Under the pieces are notes generated by a model. The model was not told the DNA's origin. It was given only the letters and a program-made list of their open reading frames with translations, and did no database searches. This document shows, piece by piece, positions 1 to 64,000 of a DNA stretch of 64,000 nt (positions within the stretch are counted from its first letter, which is position 1; each line of letters starts with the position of its first letter). The stretch is from NCBI RefSeq assembly GCF_002094305.1, contig NZ_LWTX01000002.1, positions 124,001 through 188,000 on the forward strand, in the 5' to 3' direction. A program made the position numbers and the translations under genes. This DNA comes from Prescottella equi. Lineage in GTDB: Bacteria > Actinomycetota > Actinomycetes > Mycobacteriales > Mycobacteriaceae.

Positions 1-83
1 CGGACAGCAGCGGATCGGTTGTGCCGCAATCCGACTGGCGTCGAACTGTCGACATCCGACGACGGGATGAAATTGTGGTGCAT
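1..83 (-). CDS. N-terminal end of an unidentified protein, cut by the window edge
   Basis: An ATG at 83 opens a frame of 27 codons that is still open at base 1. A purine-rich Shine-Dalgarno (AAGGAAG, around 88-94) sits at normal spacing upstream. The visible peptide begins MHHNFIPSSDVDSS and has no signal peptide or recognisable motif. Too little is present to name a family. The start is supported only by the ribosome binding site and the open frame, so this could be chance. Confidence 0.4.
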   Translation of the reverse strand, partial: MHHNFIPSSDVDSSTPVGLRHNRSAAV

Positions 84-837
84 GGAACTTCCTTCGTGGT
101 CGTCGCGAGACCATCTCTGCGACAACACATATCCGCGCCTTCGCGCCTGTGAATAAGATCGTTCGGTCGAAGTTCGGCTCGACTCGCGAGCACTCGACCG
201 GTGAGTTCGTGAGGAGTCAGGGCTGCGTCGCTGCGGCGGCTCAGGAGCGGTGTCCGAGCTGACACACCGACAAGACGGCGGACCTGACCAGGACAGTCTA
301 CGCGATCCCGACACGGAAGGACACCTCTCCGGCCGGAGACTCACGTCGACACGTCGCGTGAGCGCCGCGTCAACCATCGAATCCTCCACGACTTCAGAAT
401 GATTCGCCCCCGACCCCCAACCGACCACACGTTCGCACCGACACGCATGCGGGATGTGGCATCGGTCTCGATCCCGTGGAATCACCTCCCCTCACGCCGT
501 CGCGGGTACGCCCCGTGTGGGCGCAATCCGACGAGTCCGCCCCCAGGCGTCACAGGCCGGGCAAACCGACCCTGACGGCTTCTGCCGGCCTGCTGCCCGC
601 GATGGTGGACCTCGCCGTCACCGGAGTACCGACCGAGGGCATCGCCGTCGGCGGACTGTCAGCGCTTGCGGTCGGCGTTGCCGCGGTCGCGATCTGAACT
701 TGCTGCGCGAGGCCCTTCTCCGCTCTCGCGCGGATCGATAGCATGGTGAGTGCGCCGCAATGGGCTGCGACGAGGACGCCATCGGCGCTTCGATCGCAGC
801 ACGGGGAGCGCTGCGGTCCCGCCGAAAGGATCGACCG
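84..837. other. Gene-poor intergenic stretch
   Basis: No frame here has both a ribosome binding site and convincing coding character. The only hint is a short hydrophobic frame on the plus strand (ATG at 602, stop at 697), whose last 19 residues resemble a membrane segment; it has no Shine-Dalgarno and I do not call it. The part next to 84 should hold the promoter of the minus-strand gene, and the part before 838 that of the small exported protein. I see no RNA gene or repeat. Confidence 0.5.
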
Positions 838-1077
838 ATGACTCAGGTGCGCGTTCCGCCTTCCCCGTCCACATTCCTCACGCTCGCAAGGGTTCTCGTC
901 GTAGCCACTGTCGCAGCGACCGGACTGGCGATTCCGCCGGCCGCAGTTTCGACCGCCGCCCCGATCGTCCCGCGCGATCTCCCCACGGTTGCGGCCGCCC
1001 AGTCGAGCCCGGACCGCACCGCACCATGTCGGCGATGGCAGAACCCGAACGCTTACGGGCACTGGCACTGCAGGTGA
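838..1077 (+). CDS. Small secreted protein of unknown function
   Basis: 79 residues. The ATG at 838 is chosen because AAAGGA lies 7 bases upstream. An N-terminal segment with one Arg, then a hydrophobic core (LARVLVVATVAATGLAI, about residues 13-29) and Ala-rich residues looks like a Sec signal peptide. The mature part is only about 40 residues and ends in a short aromatic/His segment with two Cys (CRRWQNPNAYGHWHCR), which could form a disulfide. I recognise no family. It may be a small exported metal- or wall-interacting peptide, but that is a guess. Confidence 0.55.
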   Translation: MTQVRVPPSPSTFLTLARVLVVATVAATGLAIPPAAVSTAAPIVPRDLPTVAAAQSSPDRTAPCRRWQNPNAYGHWHCR

Positions 1078-1124
1078 GCGGGTAGACGCCGCGTGCGCGC
1101 CACCTACCCCCTCCTGCGGGCGTC

Positions 1125-1598
1125 TCAGTTGCAGGCGTTCATCTCTTCGGGGGTATCGGCATTGCTGATGCACTCCGAATAGCTGTCCCAGTCGTTGGAA
1201 ATCTGGTTCAGGTCGTCACCCAGCTGATCCACCGCAGTGAAGACGATGACGATGCCCGCGATACCACCGACCACCGCGAGCACGCTGAGCACGATGCCCG
1301 AGATCGTGACACCCTTGTTGCTCGCCTGCGCCTTGCGTACCCGACTGAGGCCCGCCAAACCCAGGGCGAGGCCGATTACGCCGAGGATCAGCCCGATGAA
1401 ACCCGTCAACGGCACCAGACAGAACAGCAGGCCCACGATGCCGAGGATCAGCGCCGCCAGGCCCAACCCGTTGCGCTCGGGGTTACCCGGGATCTGGCCG
1501 TAGCCCTGCGGCATCGACTGCTGCGGCATCTGGCCGTAGGCCGGCTGCGCGCCCTGAGGTGCACCCCCACCGGGGTACTGCGGAAACTGCTCTGTCAT
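1125..1598 (-). CDS. DUF4190-type small membrane protein with Pro/Gln-rich N-terminus
   Basis: 157 residues. The first 42 residues are rich in Pro, Gln, Gly and Tyr (MTEQFPQYPGGG). Two hydrophobic segments follow (about 46-82 and 96-122), with a short basic loop (RVRKAQASNKG) between them, the layout of DUF4190 proteins. The C-terminal 35 residues are acidic, contain two Cys and probably lie outside the membrane. Such proteins are common in actinobacteria and have no defined function. It is transcribed alone, away from the flanking tRNA. Confidence 0.8.
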   Translation of the reverse strand: MTEQFPQYPGGGAPQGAQPAYGQMPQQSMPQGYGQIPGNPERNGLGLAALILGIVGLLFCLVPLTGFIGLILGVIGLALGLAGLSRVRKAQASNKGVTISGIVLSVLAVVGGIAGIVIVFTAVDQLGDDLNQISNDWDSYSECISNADTPEEMNACN

Positions 1599-1812
1599 TT
1601 GAATCCCCCTCGCTCACAACTCAATTCAGTCCCCACCGCAGCTGGAGGCGGAAATGGGCAGGCGCGAGCGATGGAACTACAGATCCCCACCCGTGAATCC
1701 CCCAAGAAAACCGACCAGCTCGGTTGTAGAGCACAAGGTATACCGCACCACCGACACGAACCGAATCGGAACTGCCGATATTCATGAGCGAAGGCGACGA
1801 AATGGCGGAAGG

Positions 1813-1842
1813 TCCCGTCCACCGGAAGCGCGGTGGACGGGA
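1813..1842 (-). terminator. Hairpin downstream of tRNA-Leu
   Basis: An 11-bp perfect inverted repeat (TCCCGTCCACC / GGTGGACGGGA) with an 8-nt loop lies about 40 nt past the 3' end of the minus-strand tRNA. There is no long T-run, only CCTTCC. It is a probable intrinsic or structure-assisted terminator. Confidence 0.5.
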
Positions 1843-1880
1843 TCCCCGATGCCATGTGCCGTCAGACGGCGGGACGGGCG

Positions 1881-1954
1881 TGCCCCCAGTGGGACTCGAA
1901 CCCACACTCGGCGGATTTTAAGTCCGCTGCCTCTGCCAATTGGGCTATGGGGGC
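1881..1954 (-). tRNA. tRNA-Leu (anticodon UAA), short variable loop
   Basis: Read on the minus strand, the 7-bp acceptor stem GCCCCCA/TGGGGGC, the anticodon stem GCGGA/TCCGC with loop CTTAAAA (anticodon UAA), and the T arm GTGGG-TTCGAGT-CCCAC are all intact. The discriminator is A, as expected for Leu. CCA is not encoded. The variable region is only 5 nt (CGAGT), so the molecule has a class I shape, whereas most bacterial tRNA-Leu carry a long variable arm. The anticodon reads UUA, a very rare codon in such high-GC genomes. Confidence 0.9.
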
Positions 1955-1957
1955 CCA

Positions 1958-1978
1958 CCACCGGCCCGACTCCGGTGG
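1958..1978 (-). terminator. Short hairpin between ppx and tRNA-Leu
   Basis: A 7-bp inverted repeat (CCACCGG / CCGGTGG, 7-nt loop) lies between the stop of ppx and the 5' end of the tRNA on the same strand. There is no T-run, so it may be a weak terminator of the eno-ftsB-ppx unit or a processing structure ahead of the tRNA. Confidence 0.3.
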
Positions 1979-2031
1979 CCACGACAGTGGAAACCAAGGA
2001 ACAGTGTAAGCGGCACAAACAGTGAGCTAAT

Positions 2032-2988
2032 TCACGACCCACCCAGTAGGACTGACATTGCAATTCCGTCCAGAATGTCGTGTTCGCTGACGACCAGTTC
2101 GTCGATGCCTGCAAGCCTCGCGAGTTCGTCGGCGAGCACGGTGGTGACGATGGCGCCGCCACCGATCACGTCGACCCGCCCGGGGTGCATCGGCCCGAGC
2201 GCGGCCCGCTCGTCGTGCGTCATGGACACCAGGCGGTTCGCGACGTCGTGCAGCTGCCCGACGCTCAGCCGCGAGAGGTGCACCCGCTCGGCGTCGTACT
2301 CGGGCAGGTCCTGCGCGACGGCCGACAAGGTCGTCATGGTGCCGGCGACGCCGACCCAGGTGCGAGCCTGCTCCACCGGCACGCGTTCGAAGGCCTGAGC
2401 GAGGCGCTCGGCCGCGAACGCGCGGGCGGCGTGGATCTGATCGGTGGTGGGCGGATCGTCGTGCAGGCACCGTTCGGTGACGCGCACGCACCCGACGTCG
2501 GTGGAGTACGCGGCGTGGACTCCGGCGTCGTCGCCGAGCACCACCTCGGTGGAACCGCCACCGAGGTCGACGACCACGAACGGACCCTCCGACGCGTCGA
2601 GCTCGCCGACGGCGCCGGCGAACGACAGACGCGCCTCCTCGTCGCCGGTGATGACCTCCGCCTCGGCGCCGGGAATCACCGCTCCGAGCACCTCGCGCGT
2701 CATGGCGAAGAAGTCGTCGCGATTCGACGCGTCCCGCGTGGCGGACGTCGCGACCATACGCACCGCGGTGGCGCCGGTGTCACGGATGATCTCGGCGTAC
2801 TCACCGAGCGCCACGCGCGTGCGCTCGATGGCTTCGGGCGCGAACGCTCCCGTGGCGTCGACGCCCTGTCCGAGGCGCACGATCCGCATCAGACGAGTGA
2901 CGTCGGTGAGACGGCCGTCCTCGCCGGCCTCGGCGACCAGCAGACGAATCGAGTTGGTGCCGCAGTCGATCGCCGCGACCCGGGTCAC
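2032..2988 (-). CDS. ppx: Ppx/GppA-family exopolyphosphatase
   Basis: 318 residues. It belongs to the ASKHA fold of Ppx/GppA phosphatases, which remove terminal phosphate from polyphosphate or pppGpp in the cytoplasm. The N-terminal phosphate-1 motif (DCGTNSIRLL, residues 8-17), GDEEA (115-119) and the second phosphate loop DLGGGSTE (141-148) are all present. At about 320 residues it is the short actinobacterial form without the C-terminal HD-like domains of E. coli Ppx. Its ATG overlaps the stop of the DUF501 gene (ATGA), so the two are translationally coupled. It matches Rv1026 by position and family. Confidence 0.93.
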   Translation of the reverse strand: MTRVAAIDCGTNSIRLLVAEAGEDGRLTDVTRLMRIVRLGQGVDATGAFAPEAIERTRVALGEYAEIIRDTGATAVRMVATSATRDASNRDDFFAMTREVLGAVIPGAEAEVITGDEEARLSFAGAVGELDASEGPFVVVDLGGGSTEVVLGDDAGVHAAYSTDVGCVRVTERCLHDDPPTTDQIHAARAFAAERLAQAFERVPVEQARTWVGVAGTMTTLSAVAQDLPEYDAERVHLSRLSVGQLHDVANRLVSMTHDERAALGPMHPGRVDVIGGGAIVTTVLADELARLAGIDELVVSEHDILDGIAMSVLLGGS

Positions 2989-3521
2989 TCGGCGTCTCCG
3001 GAAACTTCCGGGCCCTGGTACTCGGGCCAGTCGGCGGGAATCGCGGTGCCGCGCAGCTTTCCGCGTGCAGCGAGGGCGACGGACTCGTCACCGAGCGGAT
3101 TGACCCCCGGCCCCTTCGCGAGCGAATGCGCCATGAGAACGTGCAGACACTTCACCCGGTCCGGCATGCCGCCGCCGGTGAAGTCCGTTCCCAGGGAATC
3201 GATTTCATTGCGTTCCGCGAGGTAGGACTCGTGTGCGGCACGGTAGGCTGCGGCCAACTCCGGGTCGGTGGCCAGGCGCTCGGTCATCTCGCGCATCACG
3301 CCGGCCGACTCCTGCCGGCTGGCCTCTGCGGTCAGACGCGGGTCGGTCAGGTAGTAGAGGGTGGGGAAGGGCGTGCCGTCCGGCAGCCGGGGGGCGGTCT
3401 TCACGACGCCGGGCTGGCCGTCCGGGCTGCGGTACGCGATCTCGAGGACGCCCCGTGGGACACGACCCAGCTGGGCCTCCACCGCGTCGAGGTCTTCCTG
3501 GGGGACGGACGATTCGCTCAC
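2985..3521 (-). CDS. DUF501 domain protein
   Basis: 178 residues from a GTG start at 3521 that overlaps the stop of the upstream septum gene (GTGA). This start is preferred over longer readings because it gives the usual MSESSVPQEDLDAVEAQLGR beginning and coupling. The body has conserved blocks (GVLEIAYRSP, PTLYYLTDP, RVKCLHVLMAHSLAKGPGVNPLGDE) including a Cys-His pair in the last of these. DUF501 proteins sit between ftsB/divIC and ppx throughout actinobacteria (Rv1025), which suggests a link to division or phosphate metabolism, but no activity is established that I know of. Confidence 0.9.
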   Translation of the reverse strand: MSESSVPQEDLDAVEAQLGRVPRGVLEIAYRSPDGQPGVVKTAPRLPDGTPFPTLYYLTDPRLTAEASRQESAGVMREMTERLATDPELAAAYRAAHESYLAERNEIDSLGTDFTGGGMPDRVKCLHVLMAHSLAKGPGVNPLGDESVALAARGKLRGTAIPADWPEYQGPEVSGDAE

Positions 3522-4243
3522 CCGGTGGGTACTCCTGGTTCTTCTGGGGCGGGTGCCGGCACCACGGGGGCCTCCGGCGGTGTCTCTGTTTCGGCCTCGG
3601 CGACGGGCGCGGGTTCGGTGAGCCGCTGCCACAGGTCGCTGTGCCAGGCGCCGGTCGACGGCGGCGGCGGGGGCGCGTCCTTCTTCGGCGGCTGCCAGTC
3701 CCCGGGCAACTGCACCTTGTAGGGCGTCTCACCGGGGCGGACCAGGCCGAGTCGCTCGCGGCCCTGCGTGGCGATCCACGCGGGATCCTCGATCTGCTCC
3801 TTCTGGCGGCGCAGCTGGTCCAGTTGCTGTTCGAGCGCCACCTGCTCGGAGGCGAGCCGATCGGCCTCCGCACGCTGCGTGAGATACGTGCGCAACGGCA
3901 TCGCGAGCGTGAGCGCGAGAGCGCAGATCACGACGCCGAGGATGACGGCGCGGCCGGTCGACAGACCGAAGAAGGTGCGCTCGGGCTGCGCCTGCGCCGA
4001 CCGGCGTCCCGCGCCCGCCCGCCTGGAGCGGACACGGGAGCCGGTGGCGTGCGAAGGTCCGGCCGCGTCGCCGCCCGCATCGAGTGGGCTCGACGCGTCG
4101 GGGGCGACACGTCCGGTCGCGGTAGTGGTGCCGACCCGGTTGCGGCGGGGCCTACGAGAGCCCTGCCCGGTCCCGGCACCGTGGCGCTCGGGGCGTCCTC
4201 CCGGGGAGAGACGACCCGACCGCGACCTACCGCGCTGACTCAT
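3518..4243 (-). CDS. FtsB/DivIC-type septum formation initiator
   Basis: 241 residues. A long basic, low-complexity cytoplasmic N-terminus (about 1-90, many Arg/Gly/Ser) precedes one transmembrane helix (VILGVVICALALTLAMPL, about 100-117). An extracytoplasmic coiled coil of roughly 40 residues follows (EQVALEQQLDQLRRQKEQIE) and then the conserved DPAWIATQGRERLGLVRPGE block. The tail is rich in Pro, Ala and Glu. This is the bitopic divisome protein that partners FtsL and FtsQ. It starts 8 nt after enolase in the same unit and corresponds to Rv1024. Confidence 0.9.
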   Translation of the reverse strand: MSQRGRSRSGRLSPGGRPERHGAGTGQGSRRPRRNRVGTTTATGRVAPDASSPLDAGGDAAGPSHATGSRVRSRRAGAGRRSAQAQPERTFFGLSTGRAVILGVVICALALTLAMPLRTYLTQRAEADRLASEQVALEQQLDQLRRQKEQIEDPAWIATQGRERLGLVRPGETPYKVQLPGDWQPPKKDAPPPPPSTGAWHSDLWQRLTEPAPVAEAETETPPEAPVVPAPAPEEPGVPTG

Positions 4244-4251
4244 CGGCGTGC

Positions 4252-6580
<2,329 letters not shown>

Positions 6581-6702
6581 CCAGAACCGCGCGGTCGCGA
6601 CGTCGGACGAATCGGGACCAAAGCCCCATTCCAGACAAAAAGCACCAGGTCAGGGGTGGTTTTTCTCCATTGTCGGGGGCTGCTACTTTCGGCGTGGTCC
6701 TT

Positions 6703-6721
6703 CGAGGTTCGGCTTGCCTTG
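6703..6721 (+). promoter_or_regulatory. Candidate IdeR/DtxR iron box ahead of efeUOB
   Basis: The core AGGTTCGGCTTGCCT (6705-6719) matches 12 of 15 positions of the IdeR/DtxR consensus core AGGTTAGGCTAACCT. It lies about 50 bp before the efeU start, a position where iron-loaded IdeR would block transcription. Confidence 0.6.
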
Positions 6722-6768
6722 CCTTGCCTTTCCGTTCGCGCCGTCCCGACCCGTAGCAGGAGCCCAGA

Positions 6769-7677
6769 GTGTCAGTCCTCGCCGCCGGCGCCGCCGCGCC
6801 GTCCATTGCGACCCAGCTGTTCGGCAGTGGCCTGATCGGGGTGCGCGAGGGACTCGAGACCGGCATCGTCGTGATGATCCTGGTCGCCTTCCTGGTGAAG
6901 TCCGAGCGCCGCGACGCCCTCAGATGGGTATGGGTCGGCGTCGGCGCCGCCGTCGCGATGGTCGTCGCGATCTTCGTCGGCATCCACTTCGGCACTTCCA
7001 CCGTCACCGGCACGGCCGCCGAACTCATCAGCGGCCTGGCGTCGCTCGTCGCGGTCGCGATCGTCACCGCAATGGTCCTGTGGATGCGCACCGCCGCGGC
7101 GTCGATGTCGGGGCACCTGCGCGCCGGGCTGGACCGGGCGCTCGCCGTCGGCCCGGTCGCCGTCGCGACGATGGCCTTCTTCGCCGTCGGCCGCGAGGGC
7201 GTCGAGACCGCTCTCCTCCTCGTCGGCTACGCCGAGAACGCGGCCGGAAGCTCGTGGCCGCTCGTCGGACTGCTGCTCGGCATCGCGGTCGCGGCCGCCC
7301 TGACCGTGCTGCTGTACGTCGGCGCGGTCCGCATCGACTTCGCCCGTTTCTTCCGCTACACCGGCGCGTTCCTCGTCGTCGTCGCGGCCGGCATCCTCGC
7401 GTACGGCGTCCGCGCACTGCAGATCGCTGGGTGGCTGCCCGGCGGATCGACGCTCGCGTTCGACATCTCGTCCGTGTTCGACACGTCCAGCTGGTACGGC
7501 ACGGTCCTGCAGGGCATCTTCAACTTCCGCCCCGATCCGACCGTCCTCCAGGTGATCGCGTGGGTGGCGTACCTCGCGATCGTGATGCCGCTCTTCCTCC
7601 GCCCGGTGAAGCCGAAAGCCGCAGCACCGCAGGCCGCTCCGGGACCGACCGACTCCGAACTCAACGCTTCCCGATGA
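6769..7677 (+). CDS. efeU: EfeU/FTR1-family high-affinity iron permease
   Basis: 302 residues, GTG start preceded by CAGGAG. Seven or so hydrophobic helices carry the two iron-coordinating REXXE motifs of the FTR1 family: REGLE at 26-30 and REGVE at 142-146. EfeU takes up iron after oxidation of Fe(II) at the outer face of the membrane. It is the first gene of efeUOB; its stop overlaps the earliest possible efeO start (ATGA) and an IdeR-like box lies upstream, so iron repression is likely. Confidence 0.95.
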   Translation: MSVLAAGAAAPSIATQLFGSGLIGVREGLETGIVVMILVAFLVKSERRDALRWVWVGVGAAVAMVVAIFVGIHFGTSTVTGTAAELISGLASLVAVAIVTAMVLWMRTAAASMSGHLRAGLDRALAVGPVAVATMAFFAVGREGVETALLLVGYAENAAGSSWPLVGLLLGIAVAAALTVLLYVGAVRIDFARFFRYTGAFLVVVAAGILAYGVRALQIAGWLPGGSTLAFDISSVFDTSSWYGTVLQGIFNFRPDPTVLQVIAWVAYLAIVMPLFLRPVKPKAAAPQAAPGPTDSELNASR

Positions 7678-7700
7678 CCGTCACCCGAAAGGTTCCGCTC

Positions 7701-8834
7701 GTGCGTCGTACCACCTCCGCGCTCGCCCTGCTCGCGATCGCCCCCCTCGCCCTCGCGGCGTGCACGTCCAAGTCGACCGCGGACGCCGAGGCGATCACGG
7801 TGACCGCCACCGACTCCACCTGTGACATCTCGGGCAACTCGGCGGAGACCGGCAACACCACGTTCTCCATCACCAACAACGGTTCCAAGGTCACCGAGTT
7901 CTACGTCTTCGGCGCCGGCGATCGAGTGATGGGCGAGGTCGAGAACGTCGGCCCCGGTCTGACCCGCCAGCTCATCGTCAACCTCGCCGAGGCCGGGACC
8001 TACCACACCGCGTGCAAGCCGGGAATGGTCGGCAACGGCATCCGATCCGAATTCGTCGTCACGGGCGACTCCGTCGCCGCGACCGACCAGGACGGACGCC
8101 TCACCGAGGCCGCCGACGGCTACAAGCGTTACGTCGACAGCCAGCTCACCGCACTGCAGGAGACCGTCACGGCGTTCGTCGCGTCGATCAAGGCCGGCGA
8201 CGTGGCCGCCGCGAAAGCCCAGTACCCGTTGACCCGTACGTACTACGAGCGCATCGAACCCATCGCCGAGAGCTTCCCCGACGACCTCGATCCGCGCATC
8301 GACCTGCGCGAGGTCGACGTCGAGCCCGGCTGGAACTGGACCGGCTTCCACCGCCTCGAGAAGGACCTGTGGGTCCAGGGGCTGCAGCCCGACACCAACG
8401 CGATCGCCGACCAACTCGTCGCCGACATCCAGGAGCTCGCCGACGGTGTCGCGGCTCCCGACTTCGTCGTCGACCCGATCCAGGTGGCCGGCGGCGCCCA
8501 GACACTGCTCGACGAGATCGCCCGCACCAAGATCACCGGCGAGGAGGACATCTTCTCGCACACCGACCTGTACGACTTCCAGGCCAACGCCGACGGTTCG
8601 CAGGCCGCGATCGCGTCGCTGCGTCCGATCCTCGACGACCGCAACCCGGAACTCGCCGCCCGCATCGACCAGCGTTTCGCAGACCTCGATGCCGAACTCG
8701 CACAGTTCCGCCAGGGCGACGGATTCGTCTCCTACGAGACGGTGACCGAGCCGCAGCGTCAGGCGCTGTCCCAGAAGATCGATGCGTTGTCCGCCGAAGT
8801 GAGCCAGGTGCAGGGTGTCGTCGCAGGACAGTAA
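7701..8834 (+). CDS. efeO: EfeO iron-uptake lipoprotein (cupredoxin plus imelysin domains)
   Basis: 377 residues from the GTG at 7701, preferred because GAAAGG lies 8 bases upstream and the protein then begins with a clean lipoprotein signal (MRRTTSALALL, lipobox LAAC with Cys21). An ATG at 7674 overlapping the efeU stop is the alternative and adds nine residues. Residues about 25-125 form the cupredoxin-like domain (TYHTACKPGM holds candidate metal ligands). The rest is the imelysin/M75 domain with the HXXE motif in GFHRLEKDLW. It captures iron for EfeU at the cell surface. Confidence 0.94.
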   Translation: MRRTTSALALLAIAPLALAACTSKSTADAEAITVTATDSTCDISGNSAETGNTTFSITNNGSKVTEFYVFGAGDRVMGEVENVGPGLTRQLIVNLAEAGTYHTACKPGMVGNGIRSEFVVTGDSVAATDQDGRLTEAADGYKRYVDSQLTALQETVTAFVASIKAGDVAAAKAQYPLTRTYYERIEPIAESFPDDLDPRIDLREVDVEPGWNWTGFHRLEKDLWVQGLQPDTNAIADQLVADIQELADGVAAPDFVVDPIQVAGGAQTLLDEIARTKITGEEDIFSHTDLYDFQANADGSQAAIASLRPILDDRNPELAARIDQRFADLDAELAQFRQGDGFVSYETVTEPQRQALSQKIDALSAEVSQVQGVVAGQ

Positions 8835-10131
8835 CTCCCGGAACGACAACCAGTCGGACGACACCGGCCGGGCCGAATCGCGTCCAGGACTGTCCCGCCG
8901 GCGTCTCTTCGGCGCCGTCGGGGCCGGCGCGGTCCTCGCCGGCGCGGGTGCGGCGGTGGGCCGCCTGTCGGCCCCCGAGGCCGCGGCATCGACCTCCGAA
9001 GTGGTGCCCTTCCGGGGTATCCATCAGGCCGGAATCGTTACGGCCGCACAGGATCGCATGCACTTCGTCACGTTCGACGTCATCACCGATTCGCGTGACG
9101 AACTGGTGGCGATGTTGAAGAAGTGGACCGAGATGGCCGCGCGGATGACCGCCGGCGAGGAGGCCGCCGCGGACGGTGCCGTCGGCGCCGGCGAATACAA
9201 CCCGCCCACCGATACCGGTGAGGCACTGGACCTGCACGCCTCGAAGCTCACGCTGACGATCGGGTTCGGACCGTCTCTGTTCGACGCGAACGGTAAGGAC
9301 CGCTTCGGGATCGCGGACAGGAAGCCGGCGGCGCTCGCCGACCTGCCCAAGTTCACCGGAGACGCGCTCGAGCCGGCCCGCTCCGGCGGCGACATCGCGA
9401 TCCAGGCCTGCGCCGACGACCCGCAGGTGGCGGTGCACGCGGTGCGCAACCTGGCCCGCGTCGGCTTCGGTGTGGTGGCGGTGCGGTGGTCGCAGCTCGG
9501 ATTCGGGCGCACGTCCTCGACGTCGACGACCCAGGCGACGCCTCGAAACCTGTTCGGGTTCAAGGACGGAACACGGAACATCAAGGCCGAGGACCCCGTG
9601 GCGCTGTCGGAGTTCGTGTGGGTGGATCCGCAGGACGACCAGGCATGGATGGCGGGTGGCTCGTACCTGGTGGCCCGCCGCATCCGGATGCTGATCGAGC
9701 CGTGGGACCGCACCACGCTGCACGAACAGGAGCGGGTGTTCGGCCGGACCAAGGGCACCGGCGCACCGCTGGGTCGCAAGGACGAGTTCGACGATCTGCA
9801 GCTGGGAGCCAAGGGCGCCGGCGGGAAGCTCGTGATCGACAAGGACGCACACGTTCGGCTCGCGTCGGCCGAGGAGTTGAACGGCATCCAGATCCTGCGC
9901 CGCGGCTACAACTTCACCGACGGCACAGACGGTTTCGGCCATCTCGACGCCGGCCTGTTCTTCATCGCGTACTGCCGCGACCCGCAGAAGCAGTTCGTGC
10001 CGATGCAACAGACCCTCGCCCGCAACGACGCACTGAACGAGTACATCAAGCACGTCGGCTCCGCCGTGTTCGCGGTGCCACCGGGTGTCGGTGACGGCGA
10101 CTACTGGGGATCGACGCTGTTCGAGGCGTGA
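8815..10131 (+). CDS. efeB: EfeB dye-decolorizing heme peroxidase, Tat-exported
   Basis: 438 residues, GTG start overlapping the end of efeO by 20 nt. The N-terminus carries a twin-arginine signal (SRRRLFGAVGAGAVLAGAG, about 27-45), so the folded heme protein is exported. The DyP-family GXXDG motif is GFKDG at 248-252, with Asp251 as the catalytic acid. A conserved RRGYNF block appears near residue 365. EfeB oxidises Fe(II) or porphyrin substrates and works with EfeU and EfeO. Third gene of the operon. Confidence 0.95.
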   Translation: MSSQDSNSRNDNQSDDTGRAESRPGLSRRRLFGAVGAGAVLAGAGAAVGRLSAPEAAASTSEVVPFRGIHQAGIVTAAQDRMHFVTFDVITDSRDELVAMLKKWTEMAARMTAGEEAAADGAVGAGEYNPPTDTGEALDLHASKLTLTIGFGPSLFDANGKDRFGIADRKPAALADLPKFTGDALEPARSGGDIAIQACADDPQVAVHAVRNLARVGFGVVAVRWSQLGFGRTSSTSTTQATPRNLFGFKDGTRNIKAEDPVALSEFVWVDPQDDQAWMAGGSYLVARRIRMLIEPWDRTTLHEQERVFGRTKGTGAPLGRKDEFDDLQLGAKGAGGKLVIDKDAHVRLASAEELNGIQILRRGYNFTDGTDGFGHLDAGLFFIAYCRDPQKQFVPMQQTLARNDALNEYIKHVGSAVFAVPPGVGDGDYWGSTLFEA

Positions 10132-10134
10132 CGC

Positions 10135-10166
10135 GCAACGCACGACTGATGCAACGCACGACTGAT
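10135..10166 (+). repeat. Two tandem copies of a 16-bp unit upstream of the ABC-F leader
   Basis: GCAACGCACGACTGAT occurs twice without a gap (10135-10150 and 10151-10166), starting at the end of efeB. The second copy ends on the first T of a TANNNT -10 element (TAGAGT, 10166-10171), so the repeat covers the -35 region of the leader promoter and could bind a regulator. Confidence 0.7.
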
Positions 10167-10178
10167 AGAGTGCCGGCC

Positions 10179-10205
10179 ATGGACATCGAGGTCGACAGAA
10201 TCTAG
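10179..10205 (+). CDS. Candidate leaderless leader peptide of the ABC-F gene
   Basis: An ATG at 10179 opens an 8-codon frame (MDIEVDRI, then TAG). Its A lies 7 bases after the -10 element TAGAGT, the arrangement of leaderless actinobacterial transcripts. The stop codon's final G is the first base of a strong hairpin. Codon 7 is AGA, a rare Arg codon in high-GC genomes. Peptides of this type control some ABC-F resistance genes by ribosome-mediated attenuation. The frame is short enough to arise by chance, so this rests on the geometry. Confidence 0.45.
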   Translation: MDIEVDRI

Positions 10206-10250
10206 CCACCGGACTGCCGGTGGCGTAGCCGCTCCGGCGCGGACCGCGCC
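10205..10250 (+). promoter_or_regulatory. Two-hairpin leader (possible attenuator) before the ABC-F gene
   Basis: Hairpin 1 is a perfect 8-bp stem GCCACCGG/CCGGTGGC with a 4-nt loop (10205-10224). A second, GC-only inverted repeat follows at 10236-10250 (GGCGC...GCGCC). A third hairpin (TCGCCC/GGGCGA) lies at 10363-10378, before the ABC-F ribosome binding site. The 240-nt untranslated leader is much longer than the short leaders of neighbouring genes. Confidence 0.45.
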
Positions 10251-10445
10251 CAGGCTGACGACCCATGCCCATTCCAGGGCGCCCATCCCCGGCACTTCCG
10301 GCTCGCGCCGATCACGTTCTCCCGTGTGCGCAGCGATGTCGACCTACTCGTGCGACGCATGCTCGCCCCTCCGGGCGACCCCTTGTGATCGGTCGTTCCC
10401 TCAGCCCCGCTGATCAGCAACCTTTCACGAAAGGGACGGCAACGC

Positions 10446-12053
10446 ATGAGTGCCTCCGCAATCACTTTGAGAGACCTCACCTTCGAATGGCCCGACGGCA
10501 CCGTCGCGCTCGATCGCGTGAGCGGCACCTTCACCACCGGGCGCACCGGTCTCGTCGGGCGGAACGGAGCGGGTAAGTCCACACTGCTCCGACTGATCGC
10601 CGGGCTGCTGCGGCCCACGTCGGGACGCGTCGACACGGTCGGGGGGGTGGGGTATCTGCCCCAGACGCTGACCAACCGCAAGGACTCGACCGTCGCCGAA
10701 CTCCTGGGTGTCGACCGGATCGTCGCAGCGCTCCGGGCCATCGAATCCGGAGACCCCGATCCGCGCCACTTCGACACCGTGGGCGACGACTGGGACATCG
10801 AGGCACGTGCCGAGGAGGCCCTCCACGAGATCGGCTTCACCACAGTGGATCTCGACCGCCGAGTCGACACCCTCTCCGGCGGAGAGGCGATGCTGATCGC
10901 GATCACCGGCCTCCGAGTCCGGCGTACCCCGGTCACCCTGCTCGACGAGCCGACGAACAACCTCGACCGGCCCACACGCGCACGTCTCGCGGAGATGATC
11001 GACAACTGGACGGGCACTCTCGTCGTCGTCAGCCACGACCTGGAACTGCTCGAGCACATGGATGCCACCGCAGAGTTGCACGACAGCCGGATCGAGGTGT
11101 TCGGCGGCCCGTACAGCGCATGGAAGGAGCATCGCGAACAGGAGCAGGCGGCCGCCGTGCAAGCCGCGCGCTCCGCCGACCAGGCGCTCAAGGTCGAGAA
11201 GCGCCAGAGGATCGAAGCCGAGACGAAGCTGGCCCGCCGCGAACGGACGGCGAAGAAGACCCAGAAGGACGGCGGTATCCCGAAGATCCTCGCCGGAAAT
11301 CGCGCGAGCAAGGCGCAGGCTTCCGCGGGGGCGATGCGCGGGACGCTCGACGACAAGGTCGAGAGCGCCAAGGCCGCGGCCGATGCGGCCGCCAGACGGG
11401 TTCGGGAAGACGAGCACATCCATCTCACGCTGCCCGACCCGGATGTGCCACGGAGTCGACGCATCGCCGAGTTCCATGACGGCGAACGCACCATCGTCGT
11501 GCAGGGCCCGGAGAGAATCGCGCTCGTGGGCCCCAACGGGGCCGGCAAGTCCACGCTTCTCGACCATCTCCTCCGGGGCACCGAGGGCGACCCGGGCCGA
11601 GTGCGCGGGGCGTTGCTCACCGAGCGGGTCGGCTATCTGCCACAGCGACTCGACAACCTCGACGAGACGCGGAGCGCACTCGAGAACGTGCAGGACGTCG
11701 CAACCGGAGCCTCGTCCGGCACGATCCGGAACCAACTCGCCCGTCTCTTGATCCGCGGCAGCGCGCCCGATCGCCCGGTCGCGACGTTGTCCGGCGGTGA
11801 ACGCTTCCGAGTCTCACTCGCCAAACTGCTACTGGCTGAGCCACCCGCACAATTGTTGATCCTCGACGAGCCGACGAACAACCTCGACATCACCAGCGTC
11901 GAGCAACTCGCCGAGGCGCTCGACAGCTACCGCGGCGCGATGATCGTCGTCAGCCACGACTACGAGTTCCTCGGCAAGATCGGGGTGGACGTCACGATCG
12001 AACTCGACGCGCACGGCCGAATCGCGGGTCATCACAACGGTTTCCCGGAATGA
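10446..12053 (+). CDS. ABC-F family ATPase, probably ribosome-protecting (antibiotic resistance type)
   Basis: 535 residues with two ATPase domains and no membrane segments. Domain 1 has Walker A GRNGAGKST (38-46), signature LSGGE (143-147) and LLDEPTNNLD (165-174). Domain 2 has Walker A GPNGAGKST (362-370), LSGGE and ILDEPTNNLD. The interdomain linker (about 225-330) is long and highly charged, as in ABC-F proteins that reach the ribosomal peptidyl transferase centre. The AAAGGGA ribosome binding site lies about 10 nt before the ATG. The structured leader upstream suggests induction. The antibiotic, if any, cannot be read from the sequence; a housekeeping translation factor is the alternative. 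Confidence 0.85.
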   Translation: MSASAITLRDLTFEWPDGTVALDRVSGTFTTGRTGLVGRNGAGKSTLLRLIAGLLRPTSGRVDTVGGVGYLPQTLTNRKDSTVAELLGVDRIVAALRAIESGDPDPRHFDTVGDDWDIEARAEEALHEIGFTTVDLDRRVDTLSGGEAMLIAITGLRVRRTPVTLLDEPTNNLDRPTRARLAEMIDNWTGTLVVVSHDLELLEHMDATAELHDSRIEVFGGPYSAWKEHREQEQAAAVQAARSADQALKVEKRQRIEAETKLARRERTAKKTQKDGGIPKILAGNRASKAQASAGAMRGTLDDKVESAKAAADAAARRVREDEHIHLTLPDPDVPRSRRIAEFHDGERTIVVQGPERIALVGPNGAGKSTLLDHLLRGTEGDPGRVRGALLTERVGYLPQRLDNLDETRSALENVQDVATGASSGTIRNQLARLLIRGSAPDRPVATLSGGERFRVSLAKLLLAEPPAQLLILDEPTNNLDITSVEQLAEALDSYRGAMIVVSHDYEFLGKIGVDVTIELDAHGRIAGHHNGFPE

Positions 12054-12060
12054 TCCAGAG

Positions 12061-12747
12061 TCAACTACTCCAGTAGGTCCGCCACGCGTCACCGTCGAGT
12101 CCGCCCCATGCGACCCCGGCCGCGTGCGCGGCGGACTCGGCGGCCCGGATGCGTGCGACGAAACGCAGGGCGGCCTTCCGCAGCCCGTCCTCGGCGCTCT
12201 CGGGCCCACCGAGCCGTACCATCCGCAGCTCGTCGGGCACCAACTCGTCCGGAAATCCGGCCTTGCGTGCCCGGGAGACGACCTTCTCGGCGAGGGCGAG
12301 CGCGGGCTGCTGCAACGCGATGCCGTCGATGCAGGATTCGCGGGCCTTCTCGGCCGCCTTGCGGGCCTCCCACGCGCGTTCCTGCTCGGCGATGTCCACC
12401 GGGCCCGCGAGGTCGTCCGCGAGGTGGGGGCTGCGGTGAGCCAGCTTGGTCACGAGAGTGGCAGCCACGTCGTCGACCGTGAACTCGCCGGCGGCCTCCG
12501 CGATCCGGGAGTGGAACAGGACCTGCAGCAACAGGTCTCCGAGTTCCTCCCGGATCGCGACGGGATCGCCGGACTGGATCGCGTCGAGCAGTTCGTACGT
12601 CTCCTCGAGCAGATAGGGACGCAGCGAGTCGTGGGTCTGCGTCACCTCCCAGCCCCCGAAGCCCCACAGCTTGTCCATCACCAGGGCGGCCTCGACCACG
12701 GCGTCGCCCGTGCGCCACTCGTCCTGGCGCTCGTCACCGGCAGTCAT
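12061..12747 (-). CDS. mazG: MazG-type nucleoside triphosphate pyrophosphohydrolase
   Basis: 228 residues. It hydrolyses (d)NTPs to NMP and pyrophosphate and helps clear damaged nucleotides. The ATG at 12747 lies 5 nt after the mfd stop. The MazG core is seen at LWGFGGWEVTQTHDSLRPYLLEETYELLDAI and EELGDLLLQVLFHSRIA, with the EEXXE and EXXD metal ligands. The second half is shorter and less conserved, as in Rv1021. It converges on the ABC-F gene with a 7-nt gap. Confidence 0.92.
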   Translation of the reverse strand: MTAGDERQDEWRTGDAVVEAALVMDKLWGFGGWEVTQTHDSLRPYLLEETYELLDAIQSGDPVAIREELGDLLLQVLFHSRIAEAAGEFTVDDVAATLVTKLAHRSPHLADDLAGPVDIAEQERAWEARKAAEKARESCIDGIALQQPALALAEKVVSRARKAGFPDELVPDELRMVRLGGPESAEDGLRKAALRFVARIRAAESAAHAAGVAWGGLDGDAWRTYWSS

Positions 12748-12752
12748 CTGCG

Positions 12753-15700
12753 TCAGACCCCGGCCTGCACACCGGTGGCGGTGCCGAGATCCACGGAGTC
12801 CGCCGCCTTCCCGTCCATCGCGAGGAGGAAGTTCGCGATGTACTGCAGCAGTTCGACGTCGCGCACCCGTTCGGCTCCTACGCCGCCCGAACCGGCACGC
12901 GGCAGCGGCATCTGCACCATCCCGGTAGTCGCCCGGTACTGCGCGCTCGGGTACATGCGCTTGAGCCGCAGCTGTTTCGAGTCCGGAAGTTGCATGGGCG
13001 AGATCTTGAGCTGGGTGCCGGTGACGGCCACTTCCTCGATGCCGTACTCGCGGCACAGCAATCGGAGCTTCGCGACCGACACCAGCCGACCCACCTCCTC
13101 GGGGAGCGGACCGTAGCGGTCGACGAGTTCCTCGACGACCGCGGCGATCGCATCGGTGTCGGCTGCGGCAGCGAGCTTGCGATAGCCCTCGAGCCGGAGC
13201 CGATCGCTGGTGACGTAGTCGGGCGGGATGTGCGCGTCGACCGGAAGATCGATGCGCACCTCCTTGACCTCAGGCTCGGTGGTGACGGGCCGGCCGTCGG
13301 CGACTGCGCGATACGCCTCCACGGCCTCGCCGACCAGCCGCACGTACAGGTCGAAGCCGACACCCGCGACGTGCCCCGACTGCTCGGCACCCAACACGTT
13401 TCCGGCGCCGCGGATCTCGAGATCCTTCATCGCGACGGCCATGCCGGCGCCGAGGTCGGAGTTCTGCGAGATCGTGGCGAGCCGGTCGTACGCCGTCTCG
13501 GTGAGCGGCTTCTCCGGCGGGTACAGGAAGTACGCGTACCCGCGCTCACGACTACGGCCGACGCGGCCGCGCAACTGGTGCAGCTGCGACAGGCCCAGCG
13601 AATCGGCCCGTTCCACGATGAGCGTGTTGGCATTCGAGATGTCGAGGCCGGTCTCGATGATCGTGGTGCAGACCAGGACGTCGAACTCGCGCTCCCAGAA
13701 CCCCTGCACGGTCTTCTCGAGGGTCTCCTCGTTCATCTGCCCGTGCGCGACGACGACCCGAGCCTCGGGAACCATCTCGCGGATCCGCTTGGCCGCCTTG
13801 TCGATCGAGCTGACCCGGTTGTGGACGTAGAACACCTGACCGTCGCGCAGCAACTCGCGCCGGATGGCCGCGGCCACCTGCTTGTCCGCGTACGCACCGA
13901 CATACGTGAGGATCGGGTGCCGTTCCTCGGGCGGCGTGAGGATCGTCGACATCTCCCGGATGCCGGCCATGCTCATCTCGAGCGTTCGCGGGATCGGGGT
14001 GGCCGACATGGTGAGCACGTCGACGTGCGTGCGCAGCGCCTTGATGTGCTCCTTGTGCTCCACACCGAACCGCTGCTCCTCGTCGACGATCACGAGACCG
14101 AGGTCCTTCCAACGGACACCGGTCTGCAGCAGTCGGTGGGTACCGACCACGATGTCGATCTCGCCGTCGGCCAGCTGCGCGATGATCTCCTTGGACTCGG
14201 CGGCATCGGTGAACCGGGACAGGCCCCGCACCTTCACCGGAAAGTTCGCCATCCGCTCGGAGAACGTCTGCAGGTGCTGCTGCGCGAGCAGCGTCGTCGG
14301 CACCAGCACCGCAACCTGCTTGCCGTCCTGCACGGCCTTGAAGGCGGCACGGACCGCGACCTCCGTCTTGCCGTAACCGACGTCGCCGATCACGACGCGA
14401 TCCATCGGGACCGGCTTCTCCATGTCGGCCTTCACCTCGTCGATGACCGTCAACTGGTCGTGGGTCTCGGTGAATGCGAACGCGTCCTCCATCTCCTTCT
14501 GCCACGGGGTGTCCGGACCGAACGCGTGACCCGGCGCCGCCTGGCGGGCCGCGTACAGCTGCACCAGCTCGCCGGCGATCTCCCGGACAGCCTTGCGCGC
14601 CTTACGTTTCGTGTTCTGCCAGTCCGAGCCGCCCAGCTTCGACAGCGCGGGCATCTCGCCGCCGACGTAACGGGAGAGCTGATCGAGCGACTCCATCGGC
14701 ACGAACAGCCGGTCTCCCGGATGGCCGCGCTTGCTGGCGGCGTACTCGATGACGAGGTACTCGCGGCGGGCCCCGCCGATCGTGCGCTCGACCATCTCGA
14801 CGAAGCGGCCGATGCCGTGCTGGTCGTGCACCACCATGTCGCCGGCGGTGAGCGCGAGCGGATCGACCTGGTTGCGCCGTTTGGCCGGAATCTTCTTGCC
14901 GTCACCGGCGGCGGCCACCCGATTGCCGGTCAGGTCGGACTCGGTGACGATCACCAATCCGGGGACCCCGGCCGCGTCGTCACCCGGCAGCACGATGCCT
15001 TCGTGCAGCGACCCACGCAGGACCTGGACGAGTCCGCGGGCCGGCTCGGCGCCCGGCGCGAGCTCGCCGGCCGGGACGTCGGCCTCCTTGAGTCGCTCGA
15101 GCACGCGGTGGGCCGTGCCCGAACCGGCGACGACCACCACCGCGCGTCCCCCGGTGGTCACGTGCGCCCGCAGGTTCACGAACAGCATCGACAGCAGCTC
15201 GTCGGACCCGCGCACCTCGGGCGCCGACTGCACCGGAAGGACGAGCTCGTCTTCGCTGCCCGACGCCAGCGGACTGATCGTCCACCACGGACGGCCCTGC
15301 GCCTCGGCGTTCTCCCGCACCTGACGCAGCGACCGGTACGCGGACGCTCCCAGGTCGATGCCGCCGCCGAGCACCGACGTGTCGATGGGCGCGGCCCCGC
15401 CGATCGATGCCGCCGTCCACGACGCCTCGAGAAACTCCTGCCCGGTGCGCACGAGATCGGTGGCGCGGGTCCGGATCTTCTCCGGATCACACAGCAGCAC
15501 ATGGGTCTCGCGCGGCAGCACCTCGGTGAGCAGCTGCAGCTCGCCGGGCTGCAGTAGCGGCAGCAATGCCTCCATGCCCTCGACCGGGATACCGGCCGAG
15601 AGTTTGTCGAGCATCTCGACCAGAGCCGCGTCGGCGGGGTTCTCGGTGGCCAGCTGCGCGGCGCGGTCGCGCACCGCTTCCGTCAGCAGCAGTTCACGGC

Positions 15701-16439
15701 ACGGCGGCGCGACCACCGTGCTGAGCTCGAGTTCCGGCAGCGAACGCTGGTCCGCGACCGAGAACGCCCGCAGTTCGGTGACCTCGTCGCCCCAGAACTC
15801 GACGCGCACTGGATGATCCGACGTGGGCGGGAAGACGTCGAGGATGCCGCCGCGCACCGCGAACTCGCCGCGCTTGCCGACCATGTCGACGCGGGTGTAT
15901 GCGAGTTCCGCGAGACGCGAGACCAGTTCGCCGAAGTCGTGTTCGGATCCGATCCGCAGGACGACCGGCTCGATGTCGCCGAGCCCGGGCGCCATCGGCT
16001 GCACCAGCGAGCGCACGGTCGTGACGATCACCCGCAGCGGCGGGCCGTAGTCGGCCTCGTCGGGACACGCGAGACGCCGCAGCACCTGCAGGCGGCGACC
16101 GACGGTGTCCGCGCTCGGCGAGAGCCGCTCGTGCGGCAGCGTCTCCCACGACGGGAACTGCGCGACGCCGTCCCCGAAGATCTCCTGCAACTCGGTGGTG
16201 AGGTCGTCGGCCTCACGTCCGGTAGCGGTCACCAGCAACAACTGGGTGCGGTCGGCGAGCGCGGCGGCGACGAACGGGCGCGCCGCGACCGGGGCGACGA
16301 TGTCGACACCGGTACGTCCGACGCTGTCCTGCACCCGGCCGATCGCGCCGTCCGCGAGCGCCGTCGACGCGAGACCCGCGAGTGGCGTGGCCGCGGCGAC
16401 AGGGGCCGAAGAGTTATCTGAAGTGGACACGGAAGACAA
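12753..16439 (-). CDS. mfd: Transcription-repair coupling factor Mfd
   Basis: 1228 residues. Mfd displaces RNA polymerase stalled at DNA damage and recruits UvrA. The order is a UvrB-like N-terminal half, an RNA polymerase-interacting domain ([17 protein letters not shown]), then a RecG-like translocase with Walker [34 protein letters not shown] and QLRGRVGRS, and a C-terminal TRCF domain. The TTG at 16439 has GGAG 8 bases upstream; a GTG three codons later is the alternative. mfd and mazG form one unit, as Rv1020-Rv1021 do. Confidence 0.97.
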
Positions 16440-16535
16440 CGACGGCGCTCCTGATGTCGTGAAATGCAGACCGTTCGATTCTAGGCGTGCCCACCGACAC
16501 CGGGCCGGGCACCCGACCCCGCCGCCCGGTCGTCC

Positions 16536-17180
16536 TCACTGCCCGAGTTGCGGGTCGGCCTCGAGGTTGGTCAGGCCGTTCCAGCACAGGTTCACCAGGT
16601 GCGCGGCGACCACCTCCTTGGACGGGGTGCGGTCGTCGAGCCACCACGTGGCGGTGGTCGCGACCATGCCGACGAGCGCCTGCGCGTACAGCGGCGCGAG
16701 GTCGGGATCGAGTCCGCGGCGCGCGAAGTCGCCGGCGAGAATGTGGCCGACCTGCCGGACCGCCTCGTTGAGCAGGCTCGAGTAGGTGCCGTCGTCGGCG
16801 GCGACCGGCGAGTCCCGGACCAGGATCCGGAAGCCGTCGGTGCGTTCCTCGACGTAGGTGAGCAGCGCCAGCGCGACCCGTTCGACCCGGATCCGGGAGC
16901 GATTCTGGGTGAGCGACGACGTGATCATCTCGAGCAGCGTCGACATCTCCCGATCGACGACGACGGCGTACAACCCTTCCTTGCCACCGAAGTGTTCGTA
17001 GACGACGGGCTTCGACACGTTCGCCCGCGCCGCGATCTCCTCGATCGATGCCGCCTCGTATCCGCGTTCGGCGAACAGCGCCCGGCCGATCTCGATCAAC
17101 TGCTCGCGGCGTTGGGTTCCCGTCATCCGCGTCCGGGGGGCACGCTCGGTGGTCCGGTCCTCCCGCGATGGTCGTGACAC
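16536..17180 (-). CDS. TetR-family transcriptional regulator
   Basis: 214 residues from a GTG at 17180 with AAAGGA upstream; longer readings lack a ribosome binding site. The N-terminal helix-turn-helix is clear (ASIEEIAARANVSKPVVYEHF), followed by a C-terminal ligand/dimer domain without a recognisable pocket signature. It lies between mfd and the tRNA-Gln/glmU locus, the same place as Rv1019 in M. tuberculosis, and may control the mfd-mazG unit downstream of it. Confidence 0.9.
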   Translation of the reverse strand: MSRPSREDRTTERAPRTRMTGTQRREQLIEIGRALFAERGYEAASIEEIAARANVSKPVVYEHFGGKEGLYAVVVDREMSTLLEMITSSLTQNRSRIRVERVALALLTYVEERTDGFRILVRDSPVAADDGTYSSLLNEAVRQVGHILAGDFARRGLDPDLAPLYAQALVGMVATTATWWLDDRTPSKEVVAAHLVNLCWNGLTNLEADPQLGQ

Positions 17181-17346
17181 TGGGGTCCACCGTCCTTTCC
17201 GACACGCCGCGTCGCGCACACTCGGCGCTGGTAGAGGCCACCCTATAGCCCGGTCGCCGAGGAATTTGTCCGGCGGTTCGACGCACGGCGCGTCGGCATG
17301 CGAGGATCGTTCCCGCGTATCCGGGCGTCGTCCCGGCGCGCGGTAA

Positions 17347-17417
17347 TCCGCCGTAGTGTAATGGCAGCACCTCTGATTTTGGTTCAGATAGTTCAGGTTC
17401 GAGTCCTGGCGGCGGAG
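17347..17417 (+). tRNA. tRNA-Gln (anticodon UUG)
   Basis: Acceptor stem TCCGCCG/CGGCGGA, anticodon loop TTTTGGT within the stem TCTGA/TCAGA giving anticodon UUG, and T-loop GGTTCGAGTCC are all intact. The discriminator is G and CCA is not encoded. M. tuberculosis has a tRNA-Gln at the same place next to glmU. Confidence 0.95.
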
Positions 17418-17585
17418 CCCTTCGGATCCTTCTCACCCCACGCCCGCGAGCGCTGTGATCCTCCACACAACCCACGGACCGTTCGGTTCGGAGTTGTTAC
17501 TCCCCCGTTAACTTCCCGGCCTGTTCGCGGGCGCCGGAGCGGATCGCCGGACACCCGACGGGGGCCGTGGTTAATCTCGGACACG

Positions 17586-17616
17586 TTGCCTTCGCGGGTT
17601 CGACTCGCGATATTCT
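17586..17616 (+). promoter_or_regulatory. Candidate glmU promoter
   Basis: TTGCCT (17586-17591) and TATTCT (17611-17616) are spaced by 19 bp, about 70 bp before the glmU start. The -10 fits the actinobacterial TANNNT pattern; the spacer is slightly long. Confidence 0.4.
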
Positions 17617-17684
17617 CTTCCGGAACGTGCGCGACCGTCGGGCCGCGCGAGCGGCTAAGCGTAGATCGACTTCGAGGGAGCTTC

Positions 17685-19154
17685 ATGCCACCGCAGACCG
17701 CCGTCATCGTCCTTGCTGCCGGCGCCGGGACGCGAATGCGGTCGAAGACCCCCAAGGTGCTGCACACCCTGGCCGGGCGCTCGATGCTCTCGCACGCACT
17801 GCATGCCGCGGCCGGCATCGAACCCACCGAACTGGTCACCGTCATCGGCCACGATCGTGACGCCGTGGGCGCTGCGGTGGACGAGGTCGCCAAGGATCTG
17901 GGACGCGCCGTCGCCACCGCCGTCCAGCACGAACAGAACGGCACCGGCCACGCCGTCGGTTGTGGACTGACCGCGCTCCCCGACGACTTCGACGGCACAG
18001 TTCTCGTCACCGCCGCCGACGTCCCGCTCCTCGACAGCGACACACTGCGCGCCCTCATCGCGACGCACACCGCCGAGCCCGCCGCCGCGGTGACCGTGCT
18101 CACCTCCACGGCAACCGATCCCACCGGGTACGGCCGGATCCTGCGGACCACCGACGGCGAGGTCGCCGCGATCGTCGAGCAGGCCGACGCCACCGAGGCG
18201 CAGCGGGCGATCACCGAGGTCAACTCCGGCGTGTACGCGTTCGACGCCGCCACCCTGCGCGGTGCCCTGTCGTCGCTGAGCGCCGACAACGCCCAGGGCG
18301 AGCTGTACCTCACCGACGTGATCGCGATCGCCCGGTCGGCCGGGAAAACCGTTCGCGCGCAGCACATCGCCGACGACCTGCTCGTCGCCGGAGCCAACGA
18401 CCGCGTGCAGCTCGCCACCCTCGCAGCCGAACTCAACCGCCGCATTCTCGAACGCCACATGCGCGCCGGGGTCACCGTCGAGGACCCGTCCAGCACCTGG
18501 ATCGACGTCGACGTGACGATGGAGCGTGACGTGACGCTGCGTCCCGGCGTGCAGTTGCGTGGAGCCACGCACGTCGCCGAGGACGCGGTCGTCGGACCCG
18601 ACAGCACACTCACCGACGTCACCGTCGGCGCGGGCGCATCGGTGATCCGCACGCACGGCGAATCGGCCCGGATCGGACCGGACGCCACCGTCGGCCCGTA
18701 CACGTACCTGAGGCCGGGCACGGTCCTCGGCGTGGCCGGCAAGCTCGGTGCGTTCGTGGAGACGAAGAACGCCGACATCGGCGCGCACTCGAAGGTGCCG
18801 CACCTGACGTACGTCGGCGACGCGACCATCGGCGATCACAGCAACATCGGAGCATCCAGCGTCTTCGTCAACTACGACGGCGTGAACAAGAGCCGGACCG
18901 TCGTCGGTTCGCATGTTCGGACCGGATCCGACACCATGTTCGTCGCCCCGGTCCGTGTCGGCGACGGCGCGTACACGGGTGCAGGTACCGTCCTGCGCAC
19001 CGACGTGCCTCCGGGGGCGCTCGCCGTCTCGGGCGGCAAGCAACGAAACATCGAGGGCTGGGTCCAGCGCAACCGACCCGGTACCCCCGCTGCCGACGCA
19101 GCGGCTCGAGCAGCCCAGCAAGACACCGATTCGAAGGATGGCGAAGACCAGTGA
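17685..19154 (+). CDS. glmU: Bifunctional GlmU: GlcN-1-P acetyltransferase / GlcNAc-1-P uridyltransferase
   Basis: 489 residues, ATG with GAGGGAG upstream. It makes UDP-GlcNAc for peptidoglycan, arabinogalactan linker and mycothiol. The N-terminal uridyltransferase domain opens with [19 protein letters not shown] and has [10 protein letters not shown] and the AADVPLL metal site. The C-terminal half is a left-handed beta-helix of hexapeptide repeats ([38 protein letters not shown]). It ends in a low-complexity tail and overlaps prs by 4 nt (GTGA). Confidence 0.97.
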
Positions 19155-20131
19155 GCGCGATATCCAGCGACGTGCAGAAGAACTTGATGCTCTTCTCGGG
19201 CCGCGCACACCCCGAGTTGGCCGAGCAGGTGGCCAAGGAACTGGACATCAAGGTCACGCCGCAGACGGCTCGTGACTTCGCGAACGGCGAGATCTTCGTC
19301 CGCTTCGAGGAGTCCGTCCGTGGATCGGACGCGTTCGTGCTCCAGAGCCACCCGGCGCCGCTGAACCAGTGGATCATGGAGCAGCTGATCATGATCGACG
19401 CTCTCAAGCGTGGATCTGCCAAGCGCATCACCGCTGTGCTGCCGTTCTACCCGTACGCCCGTCAGGACAAGAAGCACCGCGGCCGCGAGCCCATCTCGGC
19501 CCGTCTCATCGCCGACCTGCTCAAGACGGCCGGTGCCGACCGCATCATCACCGTCGACCTGCACACCGATCAGATCCAGGGCTTCTTCGACGGCCCGGTC
19601 GACCACATGCACGCCCTCGGTCAGCTCGCTCAGTACGTCCGCGAGAACTACGGCACCGAGAACATCTGCGTGGTCTCCCCCGACGCCGGCCGGGTGAAGG
19701 TCGCCGAGAAGTGGGCCGACGCTCTCGACGGAGCCCCGCTCGCGTTCGTGCACAAGACCCGCGACCCGTTGGTTCCGAACCAGGTCAAGTCGAACCGTGT
19801 CGTCGGTGACGTGAGCGGCCGCACCTGCGTGCTGATCGACGACATGATCGACACCGGCGGCACGATCGCCGGCGCGGTCGAGGTGCTCAAGAACGCCGGC
19901 GCCGGCGACGTCATCATTGCGACCACGCACGGAGTGTTCTCCGATCCGGCCGCCGAGCGTCTCGCGAACTGCGGCGCCAAGGAGGTCATCGCGACCAACA
20001 CGCTGCCGATCCCGGAAGAGAAGCGCTTCCCGACGCTGACCGTGCTGTCCATCGCACCGCTGCTGGCGCGCACCATCCAGGAAGTGTTCGAGAACGGCTC
20101 GGTGACCTCGCTGTTCAACGGCATCGCCTAG
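19151..20131 (+). CDS. prs: Ribose-phosphate pyrophosphokinase (PRPP synthase)
   Basis: 326 residues, GTG start overlapping the glmU stop (GTGA). It makes PRPP from ribose-5-phosphate and ATP for nucleotide, His, Trp and, in these bacteria, decaprenyl-phosphoarabinose synthesis. Seen are the flexible ATP loop [32 protein letters not shown] and the PRPP loop [13 protein letters not shown]. Coupling to glmU joins two cell-envelope precursor steps. A very strong hairpin ends the unit. Confidence 0.98.
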
Positions 20132-20140
20132 ACATTCTGC

Positions 20141-20193
20141 AGACTACGCCCGTGCTCGGTCCGCGATTCGCGGACCGAGCACGGGCGTAGTCT
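20141..20193 (+). terminator. 25-bp perfect hairpin terminator after prs
   Basis: The left arm (20141-20165) and right arm (20169-20193) are perfect inverse complements of 25 bp with a 3-nt ATT loop, followed by TTCC. The hairpin starts 10 nt after the prs stop and ends 9 nt before the next start codon. Confidence 0.85.
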
Positions 20194-20201
20194 TTCCAAG
20201 T

Positions 20202-20837
20202 GTGTTCACCGGATTTTCGACGACCGCACTGGATTTCTACGAGGACCTCGAGGCCGACAACAGCAAGGCCTGGTGGACGTCCCACAAGTCCGTCTACGAC
20301 ACGGACGTTCGCGCCCCCATGGTCGAACTGCTGTCCGTGCTGGAACCCGAGTTCGGTCCGGGTAAGGCCTTCCGGCCGAATCGTGACGTCCGTTTCTCGA
20401 AGGACAAGTCCCCCTACAAGACCCACCAGGGCGGCTTCGTCGAGTCCTGTCCCGGCGTCGGCTTCTACGTCCAGATCGACGCCTCGGGCCTGTTCGTCGC
20501 CGGTGGGCACTACTCACACACCCCCGAGCAACTCGCGCGCTACCGCGCGGCGGTCGACGACGACCGGCACGGACGCACGCTCGAGCGGTTGGTCCGCAAG
20601 ATCGAGAAGGCGGGATTCGAGATCGGCGGCGACCGTCTGGCCACCCGTCCGCGTGGCGTCTCCCCGGATCATCCGCGCATCGAACTGATGCGGCACCGGT
20701 CGCTCACGGCCGGACTGAACTACGGCTGCCCCGACTGGCTGGGCACACCCGAGGCGGCCGACCGGATCCGCTCGGCGTGGGCTTCGATGCGGCCTCTCGT
20801 GGAGTGGTTCACCGACGTCTTCGGCGCTCACGGCTGA
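20202..20837 (+). CDS. DUF2461 domain protein
   Basis: 211 residues from a GTG at 20202. It matches the DUF2461 family: FYEDLEADNSKAWWTSHK near the N-terminus, RPNRDVRFSKDKSPYKTHQGG (about 58-78), GFYVQIDASGLFVAGG, and a C-terminal PLVEWF. No activity is established that I know of. The start lies 9 nt after the prs terminator, so the promoter must overlap that hairpin or the transcript relies on read-through. Confidence 0.88.
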   Translation: MFTGFSTTALDFYEDLEADNSKAWWTSHKSVYDTDVRAPMVELLSVLEPEFGPGKAFRPNRDVRFSKDKSPYKTHQGGFVESCPGVGFYVQIDASGLFVAGGHYSHTPEQLARYRAAVDDDRHGRTLERLVRKIEKAGFEIGGDRLATRPRGVSPDHPRIELMRHRSLTAGLNYGCPDWLGTPEAADRIRSAWASMRPLVEWFTDVFGAHG

Positions 20838-20989
20838 CACCTCCGGTAGATCTCACGGGAGCGGAGAACTCGTGTGCCACAAGCCTTTGCCGACGTCGAG
20901 GGCGACCGAACATGAGTTTGGTCACGCCCGCGGAGAAGATTGGACCTCGGTGTAGCCGGACGCGAACGGGTGCCCTATTCTGGCTCCTC

Positions 20990-21670
20990 GTGATCGACGC
21001 GCAGACCCTGCAAAACCCCGCCGCCGCCTCTGTTGTTCCGAATCCTCAGCCGGTTCGCCGTTGGACTCCCGGGTCGTGCGTGTGGTGCGGAAGCGATGAT
21101 TCGATCGAGGAGTTCCGCAACGAGCCCCGGTGCGGTGTGTGCCGCGAGCACGAGACCGTGATCGACGAGGCCCGCAAGTTCATGGGCATGTACGGCCTGC
21201 GTCCGATCGGCGGCACCCTCCAGTCCGACGACGAGGAGGAGCGCGAGTGGCGCGTGGGCGCCCGCGATGCGCGTGCCGCCCTCAACCAGATCCGCCTGCC
21301 CGAGCCCCCGGACCCGGCCCTCGTCCGCAAGTCGATGCGCCCCAAGGCCGCTCGGATCGTCAAGGCCTTCGAGGCGGAATCCGCTCCGGCCCGCAAGGCG
21401 TCCGCTGCGCGCCCGCGTGCGACGTCGGCACCGGCGCCGACACCCACCGCTGCCGTCGCTCCTGCGAAGAAGATCGATGTCGCGGCGCTCGAGCAGCGGG
21501 TCACCGGTCTGCTCGATCAGCTCACCAAGGTCGATTCGCAGATCGCGCTGGCCGAGGCCGCTCAGGGCCTCGCGGCCCGTGCTCGCCTCAACGACCTCAA
21601 CGGGCAGAAGGCCACCATCCTGCGCACGCTCGCGGCGTTGGAGAAGGCGCGCCGCAGCGCAGGGGCGTAA
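20990..21670 (+). CDS. Zinc-knuckle protein of unknown function with Ala/Pro linker and coiled coil
   Basis: 226 residues from the GTG at 20990. TATTCT (a TANNNT -10) ends 8 nt before this GTG, so the message is probably leaderless, which decides the start. Residues about 28-48 hold a CXXC...CXXC pair (CVWCGSDDS, CGVCREHE) that should bind zinc. The middle is Ala/Pro/Lys-rich and the last 70 residues look helical and coiled (LLDQLTKVDSQIALAEAAQ). I do not recognise a family. The GNAT gene follows after 13 nt, so the two are likely co-transcribed. Confidence 0.75.
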   Translation: MIDAQTLQNPAAASVVPNPQPVRRWTPGSCVWCGSDDSIEEFRNEPRCGVCREHETVIDEARKFMGMYGLRPIGGTLQSDDEEEREWRVGARDARAALNQIRLPEPPDPALVRKSMRPKAARIVKAFEAESAPARKASAARPRATSAPAPTPTAAVAPAKKIDVAALEQRVTGLLDQLTKVDSQIALAEAAQGLAARARLNDLNGQKATILRTLAALEKARRSAGA

Positions 21671-21683
21671 GGCTCTCTCGACC

Positions 21684-22172
21684 ATGCTGATCCGCGACGC
21701 CACCACAGGTGACCTGCCCGGGATCCTCGAGATCCACAACGAGGCGATCGCCAACACGACGGCGATCTGGGACGAGACACTCGCCGATCTGGACGAGCGG
21801 CGCCGTTGGCTCGACGATCGTCGGGCCAACGGCTTCCCGGTGCTCGTCGCCGACGTCGACGGAGCAGTCGCGGGGTACGCCTCGTACGGGGTGTGGCGGG
21901 CCAAGAGCGGCTACCGATACACCGTCGAGAACTCGGTGTACGTCCACGTCGATCACCATCGGCGGGGCATCGCGACCGCGCTCATGACCGCGTTGATCGA
22001 GCGGGCCCGCGCCGGCGGGATCCACGTGATCGTCGCCAGCGTCGAATCGTCCAACACGACGTCCATCGCCCTGCACGAACGGTTCGGTTTCCGCATCGTG
22101 GCGCAGATGCCGGAGGTGGGACGCAAGTTCGGCCGCTGGCTGGACATGACGTACCTGCAGCTGACCCTCTAG
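21684..22172 (+). CDS. GNAT N-acetyltransferase, phosphinothricin/methionine sulfoximine type
   Basis: 162 residues. The GNAT fold is clear: MLIRDATTGDLPGILEIHNEAI at the start, VENSVYVHVDHHRRGIATALM as motif A (acetyl-CoA pyrophosphate loop), and NTTSIALHERFGFR as motif B. The N-terminal NEAI..TTAIWDE block is typical of the PAT/MnaT branch, which acetylates phosphinothricin, methionine sulfoximine or related amino acids. The natural substrate is not readable. Confidence 0.88.
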   Translation: MLIRDATTGDLPGILEIHNEAIANTTAIWDETLADLDERRRWLDDRRANGFPVLVADVDGAVAGYASYGVWRAKSGYRYTVENSVYVHVDHHRRGIATALMTALIERARAGGIHVIVASVESSNTTSIALHERFGFRIVAQMPEVGRKFGRWLDMTYLQLTL

Positions 22173-22185
22173 ACGCCCCGCACCG

Positions 22186-23157
22186 TCAGCGGCGCCGCGC
22201 ACACACGAGGGCGAAGCGCTGATCGGCGTCCGTCCACGTCCGGATGTCCTCGAAGCCCGCGGCGTCGAGTTCCGCGCTGATGCCGCTCAGCCGGAACTTG
22301 GCCGAGATCTCGGTACGCATCTGCTCCCCCGCCGCGAACCGCACCGCCAGCCCCAGGTCGGCCACGTGCACCGTCATGTCGGCGGCCGCCTCGAGACGCA
22401 TCTCGATCCACTCGTCGACGGGATTCCACACTGCGACATGGCGGAAGCGGTCCAGGTCGAAGTCGGCGCCCAATTGTTTGTTCAACACCGACAGCACATT
22501 GAGGTCGAACTGCGCTGTGACACCGGCAGCGTCGTCGTAGGCGGGGACCAGTACGCGCGGATCGGTCACGAGTGCGACGCCGAGCAGGAGGTGCTCGCCG
22601 GATTCGAGAACACCGGCGATCTCCGCGAGGAACTGCTGCCGCTCGTCGGGAACGAGGTTGCCGAGTGTGCCGCCCAGGAAGGCGACCATCCGGCTGCCGC
22701 CGCTGGGCAGATGCTGCAGAGACTGCGTGAAATCCCCCACCACGCCGTGCACGTCGATCTCCGGGAACTCCGTGGCGATCCGGCGGGTGGCGTCCCGTAG
22801 CGCGCTCTCCGACACGTCCTGCGGCACATACTTCTCCAGCGTTCCCCGGGCGCCCAGCTCGTGCAGGAGGAGCCGCGTCTTGTCGGAGGAGCCCGATCCG
22901 AGTTCCACGAGGATCTGAGGCATGACGACGGCGGCGATCTCGCGGGCGTGCTCCTCGAGCAGCGCCCGCTCGGTCCGCGTCGGGTAGTACTCCGGAAGCC
23001 TCGTGATCCGCTCGAACAGTTCGCTGCCGCGCGCGTCGTAGAACCACTTCGGTGGCAGCCACTTGGGGGTCGCGGTGAGCCCACGCTCGGCGTCGGCCCG
23101 TAGTGCTGCGTTCAACTGCTCGGGCGTGATGTGTACTTCCAGGGTCGGTGCTCGCAT
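22186..23157 (-). CDS. egtD: EgtD, L-histidine N-alpha-methyltransferase
   Basis: 323 residues from an ATG at 23157 with GGAGA about 10 nt upstream; a TTG eleven codons earlier is less likely. EgtD trimethylates histidine to hercynine using S-adenosylmethionine. The SAM site is VELGSGSSDKTRLLL, and FLGGTLGNL and YDDAAGVTAQFDLNVL are family blocks. The length fits the mycobacterial enzyme (about 320). It is the last gene of egtA-egtB-egtC-egtD. Confidence 0.95.
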   Translation of the reverse strand: MRAPTLEVHITPEQLNAALRADAERGLTATPKWLPPKWFYDARGSELFERITRLPEYYPTRTERALLEEHAREIAAVVMPQILVELGSGSSDKTRLLLHELGARGTLEKYVPQDVSESALRDATRRIATEFPEIDVHGVVGDFTQSLQHLPSGGSRMVAFLGGTLGNLVPDERQQFLAEIAGVLESGEHLLLGVALVTDPRVLVPAYDDAAGVTAQFDLNVLSVLNKQLGADFDLDRFRHVAVWNPVDEWIEMRLEAAADMTVHVADLGLAVRFAAGEQMRTEISAKFRLSGISAELDAAGFEDIRTWTDADQRFALVCARRR

Positions 23158-23214
23158 ACCTCTCCGATCTCCGTGGGTGTTCTCGGTCAACTCACAGGGC
23201 GCTCACAGGGGTGT

Positions 23215-23943
23215 TCACAGGGGCGTGACGATCAGGTGCCCCGGCCGGGCGGTGACGATGTGCCCGTCCGGGATCTCCCGCCACAGGTGGTTGTGGTCGA
23301 AAGGTTCGGAACTGAGGACCGCCCGGTCGTCGTCCACCAGCGCCGACAGCGAGTGATCCCAGGTGGTCGCCCACAGTTGGCGTCCGTCGCCGAGCAGCAT
23401 GTTCAGCCGCGACCCCGGCGCCGCCTCCGCGACCGCGGACGTCACCTGCATCAGCGCGACCTCCGGGCTGTTGTCGCGCAGTGCGTGCCGAACCAGCGCC
23501 CACAGGAACACCGAGTCGGTGGGCGCCTCGAGTCTCAGCAGTTCCGACACCGGCAGGCCGGCCGCAAGCCCCGTCATCGAGTCGGGCCACTGCTCGATAC
23601 GACCGTTGTGGCTGAACGCCCAGTGCCCCGAGACGAAAGGCGCGCACGCACTGCGTTCGACGGGCATTCCGACGGTGGCGGAGCGGACGGCGGCCATCAC
23701 CGCGTGCGAACGAACCGTCGAGAGCATCTCGGGTAGAGCAGGATCCGACCAGATCGGCATCGCGCACCGATACCGAGACAGCGTCGAACCCCACCAGGCG
23801 GCGCCGTAACCGTCGGCGTTGATGGTCCCACCGCCACGCATGTCCCGCGGCGACCACGACTGCCGCAGCAGGGAGAACTCTCCCGCCGCGATCACCTCGC
23901 GCACCGACCGGGTGGGCCCGAGATAGCCCAGGTGCCGACACAT
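23215..23943 (-). CDS. egtC: EgtC, class II glutamine amidohydrolase of ergothioneine synthesis
   Basis: 242 residues from the ATG at 23943, which overlaps the egtB stop by one base (TGATG). A GTG one codon earlier would place a second Met before Cys. The ATG is preferred because Ntn hydrolases need Cys2 as the N-terminal nucleophile after Met removal (MCRHLGYLGP). It removes Glu from gamma-glutamyl-hercynyl-cysteine sulfoxide. The GGTINADGYGAAWW and FSHNGRIEQW blocks of the amidotransferase fold are present. Confidence 0.94.
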   Translation of the reverse strand: MCRHLGYLGPTRSVREVIAAGEFSLLRQSWSPRDMRGGGTINADGYGAAWWGSTLSRYRCAMPIWSDPALPEMLSTVRSHAVMAAVRSATVGMPVERSACAPFVSGHWAFSHNGRIEQWPDSMTGLAAGLPVSELLRLEAPTDSVFLWALVRHALRDNSPEVALMQVTSAVAEAAPGSRLNMLLGDGRQLWATTWDHSLSALVDDDRAVLSSEPFDHNHLWREIPDGHIVTARPGHLIVTPL

Positions 23944-25235
23944 CACACGTCCCTGGCGCAGCGGAATCCCGCGAAGATCTGCCGGCGGATCGGGTGATCC
24001 CAGTTACGGAACGTCCCGCGGCAGGCCACGGGGTCGGTGCCGAACGATCCGCCCCGCAGCACGCGGTAGTCGCCGCCGAAGAACACCTCCGAGTACTCGC
24101 GGTACGGGAAGGCGGTGAATCCGGGGTACCCGGTGAAGCGCGACGACGTCCACTCCCAGACGTCCCCGATCAGCTGGAGCACCCCGAGCGGGGACCGACC
24201 GGCCGGATACGATCCCACCGGGGCCGGGGCCAGATGACGTTGCCCCAGATTCGCCCGGGTGCGGTCGGGTTCCTCGTCGCCCCAGGGGAAACGCCGGGAC
24301 CGTCCACTCGCGGGATGCCACCGCGCGGCCTTCTCCCATTCCGACTCGGTGGGCAACCGCTTGCCGGCCCACCGCGCGTAGGCGTCGGCCTCGAACCAGC
24401 ACACGTGCATGACGGGCTCGTCTGCGGGCACGGGTTCGAGCACCCCGAACCGGTGCCGCCACCATCGACCGCTGCCGTCACCGGTCCAGAACTGCGGCGC
24501 CTCGAGACCCGATTCGCGATTGTGCTGCCAGCCCCGTTCACTCCACAGTTCCCGGCGCCGGTATCCGCCGTCGTCGATGAACTCCGCGTACTCCGCATTG
24601 CTGACCGGCACCGTGTCGATGGCGAACTCCGGAACGTGCACGCGGTGCGCGGGCCGCTCGTTGTCGAGTGCCCAGGGGTCGTCCGACGTTCCCATCGTGA
24701 ATTCGCCTGCCGGAATCACGGTCTCACGATCGACGATCGGTGCGGCGGCCCTCGGGACATCCGGCGCGGTGAGCACCGCCTGCCCCTTCCGCAACTGATG
24801 GGTGGCGAGCATGGTCTCGTCGTGTTGCTGTTCGTGCTGCGCGATCATCGCGAAGGCGAACCCGTCGTGCTCGAGTCGACGTCCCCGGAACCTGCTCGCA
24901 TCCAGCACGTCCCACGTCTTGTCCCGGACCTCACCGACGTACTTCCGGGCTTCGTCCGGGCCGAGGAGCGGGAGGGTCGGGCGGGTGGACCGGGCGTGTT
25001 TGAAGGCGTCGTACAGTTCGTCGATGTCGCGGCGGACCGGGTCCCGCCCACCCACATCGCGGATCAACCAGAGTTCCTCCTGGTTGCCGATGTGCGCGAG
25101 ATCCCAGACGAGCGGGCTCATCAACGGCGAATGCTGGGCGATCAGATCCGAGTCGTCGACGCAATCCGTGAGGGTGTGGCTGCGATGCCGGGCCCTCAGT
25201 AGCGCGGATTCCAACTGCTCGCGAAGACCGGTCAC
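23943..25235 (-). CDS. egtB: EgtB, sulfoxide synthase of ergothioneine biosynthesis
   Basis: 430 residues from the GTG at 25235, which overlaps the egtA stop (GTGA) and has GGGGGAG upstream. It joins hercynine and gamma-glutamylcysteine with O2 on a non-heme iron. The N-terminal DinB-like domain supplies the three-His site: His48 (WDLAH) and His134/His138 in HEQQHDE. The C-terminal half is a formylglycine-generating-enzyme (sulfatase-modifying) domain (IPAGEFTMGTSDDPWALDNE, YRVLRGGSFGTDP, FAGFRCA). Confidence 0.96.
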   Translation of the reverse strand: MTGLREQLESALLRARHRSHTLTDCVDDSDLIAQHSPLMSPLVWDLAHIGNQEELWLIRDVGGRDPVRRDIDELYDAFKHARSTRPTLPLLGPDEARKYVGEVRDKTWDVLDASRFRGRRLEHDGFAFAMIAQHEQQHDETMLATHQLRKGQAVLTAPDVPRAAAPIVDRETVIPAGEFTMGTSDDPWALDNERPAHRVHVPEFAIDTVPVSNAEYAEFIDDGGYRRRELWSERGWQHNRESGLEAPQFWTGDGSGRWWRHRFGVLEPVPADEPVMHVCWFEADAYARWAGKRLPTESEWEKAARWHPASGRSRRFPWGDEEPDRTRANLGQRHLAPAPVGSYPAGRSPLGVLQLIGDVWEWTSSRFTGYPGFTAFPYREYSEVFFGGDYRVLRGGSFGTDPVACRGTFRNWDHPIRRQIFAGFRCARDV

Positions 25236-26470
25236 GAACGCTCCCCCATCGGATTCTCGGCGCGCCGACATCGCGCCGACGCGGCCCCCAGCCCCGCGGC
25301 CAGGTTGCGATCCGACGCGAGGTCGGCCGCCAGTTCCGTCAATTGCACCGCAGCACGGCGCAGTTCACCGTCCGCGAGCCCGTACCGCGCCGCGTCGATC
25401 CAACGCCCCCGAGTATTCGCGGCTATCGCGGTGGCCGCATCCACGGCCTCACCCGATGCCAGCAACGCCTCGAGCGTGGCGATCGGCTGCCGCCACTGGT
25501 CGCCCGGCTGGGTGTCGAAGTAACGCACCTCCAGGTGGCCGACCGCCCGCACCGCGGGGAACACCGTCGTCAGGTGATAGTCGAGATCGGCAGGGGTGGG
25601 ACGGCGACCTATCTCGTCGTCGAGCGCACCGTCGACCCAGTCCGCGAACGTCGCACCCGGCGGCGCGGCCCAACACGGTCCGTCGCGGCGCACGCAGAGC
25701 AGGGGGACGTCGAGCACCCAGCGCGCGTAGTCGGCGATCGGATCGGCCGAGAACCCCGCCGACTCGGGTGGACCGATCGTGCGGGACCGATCGAGCTCGA
25801 ACCACGTCCGCATCCGTTGCGACGCCCACTCCCCCGGCGGCACACCCCGCAACCGGGGCGAGCACGCGAACGCTGCGATCAGCGCTGGGCCGACCGCCTG
25901 CAGCAGGTTCCAGCGGCGGGCGACATCGGCGACATCCGCTCCGGCATCGACGCTCACCTGAACCGCGGCGGTGTTGCACATCATCAGCTTCCCGAACGGG
26001 CCGATCTCCTCGAATCGCTCCTCCATCGCCCGGTAACGAGGCAGTTCGAGCAGACGCCGCGCGGTGCGCCGCGAATCGGCGGCGTGGGCGTGTGCGGTGA
26101 TGGAACGTCGAGCGAGCAGCGCGCGCAGGGTGCCCTCGTCGGCGGCCAGGGCGGCACAGAGGGCGACGGCACTGTCGTGGGGTGCGCTGGAGAGTTCGAT
26201 CTGACCGCCGGGTTCGACGGTGACGAGACTGCCCGCGGGAAGTGGGCGGGCGGGAGAATCGGGAGCCACAGATTTCGGGGCGTGCGGCCCGAGAGCTGCG
26301 GCGATGGAGGCGAGGTCGGGACGGTCGGGCGAGGATCGGGCGTGGTGGGTGAGCCATTCGAGTTCGGCACCGATGAGCCTCGGCGGACCCAGCTTGAAGC
26401 AGACGCCGCCGACGTAGGACTCGGCAGCCGGGCGCGAGGTGAAACCGGTGGACTCGACTGCGACAACCAT
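25232..26470 (-). CDS. egtA: EgtA, glutamate-cysteine ligase
   Basis: 412 residues, ATG with GGGGAGG upstream. It makes gamma-glutamylcysteine, the sulfur donor substrate of EgtB. Family features are GAELEWLTHH, TVEPGGQIELSSAP and MMCNTAAVQVSVDAG. It opens the egtABCD unit, all of whose junctions except C-D overlap. The 87 bp to the divergent egtE-like gene must hold promoters for both. Confidence 0.94.
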   Translation of the reverse strand: MVVAVESTGFTSRPAAESYVGGVCFKLGPPRLIGAELEWLTHHARSSPDRPDLASIAAALGPHAPKSVAPDSPARPLPAGSLVTVEPGGQIELSSAPHDSAVALCAALAADEGTLRALLARRSITAHAHAADSRRTARRLLELPRYRAMEERFEEIGPFGKLMMCNTAAVQVSVDAGADVADVARRWNLLQAVGPALIAAFACSPRLRGVPPGEWASQRMRTWFELDRSRTIGPPESAGFSADPIADYARWVLDVPLLCVRRDGPCWAAPPGATFADWVDGALDDEIGRRPTPADLDYHLTTVFPAVRAVGHLEVRYFDTQPGDQWRQPIATLEALLASGEAVDAATAIAANTRGRWIDAARYGLADGELRRAAVQLTELAADLASDRNLAAGLGAASARCRRAENPMGERS

Positions 26471-26557
26471 GCAATCCTCCCCTCGGGAGCGGTCGAGCGT
26501 CCTTCTCGAGGGTAGAGCTCACTCCCTGTCGTGGCTACCGATCGGGAGGAATAGCCG

Positions 26558-27736
26558 ATGCTCGATCTCGAACGCCTCCGGCTCGACACTCCGGGTTGTC
26601 TGGAAAGAGTGTTTCTCGACAGCGCCGGATCGTCACTGCCCCCTCAGCCGGTGCTCGCGACCGTGATCGAACATCTTCGGCGCGAAGCCGAGGTGGGCGG
26701 GTACGTCGCGGCCGCCGAACGTGCGGACGACCTCGCCGCCGTGCGGGATTCGATCGCACGCCTGATCGGCGCCTCACCGGCGGAGATCGCGCTCGTGGAC
26801 AGCGCGACTCGGGCGTGGTGCGACTTCTTCACGTCGATCCCGTTGGGGCCCGGCGATCGAGTGCTGCTGTCACAGGTGGAGTACGCGAGCAACGCGATCA
26901 CTGCCCTGCATCGCGCGAAGGAGACGGGCGCGTCGGTCGAGGTCGTCCCCAGCGACCCGAGCGGCCGGATCGACCTGGACGCCCTCGCTCGGATGCTCGA
27001 CGACCGCGTCGCGCTGGTGTCGCTCGTTCACGTCCCCACCAACGGCGGCCTGATCAACCCGGTGCGCGAGGTTGTCGACCTCGCGCACCGGCACGGCGCG
27101 CTGGTCCTCCTCGACGCCTGCCAGTCGGTGGGCCAGGTCCCCATCGACGTCGGCGCGCTCGGTGTCGACGCCCTCTCCGCCACCGGACGCAAATGGTTGC
27201 GTGGACCGCGCGGCACCGGATTCCTGTATCTGCGGGGCGCCCTCGCCCGCGAACTGAAGCCCCTGGCGATGGATCTGCACGGGGCGCAGTGGTTGTCGCC
27301 CGACGAGTACCTGCCCGCCGCGGATGCGTCGCGCTTCGAGCTGTGGGAATGCGATGTGGCTGCTCGACTGGGGCTGGGCGTTGCAGTCGACTACCTGCTG
27401 AGCCTCGGGATCGACTATGCGGCCCGTGCGATCGCGGCCGGCGCCGAACGGATTCGGAACGAGCTGGACGCCTTGCCGGGCGTGCGGGTCCACGATCTCG
27501 GCACCGACCGCTGCGGCATCGTGACGTTCACGGTCGACGGCCGGGAGCCGTCGGGTATTCGAGACGCGCTGGCGGACAAGGGGATAACGGTTACCGTGAG
27601 TGGACGGTCGTCGACTCTGCTCGACATGAGTGCGCGCGGGCTCGATGCCGTGGTGCGCGCCTCGCCGCACTACTTCGTCTCCGACAGCGATCTGTCGCGG
27701 TTCGTCGATGCCGTTTCCCAGCTGACCCTCGAGTAA
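26558..27736 (+). CDS. EgtE-like PLP-dependent C-S lyase (aminotransferase class V)
   Basis: 392 residues. Class V PLP enzyme related to cysteine desulfurases: LLDACQS (Asp186) and SATGRKWLRGPRGTGFLY with Lys212 as the Schiff-base residue. EgtE cleaves hercynylcysteine sulfoxide to give ergothioneine. Its position, divergent from egtA and separated by 87 bp, supports this role. In mycobacteria egtE lies in the same direction after egtD, so the layout differs. A general cysteine desulfurase or selenocysteine lyase is the alternative; the latter would be of interest because a selenium island lies 4 kb away. Confidence 0.75.
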   Translation: MLDLERLRLDTPGCLERVFLDSAGSSLPPQPVLATVIEHLRREAEVGGYVAAAERADDLAAVRDSIARLIGASPAEIALVDSATRAWCDFFTSIPLGPGDRVLLSQVEYASNAITALHRAKETGASVEVVPSDPSGRIDLDALARMLDDRVALVSLVHVPTNGGLINPVREVVDLAHRHGALVLLDACQSVGQVPIDVGALGVDALSATGRKWLRGPRGTGFLYLRGALARELKPLAMDLHGAQWLSPDEYLPAADASRFELWECDVAARLGLGVAVDYLLSLGIDYAARAIAAGAERIRNELDALPGVRVHDLGTDRCGIVTFTVDGREPSGIRDALADKGITVTVSGRSSTLLDMSARGLDAVVRASPHYFVSDSDLSRFVDAVSQLTLE

Positions 27737-27834
27737 CAATTCGGACAACTGATTCGCAAAGCTCACTTCCTGCCTACCAACCGACTGGTATCTGTTTGTC
27801 CGGCATGTACCGATCAATGGGGAGGAATTGAGTA

Positions 27835-28341
27835 ATGCGACGTATCAAGGCTGCCGTTCTCGGGGCGGGCGTCATCGCGTCGGCGCTGCTGCTGGCGGGA
27901 TGCAACGACGACGGCGACACAACGGCCGAGACGACCACCACCGCGCCGTCCTCGACGACGACCGCACCGAGTACCACGACGGCACCGACCAGCCCGCCCG
28001 GCGACGCCGACGCATCTGCTGGTTCCGGCGCGGGAACGGGTGGGGGCAACCGTCCGGCGCCGGGCACCGCGGGCGGTGGCAACGCCGGCGGTGGCAACGT
28101 CCAGGCGCCGGCCCCCGCGGCGCCGGCGCCCGCACCCGCACCCGGCGGGGGCGACGCGCCCGCCGCACCGGAGGCCCCCGCAGTCGGGGATCCGGAGAAG
28201 GAGGGCCCGGAGGACGGGACGGAGAATCCGGAGAAGACCCCCGAAGACACCCCGCCCGGGGAAGGGACGACGCCGGGCGACGGCACCGACGGCGGGACCG
28301 ACGGCGGGACCGGAGGCGACGCCGGGGACTCGAACGGCTGA
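27835..28341 (+). CDS. Low-complexity Pro/Ala/Gly/Thr-rich lipoprotein
   Basis: 168 residues. The signal peptide ends in the lipobox LLAGC (Cys23), so the protein should be lipid-anchored. Everything after it is low complexity: a Thr/Ser/Pro run (TTTTAPSSTTTAPSTTTAP), Gly/Asn repeats (GGGNAGGGN), an Ala-Pro run, and an acidic Glu/Gly/Asp tail. No folded domain is visible. GGGGAGGA precedes the ATG. It may be a flexible wall-spanning stalk; this is inference from composition. Confidence 0.75.
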   Translation: MRRIKAAVLGAGVIASALLLAGCNDDGDTTAETTTTAPSSTTTAPSTTTAPTSPPGDADASAGSGAGTGGGNRPAPGTAGGGNAGGGNVQAPAPAAPAPAPAPGGGDAPAAPEAPAVGDPEKEGPEDGTENPEKTPEDTPPGEGTTPGDGTDGGTDGGTGGDAGDSNG

Positions 28342-28355
28342 TCTCGACAGCCCCG

Positions 28356-28395
28356 CGGCGGTGCGGCAATCCCCGACAGGATTGCCGCACCGCCG
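28356..28395 (+). terminator. 17-bp hairpin after the lipoprotein gene
   Basis: A perfect 17-bp stem (28356-28372 with 28379-28395) and a 6-nt loop begin 14 nt after the stop codon. There is no T-run after it. Confidence 0.6.
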
Positions 28396-28511
28396 ACCTC
28401 ACAAACCGCGAAGTTCGTTCCCGCTGGGCGGGAACTGTGTGACGCAACAGTTTTGACGCGTGTAAATGATCTGTGTCACATCTTTGTTTGCGCTTGTGAG
28501 AGGACAACCTT

Positions 28512-29987
28512 ATGGCCGAGGCCACACCGATCCGACCGATTTCCGCAGATCACATCACCGATTGGGCCTACGAGGCCGATGTCGTCGTCGCCGGATTCGG
28601 CGTCGCCGGTGCATCTGCTGCGGTCGGCGCAGCACAGAACGGTGCCGACGTCCTGGTGCTCGAGCGCACCGGCGGCTGGGGCGGCGCCGCGGCGATGGCC
28701 GGCGGTTTCATCTACATGGGTGGCGGCACGCCGCTGCAGAAAGCGTGCGGGTTCGAGGACACCGTCGACAGCATGAAGGCCTTCATGAAGGCTGCACTCG
28801 GCCCGGGCACCGACGAGGCCAAGATCGACGCGTACTGCGAGGGCAGCGTCGACCACTACCACTGGCTGGTCGACGAGTGCGGCGTCCCGTTCAAGATGAG
28901 CTTTTGGGGCGAGCCCGGCTGGGAGCCGCCGGGTGACGACGGCCTGCAGTACACCGGAGGCGAGAACGCCGCCCCCTTCAACGCGACGATTCCGCCGGCA
29001 CCGCGCGGCCACGTCCCCCAGATGGAGGACAAGCACGTCAGCACCGAGAAGGGCGGCGGCTACATGCTCATGAAGCCGCTCGTGGATACAGCCAAGGCGC
29101 TGAATGTGCGCGCCGAGTACGACATGCGCGTGCAGACGCTGATCGTCGACGCCGACGGCCGTGTCGTCGGCCTGCTCGCCAAGCAGTACGGCAAGGACGT
29201 CGCGGTCCGTGCCCGCAAGGGTGTCGTCCTGGCGACCGGCAGCTTCGCCTACAACAACGAGATGCTCGAGTCGTTCGCGCCGAAGATGGTCAACCGGCCC
29301 GCCGCCTCGATCGAGGAGCACGACGGCCGCGCGATCCGCATGGCGCAGGCACTCGGCGCTGATCTCGCCCACATGGACGCGGCCGAGGTCGCGTTCTTCT
29401 GCGATCCGCAGCTGTTCATCCGCGGCATCCTCGTCAACGGCCGCGGCCAGCGGTACATCAACGAGGACACCTACCCAGGCCGCGTCGGCCAGGCCACGCT
29501 GTACGAGAACCACAACGAGGCGTACCTGATCATCGACGAGGCCGCGTACGAGGAGGGCATGACCCGCCCGACGTCGAGCCCGCAGCTGCGTCACCAGCCC
29601 AAGTGGGTCGCCGAGACCGTCGAGGAGCTCGAGGCCGAGATGGGTCTGCCCGCAGGAGCCCTGCAGGCGACCGTCGACGTCTTCAACCGCCACGCCGAGA
29701 ACGGCGAGGATCCGCTGTTCGGCAAGAAGACGGAATGGGTCAAGCCCATCGGCTCCCCCGTGGCCGCGATCGACCTGCGCGGCATGACCGGGGGCTTCAC
29801 ACTCGGCGGCCTGCGCACCAACACCGACTCCGAGGTGCTGCACGTCTCCGGTGAACCGATCCCCGGCTTGTTCGCTGCCGGCCGCTGCACCTCCGGCGTC
29901 TGCGCCGGCGGCTACGCGTCGGGCACCTCGCTCGGCGACGGCAGCTTCTTCGGCCGTCGCGCCGGCATCAGCGCCGCCAAGGCCTGA
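28512..29987 (+). CDS. FAD-dependent oxidoreductase of the fumarate reductase/3-ketosteroid dehydrogenase type
   Basis: 491 residues. An N-terminal Rossmann motif (VVVAGFGVAGASAAVGAAQNG, about 24-44) with downstream ERTGGWGGAAAMAGG binds FAD. The C-terminal FAD motif is GLFAAGRCTSGVCAGGYASGTSLGDGSFFGRRAG. The central substrate-binding domain resembles ketosteroid dehydrogenases and flavocytochrome fumarate reductases; M. tuberculosis Rv1817 is of similar size and type. Substrate cannot be assigned. The upstream region has TTGACG (28453-28458) as a -35 candidate. It is monocistronic, ending at a strong hairpin. Confidence 0.82.
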   Translation: MAEATPIRPISADHITDWAYEADVVVAGFGVAGASAAVGAAQNGADVLVLERTGGWGGAAAMAGGFIYMGGGTPLQKACGFEDTVDSMKAFMKAALGPGTDEAKIDAYCEGSVDHYHWLVDECGVPFKMSFWGEPGWEPPGDDGLQYTGGENAAPFNATIPPAPRGHVPQMEDKHVSTEKGGGYMLMKPLVDTAKALNVRAEYDMRVQTLIVDADGRVVGLLAKQYGKDVAVRARKGVVLATGSFAYNNEMLESFAPKMVNRPAASIEEHDGRAIRMAQALGADLAHMDAAEVAFFCDPQLFIRGILVNGRGQRYINEDTYPGRVGQATLYENHNEAYLIIDEAAYEEGMTRPTSSPQLRHQPKWVAETVEELEAEMGLPAGALQATVDVFNRHAENGEDPLFGKKTEWVKPIGSPVAAIDLRGMTGGFTLGGLRTNTDSEVLHVSGEPIPGLFAAGRCTSGVCAGGYASGTSLGDGSFFGRRAGISAAKA

Positions 29988-30003
29988 CGCCTTCCCGATC
30001 CGC

Positions 30004-30043
30004 ATCGGGCCCGGTCGGCGCATTCGCGCGGACCGGGCCCGAT
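30004..30043 (+). terminator. Intrinsic terminator after the flavoprotein gene
   Basis: A 13-bp perfect stem ATCGGGCCCGGTC/GACCGGGCCCGAT, with an inner GCGC/GCGC pairing in the loop, is followed by TCTGTT. Confidence 0.75.
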
Positions 30044-30243
30044 TCTGTTCCGGACAGCGATCCGGTAGACTGCATCGAGTTGTCTCGGCGAGGGCGATTC
30101 GCGTAACGCGCTGAATCACCGTGATCGACGCGGCACGGCTTCGATAGAGCAGTTTGCTCCGGCCGTTCGTGTCAGTCCGCCCCCTCGTCGCGACGAACGA
30201 CCGTCAACGAATATCTCACGTGAGTTGTAGGAGCCGTTTCACC

Positions 30244-30837
30244 ATGTCTGACGACAACAAGCTCGTAGCCTCTGTCCGTTCCGAGTTCGGCAAGGGCGCT
30301 GCCCGCCGTGCCCGCCGCGACGGCCAGGTCCCCGCGGTCCTGTACGGCCACGGCACCGACCCGCAGCACCTGAACCTCCCGGCTCGCGAGTTCGCCGCCA
30401 TCCTGCGCGCGCACGGCACCAACGTCGTCATCAACCTGGACATCGACGGCAAGGATCAGCTGGCGCTGACCAAGTCGGTCGTCGTCCACCCGATCCGTCG
30501 CCACATCGAGCACGCCGACCTGCTGATCGTCCAGAAGGGCGAGAAGGTTGCCGTCGAGGTCCCGATCGTCGTCACCGGCACCGCCGCTCCGGGTGCGCTG
30601 GTCACCGAGGAGACCACCACGATCAAGCTCGAGGTCGACGCTCTGGACATCCCCGAGTCCGTCGAGATCTCGGTCGAGGGCGCCGAGGTCGGCACCCAGT
30701 TCCTGGCCGGCGCGGTTGCGCTGCCCAAGGGCGCTACCCTGGCCGACGACGCCGAGCTGCTGCTCGTGAACGTCGTTGCCGCTCAGGCTGCCGAGCCCGC
30801 CGCCGGCGAGGAGACCGAGGCCGAGGCCGAGGCCTGA
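30244..30837 (+). CDS. rplY: 50S ribosomal protein L25 (CTC-type general stress form)
   Basis: 197 residues, ATG with AGGAG upstream. It binds 5S rRNA. The N-terminal L25 domain ([25 protein letters not shown], about 12-36) is followed by the TL5/CTC C-terminal beta domain ([28 protein letters not shown]) and an acidic Glu/Ala tail. The rplY-pth pair is conserved (Rv1015c-Rv1014c). Confidence 0.96.
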
Positions 30838-30857
30838 TCAGCTCCGCGCTGAACATC

Positions 30858-30897
30858 CAGCGGCGCGTCGATCCCGTTCGGGTTCGACGCGCCGCTG
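30858..30897 (+). terminator. Hairpin between rplY and pth
   Basis: A 14-bp stem CAGCGGCGCGTCGA/TCGACGCGCCGCTG with a 12-nt loop is followed by TTCTGT. It would end or attenuate transcription before pth. Confidence 0.65.
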
Positions 30898-30949
30898 TTC
30901 TGTGAGCACTGTCGTATGAGCACCGTCGCATCGAAAGGACTCCCGAGCA

Positions 30950-31528
30950 GTGAGTGACGACACCGGCACCGCAGTGGTCGTCGGCCTGGGCAACCCGGGA
31001 CCGCAGTACGAGAAGACCCGCCACAACATCGGTTTCATGGTGGCCGACGTCCTCGCCGGCCGCGTGGGCGGAAAGTTCAGCGCCCACAAGCGCAGTGGCG
31101 CCGAGATCGTGCAGACCCGGCTCGTCGGCCGGCAGGTGATCCTCGCCAAGCCCCGCTCGTACATGAACCTGTCGGGTGGCGCGGTGTCCGGGCTGGCCCG
31201 CTTCTTCTCGGTGAAGCCGGAGAACATCGTCGTGATCCACGACGAACTGGACCTCGACTTCGGCACCATCCGGCTCAAGCAGGGCGGCGGCGAGGGCGGC
31301 CACAACGGCCTGCGCTCGATCTCGCAGTCCCTCGGCACCAAGGACTACCTGCGCACCCGCGTCGGCATCGGCCGCCCGCCGGGCCGACAGGATCCCGCCG
31401 ACTACGTGCTCAAGCCGTTCTCCACCGTCGAACGCAAGGAACTCGATCTCGTCTGCGAGGAGGCCGCGGACGCCGTCGAACTGGTGCTGCAGCTCGGACT
31501 CGAGGCGGCGCAGAACCGGCTGCACTGA
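30950..31528 (+). CDS. pth: Peptidyl-tRNA hydrolase
   Basis: 192 residues, GTG start with AAAGGA upstream. It frees tRNA from peptidyl-tRNA released prematurely. The family blocks are [20 protein letters not shown] with the catalytic His (NIGF), [10 protein letters not shown], and [28 protein letters not shown]. In M. tuberculosis the next gene is pks16 (Rv1013); here the formate dehydrogenase/selenium island starts 90 nt downstream. Confidence 0.97.
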
Positions 31529-31618
31529 CGGCCGACCTGCGCATCGGTTGCGAATCCCCGCCTGGTGACGTTGCATGGGTGAGACCACTCGATCGACGGA
31601 GCGGACAGGGAGCAGCCG

Positions 31619-34600
31619 ATGAGTATTCGTGACTTCGCGCAGCGCTGGCCGGTGTGGCAGCAGATCACCGGGACCGACCCGCTCGGTCGCGGCGCGGCCG
31701 CCCAGTCCCGCCGCTCTCTCGAGATCACCCCCCGCACCGAATCGGCCGATCGGGTCGTCAAGAGCGTGTGCCCGTACTGCGCCGTCGGCTGCGGGCAGAA
31801 GATCTACGTCCGCGACGAGAAGGTCGTGCAGATCGAGGGCGATCCGGACAGCCCGATCTCGCGCGGGCGTCTGTGCCCCAAGGGCTCGGCCAGCAAGCAG
31901 CTCGTGACGAACCCCGACCGGGTCACCACCGTGCTGCACCGTCGCCCGTATGCGAGCGAGTGGGAAGAAGTCGACCTGGACACAGCCATGGAGATGGTCG
32001 CCGACCGGGTGCTCGAGTCGCGAGATCAGTTCTGGCAGTGGGAAGACGACGAGGGCCGACGGGTGCGGCGCACGTCCGGTGTCGCGAGCCTCGGCGGCGC
32101 GACGCTGGACAACGAAGAGAACTACCTGATGAAGAAGCTCTACACCGCGCTCGGCGCGATCGAGGTGGAGAATCAGGCCCGTATTTGACACTCCTCCACA
32201 GTTCCCGGTCTGGGAACCTCGTTCGGCCGTGGTGGTGCCACGAACTACCAGCAGGACCTCGTCAACGCGGACTGCATCATCATCCAGGGCTCCAACATGG
32301 CGGAGTGCCACCCCGTCGGTTTCCAGTGGGTGATGGAAGCGAAGCTGCGGGGCGCCAAGGTCATTCACGTGGATCCGCGGTTCACTCGCACCAGCGCGGT
32401 CGCGGATCTGCATGTCCCGGTCCGCGCCGGCTCGGACATCGCGTTCCTGGGTGGGCTCATCAACTACGTGCTGGCCCACGACGCGTACTTCCACGATTAC
32501 GTCGTGGCGTACACGAACGCGCCGATGATCGTCTCCGACGATTTCCGGGACACCGAGGATCTGGCGGGCCTGTTCTCCGGGTTCGACGTGGAGGGCCGGC
32601 AGTACGACACCAGCAGCTGGCAGTACCGGGACGGTGGGTCGCAGTCTCCAGCGGCCGGTGCGCGTGATGCCGAGTCCGGGGAGACCGAGGCGTCCGGCAG
32701 CGGCGGAGCGCTCACCGGAAGCGCGGACGAGGTGCCGCAGCGGGACGACTCGCTGCGGGACCCGCGATGCGTCTTCCAGGTACTCAAGCGGCACTTCGAG
32801 CGGTACACGCCCGAGATGGTCGAGCAGGCGTGCGGTGTTCCGCGCGAAAGCTTCCTCGAGGTGGCCCGGGCGCTGACCGAGAACTCGGGCCGCGACCGGA
32901 CGTCGGCGTTCTGCTACGCGGTGGGCTGGACCCAGCACACCGTCGGCGTGCAGTACATCCGCACGGCATCGATCCTCCAGCTCCTGCTCGGCAACATCGG
33001 CCGGCCGGGTGGCGGGATCATGGCGCTGCGCGGGCACGCGAGCATCCAGGGGTCGACGGACATCCCGACGCTGTACAACCTGCTGCCCGGGTACATCCCG
33101 ATGCCGCACGCGCACAAGCACATCGATCTTGACACCTTCGTCGGCGAAAACGCCGGTGCGAAGGGCTTCTGGGGCAACATGCGCGCGTACACGGTGAGCA
33201 TGCTCAAGTCGTGGTGGGGCGACGCGGCCACGGCCGAGAACGACTTCTGCTTCGACTACCTGCCGCGCCTGACCGGCACGCACGATTCGACGGACACCGT
33301 CGAACGGCAGATCAACGAGGGCGGGGGCGGCTACTTCCTGGTCGGCGAGAACCCCGCGGTGGGCACGGCCAACGCCCGCATGCAGCGGGCCGGCCTGGCG
33401 AATCTCGACTGGCTGGTGGTGCGCGACCTCGCGATGATCGAGAGCGCGACGTTCTGGAAGGACGGGCCGGAGATCGAGACCGGCGAGATGCGGACCGAGG
33501 ACATCGGTACCGAGGTCTTCTTCTTCCCCGCCGCCAACCACGCCGAGAAGCAGGGCAGCTTCACCAATACGCAGCGGCTGCTCCAGTGGCATCGCAAGGC
33601 GCTCGATCCGCCGGGCGACGCCCGCAGCGACCTGTGGTTCTACTTCCATCTGGGTCGCATCCTCAAGGAGAAGCTCGCGGGCTCCACCGACGAGCGTGAT
33701 CGGCCGCTGCTCGATCTCGTGTGGGACTACCCGATGGAGCCCGGCACCGACGAGCCCGACGCGGTCGCGGTCCTGGCCGAGATCAACGGCACCGGCCCCG
33801 ACGGTCAGCCGCTGTCGATGTACACCCAGTTGCGCGACGACGGATCGACCCGCTGCGGGTGCTGGATCTACTGCGGGGTGTACGGCGACGGCGTCAATCA
33901 GGCCGATCGACGCCGGAGCCGGCACGAGCAGGGCCCGGTGGCGCCGGACTGGGGTTGGGCATGGCCGGCGAACCGGCGCGTGCTCTACAACCGGGCCTCG
34001 GCGGATCCCGACGGTAAACCGTGGAGCGAACGCAAGGCGTTCGTGTGGTGGGATCCGGACGCGAACGACGGCGCCGGCCGCTGGACGGGCCACGACGTCC
34101 CGGACTTCGAGGCCGACAAGCCGCCGACGTACCGGGCGCCGGAAGGGGCGACGGCGGAGGACGCGATCAACGGCACCGAGCCGTTCATCATGCAGAACGA
34201 CGGCCGGGCGTGGTTGTACGCGCCGGTGGGCCTGCTGGACGGTCCGATGCCGACGCACTACGAACCACCGGAGTCGCCGCTGCCGAATCCGCTCTATCCG
34301 CAGCAGTCCAACCCTGCTCGGATGCCGCATCCGGGAAAGTTCAACCGCTACAACCCTGCTCACGGTGCGGCGGGCAGCGAGGTGTTCCCGTACATGTTCA
34401 CCACGTACCGCCTCACCGAGCACCACACGGCCGGCGGGATGAGCCGCACGCTGCCGTACCTGTCGGAACTGCAGCCGGAGTTCTTCTGCGAGGTGAGCCC
34501 CGAGCTGGCGGCCGAGCGCGGTCTCGAGAACGGCGGGTGGGCGACGATCGTCACCGCCCGCACGGCGATCGAGGCTCGCGTCCTGGTCACCCACCGGATG

Positions 34601-34861
34601 CAGCCGCTGGTGGTGGACGGTCGACGGCTCCACCAGATCGGGTTGCCGTACCACTGGGGACGGAACGGCATCAGCGTCGGTGACGGCGCCAACGAGCTGC
34701 TGCCGCAGGCGCTGGACCCCAACGTGTCCATCCCGTCCACCAAGGCCACCAGCTGCGACATCCAGCCGGGCCGTCGGCCTCGGGGTCCCGCGCTGCTGGA
34801 GTACGTGGCCGAGTACCGGCGACGCGCCGGCGTGACACCCGAGACAGGAACGGAGCTGTAA
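31619..34861 (+). CDS. fdhG: Formate dehydrogenase catalytic subunit, selenocysteine-containing (UGA read as Sec190)
   Basis: One 1080-residue protein if the TGA at 32186-32188 is read as selenocysteine; conventional translation would split it. The part before the TGA (codons 1-189) has the [4Fe-4S] cluster Cys51, Cys54, Cys58 (CPYCAVGC) and Cys86. The part after it continues in the same frame with HSSTVPGLGTSFGRGGATN, aligning with the V-Sec-HGP...GRG region of E. coli FdnG, so residue 190 is the Mo/W ligand. MGD-binding domains follow to the end. An acidic Ser/Gly/Ala insert lies near residue 345-380. No Tat signal is visible, so the enzyme probably faces the cytoplasm. It is followed by iron-sulfur and membrane subunits. 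Confidence 0.95.
32186..32217 (+). promoter_or_regulatory. Bacterial SECIS element of fdhG
   Basis: Starting at the UGA, 18 nt lead to the apical GGTCT (32207-32211), flanked by a perfect 6-bp stem GTTCCC/GGGAAC. The 18-nt distance and GGUCU loop equal those of the E. coli fdhF SECIS, which SelB binds to deliver Sec-tRNA. Confidence 0.88.
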
Positions 34862-34863
34862 CC

Positions 34864-35810
34864 GTGTCGGACAATCTGTCGAAACTGGGTCGAGCGTTCT
34901 TCGGCCCGGGCGACCCCGCGCGGGAAGCGGGGTACACCGACCCGCCGAGCCGCAAGGGCTTCTTCACCGACACCAGCGTGTGCATCGGGTGCAAGGCCTG
35001 CGAGGTCGCGTGCAAGGAGTGGAACGCCGTCCCCGAGGACGGGCTCGAGCTGACCGGGATGTCGTACGACAACACCGGGGCGCTCGGCGCCTCGACCTGG
35101 CGGCACGTGGCCTTCGTGGAACAGCCGGTGCCGGCCGAGCGACGGCGGGAGACCGTCGATCTGGGGATGCCGGGGACGTCGTTGCCCGGCGCCGACTCCG
35201 ACGTCACCGAACGCACGGACTTCCGCTGGCTCATGGAGTCGGACGTGTGCAAGCACTGCACGCACGCGGCATGTCTGGACGTGTGTCCCACCGGCGCGCT
35301 GTTCCGGACCGAGTTCGGCACCGTCGTGGTGCAGAACGACATCTGCAACGGCTGCGGCTACTGCATCCCGCCTGCCCGTACGGCGTGATCGACCGCCGCG
35401 ACGGCCCCGCCGGGGACCCGGCCGTGGGCCTGGCCCAGAAGTGCACGCTCTGTTACGACCGGCTGTCGGGCGGGATGGAACCGGCGTGCGCGAAGGCGTG
35501 TCCCACGGATTCGATCCAGTTCGGCGATCTGGACGAGTTGCGCGAGCGCGCCGATCTCCGGCTCGCGCAACTGCAGGACGCGGGTGAGTCGACCGCCCAG
35601 CTGTACGGGCGCGACGAGGGCGACGGCGTCGGCGGCACCGGGGCGTTCTTCCTGCTACTGGACGAGCCGGAGGTGTACGGGTTGCCCCCGGACCCGGTGG
35701 TCACCACGCGGGACCTGCCCGGGATGTGGCGGCAGGCCGCGGTCGCGGCTGCCACGCTGCTCGGCGGCGCGGTCGTCGCGTTCGCCGGCCGTCGAAAGGG
35801 ACACCGATGA
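34864..35810 (+). pseudogene. fdhH: Formate dehydrogenase iron-sulfur (beta) subunit with a one-base frameshift
   Basis: GTG start 2 nt after fdhG. Four ferredoxin-type Cys clusters are present: CIGCKACEVACKEWN, CKHCTHAACLDVCP, CNGCGYCI...CP and CTLCYDRLSGG...CAKACP. They would carry electrons from FdhG to the membrane subunit. In the third cluster only five bases lie between the ATC (Ile) and the TGC (Cys) codons near 35366-35375, where six are needed (likely CCGGCC read as CCGCC). The frame stops at 35388, while the rest continues one frame over to 35810 with a C-terminal membrane helix (AAVAAATLLGGAVVAFAG). Either a sequencing/assembly error or a recent mutation. Confidence 0.85.
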
Positions 35811-36799
35811 CCGACCGTACGCAGACACGTCGCCGCGGACGGCGCGGGCGCGGCGAGCAGGCGATGGTGCCCGACGCCAAGTTCGAGAGCTACTACGGCC
35901 GGCCCATCGTGAAGGCGTCGCCGTGGCAGGCGGACATTCCCGCCTACCTCTTCCTCGGCGGGCTGGCCGGCGGTTCGTCACTGCTGGCCGCCGGGGCGGA
36001 TCTGACCGGGCGCCCGCACCAACGGCGTTCCGCCCGGGTGATCGCCCTCGGCGCCATCGTGGCGAGCATGTATGCGCTGATCCACGACCTGGGCCGCCCG
36101 GCCCGGTTCCATCACATGCTCCGCGTCGCCAAGCCGACGTCCCCGATGAGTGTGGGCACGTGGATCCTGTCGCTGTACGGACCGTTCAACGGTCTGGCCG
36201 CGGTCGGCGAGTTCGCGGATCTGCTCCCCCGCCCCATCCGGCGGGGACCGCTGGGCCGGCTGCTGACGTTCGCGACCCGTCCCGCCGGGATCCTGGCCGC
36301 GGTCACCGCGCCCGCGGTGGCGTCGTACACCGCCGTGTTGCTCACCGACACCGCGACGCCCAGTTGGCACGAGGCCAAGCGCGAGTTGCCGTTCGTATTC
36401 GTCGGCAGCGCGGCCGCGGCCGCGGGCGGGGCGGGCCTGCTGACGGCACCGCTCGCCGAGTCCGGACCTGCCCGGCGCCTCGCGGTCGGGGGCGCGGCGC
36501 TCGAACTGGCGGCGTCGCAGATCATGCAGCGGAGCATGGGCATCACAGCCGAACCGCTGCGGACCGGGACCGCGGGTCGTCTGCACTCCGCTGCGACCGC
36601 CCTCACCGCGGGCGGCGCGGTGGGAGCCTTGCTCGGCCGACGCAGCCGCGCGGTGACGGCACTGTCGGGCCTGGCGCTGACCGCGGGATCGGCATGCACG
36701 CGCTTCGCCGTCTTCCACGCCGGGCAGGCCTCGGCACGCGATCCGCGGTACACGGTGGTGCCGCAGCGGGAACGGCGTGCCGCTCAGGCCACGACGTGA
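35807..36799 (+). CDS. NrfD-family membrane subunit of formate dehydrogenase
   Basis: 330 residues, ATG overlapping the beta-subunit stop (ATGA). A basic N-terminus is followed by about eight hydrophobic segments of NrfD/PsrC type, including IPAYLFLGGLAGGSSLLAAGA, DLGRPARFHHMLRVAKPTSPMSVGTWIL and a late CTRFAVFHAG. NrfD subunits pass electrons to menaquinone and bind no heme, unlike the cytochrome b subunit of E. coli FdnI. The 3' end overlaps the convergent selB gene by 16 bp. Confidence 0.9.
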   Translation: MTDRTQTRRRGRRGRGEQAMVPDAKFESYYGRPIVKASPWQADIPAYLFLGGLAGGSSLLAAGADLTGRPHQRRSARVIALGAIVASMYALIHDLGRPARFHHMLRVAKPTSPMSVGTWILSLYGPFNGLAAVGEFADLLPRPIRRGPLGRLLTFATRPAGILAAVTAPAVASYTAVLLTDTATPSWHEAKRELPFVFVGSAAAAAGGAGLLTAPLAESGPARRLAVGGAALELAASQIMQRSMGITAEPLRTGTAGRLHSAATALTAGGAVGALLGRRSRAVTALSGLALTAGSACTRFAVFHAGQASARDPRYTVVPQRERRAAQATT

Positions 36800-38535
36800 C
36801 CGTCCTCCCCCGTCCGGCGGGTCCGCCCCTCTCGGGCGAGGACCTCGAGCAGCGGCATGATCACCCGGCGCGAGGTTCCCAGACGAGTTCGGGCTTCGCT
36901 GGGCGTGAAGGGTTCCGGTAGCTCCCGGAGCGCCTCGACGGCGGCGTCCACCGCCCCGGCCCCGAGCCAGACGCCCCCGCCGAGCGGAGTGACCAGTCCC
37001 GCCCGGGCACAGGCCGCGAGTTCGCGGTGCCCGAGCCCCAGTTCGGCGAGCTCGCCCGCGCTGGGAGCGACGAAGGGCTCGTCCTCCCACCGCTGCTGCA
37101 ATCGGGCGGCCGCCTGCGCGACGGGCTCCGGAAGCCCGGCCTCGGCGTCGCGTCGCACGATCCGGCCGTCGTCCACCGTGAGGGCGTCCGCATGTTCGAG
37201 CACCGCGGCCAGCAGCTGCGGGTCGGGCAATGCGAGCGCTCGACGCGCCGCCTCGCCGGGCAGGCCGGGCGCGAGCGGATGCGTGCGAGCGTGCTCGTCG
37301 ACCAGTTTCCCCAGTCTCTCCGCCGCCGAACGTGCCGTGTCGGGGTCGAGCAGCCAGTCGCCGGGGCCCGCTGTGTCGGGAACACCGGTGACACCCCACG
37401 CCCGCAGATCGCGGGCCCGCGCGAAACCACGTCGGCGCAACTGCGAGCCGACGTCGGGGGCCGCCGCGGCCAGGACCTCGGCGCGCCGACGGGCATCGCC
37501 GCGGCGGCGAAGCTCGGGCGGTGCGGGATCGAGTACCACCGCACCCGACGGGATGAGCCCGGCGTCCGGGTCCCGCAGAATCATCCGGTCACCGATCCGC
37601 AGGGGCAGCGGCTGCTCGAGCGACAACCGGGCGAACGCGTCGGTGAGCGGTCGGACGCGAGCGCCGATCGCGGCGGATCCGCAGTGCACGACGACGTGTT
37701 CCCGCAGCGTTCCGGGCGCCGTCAGCTGCACGTCCACCGTGGCGGTCTCGTACCACCGGTCGGGGGTGAGCAGCGCGTCGCCGCGTGCGATGTCGGAGTT
37801 GGCGACGCCGCGCAGGTTCACCGCCACGCGGGCCGGGGCCGGCACCTCCGCGCGGTCCCGGCCGAGCGACTGCAGGCCCCGCACCACCACGCGGGGCCCG
37901 TTCGCGCCCACGAGCAGCGTGTCGCCGGTCCGCACGGTGCCGGCTCCGAGGGTGCCGGTCACCACGGTGCCTGCCCCACCGATGGTGAACGAGCGGTCGA
38001 CCCACAGCCGTACGTCCGCGTCGACGTCCGCCGCGGGGAGCTCGTTCCCGAGTCGTTCCAGCGCCGAACGCAATTCGCCCATCCCGGAGCCGGTGACGGC
38101 AGAGACCGCCACCGTCGGGATGTGCGCGAGCGACGTTCCGGCCAGCGCCGCCCGCGCCTCCTCGGCCGCCGGCTCGGGGTCGAGCAGGTCGCTGCGGGTG
38201 ATCACGAGCACCCCGTGCCGGACGCCCAACGCGGCGAGCGCGTCCAGGTGCTCCTGGGACTGCGGCATCCAGCCGTCGTCGGCGGCGACGACGAACAACA
38301 CCGCGGGCACCGGGCCCACGCCGGCGAGCATGTTCGGCACGAACCGTCGGTGCCCCGGCACGTCGACGAAGGCGACGGTCCGGCCGTTCGGCAGCGTCGT
38401 GGACGCGAAGCCCAGGTCGATCGTGAGACCGCGGCGGCGTTCCTCGGCCCAGCGGTCCGGTTCCTCGCCGGTGAGCGCACGGATCAGCGTGGATTTGCCG
38501 TGATCGACGTGCCCGGCGGTCGCGACGACGAACAT
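36784..38535 (-). CDS. selB: SelB, selenocysteine-specific elongation factor
   Basis: 583 residues from the ATG at 38535, overlapping the selA stop (TGATG). The GTPase domain has G1 GHVDHGKST (8-16) and G3 DVPGH (58-62), with TRSDLL as the NKXD equivalent. Domains II and III of EF-Tu type follow, then a C-terminal region of winged helices (about 380-583; FTPSEARTRLGTSRRVIMPLLEVL) that binds the SECIS hairpin. It brings Sec-tRNA to the UGA of fdhG. Its stop lies inside the convergent NrfD gene. Confidence 0.97.
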   Translation of the reverse strand: MFVVATAGHVDHGKSTLIRALTGEEPDRWAEERRRGLTIDLGFASTTLPNGRTVAFVDVPGHRRFVPNMLAGVGPVPAVLFVVAADDGWMPQSQEHLDALAALGVRHGVLVITRSDLLDPEPAAEEARAALAGTSLAHIPTVAVSAVTGSGMGELRSALERLGNELPAADVDADVRLWVDRSFTIGGAGTVVTGTLGAGTVRTGDTLLVGANGPRVVVRGLQSLGRDRAEVPAPARVAVNLRGVANSDIARGDALLTPDRWYETATVDVQLTAPGTLREHVVVHCGSAAIGARVRPLTDAFARLSLEQPLPLRIGDRMILRDPDAGLIPSGAVVLDPAPPELRRRGDARRRAEVLAAAAPDVGSQLRRRGFARARDLRAWGVTGVPDTAGPGDWLLDPDTARSAAERLGKLVDEHARTHPLAPGLPGEAARRALALPDPQLLAAVLEHADALTVDDGRIVRRDAEAGLPEPVAQAAARLQQRWEDEPFVAPSAGELAELGLGHRELAACARAGLVTPLGGGVWLGAGAVDAAVEALRELPEPFTPSEARTRLGTSRRVIMPLLEVLAREGRTRRTGEDGHVVA

Positions 38536-39788
38536 CACCGCGCCGCCAGGATCGCCCGATACAGGTCGTCGTCCGCCGACGGGCGGACGGTTCGCAGATC
38601 CAGCAGGCACCGGCCGTCGAGCACTCGGCCGAGCACGGCCGGACGACCCGCGCGCAGCAGGTCCGCGTACGCCGCGGGCAGACTCACCGCCGCGCTGGGC
38701 AGGTCCACCCCCGGCGCTCCGCCGCCACCGACCGTGGCCGCCGAGTCGGCGGCCACCGCGTCGACGCCGGCGCTACGCAGGCGGTCCGCCATCGTCTCGG
38801 CCCGCCGTCGCAGCTCCGCGACATCCGCGGAAAGTGCTGCGGCGGTGGGTGTTTGCGGTCCGCGCAGGGTCGCCTCGAACGCGGCCAGCGTCAGCTTGTC
38901 CACGCGCATCGCACGCGCCAGCGGGTGGCGTCGCAGCCGGTGCACCAGTTCCGCGCGTCCGCCGATCACCCCCGCCTGGGGTCCACCGAGAAGCTTGTCA
39001 CCGCTCGCGGTCACGAGGTCGGCACCGGCCCGCAACGTCGAGGCCATGTCCGGCTCGTCGGGCAATACCGGGTGGCGCGCAAGCAGTCCCGAGCCGATGT
39101 CCACCACGAGCGGGCAGTCGAGGCCCGCGAGGTCGCGGACCGCGACGCTCGACGTGAAGCCGGTGATCCGGAAGTTCGAGGGATGCACCTTCAGGACGAA
39201 CGCCGTCTCCGCGTCTATCGCGCGCACGTAGTCGTCGAGGTGCACCCGGTTGGTGGTGCCCACCTCGCGCAGTCGCGCGCCGGTCGATTCCAGCAGGTCC
39301 GGCAGCCGGAACCCGTCTCCGATCTCCACCATCTCGCCGCGGGCGATGACGATGTTGCGGCGTTCACCGCCGAGAGCCGTGGCGGCCAGCGCCAACGCCG
39401 CCGCGCCGTTGTTGACGATGTGGACGTCCTCGGCGTCGGGCACCGCCGACCGGAGGGCGTCCAGCGCGCCGCGCCCGCGCTTGCCGCGCTGCCCGGACAC
39501 CAGGTCCAGTTCGACATCGTTGGTGCCCGCAGCCAGTTCGAGCGCTCGGACCGCGGCCGTCGACAGCGGCGCCCGGCCGAGGTTGGTGTGCAGCAGCACT
39601 CCGGTCGCGTTGAGCACGGGAGTCAGCGTCACCGGCGTGGCGGGCAGACCGTCGAGCACGACGTCGACGACGCCCTCGGGTGCCAGCAGACCTTGCCGCA
39701 CCTGCTGCTGGGCGGCGCGGATCCCCGCTTTGACGGTCTCGCGGCCCACCGTGTCGATCGCCTCGCGCAACCGCTCGTCCCGGAGCAC
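38535..39788 (-). CDS. selA: SelA, L-seryl-tRNA(Sec) selenium transferase
   Basis: 417 residues from the only canonical start in frame (GTG at 39788). It converts Ser-tRNA(Sec) to Sec-tRNA(Sec) with selenophosphate. PLP binding is at ASGDKLLGGPQAG (Lys265); TNLGRAPLS and VNNGAAALALA are family blocks. The frame stays open upstream and encodes residues resembling the usual SelA N-terminus (DPRRRVPSTDAV), yet has no ATG, GTG or TTG before the in-frame stop. An ATA at 39848 with GTGAGG upstream could be the real start, giving 437 residues. Confidence 0.95.
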   Translation of the reverse strand: MLRDERLREAIDTVGRETVKAGIRAAQQQVRQGLLAPEGVVDVVLDGLPATPVTLTPVLNATGVLLHTNLGRAPLSTAAVRALELAAGTNDVELDLVSGQRGKRGRGALDALRSAVPDAEDVHIVNNGAAALALAATALGGERRNIVIARGEMVEIGDGFRLPDLLESTGARLREVGTTNRVHLDDYVRAIDAETAFVLKVHPSNFRITGFTSSVAVRDLAGLDCPLVVDIGSGLLARHPVLPDEPDMASTLRAGADLVTASGDKLLGGPQAGVIGGRAELVHRLRRHPLARAMRVDKLTLAAFEATLRGPQTPTAAALSADVAELRRRAETMADRLRSAGVDAVAADSAATVGGGGAPGVDLPSAAVSLPAAYADLLRAGRPAVLGRVLDGRCLLDLRTVRPSADDDLYRAILAAR

Positions 39789-39873
39789 CGCGTCGGTGGA
39801 CGGGACGCGCCGGCGCGGATCGGCCTCGCGGGTCTGCTGCTCGGCTATCGCGGTACCTCACTTCTCATGGCTT

Positions 39874-39969
39874 TGGCGGAGGCGGACGGGAATCGAACCC
39901 GCCTGGCCGAGATACTCGGCCACGTCGGTTTTGAAGACCGCGGAGACCACCAGGTGCCCATACGCCTCC
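39874..39969 (-). tRNA. selC: tRNA-Sec (anticodon UCA)
   Basis: 96 nt including an encoded CCA. Acceptor GGAGGCG/CGCCTCC with discriminator G, anticodon loop CTTCAAA (UCA) in the stem CGGT/ACCG, a long variable arm (GGCCGAG/CTCGGCC) and T loop GGTTCGATTCC are seen. The long D stem and extended variable arm are typical of tRNA-Sec. It is upstream of selA-selB on the same strand and 24 bp from the divergent selD start. Confidence 0.96.
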
Positions 39970-39981
39970 GCTGAAAGACCT

Positions 39982-39993
39982 TAGGCTGCCTCC
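39982..39993 (+). promoter_or_regulatory. -10 element of a leaderless selD promoter, nested against selC
   Basis: TAGGCT (39982-39987, TANNNT) lies 6 nt before the selD ATG, the leaderless spacing. The -35 would then fall around 39959-39965, inside the acceptor end of the divergent tRNA-Sec gene. Confidence 0.5.
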
Positions 39994-40998
39994 ATGGGTT
40001 CCGCACAACACACCGACAGACTGACCTCATATGCGCACGGCGGCGGATGTGCCTGCAAGATCCCGCCGGGAGCGCTCGAGTCGGTGGTGGCCGGTCTGGT
40101 CGCGGCGCCTGTCGCCGAACCCGCGGCCCCGCTGATCGTGGGACTCGACAACGGTGACGACGCGGCCGTCGTGCAGGTGCGCGGCGACCTGGCGGTGATC
40201 AGCACGGCGGACTTCTTCACGCCCGTCGTCGACGACCCGTACGACTGGGGGCGCATCGCCGCGGCCAACGCCCTGTCCGACGTCTACGCGATGGGCGGCA
40301 CTCCGGTGGTGGCGATCAACCTGCTGGGGTGGCCGATCGACCGGCTGCCCTACGAGGTGGCCGCGGAGGTGCTGCGCGGCGGCCGGGACGTCGCTGCCGC
40401 CGCGGGCTGCCACGTGGCCGGTGGGCACAGCGTCGACGACCCCGAACCGAAGTACGGCATGGCGGTGACCGGAACCGCCGACCCGGCTCGCCTGATGCGC
40501 AACGACGCCGGACGCGCCGGCATCCCGCTGTCGCTGACCAAGCCGCTGGGCATCGGTGTCCTCAACAGCCGCCACAAGAACACCGGAGAGGTGTTCCCGC
40601 AGGCGATCTCGGCGATGACTACGCTCAACGACCGAGCCTCCCGCGACGCCGTCGGGGCCGGGATCACGTGCGCGACGGACGTGACCGGCTTCGGTCTGCT
40701 GGGGCACCTGTTCAAGCTGGCCCGCGCCAGCGGGGTGTCCGCCGTCGTCGATGCCGCCGCGGTCGAGTACCTGGACGGCGCCCGCGACGCGCTCGCCGAC
40801 GGCTTCGTCAGCGGCGGCACCCGGCGCAACCTCGACTGGGTCCGCCCGCACCTGGAAGCGTCCGTGAGCGAGGACGAGTTGCTGCTGCTCGCGGACGCCC
40901 AGACGTCGGGCGGGCTGCTCGTTGCCGGCGAGATCCCCGGGGCGCCGGTGATCGGCGAACTCGTTCCCGCCGGGGATGCGGTGCTGATGGTGCGGTGA
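39994..40998 (+). CDS. selD: SelD, selenide water dikinase (selenophosphate synthase)
   Basis: 334 residues. It makes selenophosphate from selenide and ATP for SelA. The N-terminal active site is HGGGCACK with catalytic Cys19 and Lys22; some SelD proteins have Sec here, this one has Cys. IVGLDNGDDAAVV and STADFFTPVVDDPYDWGRIAAANALSDVYAMGG bind Mg-ATP. It is divergent from selC-selA-selB and completes the pathway. The next gene converges with a 19-nt gap. Confidence 0.97.
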   Translation: MGSAQHTDRLTSYAHGGGCACKIPPGALESVVAGLVAAPVAEPAAPLIVGLDNGDDAAVVQVRGDLAVISTADFFTPVVDDPYDWGRIAAANALSDVYAMGGTPVVAINLLGWPIDRLPYEVAAEVLRGGRDVAAAAGCHVAGGHSVDDPEPKYGMAVTGTADPARLMRNDAGRAGIPLSLTKPLGIGVLNSRHKNTGEVFPQAISAMTTLNDRASRDAVGAGITCATDVTGFGLLGHLFKLARASGVSAVVDAAAVEYLDGARDALADGFVSGGTRRNLDWVRPHLEASVSEDELLLLADAQTSGGLLVAGEIPGAPVIGELVPAGDAVLMVR

Positions 40999-41017
40999 CG
41001 TCCGACGGGGCCTGGCG

Positions 41018-42646
41018 TCACAGCAGCCCGATGGAACTCGACCGCCGCAGCTTGCCGGACGACGTCTTGGGCAGCGACCCGGGACCCAGGACGGCGACAG
41101 TGCGTGGGCGCACCCCCACCTCGGCGACGACGGCGTGCGCCACCTCGCGCTCGATGCGTCTGACCTCGTCGGCGTCGTCGATTGCGTTCGTTTCCACGGC
41201 AACCGCGAAGCTTTCCCGCTTGTCGCCGGCGTCGAGTCGGATCGCGGCGGCGTTGCCGGGGCGCACACCGGACACCGATCCGGCGGCCCGTTCGATGTCG
41301 GTGGGATAGATGTTGCGGCCGCCCATGATGATGACGTCCTTGACGCGGCCGCACACCACGACGAGGTCGTCCTCGGTGAAGTAGCCGATGTCGCCGGTGT
41401 TGATCCACCCGTCCGCGTCCTGCGTCGCGACGGGGCCGTCGACGGTGAGATATCCAGGGGTGACCGACTTTCCACGCAGCTCGATCACTCCGACCGCGCG
41501 CTTGGGCAGTTCCAGCCCGTCCCGGGCGACGACGCGTCCCTCGAGTCCCGGTACGAGCGGACCGAGCGTCGCCATCGCGCGCGCATTGGCGCGGGTGGAA
41601 CGGACGGCGAGTCCGCCGGCCTCCAGCAGATCGGGATCGACGCGGTCGAGGACGAGCCCTCGGCCGGGTTCCGGCACCGAAACCGCAAGGGTCACTTCGG
41701 CCATTCCGTAGGTCGGAGCGAGCGCGAGCGGGTCCAGCCCGAACCGGGCACCGGCGTCGGCGAGCGCGATCATGGTGTCGGGATCGACCGGCTCGGCTCC
41801 GTTGAGCAGGACTCGCATCGACGACAGGTCGTACTCGCCCGCCGGCGCCTGCGCGAGGCGTCGGGCAAGCAGCGAGTACGCGAAGTTCGGTGCCGCGGTG
41901 ACGGTTCCGCGGTATTTGCCTATCAGCTCGGCCCACAGCAGCGGCGTCCGGAGGAAATCGAGCGGCGTGATGTGGACGGTGGTGGCACCGATCTGCATCG
42001 GGACGGTGAGGAACCCGATCATTCCCATGTCGTGGAACAGCGGCAGCCAGCTGATCATCACATCGCGTTCGGGACTGAACTCGACCCGGTCGATCATCGC
42101 GTACGCGTTGGCGTAGAAATTCGCGTGCGTGAGTTGCACGGCCTTGGGCGATCCGGTGGAGCCGGAGGTCAACTGCTGCAACGCGATGTCGGACTCCGCG
42201 GTCTCGACGGGGTCGATGTCGTGGCCGTCGCGCATCGACTCGATCGTCACCACCTTGATGCCGCGCTCGACGAGCAGTGGCACGGCCGCCTCGAACGGCG
42301 CCCCCAGCACCACCGCAGCAGCGGAGATCATCCGGATGATCGCCTCGGTGTCCTGCGCCCACACCTGCAGATCGGTACGCGGGGTGGGCTGGTGCAGCAT
42401 CGTCACCGACCCGCCGCGCATCCAGATCGCCTGGCACGCGGGCGCGATGTCGACAGGCATGCCGGCGAGGACACCGATCGCGTCGCCGGACCCGATACCC
42501 GCATCCGCGAGGGCACCGGCCATACGACGGGCGATCGTGTGGACCTCGCCCCACGACTGGCGGAGCGGCGCATCGGGCTCACCCGTGATCAACACCTGCG
42601 CACTGGTCGCGGCGGTGGCATACATCTCGTCGGTGAACTTGCTCAT
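41018..42646 (-). CDS. Fatty acyl-AMP ligase-like adenylation enzyme (Pks16 type)
   Basis: 542 residues from an ATG at 42646. The AMP-binding core [36 protein letters not shown] and [39 protein letters not shown] are present, and a C-terminal Lys lies in [11 protein letters not shown]. The sequence resembles fatty acyl-AMP ligases, which load acyl chains on carrier proteins, and matches M. tuberculosis Pks16 (Rv1013) by neighbourhood. A CoA ligase activity is the alternative. Confidence 0.87.
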
Positions 42647-42804
42647 CGAAGGCTCCTGCAGGCTCCTGCCGATACCTGTGCGGACACTACGACTGCGCGG
42701 CCGATCTCCGACACGTATATCCGGAAGCGGTGCCGACCTGTTACTCCGGCGAACGCCCCGAGTACGCTGGTAGCGGCCCCGATTCCCTTCTGAGAGGTTC
42801 ACCG

Positions 42805-44481
42805 TTGACCAGCGCGCCCGACTCGGCCGAGATCACGACCGCCGAGAAGGCGTCGACCACCGCTCCCAAGAACCTCGCCGGTGAGGCGGCCCGGCGACGG
42901 ACGTTCGCCGTCATCTCCCACCCAGACGCCGGCAAGTCGACGTTGACCGAGGCCCTCGCGCTGCACGCGAAGATGATCTCGGAGGCGGGCGCGGTGCACG
43001 GCAAGGCCGGCCGCAAGTCCACGGTCTCCGACTGGATGGAGATGGAGAAGGCCCGCGGCATCTCGGTGTCGTCGACGGCCCTCCAGTTCAACTACCACTC
43101 GGACGAGACTCCCGACGACCAGATCAACGTCGTCAATCTGGTCGACACCCCCGGTCACTCCGACTTCTCGGAGGACACCTACCGCGTCCTCACCGCGGTC
43201 GACGCCGCCGTGATGCTGATCGATGCCGCGAAAGGCCTCGAGCCGCAGACCCTGAAGCTGTTCCAGGTGTGTCGCCACCGCGGTATCCCCGTCATCACCG
43301 TCATCAACAAGTGGGACCGACCGGGTCGCACCCCGCTGGAGTTACTCGACGAGATCGACGAGCGCATCGGCCTCACCCCCACCCCGCTGTACTGGCCGGT
43401 CGGCATCGCCGGCGATTTCCGTGGACTGCTGCGCCGCGGCGAGGACGGGGCCCCGAGCGAGTACATCCGTTTCACCCGCACCGCGGGTGGCGCGAAGATC
43501 GCGCCCGAAGAGGTCATGGACGCCGACGCCGCCCTCGAGCGTGAGGGCGACGAATGGGTGACCGCCGCGGAGGAGAGCGAACTGCTCTCGGCCAGCGGCC
43601 AGGATCACGACCAGGAACTGTTTCTGGCCGGGCAGACGTCACCGGTGATCTTCGCGTCCGCGATGCTCAACTTCGGTGTCCGTCAGATCCTCGACACGCT
43701 CGTGGCGCTCGCCCCCGCATCGGGCGCCCGCAAGGATGTCGCCGACAAGCCGCGCGAGGTCACCGACCCGTTCAGCGCCGTCGTGTTCAAGGTGCAGGCG
43801 GGCATGGACACCGCGCACCGCGACCGCCTGGCGTTCATGCGCGTCGTCTCCGGCGTGTTCGAGCGCGGCATGGTCGTCACGCACGCGCAAACCGGCAAGC
43901 CGTTCGCCACCAAGTACGCGCTGACGGTGTTCGGCCGTGACCGCAACACGGTCGAGAACGCGTACCCCGGCGACATCGTCGGCCTGGTCAACGCCAATGC
44001 GCTGGCCCCGGGCCACACGCTGTTCTCCGAGAAGAAGGTGGAGTTCCCGCCGATCCCGTCGTTCGCGCCCGAACACTTCTCGGTGCTGCGTGCGGAGAGT
44101 GCGAGCAAGTACAAGCAGTTCCGTCGAGCCGTCGACCAGCTCGAATCCGAGGGTGTCGTGCAGATCCTCCGCAACGACATCCGCGGTGACGCGTCCCCGG
44201 TCATGGCGGCCGTCGGTCCCATGCAGTTCGAGGTGGTCGCGGCCCGCATGAAGGCCGAGTTCAACGTCGAGGCCCGGATGGAGCCGCTCGGCTACGCCCT
44301 CGCCCGGCGCACCGACGCCGAGTCCGCCGTCGAACTCGGCCGTCAGCGCGGCGTCGAGGTGTTCACCCGCAACGACGGGGTGCTGTTGGCTCTGTTCAGC
44401 GACAAGTGGCGGCTGCAGTACATCCAGAAGGAGATGCCGGAGCTGACACTCGAGCCGTTGGTCGCCGCAGGCGATCAGTGA
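42805..44481 (+). CDS. prfC: Peptide chain release factor 3
   Basis: 558 residues from a TTG at 42805, chosen for GAGAGG 7 nt upstream and the length of the family. RF3 is a GTPase that removes RF1/RF2 from the ribosome after termination. G1 is SHPDAGKST, the switch region [22 protein letters not shown]3 [14 protein letters not shown] and G4 NKWDRPGR. Domains II and III follow ([35 protein letters not shown]). It is coupled to pnuC by a GTGA overlap. Confidence 0.97.
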
Positions 44482-45146
44482 GTTTCCTCCAGACGCTCTT
44501 CGACGCCGAACTCCACGTCGGCGGCGCCACGATCCTGTGGCGCGAGATCGTCGGGAACGCGTTCGGTATCGCGTCGGCGATCGGCGGGATGAAGCGCGTC
44601 GTGTGGGCGTGGCCGGTGGGCATCATCGGCAACGCGCTGCTGTTCACGGTGTTCATGGGCGCGCTGTTCCACACGCCGCAGAACCTCGACCTGTACGGCC
44701 AGGCCGGCCGCCAGCTGCTGTTCATCACCGTGAGTGCATACGGCTGGACGCGCTGGCTCCAGTCGCGGCACGACTCCGGCAAGGCGGTGCTCCCGCACTG
44801 GGCGCCCACCCGCGCACGAGTGGGGATGATCGCGACGATGGCGATCGGCACCGTCGCGTTCGCGAAGGTGTTCGAGATGCTCGGCTCGTGGGGACCGTGG
44901 CCCGATGCCTGGATCTTCACCGGTTCGATCCTCGCCACCTACGGCATGGCGCGCGGGTGGACCGAGTTCTGGTTGATCTGGATCGGGGTCGACGCCGTGG
45001 GCGTTCCGCTGCTCTTCAGCGGCGGCTACTACCCGTCGGCCCTGCTGTACCTCGTGTACGCGGCCTTCGTGCTGTGGGGTTTCGCGGTGTGGTTGCGAAT
45101 CCAGCGGCAGTCCGCGCCGCAGTCGACGGCGATCACCGCGGAATGA
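44478..45146 (+). CDS. pnuC: PnuC-type nicotinamide riboside transporter
   Basis: 222 residues from a GTG that overlaps the prfC stop. About seven hydrophobic segments, with WAWPVGIIGNALLFTVFMGALF, the conserved YGWTRWLQ near the middle, and YYPSALLYLVYAAFVLWGFAVW at the end, fit PnuC. The family takes up nicotinamide riboside or related vitamins by facilitated diffusion. No NadR kinase is nearby. Confidence 0.88.
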   Translation: MSFLQTLFDAELHVGGATILWREIVGNAFGIASAIGGMKRVVWAWPVGIIGNALLFTVFMGALFHTPQNLDLYGQAGRQLLFITVSAYGWTRWLQSRHDSGKAVLPHWAPTRARVGMIATMAIGTVAFAKVFEMLGSWGPWPDAWIFTGSILATYGMARGWTEFWLIWIGVDAVGVPLLFSGGYYPSALLYLVYAAFVLWGFAVWLRIQRQSAPQSTAITAE

Positions 45147-45174
45147 TCCACCGACCGGTCCGGTTGGAACCGGT

Positions 45175-46044
45175 ATGGCAGCGGTCACACACGACACGGC
45201 AGATACCCCTTCGTACGGAAAGTTCGGCGTCTGGCGACACGCCTTCGGGCTGCAGCCCGAGGTGGGCGCCGAGATCGAACGCCTCGGCTACGGCGCGATC
45301 TGGGCCGGCGGGTCTCCCCCCGCCGACCTGCAGGTGGTCGAGGACCTGATCGCCGGCACCGAGACGATCACCGTCGCGACCGGCATCGTGAACATCTTCT
45401 CGGCACCGGCCGACGAGATCGCGAAGTCCTACCAACGCATCGAGTCCCGCCATCCCGGACGCTTCGTCCTCGGCATCGGCGTCGGCCACCCCGAGGTGCC
45501 CGGTATGGGCGCCGAGAAGCCGTACGACGCCCTCGTTCGGTACCTCGACGTCCTCGACGACGCCGGTGTCCCGAAGCACCGGCGCGTCCTGGCCGCGCTC
45601 GGCCCGAAGGTGTTGCAGCTCGCGGCCGATCGCACGGCCGGCGCACACCCGTATCTGACGACGCCCGAGCACACCCGGCAGGCGCGGGAGATCGTCGGCC
45701 CGGACGCACTGCTCGCTCCCGAGCAGAAGGTGGTGCTGAGCACCGACTCCGACGCCGCCCGCGCCACCGGCCGGGAGGCCGTCGAGAACCCGTACCTGCA
45801 TCTACGGAACTACCGCCGCAACCTCGAACGCCTCGGTTTCCCGACCGAGGAGCTCGACGACGGAGGCAGTGACCGCGTGATCGACGCACTGGTCGCGCAC
45901 GGAGACGCGGCCGCGATCGCCCCGCGGCTCACCGCGCACCTCGACGCCGGAGCCGACCACGTCGCGATCCAGGTGCTGCCGATGGCGGGCGACCCGCTGC
46001 CGGCGCTGCGAGAGCTGGCCTCGGCGCTGAACATCGGCGGGTAA
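45175..46044 (+). CDS. LLM-class (F420-type) oxidoreductase
   Basis: 289 residues. A luciferase-like TIM barrel: FGVWRHAFGLQPEVGAEIERLGYGAIWAGG at the start, TITVATGIVNIFSAPADEIAKSYQRIESRHPGRFVLGIGVGHPE, and AHPYLTTPEHTRQAREIVGPDALLAPEQ. The family uses coenzyme F420 or FMN; the mycobacterial-type sequence and F420 prevalence in this group favour F420. The substrate is unknown. A short gap separates it from the convergent marR. Confidence 0.85.
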   Translation: MAAVTHDTADTPSYGKFGVWRHAFGLQPEVGAEIERLGYGAIWAGGSPPADLQVVEDLIAGTETITVATGIVNIFSAPADEIAKSYQRIESRHPGRFVLGIGVGHPEVPGMGAEKPYDALVRYLDVLDDAGVPKHRRVLAALGPKVLQLAADRTAGAHPYLTTPEHTRQAREIVGPDALLAPEQKVVLSTDSDAARATGREAVENPYLHLRNYRRNLERLGFPTEELDDGGSDRVIDALVAHGDAAAIAPRLTAHLDAGADHVAIQVLPMAGDPLPALRELASALNIGG

Positions 46045-46055
46045 CCGCCGCCCTC

Positions 46056-46505
46056 CTACGGCGCGGCGTGCAGCAGCGGCAGCGCGTCGACGAGGGGTGC
46101 CAGTTCGGGCACCCCTCGCGCCTCGGCGAGCGCGCGCTCGAGCGTCGCGTCGTGGACAGGCCGCGCCTCCTCGAGTAGTTCACGCCCGGCCGGGGTGAGC
46201 TCGGTGTAGATCCCACGCCGGTCGTCCGCGCACAGGATCCGGGTGAGCAGGCCCCGGTCCTCGAGCCGATTCACCAGACGGGTCGTGGCACTCGCACTGA
46301 GCGCCGCCGCACGGGCCAGTTGCTGCATGCGCATGTGCCAGCCGTCCTGCCTGCTCAGGGCATCCATCACCGTGTATTCCACGACCGAGAGCTCGGCCTC
46401 TGCCTGCAGTGATCGCTCGAGTTCGGACTCGATCAGCCCGTGCAGCGCGGCGAGAGTCCGCCACCCCTGCGACCTGATCTCGACCGCATCGTCCCTGATG
46501 CCCAC
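46056..46505 (-). CDS. MarR-family transcriptional regulator
   Basis: 149 residues. The winged helix is clear (MQQLARAAALSASATTRLVNRLEDRGLLTRILCADDRRGIYTELT), flanked by dimerisation helices. It is divergent from the MFS exporter and aldo-keto reductase genes, with a palindromic operator between, so it probably represses both itself and them until an inducer binds. Confidence 0.92.
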   Translation of the reverse strand: MGIRDDAVEIRSQGWRTLAALHGLIESELERSLQAEAELSVVEYTVMDALSRQDGWHMRMQQLARAAALSASATTRLVNRLEDRGLLTRILCADDRRGIYTELTPAGRELLEEARPVHDATLERALAEARGVPELAPLVDALPLLHAAP

Positions 46506-46540
46506 GATGCCCCTTTCCTGGTGACGAGCCTTACATCTTC

Positions 46541-46599
46541 AAATAGTTGCTTGCGCGGCATATCTACGCGTGCAACTATTTATCCAGCGCCTGCAACTA
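46541..46599. promoter_or_regulatory. Operator repeats between marR and the MFS gene
   Basis: AAATAGTTGC (46541-46550) and GCAACTATTT (46572-46581) form a perfect 10-bp inverted repeat with a 21-bp spacer. A third GCAACTA lies at 46593-46599. The AT-rich arms stand out from the GC-rich background and are likely MarR binding sites. Confidence 0.7.
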
Positions 46600-46650
46600 A
46601 CAGCTTACGCGCCCTATCTGCTCTCACCGCGCTTTCAAGGAGCACCCCAC

Positions 46651-47847
46651 ATGCCCATAGGCCTCATAGCCCTCGCTCTCGGCGGGTTCGGCATCGGATT
46701 GACCGAGTTCGTCATCATGGGCCTCCTGCCCGAGGTCTCCACCGACTTCGCAGTCAGCGAGGCCACTGCGGGCTGGCTCATCTCCGGCTACGCACTCAGC
46801 GTCGTGGTCGGCGCACTGGTCCTGACCGCTGCCGTCACCCGTCTCCCCCGCAAACCTGTCCTCGCCGGATTGATGGTCCTCTTCGTCGTCGGGAACACGC
46901 TCTCGGCGCTCGCCCCGGACTTCCCCACCATGGTGCTGGGACGTGTCGTCGCGGCGCTCTGCCACGGAGCCTTCTTCGGTATCGGCGCCGTCGTGGCCGC
47001 CGACATGGTTGCGCCCCACAAGAAGGCGGGCGCGATTGCCGTCATGTTCACCGGCCTCACGGCAGCGAACGTGCTCGGTGTCCCCTTCGGAACACTGTTG
47101 GGGCAGGCCGCGGGCTGGCGCTCGACGTTCTGGGCGATCAGCGCGATCGGCGTCGTCGCCCTTGTCGGCATCCTCGCACTGGTCCCCGTCACCGAGCGCG
47201 GCACCGCAGGAACCACCGGGCTACGCGGCGAACTGCGAGCCTTCCGCTCCGGCCAGGTGTGGGCCTCGATCGCCATCACGGTCCTCGGCTACGGCGGAAT
47301 GTTCGGCGCCTTCACGTACATCGCGTTCACCCTCACGTCGGTCAGCGGCTTCGACAGCGCGACGGTGCCGTGGCTGCTCATGGTGTTCGGTGTGGGTCTG
47401 TTCATCGGAAACACGCTGGGCGGCAGGGCCGCCGACCGCAACGTCGACGCCACCCTTCTGGCGGCGCTGTCCGTGTTGACCGTCGTCCTCGCCGTCTTCG
47501 CGCTGACCGCCGCGAGTGCCGTGATGGCGGTCGTGTCCCTGCTGCTGATGGGCATCTTCGGGTTCGCGACCGTGCCCGGCCTGCAGATGCGCGTCATGAA
47601 GTACGCCAGCGAGGCTCCCACTCTCGCGTCCGGCGCCAACATCGGCGCCTTCAACGCGGGCAACGCGTTCGGTGCCTGGATCGGTGGCGTCACCATCTCG
47701 GCGGGTCTCGGTTACACCTCACCGATCTGGGCCGGAGCCGCCATCACCCTGGCCGCCGTCGCTGTCATGGCACTCGCGGCCCGAACGGCGAACTCCCGCA
47801 ATGGAGTCGAACTCGCACCCCGCACCGGCGACCTCGCCGGTGTCTGA
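46651..47847 (+). CDS. MFS transporter, drug/arabinose efflux (DHA1) type
   Basis: 398 residues, ATG with AAGGAG 9 nt upstream. Twelve hydrophobic segments, with the motif A region (AAVTRLPRKPVLAGLM) after helix 2 and LGRVVAALCHGAFFGIGAVVAADMV in helix 4-5, resemble the YdhP/AraJ/Cml exporters. It is the first gene downstream of the MarR operator and is followed by an aldo-keto reductase, a common detoxification pair. The substrate is not readable. Confidence 0.9.
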   Translation: MPIGLIALALGGFGIGLTEFVIMGLLPEVSTDFAVSEATAGWLISGYALSVVVGALVLTAAVTRLPRKPVLAGLMVLFVVGNTLSALAPDFPTMVLGRVVAALCHGAFFGIGAVVAADMVAPHKKAGAIAVMFTGLTAANVLGVPFGTLLGQAAGWRSTFWAISAIGVVALVGILALVPVTERGTAGTTGLRGELRAFRSGQVWASIAITVLGYGGMFGAFTYIAFTLTSVSGFDSATVPWLLMVFGVGLFIGNTLGGRAADRNVDATLLAALSVLTVVLAVFALTAASAVMAVVSLLLMGIFGFATVPGLQMRVMKYASEAPTLASGANIGAFNAGNAFGAWIGGVTISAGLGYTSPIWAGAAITLAAVAVMALAARTANSRNGVELAPRTGDLAGV

Positions 47848-47890
47848 CCGTCCCCAACCGACCGACCTTCACCCACACCCAAGGAGAATC

Positions 47891-48718
47891 ATGTCCACCG
47901 TTCCCAGCATCACCCTGAACAACGGCGTCACGATGCCGCAGATCGGCTTCGGAGTCTTCCAGGTTCCCGACGACGAGACGACGGCGGCGGTGACCGCTGC
48001 ACTCGACGCCGGGTATCGCTCGATCGACACCGCGGCTGTCTACGGAAACGAGTCCGGCACCGGAAAAGCTCTGGCCGCCTCCGGGATCGCGCGCGACGAG
48101 TTGTTCGTGACGTCCAAGTTGTGGAACACCGACCAGGGCTACGACGCCACTCTCGCGGGCTTCGATGCGAGCCTGGACCGTCTCGGCCTCGACTACCTCG
48201 ACCTGTACCTGATCCACTGGCCGGCCCCCGCCCAGGATCGATACCTCGACTCCTGGCGTGCCCTCGAAAAGCTGTACTCCGATGGACGCGTCCGGGCGAT
48301 CGGCGTCTCGAACTTCCTGCCCGAGCACCTGCGTCGGGTACTCGATTCCGGCTCGATCGTCCCCGCCGTCAACCAGATCGAGCTGCACCCCGCACTGCAG
48401 CAGCGCGACGTCGTCGAGTTCGCCGACGCCCACGGCATCGCCACCGAAGCCTGGAGCCCGTTGGCGCAGGGCGCGGTCCTCGATGACGCGTCGATCGCAC
48501 GGATCGCGGCCACCCACGAACGGACACCCGCGCAGGTCGTCCTCCGTTGGCACCTGCAGCAGGGACGCATCGTCATCCCGAAGTCGGTGACGCCGTCACG
48601 AATCCGCGAGAACCTCGACATCCTCGGCTTCGAACTCTCGGCCGCCGAGCTGGCAGAAATCGATGCACTGGACCGCGACGGACGGACCGGACCGCATCCG
48701 GCGGAGTTCAACGGCTAG
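47891..48718 (+). CDS. Aldo-keto reductase
   Basis: 275 residues, ATG with AAGGAGA upstream. NADPH-dependent TIM barrel: GYRSIDTAAVYGNESGTGKAL holds the Asp-Tyr of the catalytic tetrad, TSKLWNTDQGYD the Lys, and YLIHWPAP the His. IPKSVTPSRIRENLDI binds the cofactor phosphate. It reduces aldehydes or ketones. It lies 43 nt after the MFS gene and is probably in the same MarR-controlled unit. Confidence 0.94.
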   Translation: MSTVPSITLNNGVTMPQIGFGVFQVPDDETTAAVTAALDAGYRSIDTAAVYGNESGTGKALAASGIARDELFVTSKLWNTDQGYDATLAGFDASLDRLGLDYLDLYLIHWPAPAQDRYLDSWRALEKLYSDGRVRAIGVSNFLPEHLRRVLDSGSIVPAVNQIELHPALQQRDVVEFADAHGIATEAWSPLAQGAVLDDASIARIAATHERTPAQVVLRWHLQQGRIVIPKSVTPSRIRENLDILGFELSAAELAEIDALDRDGRTGPHPAEFNG

Positions 48719-48746
48719 ACCGCACCCGACGACCCTCACCAACCCC

Positions 48747-48788
48747 TAACAGTTCGTTAACGGGGACCGATATCCGCGCCCATAGCTT
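48747..48788 (+). promoter_or_regulatory. Direct repeat TAAC-N7-TAAC and -10 element before the secreted protein
   Basis: TAAC at 48747-48750 and 48758-48761 are 11 bp apart, one helical turn, as in sites of OmpR-family regulators. The second lies in the palindrome CGTTAACG (48755-48762). TAGCTT (48783-48788) is a TANNNT -10 at the right distance for activation. Confidence 0.45.
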
Positions 48789-48838
48789 GGCCGGTGTCGG
48801 TGCCACCGGGGCACCGACACCGAGCCAGGAGGCCGCAC

Positions 48839-49291
48839 ATGAACAAGAACGTCGTCACCCGCCGCCGCATCGCGGTCGCCGCCGCGAGCATCGCAGCCGC
48901 CGGAGCCCTCGCAGTGCCCGGCGTCGCCTGGGCGCAGAACGCCATCCCGGGTGGTTCCCCCGTGGCCGTCGCCGCCGTGAACGGTGTCGCCGCACCGGCC
49001 ACATCCGTCATACCCGCTGCCACGGCCTCCCCCGACGAAGCCGTCTGCGGCCTGACGGTGGCGCCGCTGACGGACGCGGAACTGCAGACGCTGCGCGACG
49101 GTGGGGTCGTCACGAAGGAGGTGGAGACGGTCTCGGAGACAGGTGAGTCGTCGACCGTCTCGTTCTCGATGGCCGCCGCCGTCACAGCGGCCGACGAGAC
49201 GGCCGCCGCGCCCGTGGAATTCCCCGCGGACGTCGCAGCGACGGCAAGCGATTCCGTCGCTGCGACCACGGTCACAGCGCAGGCCTGCTGA
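48839..49291 (+). CDS. Secreted Ala/Val-rich protein of unknown function
   Basis: 150 residues, ATG with AGGAGG upstream. An N-terminal RRR and a hydrophobic stretch ending AWA (about residue 31) form a signal peptide. The mature part is rich in Ala, Val and Thr and has two Cys (VCGLTVAPL and the C-terminal residue), which could pair. No family is recognised. It lies 22 nt before the prrA-like gene and may be its signal-linked partner or target; this is inference. Confidence 0.7.
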
Positions 49292-49313
49292 GCACCCCGA
49301 GGGCACGGGCACT

Positions 49314-50015
49314 ATGGATGCAGTGACCGACAGCGCCGGTATCCTGCTCGTCGACGACGACCCCAAGGTCCTGTCGTCCCTCACGCGGGGGCTCCGACTC
49401 TCCGGTTTCGAACTCGATACCGCCGACGACGGAGCTTCCGCGCTGCGGGCCGTCTCCGAGTCCCGCCCGGACGCGATCGTGCTCGACGTGAACATGCCCG
49501 TCCTCGACGGGGTGAGCGTCGTCACCGCGCTACGGGCGATGGGGAACGATGTTCCGATCTGTGTGCTCAGCGCGCGCAGCACGGTCGGCGACCGGATCGC
49601 GGGACTCGAGGCCGGGGCCGACGACTATCTCACCAAACCGTTCGAACTGGGCGAGCTCGTCGCCCGGCTGCGCGCGCTGCTCCGCCGGGCGCCGCGGACA
49701 CCGGCGCCGGCCGGGACTGTCACGGTCGGACCGTTGGAGGTGGACCTGCCGGGCCGCCGCGTCCACATGGGAGGCGAGCGAATCGACCTCACCAAACGGG
49801 AATTCGATCTGCTCGAGGTTCTCGCCGAGAACGCCGGCATCGTGCTCAGCCGGGTCCGACTGCTGGAGCTGGTGTGGGGCTACGACTTCGACGCGGACAC
49901 CAACGTGGTGGACGTCTTCGCGACGTACCTGCGGAGAAAGTTGGAGGCCGGTGGCAGGCCGCGAGTGCTGCATACCGTGCGGGGAGTCGGCTTCGTACTC
50001 AGGGAGCAGCCGTGA
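49314..50015 (+). CDS. prrA: PrrA-like response regulator (OmpR family)
   Basis: 233 residues. Receiver domain with the acidic pocket DDD (14-16), the phospho-acceptor Asp58 ([12 protein letters not shown]), and the C-terminal Lys in [22 protein letters not shown] winged-helix domain follows ([48 protein letters not shown]). Blocks such as [17 protein letters not shown] are shared with M. tuberculosis PrrA (Rv0903c). Its ATG start has a GTG three codons on as an alternative. Coupled to the kinase by GTGA. Confidence 0.92.
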
Positions 50016-51304
50016 CCGTGCGCCGCCCGTCGCTGTCGCTGCGCGCCCGTGTCGCCGTGGTCTCCGCACTCGCCGCGGCGATCGTGATCGCCGCGATCGG
50101 TGTGGCGTTCGCGGTGTTCCTCCGGGTCAACGGCTCCGAGCAGCTCGACCGCACCCTCGATTCGGTATCGCTGAGCGTCGCCCCCGCCACTTCCGCGCCG
50201 AACGACTTCCCGGCAGGTCCTCCCGAGATCGCCGCACTCGACGGCTATTCGACCCCCGCGGTGTCCGAACCGGTCCGCACGACCACGATCGACGGTGCCG
50301 CGGTGCGCGCGAAGGACGTCACCATCGCCGGCACTCTCGGCGAGGTGATTGCCGTGTCCGTACCGGAGGACGCCCTCAGCCGGGCCATCCGGGAACAGCA
50401 GTGGCAGGTCGCGGGGGTGGCCGTTGCCGCGATCGCGGTGGCCGCCGGCCTCGGATGGCTCCTCGCCGGCCGTGCCGTGCGCCCGCTGCAGCGACTCGCG
50501 GCAGCCACCCACACCGTGGGGGACGAACTACCCGCGTCGCTCCCGGACATCCGCGGGGCGCGCGAGGCGGAGGAACTCGGTGAAGCGATCCGGCACATGC
50601 TCGATCGAATCGGAAAGGCCCAGAGTCGAACTCAGGACGCACTGGGAGCGGCGCGCGATTTCGCGGCCGTCTCCGCCCACGAACTGCGCACACCGCTCAC
50701 GTCGATGCGCACCGATCTCGAGGTGCTCGCGACGATGCCGCTCACCGAGACCCAACGCGCCGAGATCCTGCGCGAACTGCGCTCCACCGAACGGCAGATC
50801 GAGTCGACACTCACCGATCTCGAAAGCCTCGCGGTGGGTGAACTCTCCGATCCCGCCGATCACGAGGACGTCGATCTGGTGGAACTGGCGGACCGCTGTG
50901 TCCAGGAATCGTCTCGGCGCCTGCCCGACGTGGACGTCCGGCTGACGGCACCGGCATCGTCGTCCCCGATGCGCGGCCTCCCGTCCGGACTGCGATCCGT
51001 CCTCGACAACGCCGTCACGAACGCCGTCCGGCACGGCCGCGCCGATCGCATCGAGATCACCGTCGCCGCGACTGCCCACGCGATCACGATCACCGTCGAC
51101 GACAACGGCGTCGGCGTCCGGGAAGACGAGCGGACGGCGGTGTTCGAGCGCTTCGCGCGCGGAGCGTCCGCCCACCCCGTCGGGTCCGGGCTCGGGCTCG
51201 CACTCGTCGCCCAACTAGCGGCACTGCACGGCGGCACCGCCGAACTGACCGACAGTCCGCTCGGCGGTGCCCGGCTGCGGCTCGACCTGCCCGCGCCGGT
51301 CTGA
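50012..51304 (+). CDS. prrB: PrrB-like sensor histidine kinase
   Basis: 430 residues, GTG start overlapping prrA. Two membrane helices (about 12-38 and 132-153) enclose a short extracytoplasmic sensor of about 90 residues. A HAMP domain follows, then DHp with the phospho-His223 in [20 protein letters not shown], and the ATPase with N box [12 protein letters not shown]1 DDNGVGV and G2 GSGLGLALV. The catalytic half closely resembles PrrB of M. tuberculosis (Rv0902c). The signal is unknown. Confidence 0.92.
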
Positions 51305-51310
51305 CCGCGG

Positions 51311-52345
51311 TTATCCCGCCAGTTCGGCGGTGATCTCGGTGAACAGCGCCTCGATCGCCTCGGCGTCGATGTCGTCGATCGACGGCGGATTCCACGACGG
51401 GTTGCGGTCCTTGTCGACCAGCACGGCCCGCACGCCCTCGATGAAGTCGGCGTTGCGGGTCACCTCGGCGCCGAGCACCAGCTCGAGGTCGAGGCACTGC
51501 TCGAGGGTCAGGTCCGCACCCCGGCGCACCAGCTCCGCGGTGATCCACAGGCTGCTGGGGGCCAGCGTGGTGAGAGCCTCACGGGTCTGCTTGGTCCACT
51601 CGTCGTCGCCGGTCAGCCGCGCCACCATGTCGGTGATGTCGCCCGACCCGAAGACCCGGTCGATCTCGCCCAGCTGATCCTTCAGCTCCGACGCCGGCGC
51701 CTCGGTGGTGTGCCGCGCCAGCACCGCGTCCAGGTCCGTGCCGCTCATCGCGCGGATGTCGTCGGCGAGTGCGCCGAGCTTGTCGCTCGGCACGAAGTGC
51801 GTGGCCAGGCCCGCGAACACGGCGTCGGCCGCCGACGCGCGCGCCCCGGTCAGGCCCAGGTACATCCCCGTCGCGCCGGTCAGCCGCGGCAGGAAGTAGC
51901 TGGCACCGATGTCGGGGAAGAAGCCGATGGCCGTCTCGGGCATCGCGAGGCCGGCCTTCTCCGTGACCACCCGCACCGACCCGTGCACCGAGATGCCGAG
52001 ACCGCCGCCCATCGCGTGGCCGTCGATGAGCGCGACGTACGGCTTGGGGTAGTTCGCGATGAGCGCGTTGAGCTTGTACTCGGCAGCGAAGAACGCATGG
52101 ACCGCGTTGTGGTCGCGGTCGAGGGCGGACTGGCGGACGGACTTGATGTCGCCGCCCGCGCAGAAGGCGCGTTCCGACGCGCTGGTCACCAGCACCGCCG
52201 TGATCGCGTCGTCGTCGCGCCACTTGGTCAGCGCGGCGTACATGTCGCGAATCATGCTGCCGTCCAAGGCGTTGAGCGCCCTCGGTCGATCGAGCACGAT
52301 CTCCGCGACGTTTCCGTGCACCTGGGTCTGGATGAACGAGGCCAT
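51311..52345 (-). CDS. Enoyl-CoA hydratase/isomerase family, 3-hydroxyisobutyryl-CoA hydrolase type
   Basis: 344 residues, ATG with GGGAG upstream. Crotonase fold with oxyanion-hole blocks SERAFCAGGDIKSV and DGHAMGGGLGISVHG. MPETAIGFFPDIGASYFLPRL and the C-terminal DKDRNPSWNPPSIDDI are marks of 3-hydroxyisobutyryl-CoA hydrolases, which act in valine breakdown; M. tuberculosis EchA9 is of this kind. It converges on prrB with a 6-nt gap. Confidence 0.9.
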   Translation of the reverse strand: MASFIQTQVHGNVAEIVLDRPRALNALDGSMIRDMYAALTKWRDDDAITAVLVTSASERAFCAGGDIKSVRQSALDRDHNAVHAFFAAEYKLNALIANYPKPYVALIDGHAMGGGLGISVHGSVRVVTEKAGLAMPETAIGFFPDIGASYFLPRLTGATGMYLGLTGARASAADAVFAGLATHFVPSDKLGALADDIRAMSGTDLDAVLARHTTEAPASELKDQLGEIDRVFGSGDITDMVARLTGDDEWTKQTREALTTLAPSSLWITAELVRRGADLTLEQCLDLELVLGAEVTRNADFIEGVRAVLVDKDRNPSWNPPSIDDIDAEAIEALFTEITAELAG

Positions 52346-52370
52346 CACATCTCCCTTTCTGTCGAACTGT

Positions 52371-53075
52371 TCACGGCCACAACGCGTCGGAGCGCCAACC
52401 CGACCCCTCCGGGGGACGGAGGCGTCGGTAGCGGACACGCAGGTGCCGTCGGCCCGGGTCTGCGTGCCAGAACTCGACTGTCGCCGGAACCAGACACCAA
52501 GCCTGCCAGGTTGCCGAAACGAACGATCGGTCGGCCTCCATCTCGGATTCCGCGGCCCGGACGGCAGCGTCGTACTCTGCGGCGTCGGCGAGGATCTCGC
52601 TCTGCCGACTCGCCGCGGCCGCCGCCCGCGCCGTGATCGACCGCTCGCGGAAGTCGCGGGCGGTCACGTCGGCGTCGCCCCGCTCGACTCGACCGCAGAC
52701 CCGCACCTGACGGCCCTGTTCGCGCCAGTAGAAGGTCAGTGCCGCGGCGGGATGCGCGCCGAGCTGACGGGCCTTCGGCGACCGCCGGTCGCTCGAGAAC
52801 CACCATCCCCGCTCGGTGACGTCCTTGAGCAACAGCGTCCGGGCGTCCGGATCGCCCGCCGGATCGACCGTCGACAGCGTCGCGACGTGCGGTTCCGCGA
52901 CGCCCGCAGCGACCGCCTCCCTCAGCCACGACACGAACAGCGCGACCGGGTCGGTGGGCAGGTTCGGGTCGCCGGGCATCGGCAGACCGCTCGGCGGCGG
53001 TGACGTCGCCGCGCCCGGAATGGCGCGGATCCAGCTGCGGGTGTCGGGGAAGTCGGCGGGAGACGGAACGGCCAC
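52371..53075 (-). CDS. Pyridoxamine 5'-phosphate oxidase-family FMN protein
   Basis: 234 residues. The PNPOx layout is clear: ARTLLLKDVTERGWWFSSD as the FMN-binding block, PKARQLGAHPAAALTFYWREQGRQVRVCGRVER, and a C-terminal PATVEFWHADPGRRHLRVRYRR like the PdxH dimerisation domain. It may make pyridoxal phosphate or be one of the F420/FMN relatives; the C-terminal domain favours a PdxH-like role. Confidence 0.85.
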   Translation of the reverse strand: MAVPSPADFPDTRSWIRAIPGAATSPPPSGLPMPGDPNLPTDPVALFVSWLREAVAAGVAEPHVATLSTVDPAGDPDARTLLLKDVTERGWWFSSDRRSPKARQLGAHPAAALTFYWREQGRQVRVCGRVERGDADVTARDFRERSITARAAAAASRQSEILADAAEYDAAVRAAESEMEADRSFVSATWQAWCLVPATVEFWHADPGRRHLRVRYRRLRPPEGSGWRSDALWP

Positions 53076-53084
53076 CGACCGACC

Positions 53085-53495
53085 CTATCGAGCGGAGTCG
53101 CCCTTCGCCGGGCCCGAGAGCATCCAGCGATGCCCGAAGGGGTCGATCAGCGTCGCGTTGCGCCGACCGTAGTTCTCGGAGATCCAGCGCTCGACGGTGC
53201 CGCCCGCGTCGTGGGCACGTTCGAGCACCGCATCGGTGTCGTCGACCGGGAGCATCAGACTCACCGAGGTGGCACCCGACTCGGGGGCCGTCAGCCCCAT
53301 CTCCGGGAACTCCTCCGCGAGGTAGATCAACCCGGTAGGCAGGCGCAGCTCGGCATGTCCGATCCGCCCGTCGTCCATCACGATCGGCTCGCCCACGACC
53401 TCAGCCCCGAAAGCCTTCCGATACCACTCGAGCGCCTCCCGCGCCCCGCGTACCGTCAGGTAGGGCAGGGCACCGGCGGGCGGGAATGCGGTCAC
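53085..53495 (-). CDS. VOC-family (glyoxalase/bleomycin resistance-like) protein
   Basis: 136 residues from a GTG at 53495 that overlaps the stop of the upstream gene (GTGA). The vicinal oxygen chelate fold appears as LPYLTVRGAREALEWYRKAFGAEVV, GRIGHAELRLPTGLIYLAEE and NATLIDPFGHRWMLSG, close to PhnB-type members. Acidic/His metal ligands are present (HAEL, DPFGHRW). Substrate unknown. Confidence 0.88.
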   Translation of the reverse strand: MTAFPPAGALPYLTVRGAREALEWYRKAFGAEVVGEPIVMDDGRIGHAELRLPTGLIYLAEEFPEMGLTAPESGATSVSLMLPVDDTDAVLERAHDAGGTVERWISENYGRRNATLIDPFGHRWMLSGPAKGDSAR

Positions 53496-53986
53496 GGCGC
53501 CACCCCGGACACCCCCGGCTGCGGCGACCCGATGAGGGCCCAGCGGTTGGAGGTGAGACGGAAACTGGGCACGTCGACCAGCGAGTACACCGATTCGTAG
53601 GTGCGCTCGTACGTCGTGGCGGCGATCTTCCACCGTCCCGCCGAGTCCCTGGTGTAGCGGTCCTGATAGAAGGCGGCGCCGTGCATCACCATCTGATCGC
53701 CCGGCACCACGACGGTGTCGGACAGGTACCAGATTCCCGTCGCGGTGTCGCCGTGGACGTCGATCTCGGGATGCCCGCAGTGGTGTTCGGTGATCACGTG
53801 CGGGCCGAGCGTGTCCTGCAGGAAGGAGACGAACGCGTCGCGCGAGTCGAACCGCAGATGCTCCGCGTACGTGGCGGTGACGTCCGGCATGAGTGTCTCC
53901 GCGAAGTCCGCCCACGACTTGGTGTCGAGAGCGCGCACGTACCGGTACTTGAGCCGACTGATCTCGGCTATCGCCTCCAGATCCAC
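53492..53986 (-). CDS. SnoaL/NTF2-like domain protein
   Basis: 164 residues. The cone-shaped NTF2-like fold of SnoaL_4 type is suggested by AIAEISRLKYRYVRALDTKSWADFAETLMPDV, HHCGHPEIDVHGDTATGIWYLSD and RYTRDSAGRWKIAATTYER. Many are isomerases or dehydratases; the reaction here is unknown. It is coupled to the VOC gene, so both may act on one compound. Confidence 0.85.
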   Translation of the reverse strand: MDLEAIAEISRLKYRYVRALDTKSWADFAETLMPDVTATYAEHLRFDSRDAFVSFLQDTLGPHVITEHHCGHPEIDVHGDTATGIWYLSDTVVVPGDQMVMHGAAFYQDRYTRDSAGRWKIAATTYERTYESVYSLVDVPSFRLTSNRWALIGSPQPGVSGVAP

Positions 53987-54097
53987 GATGCCCGCCCTCC
54001 ACCCGCGCGTACGGTGACAACTGCAGGCTATCCGCCCGCGCGCCCGAATGAGGTGTGTAGTGCGATTATCGTTGCCCGGCAGCGATTCCGCCCCGCC

Positions 54098-55887
<1,790 letters not shown>

Positions 55888-55888
<1 letters not shown>

Positions 55889-56823
55889 CAGAGGCTGCCT
55901 TCCGGCTCGGAGTCGATCACGCGTGCGCCGGGCACCGGCCCGCTCGCGACACGTACGGTGCGGCACACTCCCGCACCCGAGAGTTCCGCCCCCACCGCGA
56001 CCGCTGCGTCGGCGTCCGCACACAGGAACGCGCAAGTGGGACCGGAGCCGGACACGATGCCCGCGAGCGCACCGGCCGTCACGCCGGCGCGCAGCGTGCG
56101 CCGCAGGTCGGGGGCCAGCGACAGCGCCGCCGCCTGCAGGTCGTTGCCGAGCAGCGGAGCCAGCGCCTCCGCGTCACCGGACGCGAGCGCGTGCATGAGA
56201 TCGTCGACGTCGCCGACCCGCGGCGGGTCACCCTCCACGCGCAGTCGATCGAGTTCACGGAACACCGTCGGCGTCGACAGTCCGCCCTTGGCGAGGGCGA
56301 GCACCCAGTGGAACGAATCGCGGGAGAGCACCGGCAGCAGCTTCTCGCCGCGCCCGGTGCCGACGGCGGTGCCGCCGTGCAAGGAGAACGGGACGTCACT
56401 GCCGAGGCGGGCGGCGAAGACGGAAAGGGCGTCCCGATCGAGCCCGAGCCGCCACAGTTCGTTGAGCGCGACCAGCGCGGCCGCCGCGTCGGCGCTGCCG
56501 CCGGCCATGCCGCCCGCCACCGGGATGCCCTTGACGATCGAGATCTCCACGTCGGGCGCGATCCCCGCCTCGGCGGCCAGCATCTCGGCGGCCTTCCAGA
56601 CGAGGTTGGTGTGGTCGGTGGGCACCGACTCGGCGCCCTCACCGCGCACACGGACCGACAGCGCGTCCGACGCGATCACGGACACGTCGTCCGCGAGGGA
56701 CAGCGCCTGGAAGACGGTGCGCAGCTCGTGGTAGCCGTCCTCCCTCAGGTCACCTACCGACAGGTGCAGGTTGACCTTGGACGGCGCCCGGACGGTGACG
56801 GGGCGAGGAACGACGGAAAGCAC
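55888..56823 (-). CDS. ispE: IspE, 4-diphosphocytidyl-2-C-methyl-D-erythritol kinase
   Basis: 311 residues from the GTG at 56823. TATTGT, a TANNNT -10, ends 8 nt before this GTG, so the transcript is probably leaderless; a TTG four codons earlier would lie in the promoter. GHMP kinase of the MEP isoprenoid pathway: [33 protein letters not shown] (ATP loop) and [17 protein letters not shown]. It is Rv1011 by family and neighbourhood. Confidence 0.95.
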
Positions 56824-56885
56824 AGGTTCCAACAATAGGCGGTGCGCCCGAGGTGACGAAAACGCACCTCAGGCGGCACTTCCGG

Positions 56886-57629
56886 CTAGCGGACGGACCG
56901 CACGCCCACACCGAGGCCCACGGCCGCCACGGTGGCGGCTGCGATCACGCCCGACAGCACCGGCCCGGACGCGAGATCGCCCGCGAACAGCGCGCGCTCG
57001 GCGTCGACGACGTACCCGAGCGGATTGATCGCGACCAGAGCGCGCATCCAGCTCGGGGCGTCGTCGAGGGGGAGCATCGTGCCCGACAGGATGAGCATCG
57101 GGAACATCAGCGTCTGCTGCACCACCCAGAACATCCAGTCCTGATCCCGCACGGCGAGCGCCAGCGCGTACGACAGTGCGCCCAGGCCCACCCCGAACAC
57201 GCCGAGCACCGCGATGCCCACGACCGCGCCGAGTGGATCGACGTCGAGACCCAGTGGCAACGCCACCAGAATGATCAGGACCGCCTGCGCGGCAAGCGGA
57301 ACCATTTCCTTCGCCGCCCGGCCGATCAGCAGCGCCGAGCGGTGCAGAGGCGTCACCAGCATCCGTTCGTGCGAGCCCTGCTGCATCTCCATCAGCAGGT
57401 TCGAGCCCGTCATCGAGGTCCCGAAGATCGCGATCATCACCAGCACACCGGGGATGAACCAGTTCCACACGCCCTCGCCCATGCCCGGGACGTTCTTCAG
57501 GAGTGGGCCGAACAGCGCCAGCAGGATCAACGGCTGAGCGAGGCTGAACACCACGCTCACGGGGTCGCGCAGTGTGGGTCGCAGTTCGCGGGCCATCACG
57601 ATGCCACTGTCGCGGACGATTCCGGTCAT
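56886..57629 (-). CDS. ABC-2 type permease, drug exporter
   Basis: 247 residues with six hydrophobic segments. MARELRPTLRDPVSVVFSLAQPLILLALFGPLL and GTSMTGSNLLMEMQQGSHERMLVTPLHRSALLIGRAAKEM are typical of DrrB-like daunorubicin-resistance permeases. It pairs with the ATPase 49 nt upstream. The cargo could be a drug or a lipid; none is readable. Confidence 0.9.
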   Translation of the reverse strand: MTGIVRDSGIVMARELRPTLRDPVSVVFSLAQPLILLALFGPLLKNVPGMGEGVWNWFIPGVLVMIAIFGTSMTGSNLLMEMQQGSHERMLVTPLHRSALLIGRAAKEMVPLAAQAVLIILVALPLGLDVDPLGAVVGIAVLGVFGVGLGALSYALALAVRDQDWMFWVVQQTLMFPMLILSGTMLPLDDAPSWMRALVAINPLGYVVDAERALFAGDLASGPVLSGVIAAATVAAVGLGVGVRSVR

Positions 57630-57678
57630 GAGAGGTCTCCTGGAGTGTGGAAGGCGAGAGGTGTGGAAGGGAAGACGT

Positions 57679-58647
57679 TCATGCGGCGGCCGTTTCTCGC
57701 AGGCTGCGTCCGGTCAGGCCCAGGAAGACGTCGTCGAGGGTCGGCCGCGTGATGTCGGCGGTCGTGACACGCAGGCCGGAAAGTTCGCTTCTCCGGAGCA
57801 GCTCCGGCAGCGTCGCGTCGCCCTCGCTCGTACGAATCCGCACCGATGTCCCGACCACCGTGACGTCGCGGACCGTGACGAGCTCCCCGGCCAGCCGGGC
57901 CGCCTCGGCGGCCGCGACGGCGTCGTCGAAGCCCACCGTCAACAGATCGCCCGCGAGATCCGCCTTGAGTGCGGACGCGGTGTCGTCGGCGATCACCGTG
58001 CCGCGATCGATGACGATCACGCGTTCGGCCATCGCGTCGGCCTCTTCGAGGTAGTGCGTCGTGAGCACGATCGTGGTGCCCATCGACTCCCGCAGGCGCA
58101 GGATGTGATCCCACAGGTTGGCCCGGCTCTGCGGGTCCATTCCGGTGGTCGGCTCGTCGAGGAACAGCAGCGGCGGCCGGTGCACCAGACCGAGCGCGAT
58201 GTCGAGACGTCGGCGCTGTCCACCGGAGAGCGTGCTGACCTTGCGGGTGGCGAGGTCGTCGAGGTCGAGGGCCGCGAGCAGTTCGTTCGCGCGGGCGTCC
58301 GACGCCTGCCTCGTCATCCCGTAACAGCGTCCCTGCGTCACCAGCTCGTCCCGGACGCGCTGATTGTGCCCGGCCCCGCTCCCCTGGCCGACGTAGCCGA
58401 TCCGGCGCCGCACCTCGTCGCGATCCGCGGTGACGTCGAAGCCGGCGACCTCGGCGCGACCCGCGGTGGGCTCCAGCAGTGTCGTCAGCATGCGCAGAGT
58501 TGTCGACTTGCCCGCACCGTTGGGTCCGAGCAGCGCCACCAGCTCGCCCTCGGCGACGTCGAGATCGACGTCCACGACCGCCTGCACCGTGTTCTTGCCC
58601 TGCGTGAATCGTTTGGTCAGACCCACCGTCCGGATCATCGCGTGCAT
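57679..58647 (-). CDS. ABC exporter ATP-binding protein (DrrA type)
   Basis: 322 residues from an ATG at 58647 with GGAGG 8 nt upstream; a second ATG three codons on is possible. Walker A GPNGAGKST, signature LSGGQRRRLDIALGL, Walker B LLFLDEPTTGMD and the H-loop TTHYLEEAD. A DrrA-like C-terminal domain follows (about 220-322; RPTLDDVFLGLTGRSL). It drives the ABC-2 permease. It is divergent from a WYL regulator with inverted repeats between. Confidence 0.94.
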   Translation of the reverse strand: MHAMIRTVGLTKRFTQGKNTVQAVVDVDLDVAEGELVALLGPNGAGKSTTLRMLTTLLEPTAGRAEVAGFDVTADRDEVRRRIGYVGQGSGAGHNQRVRDELVTQGRCYGMTRQASDARANELLAALDLDDLATRKVSTLSGGQRRRLDIALGLVHRPPLLFLDEPTTGMDPQSRANLWDHILRLRESMGTTIVLTTHYLEEADAMAERVIVIDRGTVIADDTASALKADLAGDLLTVGFDDAVAAAEAARLAGELVTVRDVTVVGTSVRIRTSEGDATLPELLRRSELSGLRVTTADITRPTLDDVFLGLTGRSLRETAAA

Positions 58648-58661
58648 CGCTTCCGCCTCCC

Positions 58662-58728
58662 GCTTTCGTGATTCGTTTCGTCCGACCACGAAAGCTAGGA
58701 GCAATTGCGGACACCTGGCGTCCGCAAT
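58662..58728. promoter_or_regulatory. Two inverted repeats in the ABC exporter / WYL regulator divergon
   Basis: IR1: GCTTTCGTG (58662-58670) and CACGAAAGC (58687-58695), 9 bp, 16-bp spacer. IR2: ATTGCGGAC (58704-58712) and GTCCGCAAT (58720-58728), 9 bp, 7-bp spacer. Both are perfect. IR2 is nearest the regulator start and is the best operator candidate. Confidence 0.65.
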
Positions 58729-58747
58729 CTCCGGGATACTTCGACGC

Positions 58748-59716
58748 ATGCGGGAAACCTCGGCACGGCTGCTCCGGCTGCTCTCCCTGCTCCAGACCCG
58801 ACGGGACTGGTCGGGCGTGGAACTGGCCGAGCGCCTGGACATCACCCCACGGACGGTGCGACGCGACGTCGACAAACTGCGCGGCCTCGGCTACCCCGTC
58901 GACGCGACCGTCGGCGTGGGGGGCGGGTACCGGCTCGGCGCGGGCGCGGAGATGCCGCCGCTGCTGCTCGACGACGACGAGGTGCTCGCCGTCGCGCTCG
59001 GGCTGCAGTCCGGCGCGACAGGCTCGGTCGTGGGCATCGGCGAGTCGTCGGTACGCGCACTCACCAAGTTGCGGCAGGTGATGCCGTCACGGCTGCGACA
59101 CCGACTCGAGGCACTGCAGGTGGACGTCGTGCAGCGCGAACCCGCGCCCAGCGCGGTGGACGCCGCGGTGCTGTCCGCGATCGCATCGGTGTGCCACGGC
59201 CACGAGCGTCTCCGCTTCGACTACCGGACGCACGACGGCGGCGAGAGCCGCCGAGAGGTGGAGCCGTATCGCCTGGTCCGCTCCGGATCGCGGTGGTATT
59301 TGATGGCGTGGGACCTGTCGAGGGAGGACTGGCGGTCGTTCCGCGTCGACCGCATGGATCCGAAGATTCCCACCGGACCGCGCTTCACCCCTCGCGCACT
59401 CCCGCCCGGCGGGGCCGCGGAGTTCGTCGCGCGCGGCATCGGCCGAGCGGTGACGCGTGTGCGCGCCCGAGTGCTGCTGCACGCTCCGATCGGGGACATC
59501 GCGCCGATGGTGGACGCCGCGTGGGGCACGCTCGAAGACGCGCCGGACGGTCGGTGCGTGATTGCCCTGGCGGGCGAATCGCCGTCGTCGATCGCCCGCT
59601 GGCTGAGCGCGTTCGACGTCGACTTCACGGTGCTCGATCCCCCGGAACTACGTGACGAGTGCCGACGCCGCGCGGCGCACCACGCGCTGGTCGCCGAGCG
59701 TTACCGCGGCGCCTGA
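58748..59716 (+). CDS. YafY-type HTH/WYL-domain transcriptional regulator
   Basis: 322 residues. N-terminal HTH_11 (RLLRLLSLLQTRRDWSGVELAERLDITPRTVRRDVDKLRGLGYPV), then a WYL domain (RREVEPYRLVRSGSRWYLMAWDLSREDWRSFRVDRM), and a C-terminal WCX region. WYL domains sense ligands or nucleic acids. It faces the ABC exporter across 100 bp and likely controls it. Confidence 0.92.
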   Translation: MRETSARLLRLLSLLQTRRDWSGVELAERLDITPRTVRRDVDKLRGLGYPVDATVGVGGGYRLGAGAEMPPLLLDDDEVLAVALGLQSGATGSVVGIGESSVRALTKLRQVMPSRLRHRLEALQVDVVQREPAPSAVDAAVLSAIASVCHGHERLRFDYRTHDGGESRREVEPYRLVRSGSRWYLMAWDLSREDWRSFRVDRMDPKIPTGPRFTPRALPPGGAAEFVARGIGRAVTRVRARVLLHAPIGDIAPMVDAAWGTLEDAPDGRCVIALAGESPSSIARWLSAFDVDFTVLDPPELRDECRRRAAHHALVAERYRGA

Positions 59717-60180
59717 CCGGGCACGTCCATCCAACCGCCGCCGACATCGTTACGGATCCAGTCGACCTCGATCCGGCGATCCGCGATGGCCCACCGGCCG
59801 TCGCGGCGCTCGAACCGGTCGAGGTAGCGCAACCATACGACCAGGAAGTTGCGGGTGGCGTGACCCGTGTCGGCCGCACTGGTGTGCTGCGCCATCGCGT
59901 AGGTTTCGGCGTCGGCGGTGTCACCGTCCAGCTCGATCAGCTGATTCCCCGCGAAATGGAACGTGCGATCGAACAGGCCGAACCCGCCAGGGTCCGCGAG
60001 GAACTGCATGAAGTCGTCCAGCCCGCCCTGGTAGAACGGCGCGTAGTCGTTGTGCGCATCCTCGAAGAAGCAGCCACGCACCAGGTTCCAGTCGCGGCGA
60101 TCGACGCCCCGGAAGTAGCGGAGCAGCACGTCGCCGATCTCGGCACGGTCCGCGAGTGCGCGCAGTTCGTAGGCAGCCAC
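59701..60180 (-). CDS. SnoaL/NTF2-like domain protein
   Basis: 159 residues from a GTG at 60180 with AAGGGA upstream; a GTG six codons earlier lacks a ribosome binding site. The blocks ALADRAEIGDVLLRYFRGVDRRDW, FEDAHNDYAPFYQGG and NFLVVWLRYLDRFERRDGRWAIADRRIEVDWI match the SnoaL-like (scytalone dehydratase-type) fold. The reaction is unknown. Its 3' end overlaps the convergent WYL gene by 16 bp. Confidence 0.83.
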   Translation of the reverse strand: MAAYELRALADRAEIGDVLLRYFRGVDRRDWNLVRGCFFEDAHNDYAPFYQGGLDDFMQFLADPGGFGLFDRTFHFAGNQLIELDGDTADAETYAMAQHTSAADTGHATRNFLVVWLRYLDRFERRDGRWAIADRRIEVDWIRNDVGGGWMDVPGQAPR

Positions 60181-60268
60181 CGTCGTCCCTTCGGTCACCT
60201 GAGCGGTTGCCGAACCCTACTTCCGAACCGGCGACCGGTGCCACGAATCCGGCCGTGAAACGCCGAAA

Positions 60269-60298
60269 CGGGGCCCCATCCTCGCGGATGGGGCCCCG
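60269..60298 (-). terminator. Intrinsic terminator after the cold-shock gene
   Basis: A 13-bp perfect stem CGGGGCCCCATCC/GGATGGGGCCCCG with a 4-nt TCGC-type loop, 34 nt after the stop, is followed on the minus strand by TTTCGG. Confidence 0.75.
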
Positions 60299-60332
60299 TG
60301 CACGTCAGATCCCGGTCAGACCGGGAGCGGAA

Positions 60333-60536
60333 TCAGACCGCGGTGACGTCGGTGGCCTGCGGGCCCTTGTTGCCCTGACCGATCTCGAAGCGAACGCGCT
60401 GGTTCTCCTCGAGGGTGCGGAAGCCGTTGGTCTGGATGGCCGAGTAGTGGACGAAGACGTCGGCGCTGCCGTCGTCGGGCGCGATGAAGCCGAAGCCCTT
60501 TTCAGCGTTGAACCACTTCACGGTGCCTTCTGCCAT
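60333..60536 (-). CDS. Cold-shock protein, CspA family
   Basis: 67 residues, full family length. RNA-binding motifs RNP1 [10 protein letters not shown] and RNP2 VFVHYSAI are intact. It is a single-stranded nucleic-acid chaperone. The long upstream region fits the extended leader typical of csp genes. GAGAGA precedes the ATG. Confidence 0.97.
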
Positions 60537-60796
60537 GTTTCTTTCTCTCTCTTACGAAGTGCAAACTCGGGAAACTCCAGGTCAGGGGTTCCCGGGCCGG
60601 TGTCACACGGCGGCTTCGTCGATCCTCGGAGAGAGAACCCGTCCGCCCGCAACTTCAGGATTTGCGAGCGTGGACTAACACAAACACAAAAACTACGACC
60701 GAGGACCAGTCAACCACACGCAGCCCGGATGCGCCCGGGGACCCTCGTCACACTTCGTCGCAGTGACGCAGATCTCTTCGAATCCCTTGCAAGTGG
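60537..60796. other. Intergenic region between csp and the copper operon
   Basis: About 260 bp without a gene. On the minus strand it should hold the csp promoter and leader; TTGACT (60708-60713, minus) is a -35 candidate but no good -10 follows at 17 bp. The right end holds the copZ promoter. I see no RNA gene. Confidence 0.4.
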
Positions 60797-60816
60797 ATAC
60801 CCCCCAGGGGTACCTT
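60787..60816 (+). promoter_or_regulatory. Copper operon promoter with CsoR-type operator
   Basis: TTGCAA (60787-60792) and TACCTT (60811-60816) are spaced by 18 bp. Between them lies the near-palindrome ATACCCCCCAGGGGTACC (60797-60814), the G-run dyad of CsoR operators. Apo-CsoR bound here would block RNA polymerase; Cu(I) would release it. Confidence 0.75.
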
Positions 60817-60874
60817 CGAGATGTCAGAACGAAGTACCCACACCGGGTAGTGGTACCTAAGCAAGGAGTCCGAC

Positions 60875-61084
60875 ATGAGCACCGCCGAATACACCGTCAC
60901 CGGAATGACCTGCGGACACTGCGTCTCCTCGGTCAAGGAAGAGGTCGGCGCGATCGGCGGCGTCTCCGACGTCGCGGTCGATCTGAAGTCCGGCCGCCTC
61001 ACCGTCACATCCGCGGCACCCCTCCCCGTCGACGCGGTCACCGCCGCGGTCGAGGAGGCGGGCTACACCGCCCAGCCGATCTGA
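60875..61084 (+). CDS. copZ: CopZ-like copper chaperone (HMA domain)
   Basis: 69 residues, ATG with AAGGAG upstream. A single HMA fold with GMTCGHC (Cys13, Cys16) that binds Cu(I), and AVEEAGYTAQPI at the end. It carries copper to the CopA ATPase encoded two genes downstream. First gene after the CsoR-type operator. Confidence 0.95.
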   Translation: MSTAEYTVTGMTCGHCVSSVKEEVGAIGGVSDVAVDLKSGRLTVTSAAPLPVDAVTAAVEEAGYTAQPI

Positions 61085-61092
61085 GGAATCCG

Positions 61093-62024
61093 ATGCGTAC
61101 GTCCACCACGCTCATCGCCTACGCCGGGGGGCTCGCGGTCGTCTTCGCCGCGGCCCTCGGCGTGGGCGCCGTCACGGGAAGTCCGATCGACATGACGAGC
61201 ACACACTCCGACAGCCACGCGGCCGCGGACCCCGAGCCCGCCTCGAGTGCCCCCGCCGGGTTACAGGTCTCGCAGGACGGCTACACCCTCGGCGAGGTCA
61301 CCTCGCCCACCAGCGCCGGCCAGGCCGGCACCCTGAGCTTCCGCATCCTGGACGCGGACGGAGCGCCGGTGCGCGAGTACGACGACCTGCACGAGAAGCA
61401 GCTGCACCTCATCGTCGTCCGCTCGGACACCAGCCAGTTCCGACACGTCCACCCCACGCTCGGGCCCGACGGCACATGGTCGATCGACTGGACCTGGCCC
61501 ACGGGCGGCACGTATCGCGTGTTCGCCGACTTCCAGGCGAGCGGCGCTCCCCGCCAACTCACCCTGGGCCGGAACGTCGACGTCGGCGGCGATCTGCAGC
61601 CGGCGGCACTGCCGACCCCGTCGCGCACGGCGACGGTCGACGGCTACACCATCACCCTCGACGGCGACCTCGGCACCGCAGGCGGACCGCTGACGCTCAC
61701 GGTCGCCCGCGACGGCGCGCCCGTCACTGATCTCGATCCCTACCTGGGCGCATACGGTCACCTGGTCGCGCTGCGCACCGGCGACCTGGCCTACCTGCAC
61801 GTGCACCCCGAAGGCGAACCCGGCGACGGTGTCACCGCGCCCGGCCCGGACGTCACGTTCCACGCACAGGCCCCGAGCGTCGGTACCTACCGACTGTTCC
61901 TCGACTTCCAGCACCGGGGCACCGTCCGCACCGCCGAGTTCACCGTTCCGGTCGGACCGGCGACCGCGCCATCGGCCACAGGATCCGTATCCGCACCTCA
62001 CGACGGTCACGAAGGAGGACACTG

Positions 62025-62025
<1 letters not shown>
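61093..62025 (+). CDS. Membrane-anchored, His-rich extracytoplasmic protein of the copper operon
   Basis: 310 residues, 8 nt after copZ. An N-terminal hydrophobic segment ([21 protein letters not shown], about 6-26) acts as signal or anchor. Two similar beta-rich domains follow, each with a His cluster: [21 protein letters not shown] (about 97-117) and [20 protein letters not shown]. It ends in a His-rich HDGHEGGH. The duplicated H-x-H sites suggest extracellular copper binding. I know this type from actinobacterial copper operons but not a defined function. It overlaps copA by one base (TGATG). Confidence 0.8.

Positions 62026-64000
<1,975 letters not shown>

Follow-up and report, generated by a model that had tools for sequence, protein, structure and literature searches.

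A selenocysteine formate dehydrogenase and its decoding genes in one block of the Prescottella equi genome, with evidence suggesting movement as a unit

Gene content of the block

The window analyzed here is a 64,000-nucleotide stretch of the Prescottella equi genome. Within it, an apparent selenocysteine (Sec)-containing formate dehydrogenase (FDH) and the genes for Sec decoding all lie in one 9.4-kb block (31619..40998), with the following features.

31619..34861, + strand: fdhG, formate dehydrogenase catalytic subunit, 1080 residues, predicted Sec at codon 190
32186..32188, + strand: in-frame UGA (Sec codon 190 of fdhG), TGA in the sequence
32201..32217, + strand: SECIS-type hairpin, 6-bp stem and 5-nt loop
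34864..35810, + strand: fdhH, iron-sulfur subunit, frame broken near 35370
35807..36799, + strand: fdhI, NrfD-type membrane subunit (PF03916, 71.9 bits; cut-off 25.8)
36784..38535, - strand: selB, Sec-specific elongation factor (TIGR00475, 288 bits; cut-off 242)
38535..39788, - strand: selA, Sec synthase (TIGR00474, 398 bits; cut-off 268)
39874..39969, - strand: selC, tRNA-Sec, anticodon UCA, CCA encoded (ARAGORN and Rfam)
39994..40998, + strand: selD, selenophosphate synthetase (TIGR00476, 387 bits; cut-off 125)
31535..41013, no strand: limits of the block, the stretch replaced by 38 nt in a relative (G006)

The deduced 1080-residue FdhG matches the NCBIfam model NF041513 (formate_DH_Act) at 1941 bits (cut-off 1400) and TIGR01553 at 962 bits (cut-off 814), and carries the Pfam domains PF04879, PF00384 and PF01568. 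SelB has the GTP_EFTU and SelB-wing_3 domains (Pfam); the start of its gene overlaps the stop of selA, and its end overlaps the end of fdhI. The fdhI gene is intact and passes the Pfam NrfD cut-off, and selD, which has no in-frame stop, encodes the Cys form. The bacterial Sec-decoding trait, comprising SelA, SelB, SelC and SelD, is complete in the window. An earlier note on this DNA had placed SelA, SelB and SelD within 9.4 kb and had recognized a tRNA with a UCA anticodon; both statements hold, with all three proteins passing curated TIGR cut-offs and the tRNA identified by ARAGORN (anticodon TCA) and by Rfam RF01852 (75.5 bits; cut-off 47). No mobile-element or recombinase names appeared among the block genes in the NCBIfam and Pfam family scans.

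The same note called the block self-contained. This is accurate insofar as the Sec-FDH and the Sec-decoding set share one block, but FdhD, which is required for FDH maturation, is encoded on a different contig (C1:671488-672228), and the block is therefore not fully self-contained. Seryl-tRNA synthetase and the molybdenum cofactor genes would presumably also have to be supplied from outside. FdhG had further been described as the only visible selenoprotein, and within the scope of three protein families this stands: among 8 AhpC-TSA, 1 Rdx/SelW and 7 molybdopterin-oxidoreductase matches in the same genome, only fdhG has a TGA, and we found no other selenoprotein.

The Sec codon and its hairpin

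The reading frame of fdhG is interrupted by a single stop, the TGA at codon 190, in agreement with the in-frame UGA claimed previously. A second genome of the genus (G009) encodes a 1080-residue FdhG match with 99% identity and the identical single TGA. In the best 80 matches from one scan (the named loci), the equivalent codon is TGA in 72, TAG in 7 and TGC in 1. This spread, together with the same TGA in G009, argues against a chance stop. The seven loci with TAG (L039, L054, L057, L065, L073, L083 and L084) belong to Blastococcus, Geodermatophilus and Modestobacter; Sec encoded by TAG has already been published for the family of these genera (PMC5330540).

Downstream of the Sec codon is a hairpin with a 6-bp stem, which begins 15 nt past the first base of the UGA, and the loop GGUCU, whose letters are similar to those of the E. 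coli fdhF SECIS loop. Adding the window to the best 80 named loci gives 81 sequences, 80 of which form six of six stem pairs. The third stem pair, which couples the third positions of a Val and a Gly codon, is formed in 80 of the 81, as T-A, C-G, T-G, G-C or G-T. When pairing was shuffled 10000 times, a procedure that ignores relatedness (the 81 stretches comprise 52 distinct sequences), the mean was 63.5 and the maximum 72. The sole Cys (TGC) copy among the 81 sequences, L087, has a broken stem with three of six pairs left.

Other measures were less favorable. The folding energy of the hairpin is not better than that of shuffled sequence under three ways of cutting (z 1.17, 0.74 and 0.00), and Rfam SECIS_3 scores 24.1 bits, below its cut-off of 63 (E 0.093). 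Pairing conservation, and not folding energy, thus supports a putative SECIS-type hairpin. The earlier identification of a SECIS element is upheld by stem pairing, but not by folding energy or the Rfam cut-off. The unremarkable folding energy would also fit a plain stop at codon 190 and a gene product that is a 189-residue fragment. We consider this extremely improbable, however, as a complete Sec machinery adjoins fdhG, the sequence is conserved beyond codon 190, and TGA or TAG occupies the codon in 79 of the best 80 named loci. As a separate observation, L087, which combines a Cys codon and the same FdhG with a disrupted stem, constitutes a natural control for SECIS function.

Distribution and movement of the block

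Our genus set comprised 14 genomes, including the genome of the window (G000). Each of the 14 has some match to FdhG, but only G000 and G009 have a full-length protein with one TGA; matches in the remaining 12 are partial and at most 40% identical. G000 and G009 are also the only ones of the 14 in which SelA and SelD were detected. Across the wider family, SelA reaches E 1e-20 or better in 48 of 201 evenly drawn genomes. Among the matches listed, 54 named loci span at least 23000 bases; fdhG, fdhH, fdhI, selA, selB, selD and tRNA-Sec occur together in 27 of these, selA, selB and selD lie within the stretch in 33, and none of these three is present in 16. Co-location is therefore common, but not universal. 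In six Actinomadura loci (L020, L027, L028, L034, L055 and L074), a UGA-containing fdhG adjoins selD, selB and selA; the stretch contains neither a match to fdhH or fdhI nor a tRNA-Sec. We considered the missing tRNA-Sec as an oddity and set this aside: seven of seven Actinomadura genomes searched encode one elsewhere, above cut-off, so its absence near fdhG is nothing unusual.

The closest of the listed loci with all four of fdhG, selA, selB and selD are from Dietzia (D. aurantiaca, L009; D. massiliensis, L013; D. alimentaria, L014). These share the window's set of seven genes, arranged and oriented identically, with identities of 77-79% for FdhG, 71-72% for SelA, 66-68% for SelB and 82-85% for SelD. 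Their fdhH is in frame, whereas that of the window is broken. A literature search of a limited collection found no paper on a Dietzia selenocysteine formate dehydrogenase. Comparable arrangements are known from other actinobacteria. According to a 2010 report, Corynebacterium aurimucosum has an fdnG-fdxH-selD-selA-selB region with selC, an internal UGA in fdnG and a gene order described as highly conserved (PMC2830990); by this published description, it resembles the window in clustering a Sec-FDH with selABCD. Streptomyces incarnatus is similar to the extent that a Sec-FDH-O and selABCD are present in one actinobacterial genome (PMC4498112). Streptomyces loci among the matches listed have the order H-I-G-D-tRNA-B-A, unlike the window.

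Transfer of such modules has also been described. Zhang 2006 proposed that Sec transfer requires clustered selA-selB-selC and a selenoprotein gene, mostly fdhA (PMC1794560), and Peng 2016 reported actinobacterial transfers with selD and the sole selenoprotein gene nearby (PMC5029168). As described there, these cases are like that of the window: FdhA is the only selenoprotein, its gene adjoins the decoding genes, and they moved jointly. The present case differs in involving two species of one genus, the same site and evidence from synonymous divergence (dS). Such an arrangement has thus already been published, as has its lateral transfer, and an NCBIfam model exists for this FdhG.

The gene pth, beside which the block lies, is found in 14 of 14 genus genomes, and we read the neighboring stretch in the other 13. 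In G009, the block sits in the same gap beside pth as in G000. For the 12 genomes without the block, both flanks are visible in 6 and only the left flank in the other 6 within the fetched stretch. The site in G006 is near-empty, with 38 nt between the flanks; in G001, G003, G004, G005 and G010, the flanks are separated by different DNA of ~0.6 to 4 kb. The gap, which lies between pth and an AMP-ligase gene, therefore looks variable, with such DNA in five relatives (loci L125, L126, L127, L129 and L131). At the right edge of the block in G009 (L124), ~120 extra bases separate selD from the AMP-ligase gene.

Divergence between G000 and G009 (NG86 point values) differs between the block and its surroundings. 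Within the block, dS is 0.097 for fdhG, 0.120 for fdhI, 0.135 for selB, 0.126 for selA and 0.102 for selD, with fdhH at 0.069 before its break and 0.081 after; the five flanking genes have values of 0.340, 0.251, 0.377, 0.532 and 0.411, which puts the block ~2- to 8-fold below its flanks. The dN/dS ratio is 0.04-0.12 across the block. The shift in divergence occurs at both edges of the block; at the left edge, 11 differences in pth (31404..31498) are followed by 1 up to 31644. The block and its flanks have similar GC3 (0.88-0.90 vs 0.84-0.92), which lends no compositional support to a foreign origin and disfavors codon use as a simple cause of the low block dS.

The rplY-pth tree, which represents one region of 1486 columns and not the species tree, pairs G000 with the block-less G004 (support 100/100). 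Placing the block on this flank tree takes two changes, and one change suffices in 0% of 200 bootstrap trees. Trees of FdhG, SelA, SelB and SelD, built from the 42 loci carrying all four genes among the matches listed, each unite the three Dietzia loci with the window and G009 in one clade. Pairwise distances among the four gene families correlate at 0.89-0.95, a range uncorrected for species relationships.

What we found is the pattern of a laterally moved module: carriers that are not sister genomes, divergence below that of the flanks and a near-empty site. Non-sister carriers, low block dS and agreeing gene trees support the earlier idea that the module is kept or moved as a unit, and suggest, from sequence comparison, that the block moved between species in this manner. 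A block ancestral to the genus and lost from the other lineages, with no lateral transfer within the genus, would explain why both carriers have it in the same gap beside pth, and Sec loss is common in bacteria (PMC1794560). It accords poorly, however, with the reduced dS relative to five flanking genes and the shift at the edges, for which the similar GC3 leaves codon use no simple cause, and with the separation of G000 and G009 in the flank tree; we regard it as improbable. Instead, we find it very probable that a membrane-bound, Mo-dependent FDH operon, fdhGHI, travels with selB-selA-selC and selD, and that at least one of the two genus lineages acquired the block by lateral transfer into the gap after pth. 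More tentatively, and as a possibility we do not favor outright, this gap may be a replaceable cargo site, at which species exchange the whole Sec-FDH module as a cassette that breaks at its edges and leaves the neighboring genes behind.

The fdhH frame break and predicted function

The earlier note did not mention that the window's fdhH is broken. Its frame is lost near 35370, in the stretch 35366..35388, the first frame ends at 35388, and the remainder continues in another frame to 35810. Fer4 families were detected in the first part (Pfam), and the first fragment scores 68 bits against TIGR01582, below the cut-off of 335. Of the two partner subunits of FdhG, the membrane subunit is therefore encoded intact and the Fe-S subunit out of frame. 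In G009, fdhH is intact (315 residues). A match to fdhH is present in 64 of the best 80 named loci, and at the break site 63 of 63 readable loci among the matches listed are in frame; together with G009, this indicates that the break is confined to the present assembly. L051 was dropped as a second case, since its sequence there reads N, and L082, although in frame at the break site, carries a stop at another point of its fdhH match.

The break is either a sequencing error or a recent loss. If it is a real recent mutation, the FDH may be dying in this strain, with the sel genes to follow. The absence of the break from G009 and from every readable named locus is consistent with such a recent event, but none of fdhG, selA, selB, selD and fdhI is disrupted, each has a low dN/dS, and a single-base break is equally explicable as an assembly error; we judge decay to be plausible, at somewhat under an even chance. 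A programmed frameshift might be entertained given that the downstream frame reaches the normal end with a dN/dS of 0.115 over 147 codons. We rejected this as likely because the break is not common to relatives, G009 and the readable loci being in frame at the site, and we hold it to be very improbable. The module itself is real, though ordinary in kind, and its Sec-FDH activity in the strain is uncertain because fdhH is frame-broken in the assembly.

By analogy with the established bacterial pathway, SelD would make selenophosphate, SelA would convert Ser-tRNA-Sec to Sec-tRNA-Sec, and SelB, bound to the hairpin, would deliver Sec-tRNA-Sec at the UGA. The FDH would then oxidize formate, with electrons passing to FdhH, to FdhI and on to quinone. 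The steps of this scheme that can be read from the DNA are the UGA, the hairpin with its paired third-codon positions, the tRNA-Sec, and SelA, SelB and SelD above curated cut-offs.

According to a published proposal, the Sec trait can spread only if the genes for it are transferred along with the gene for one selenoprotein. The block described here offers a clean present/absent pair for this proposal within one genus. The fdhH break is also a warning that a selenium module may look complete and yet be inactive in the strain that was sequenced.
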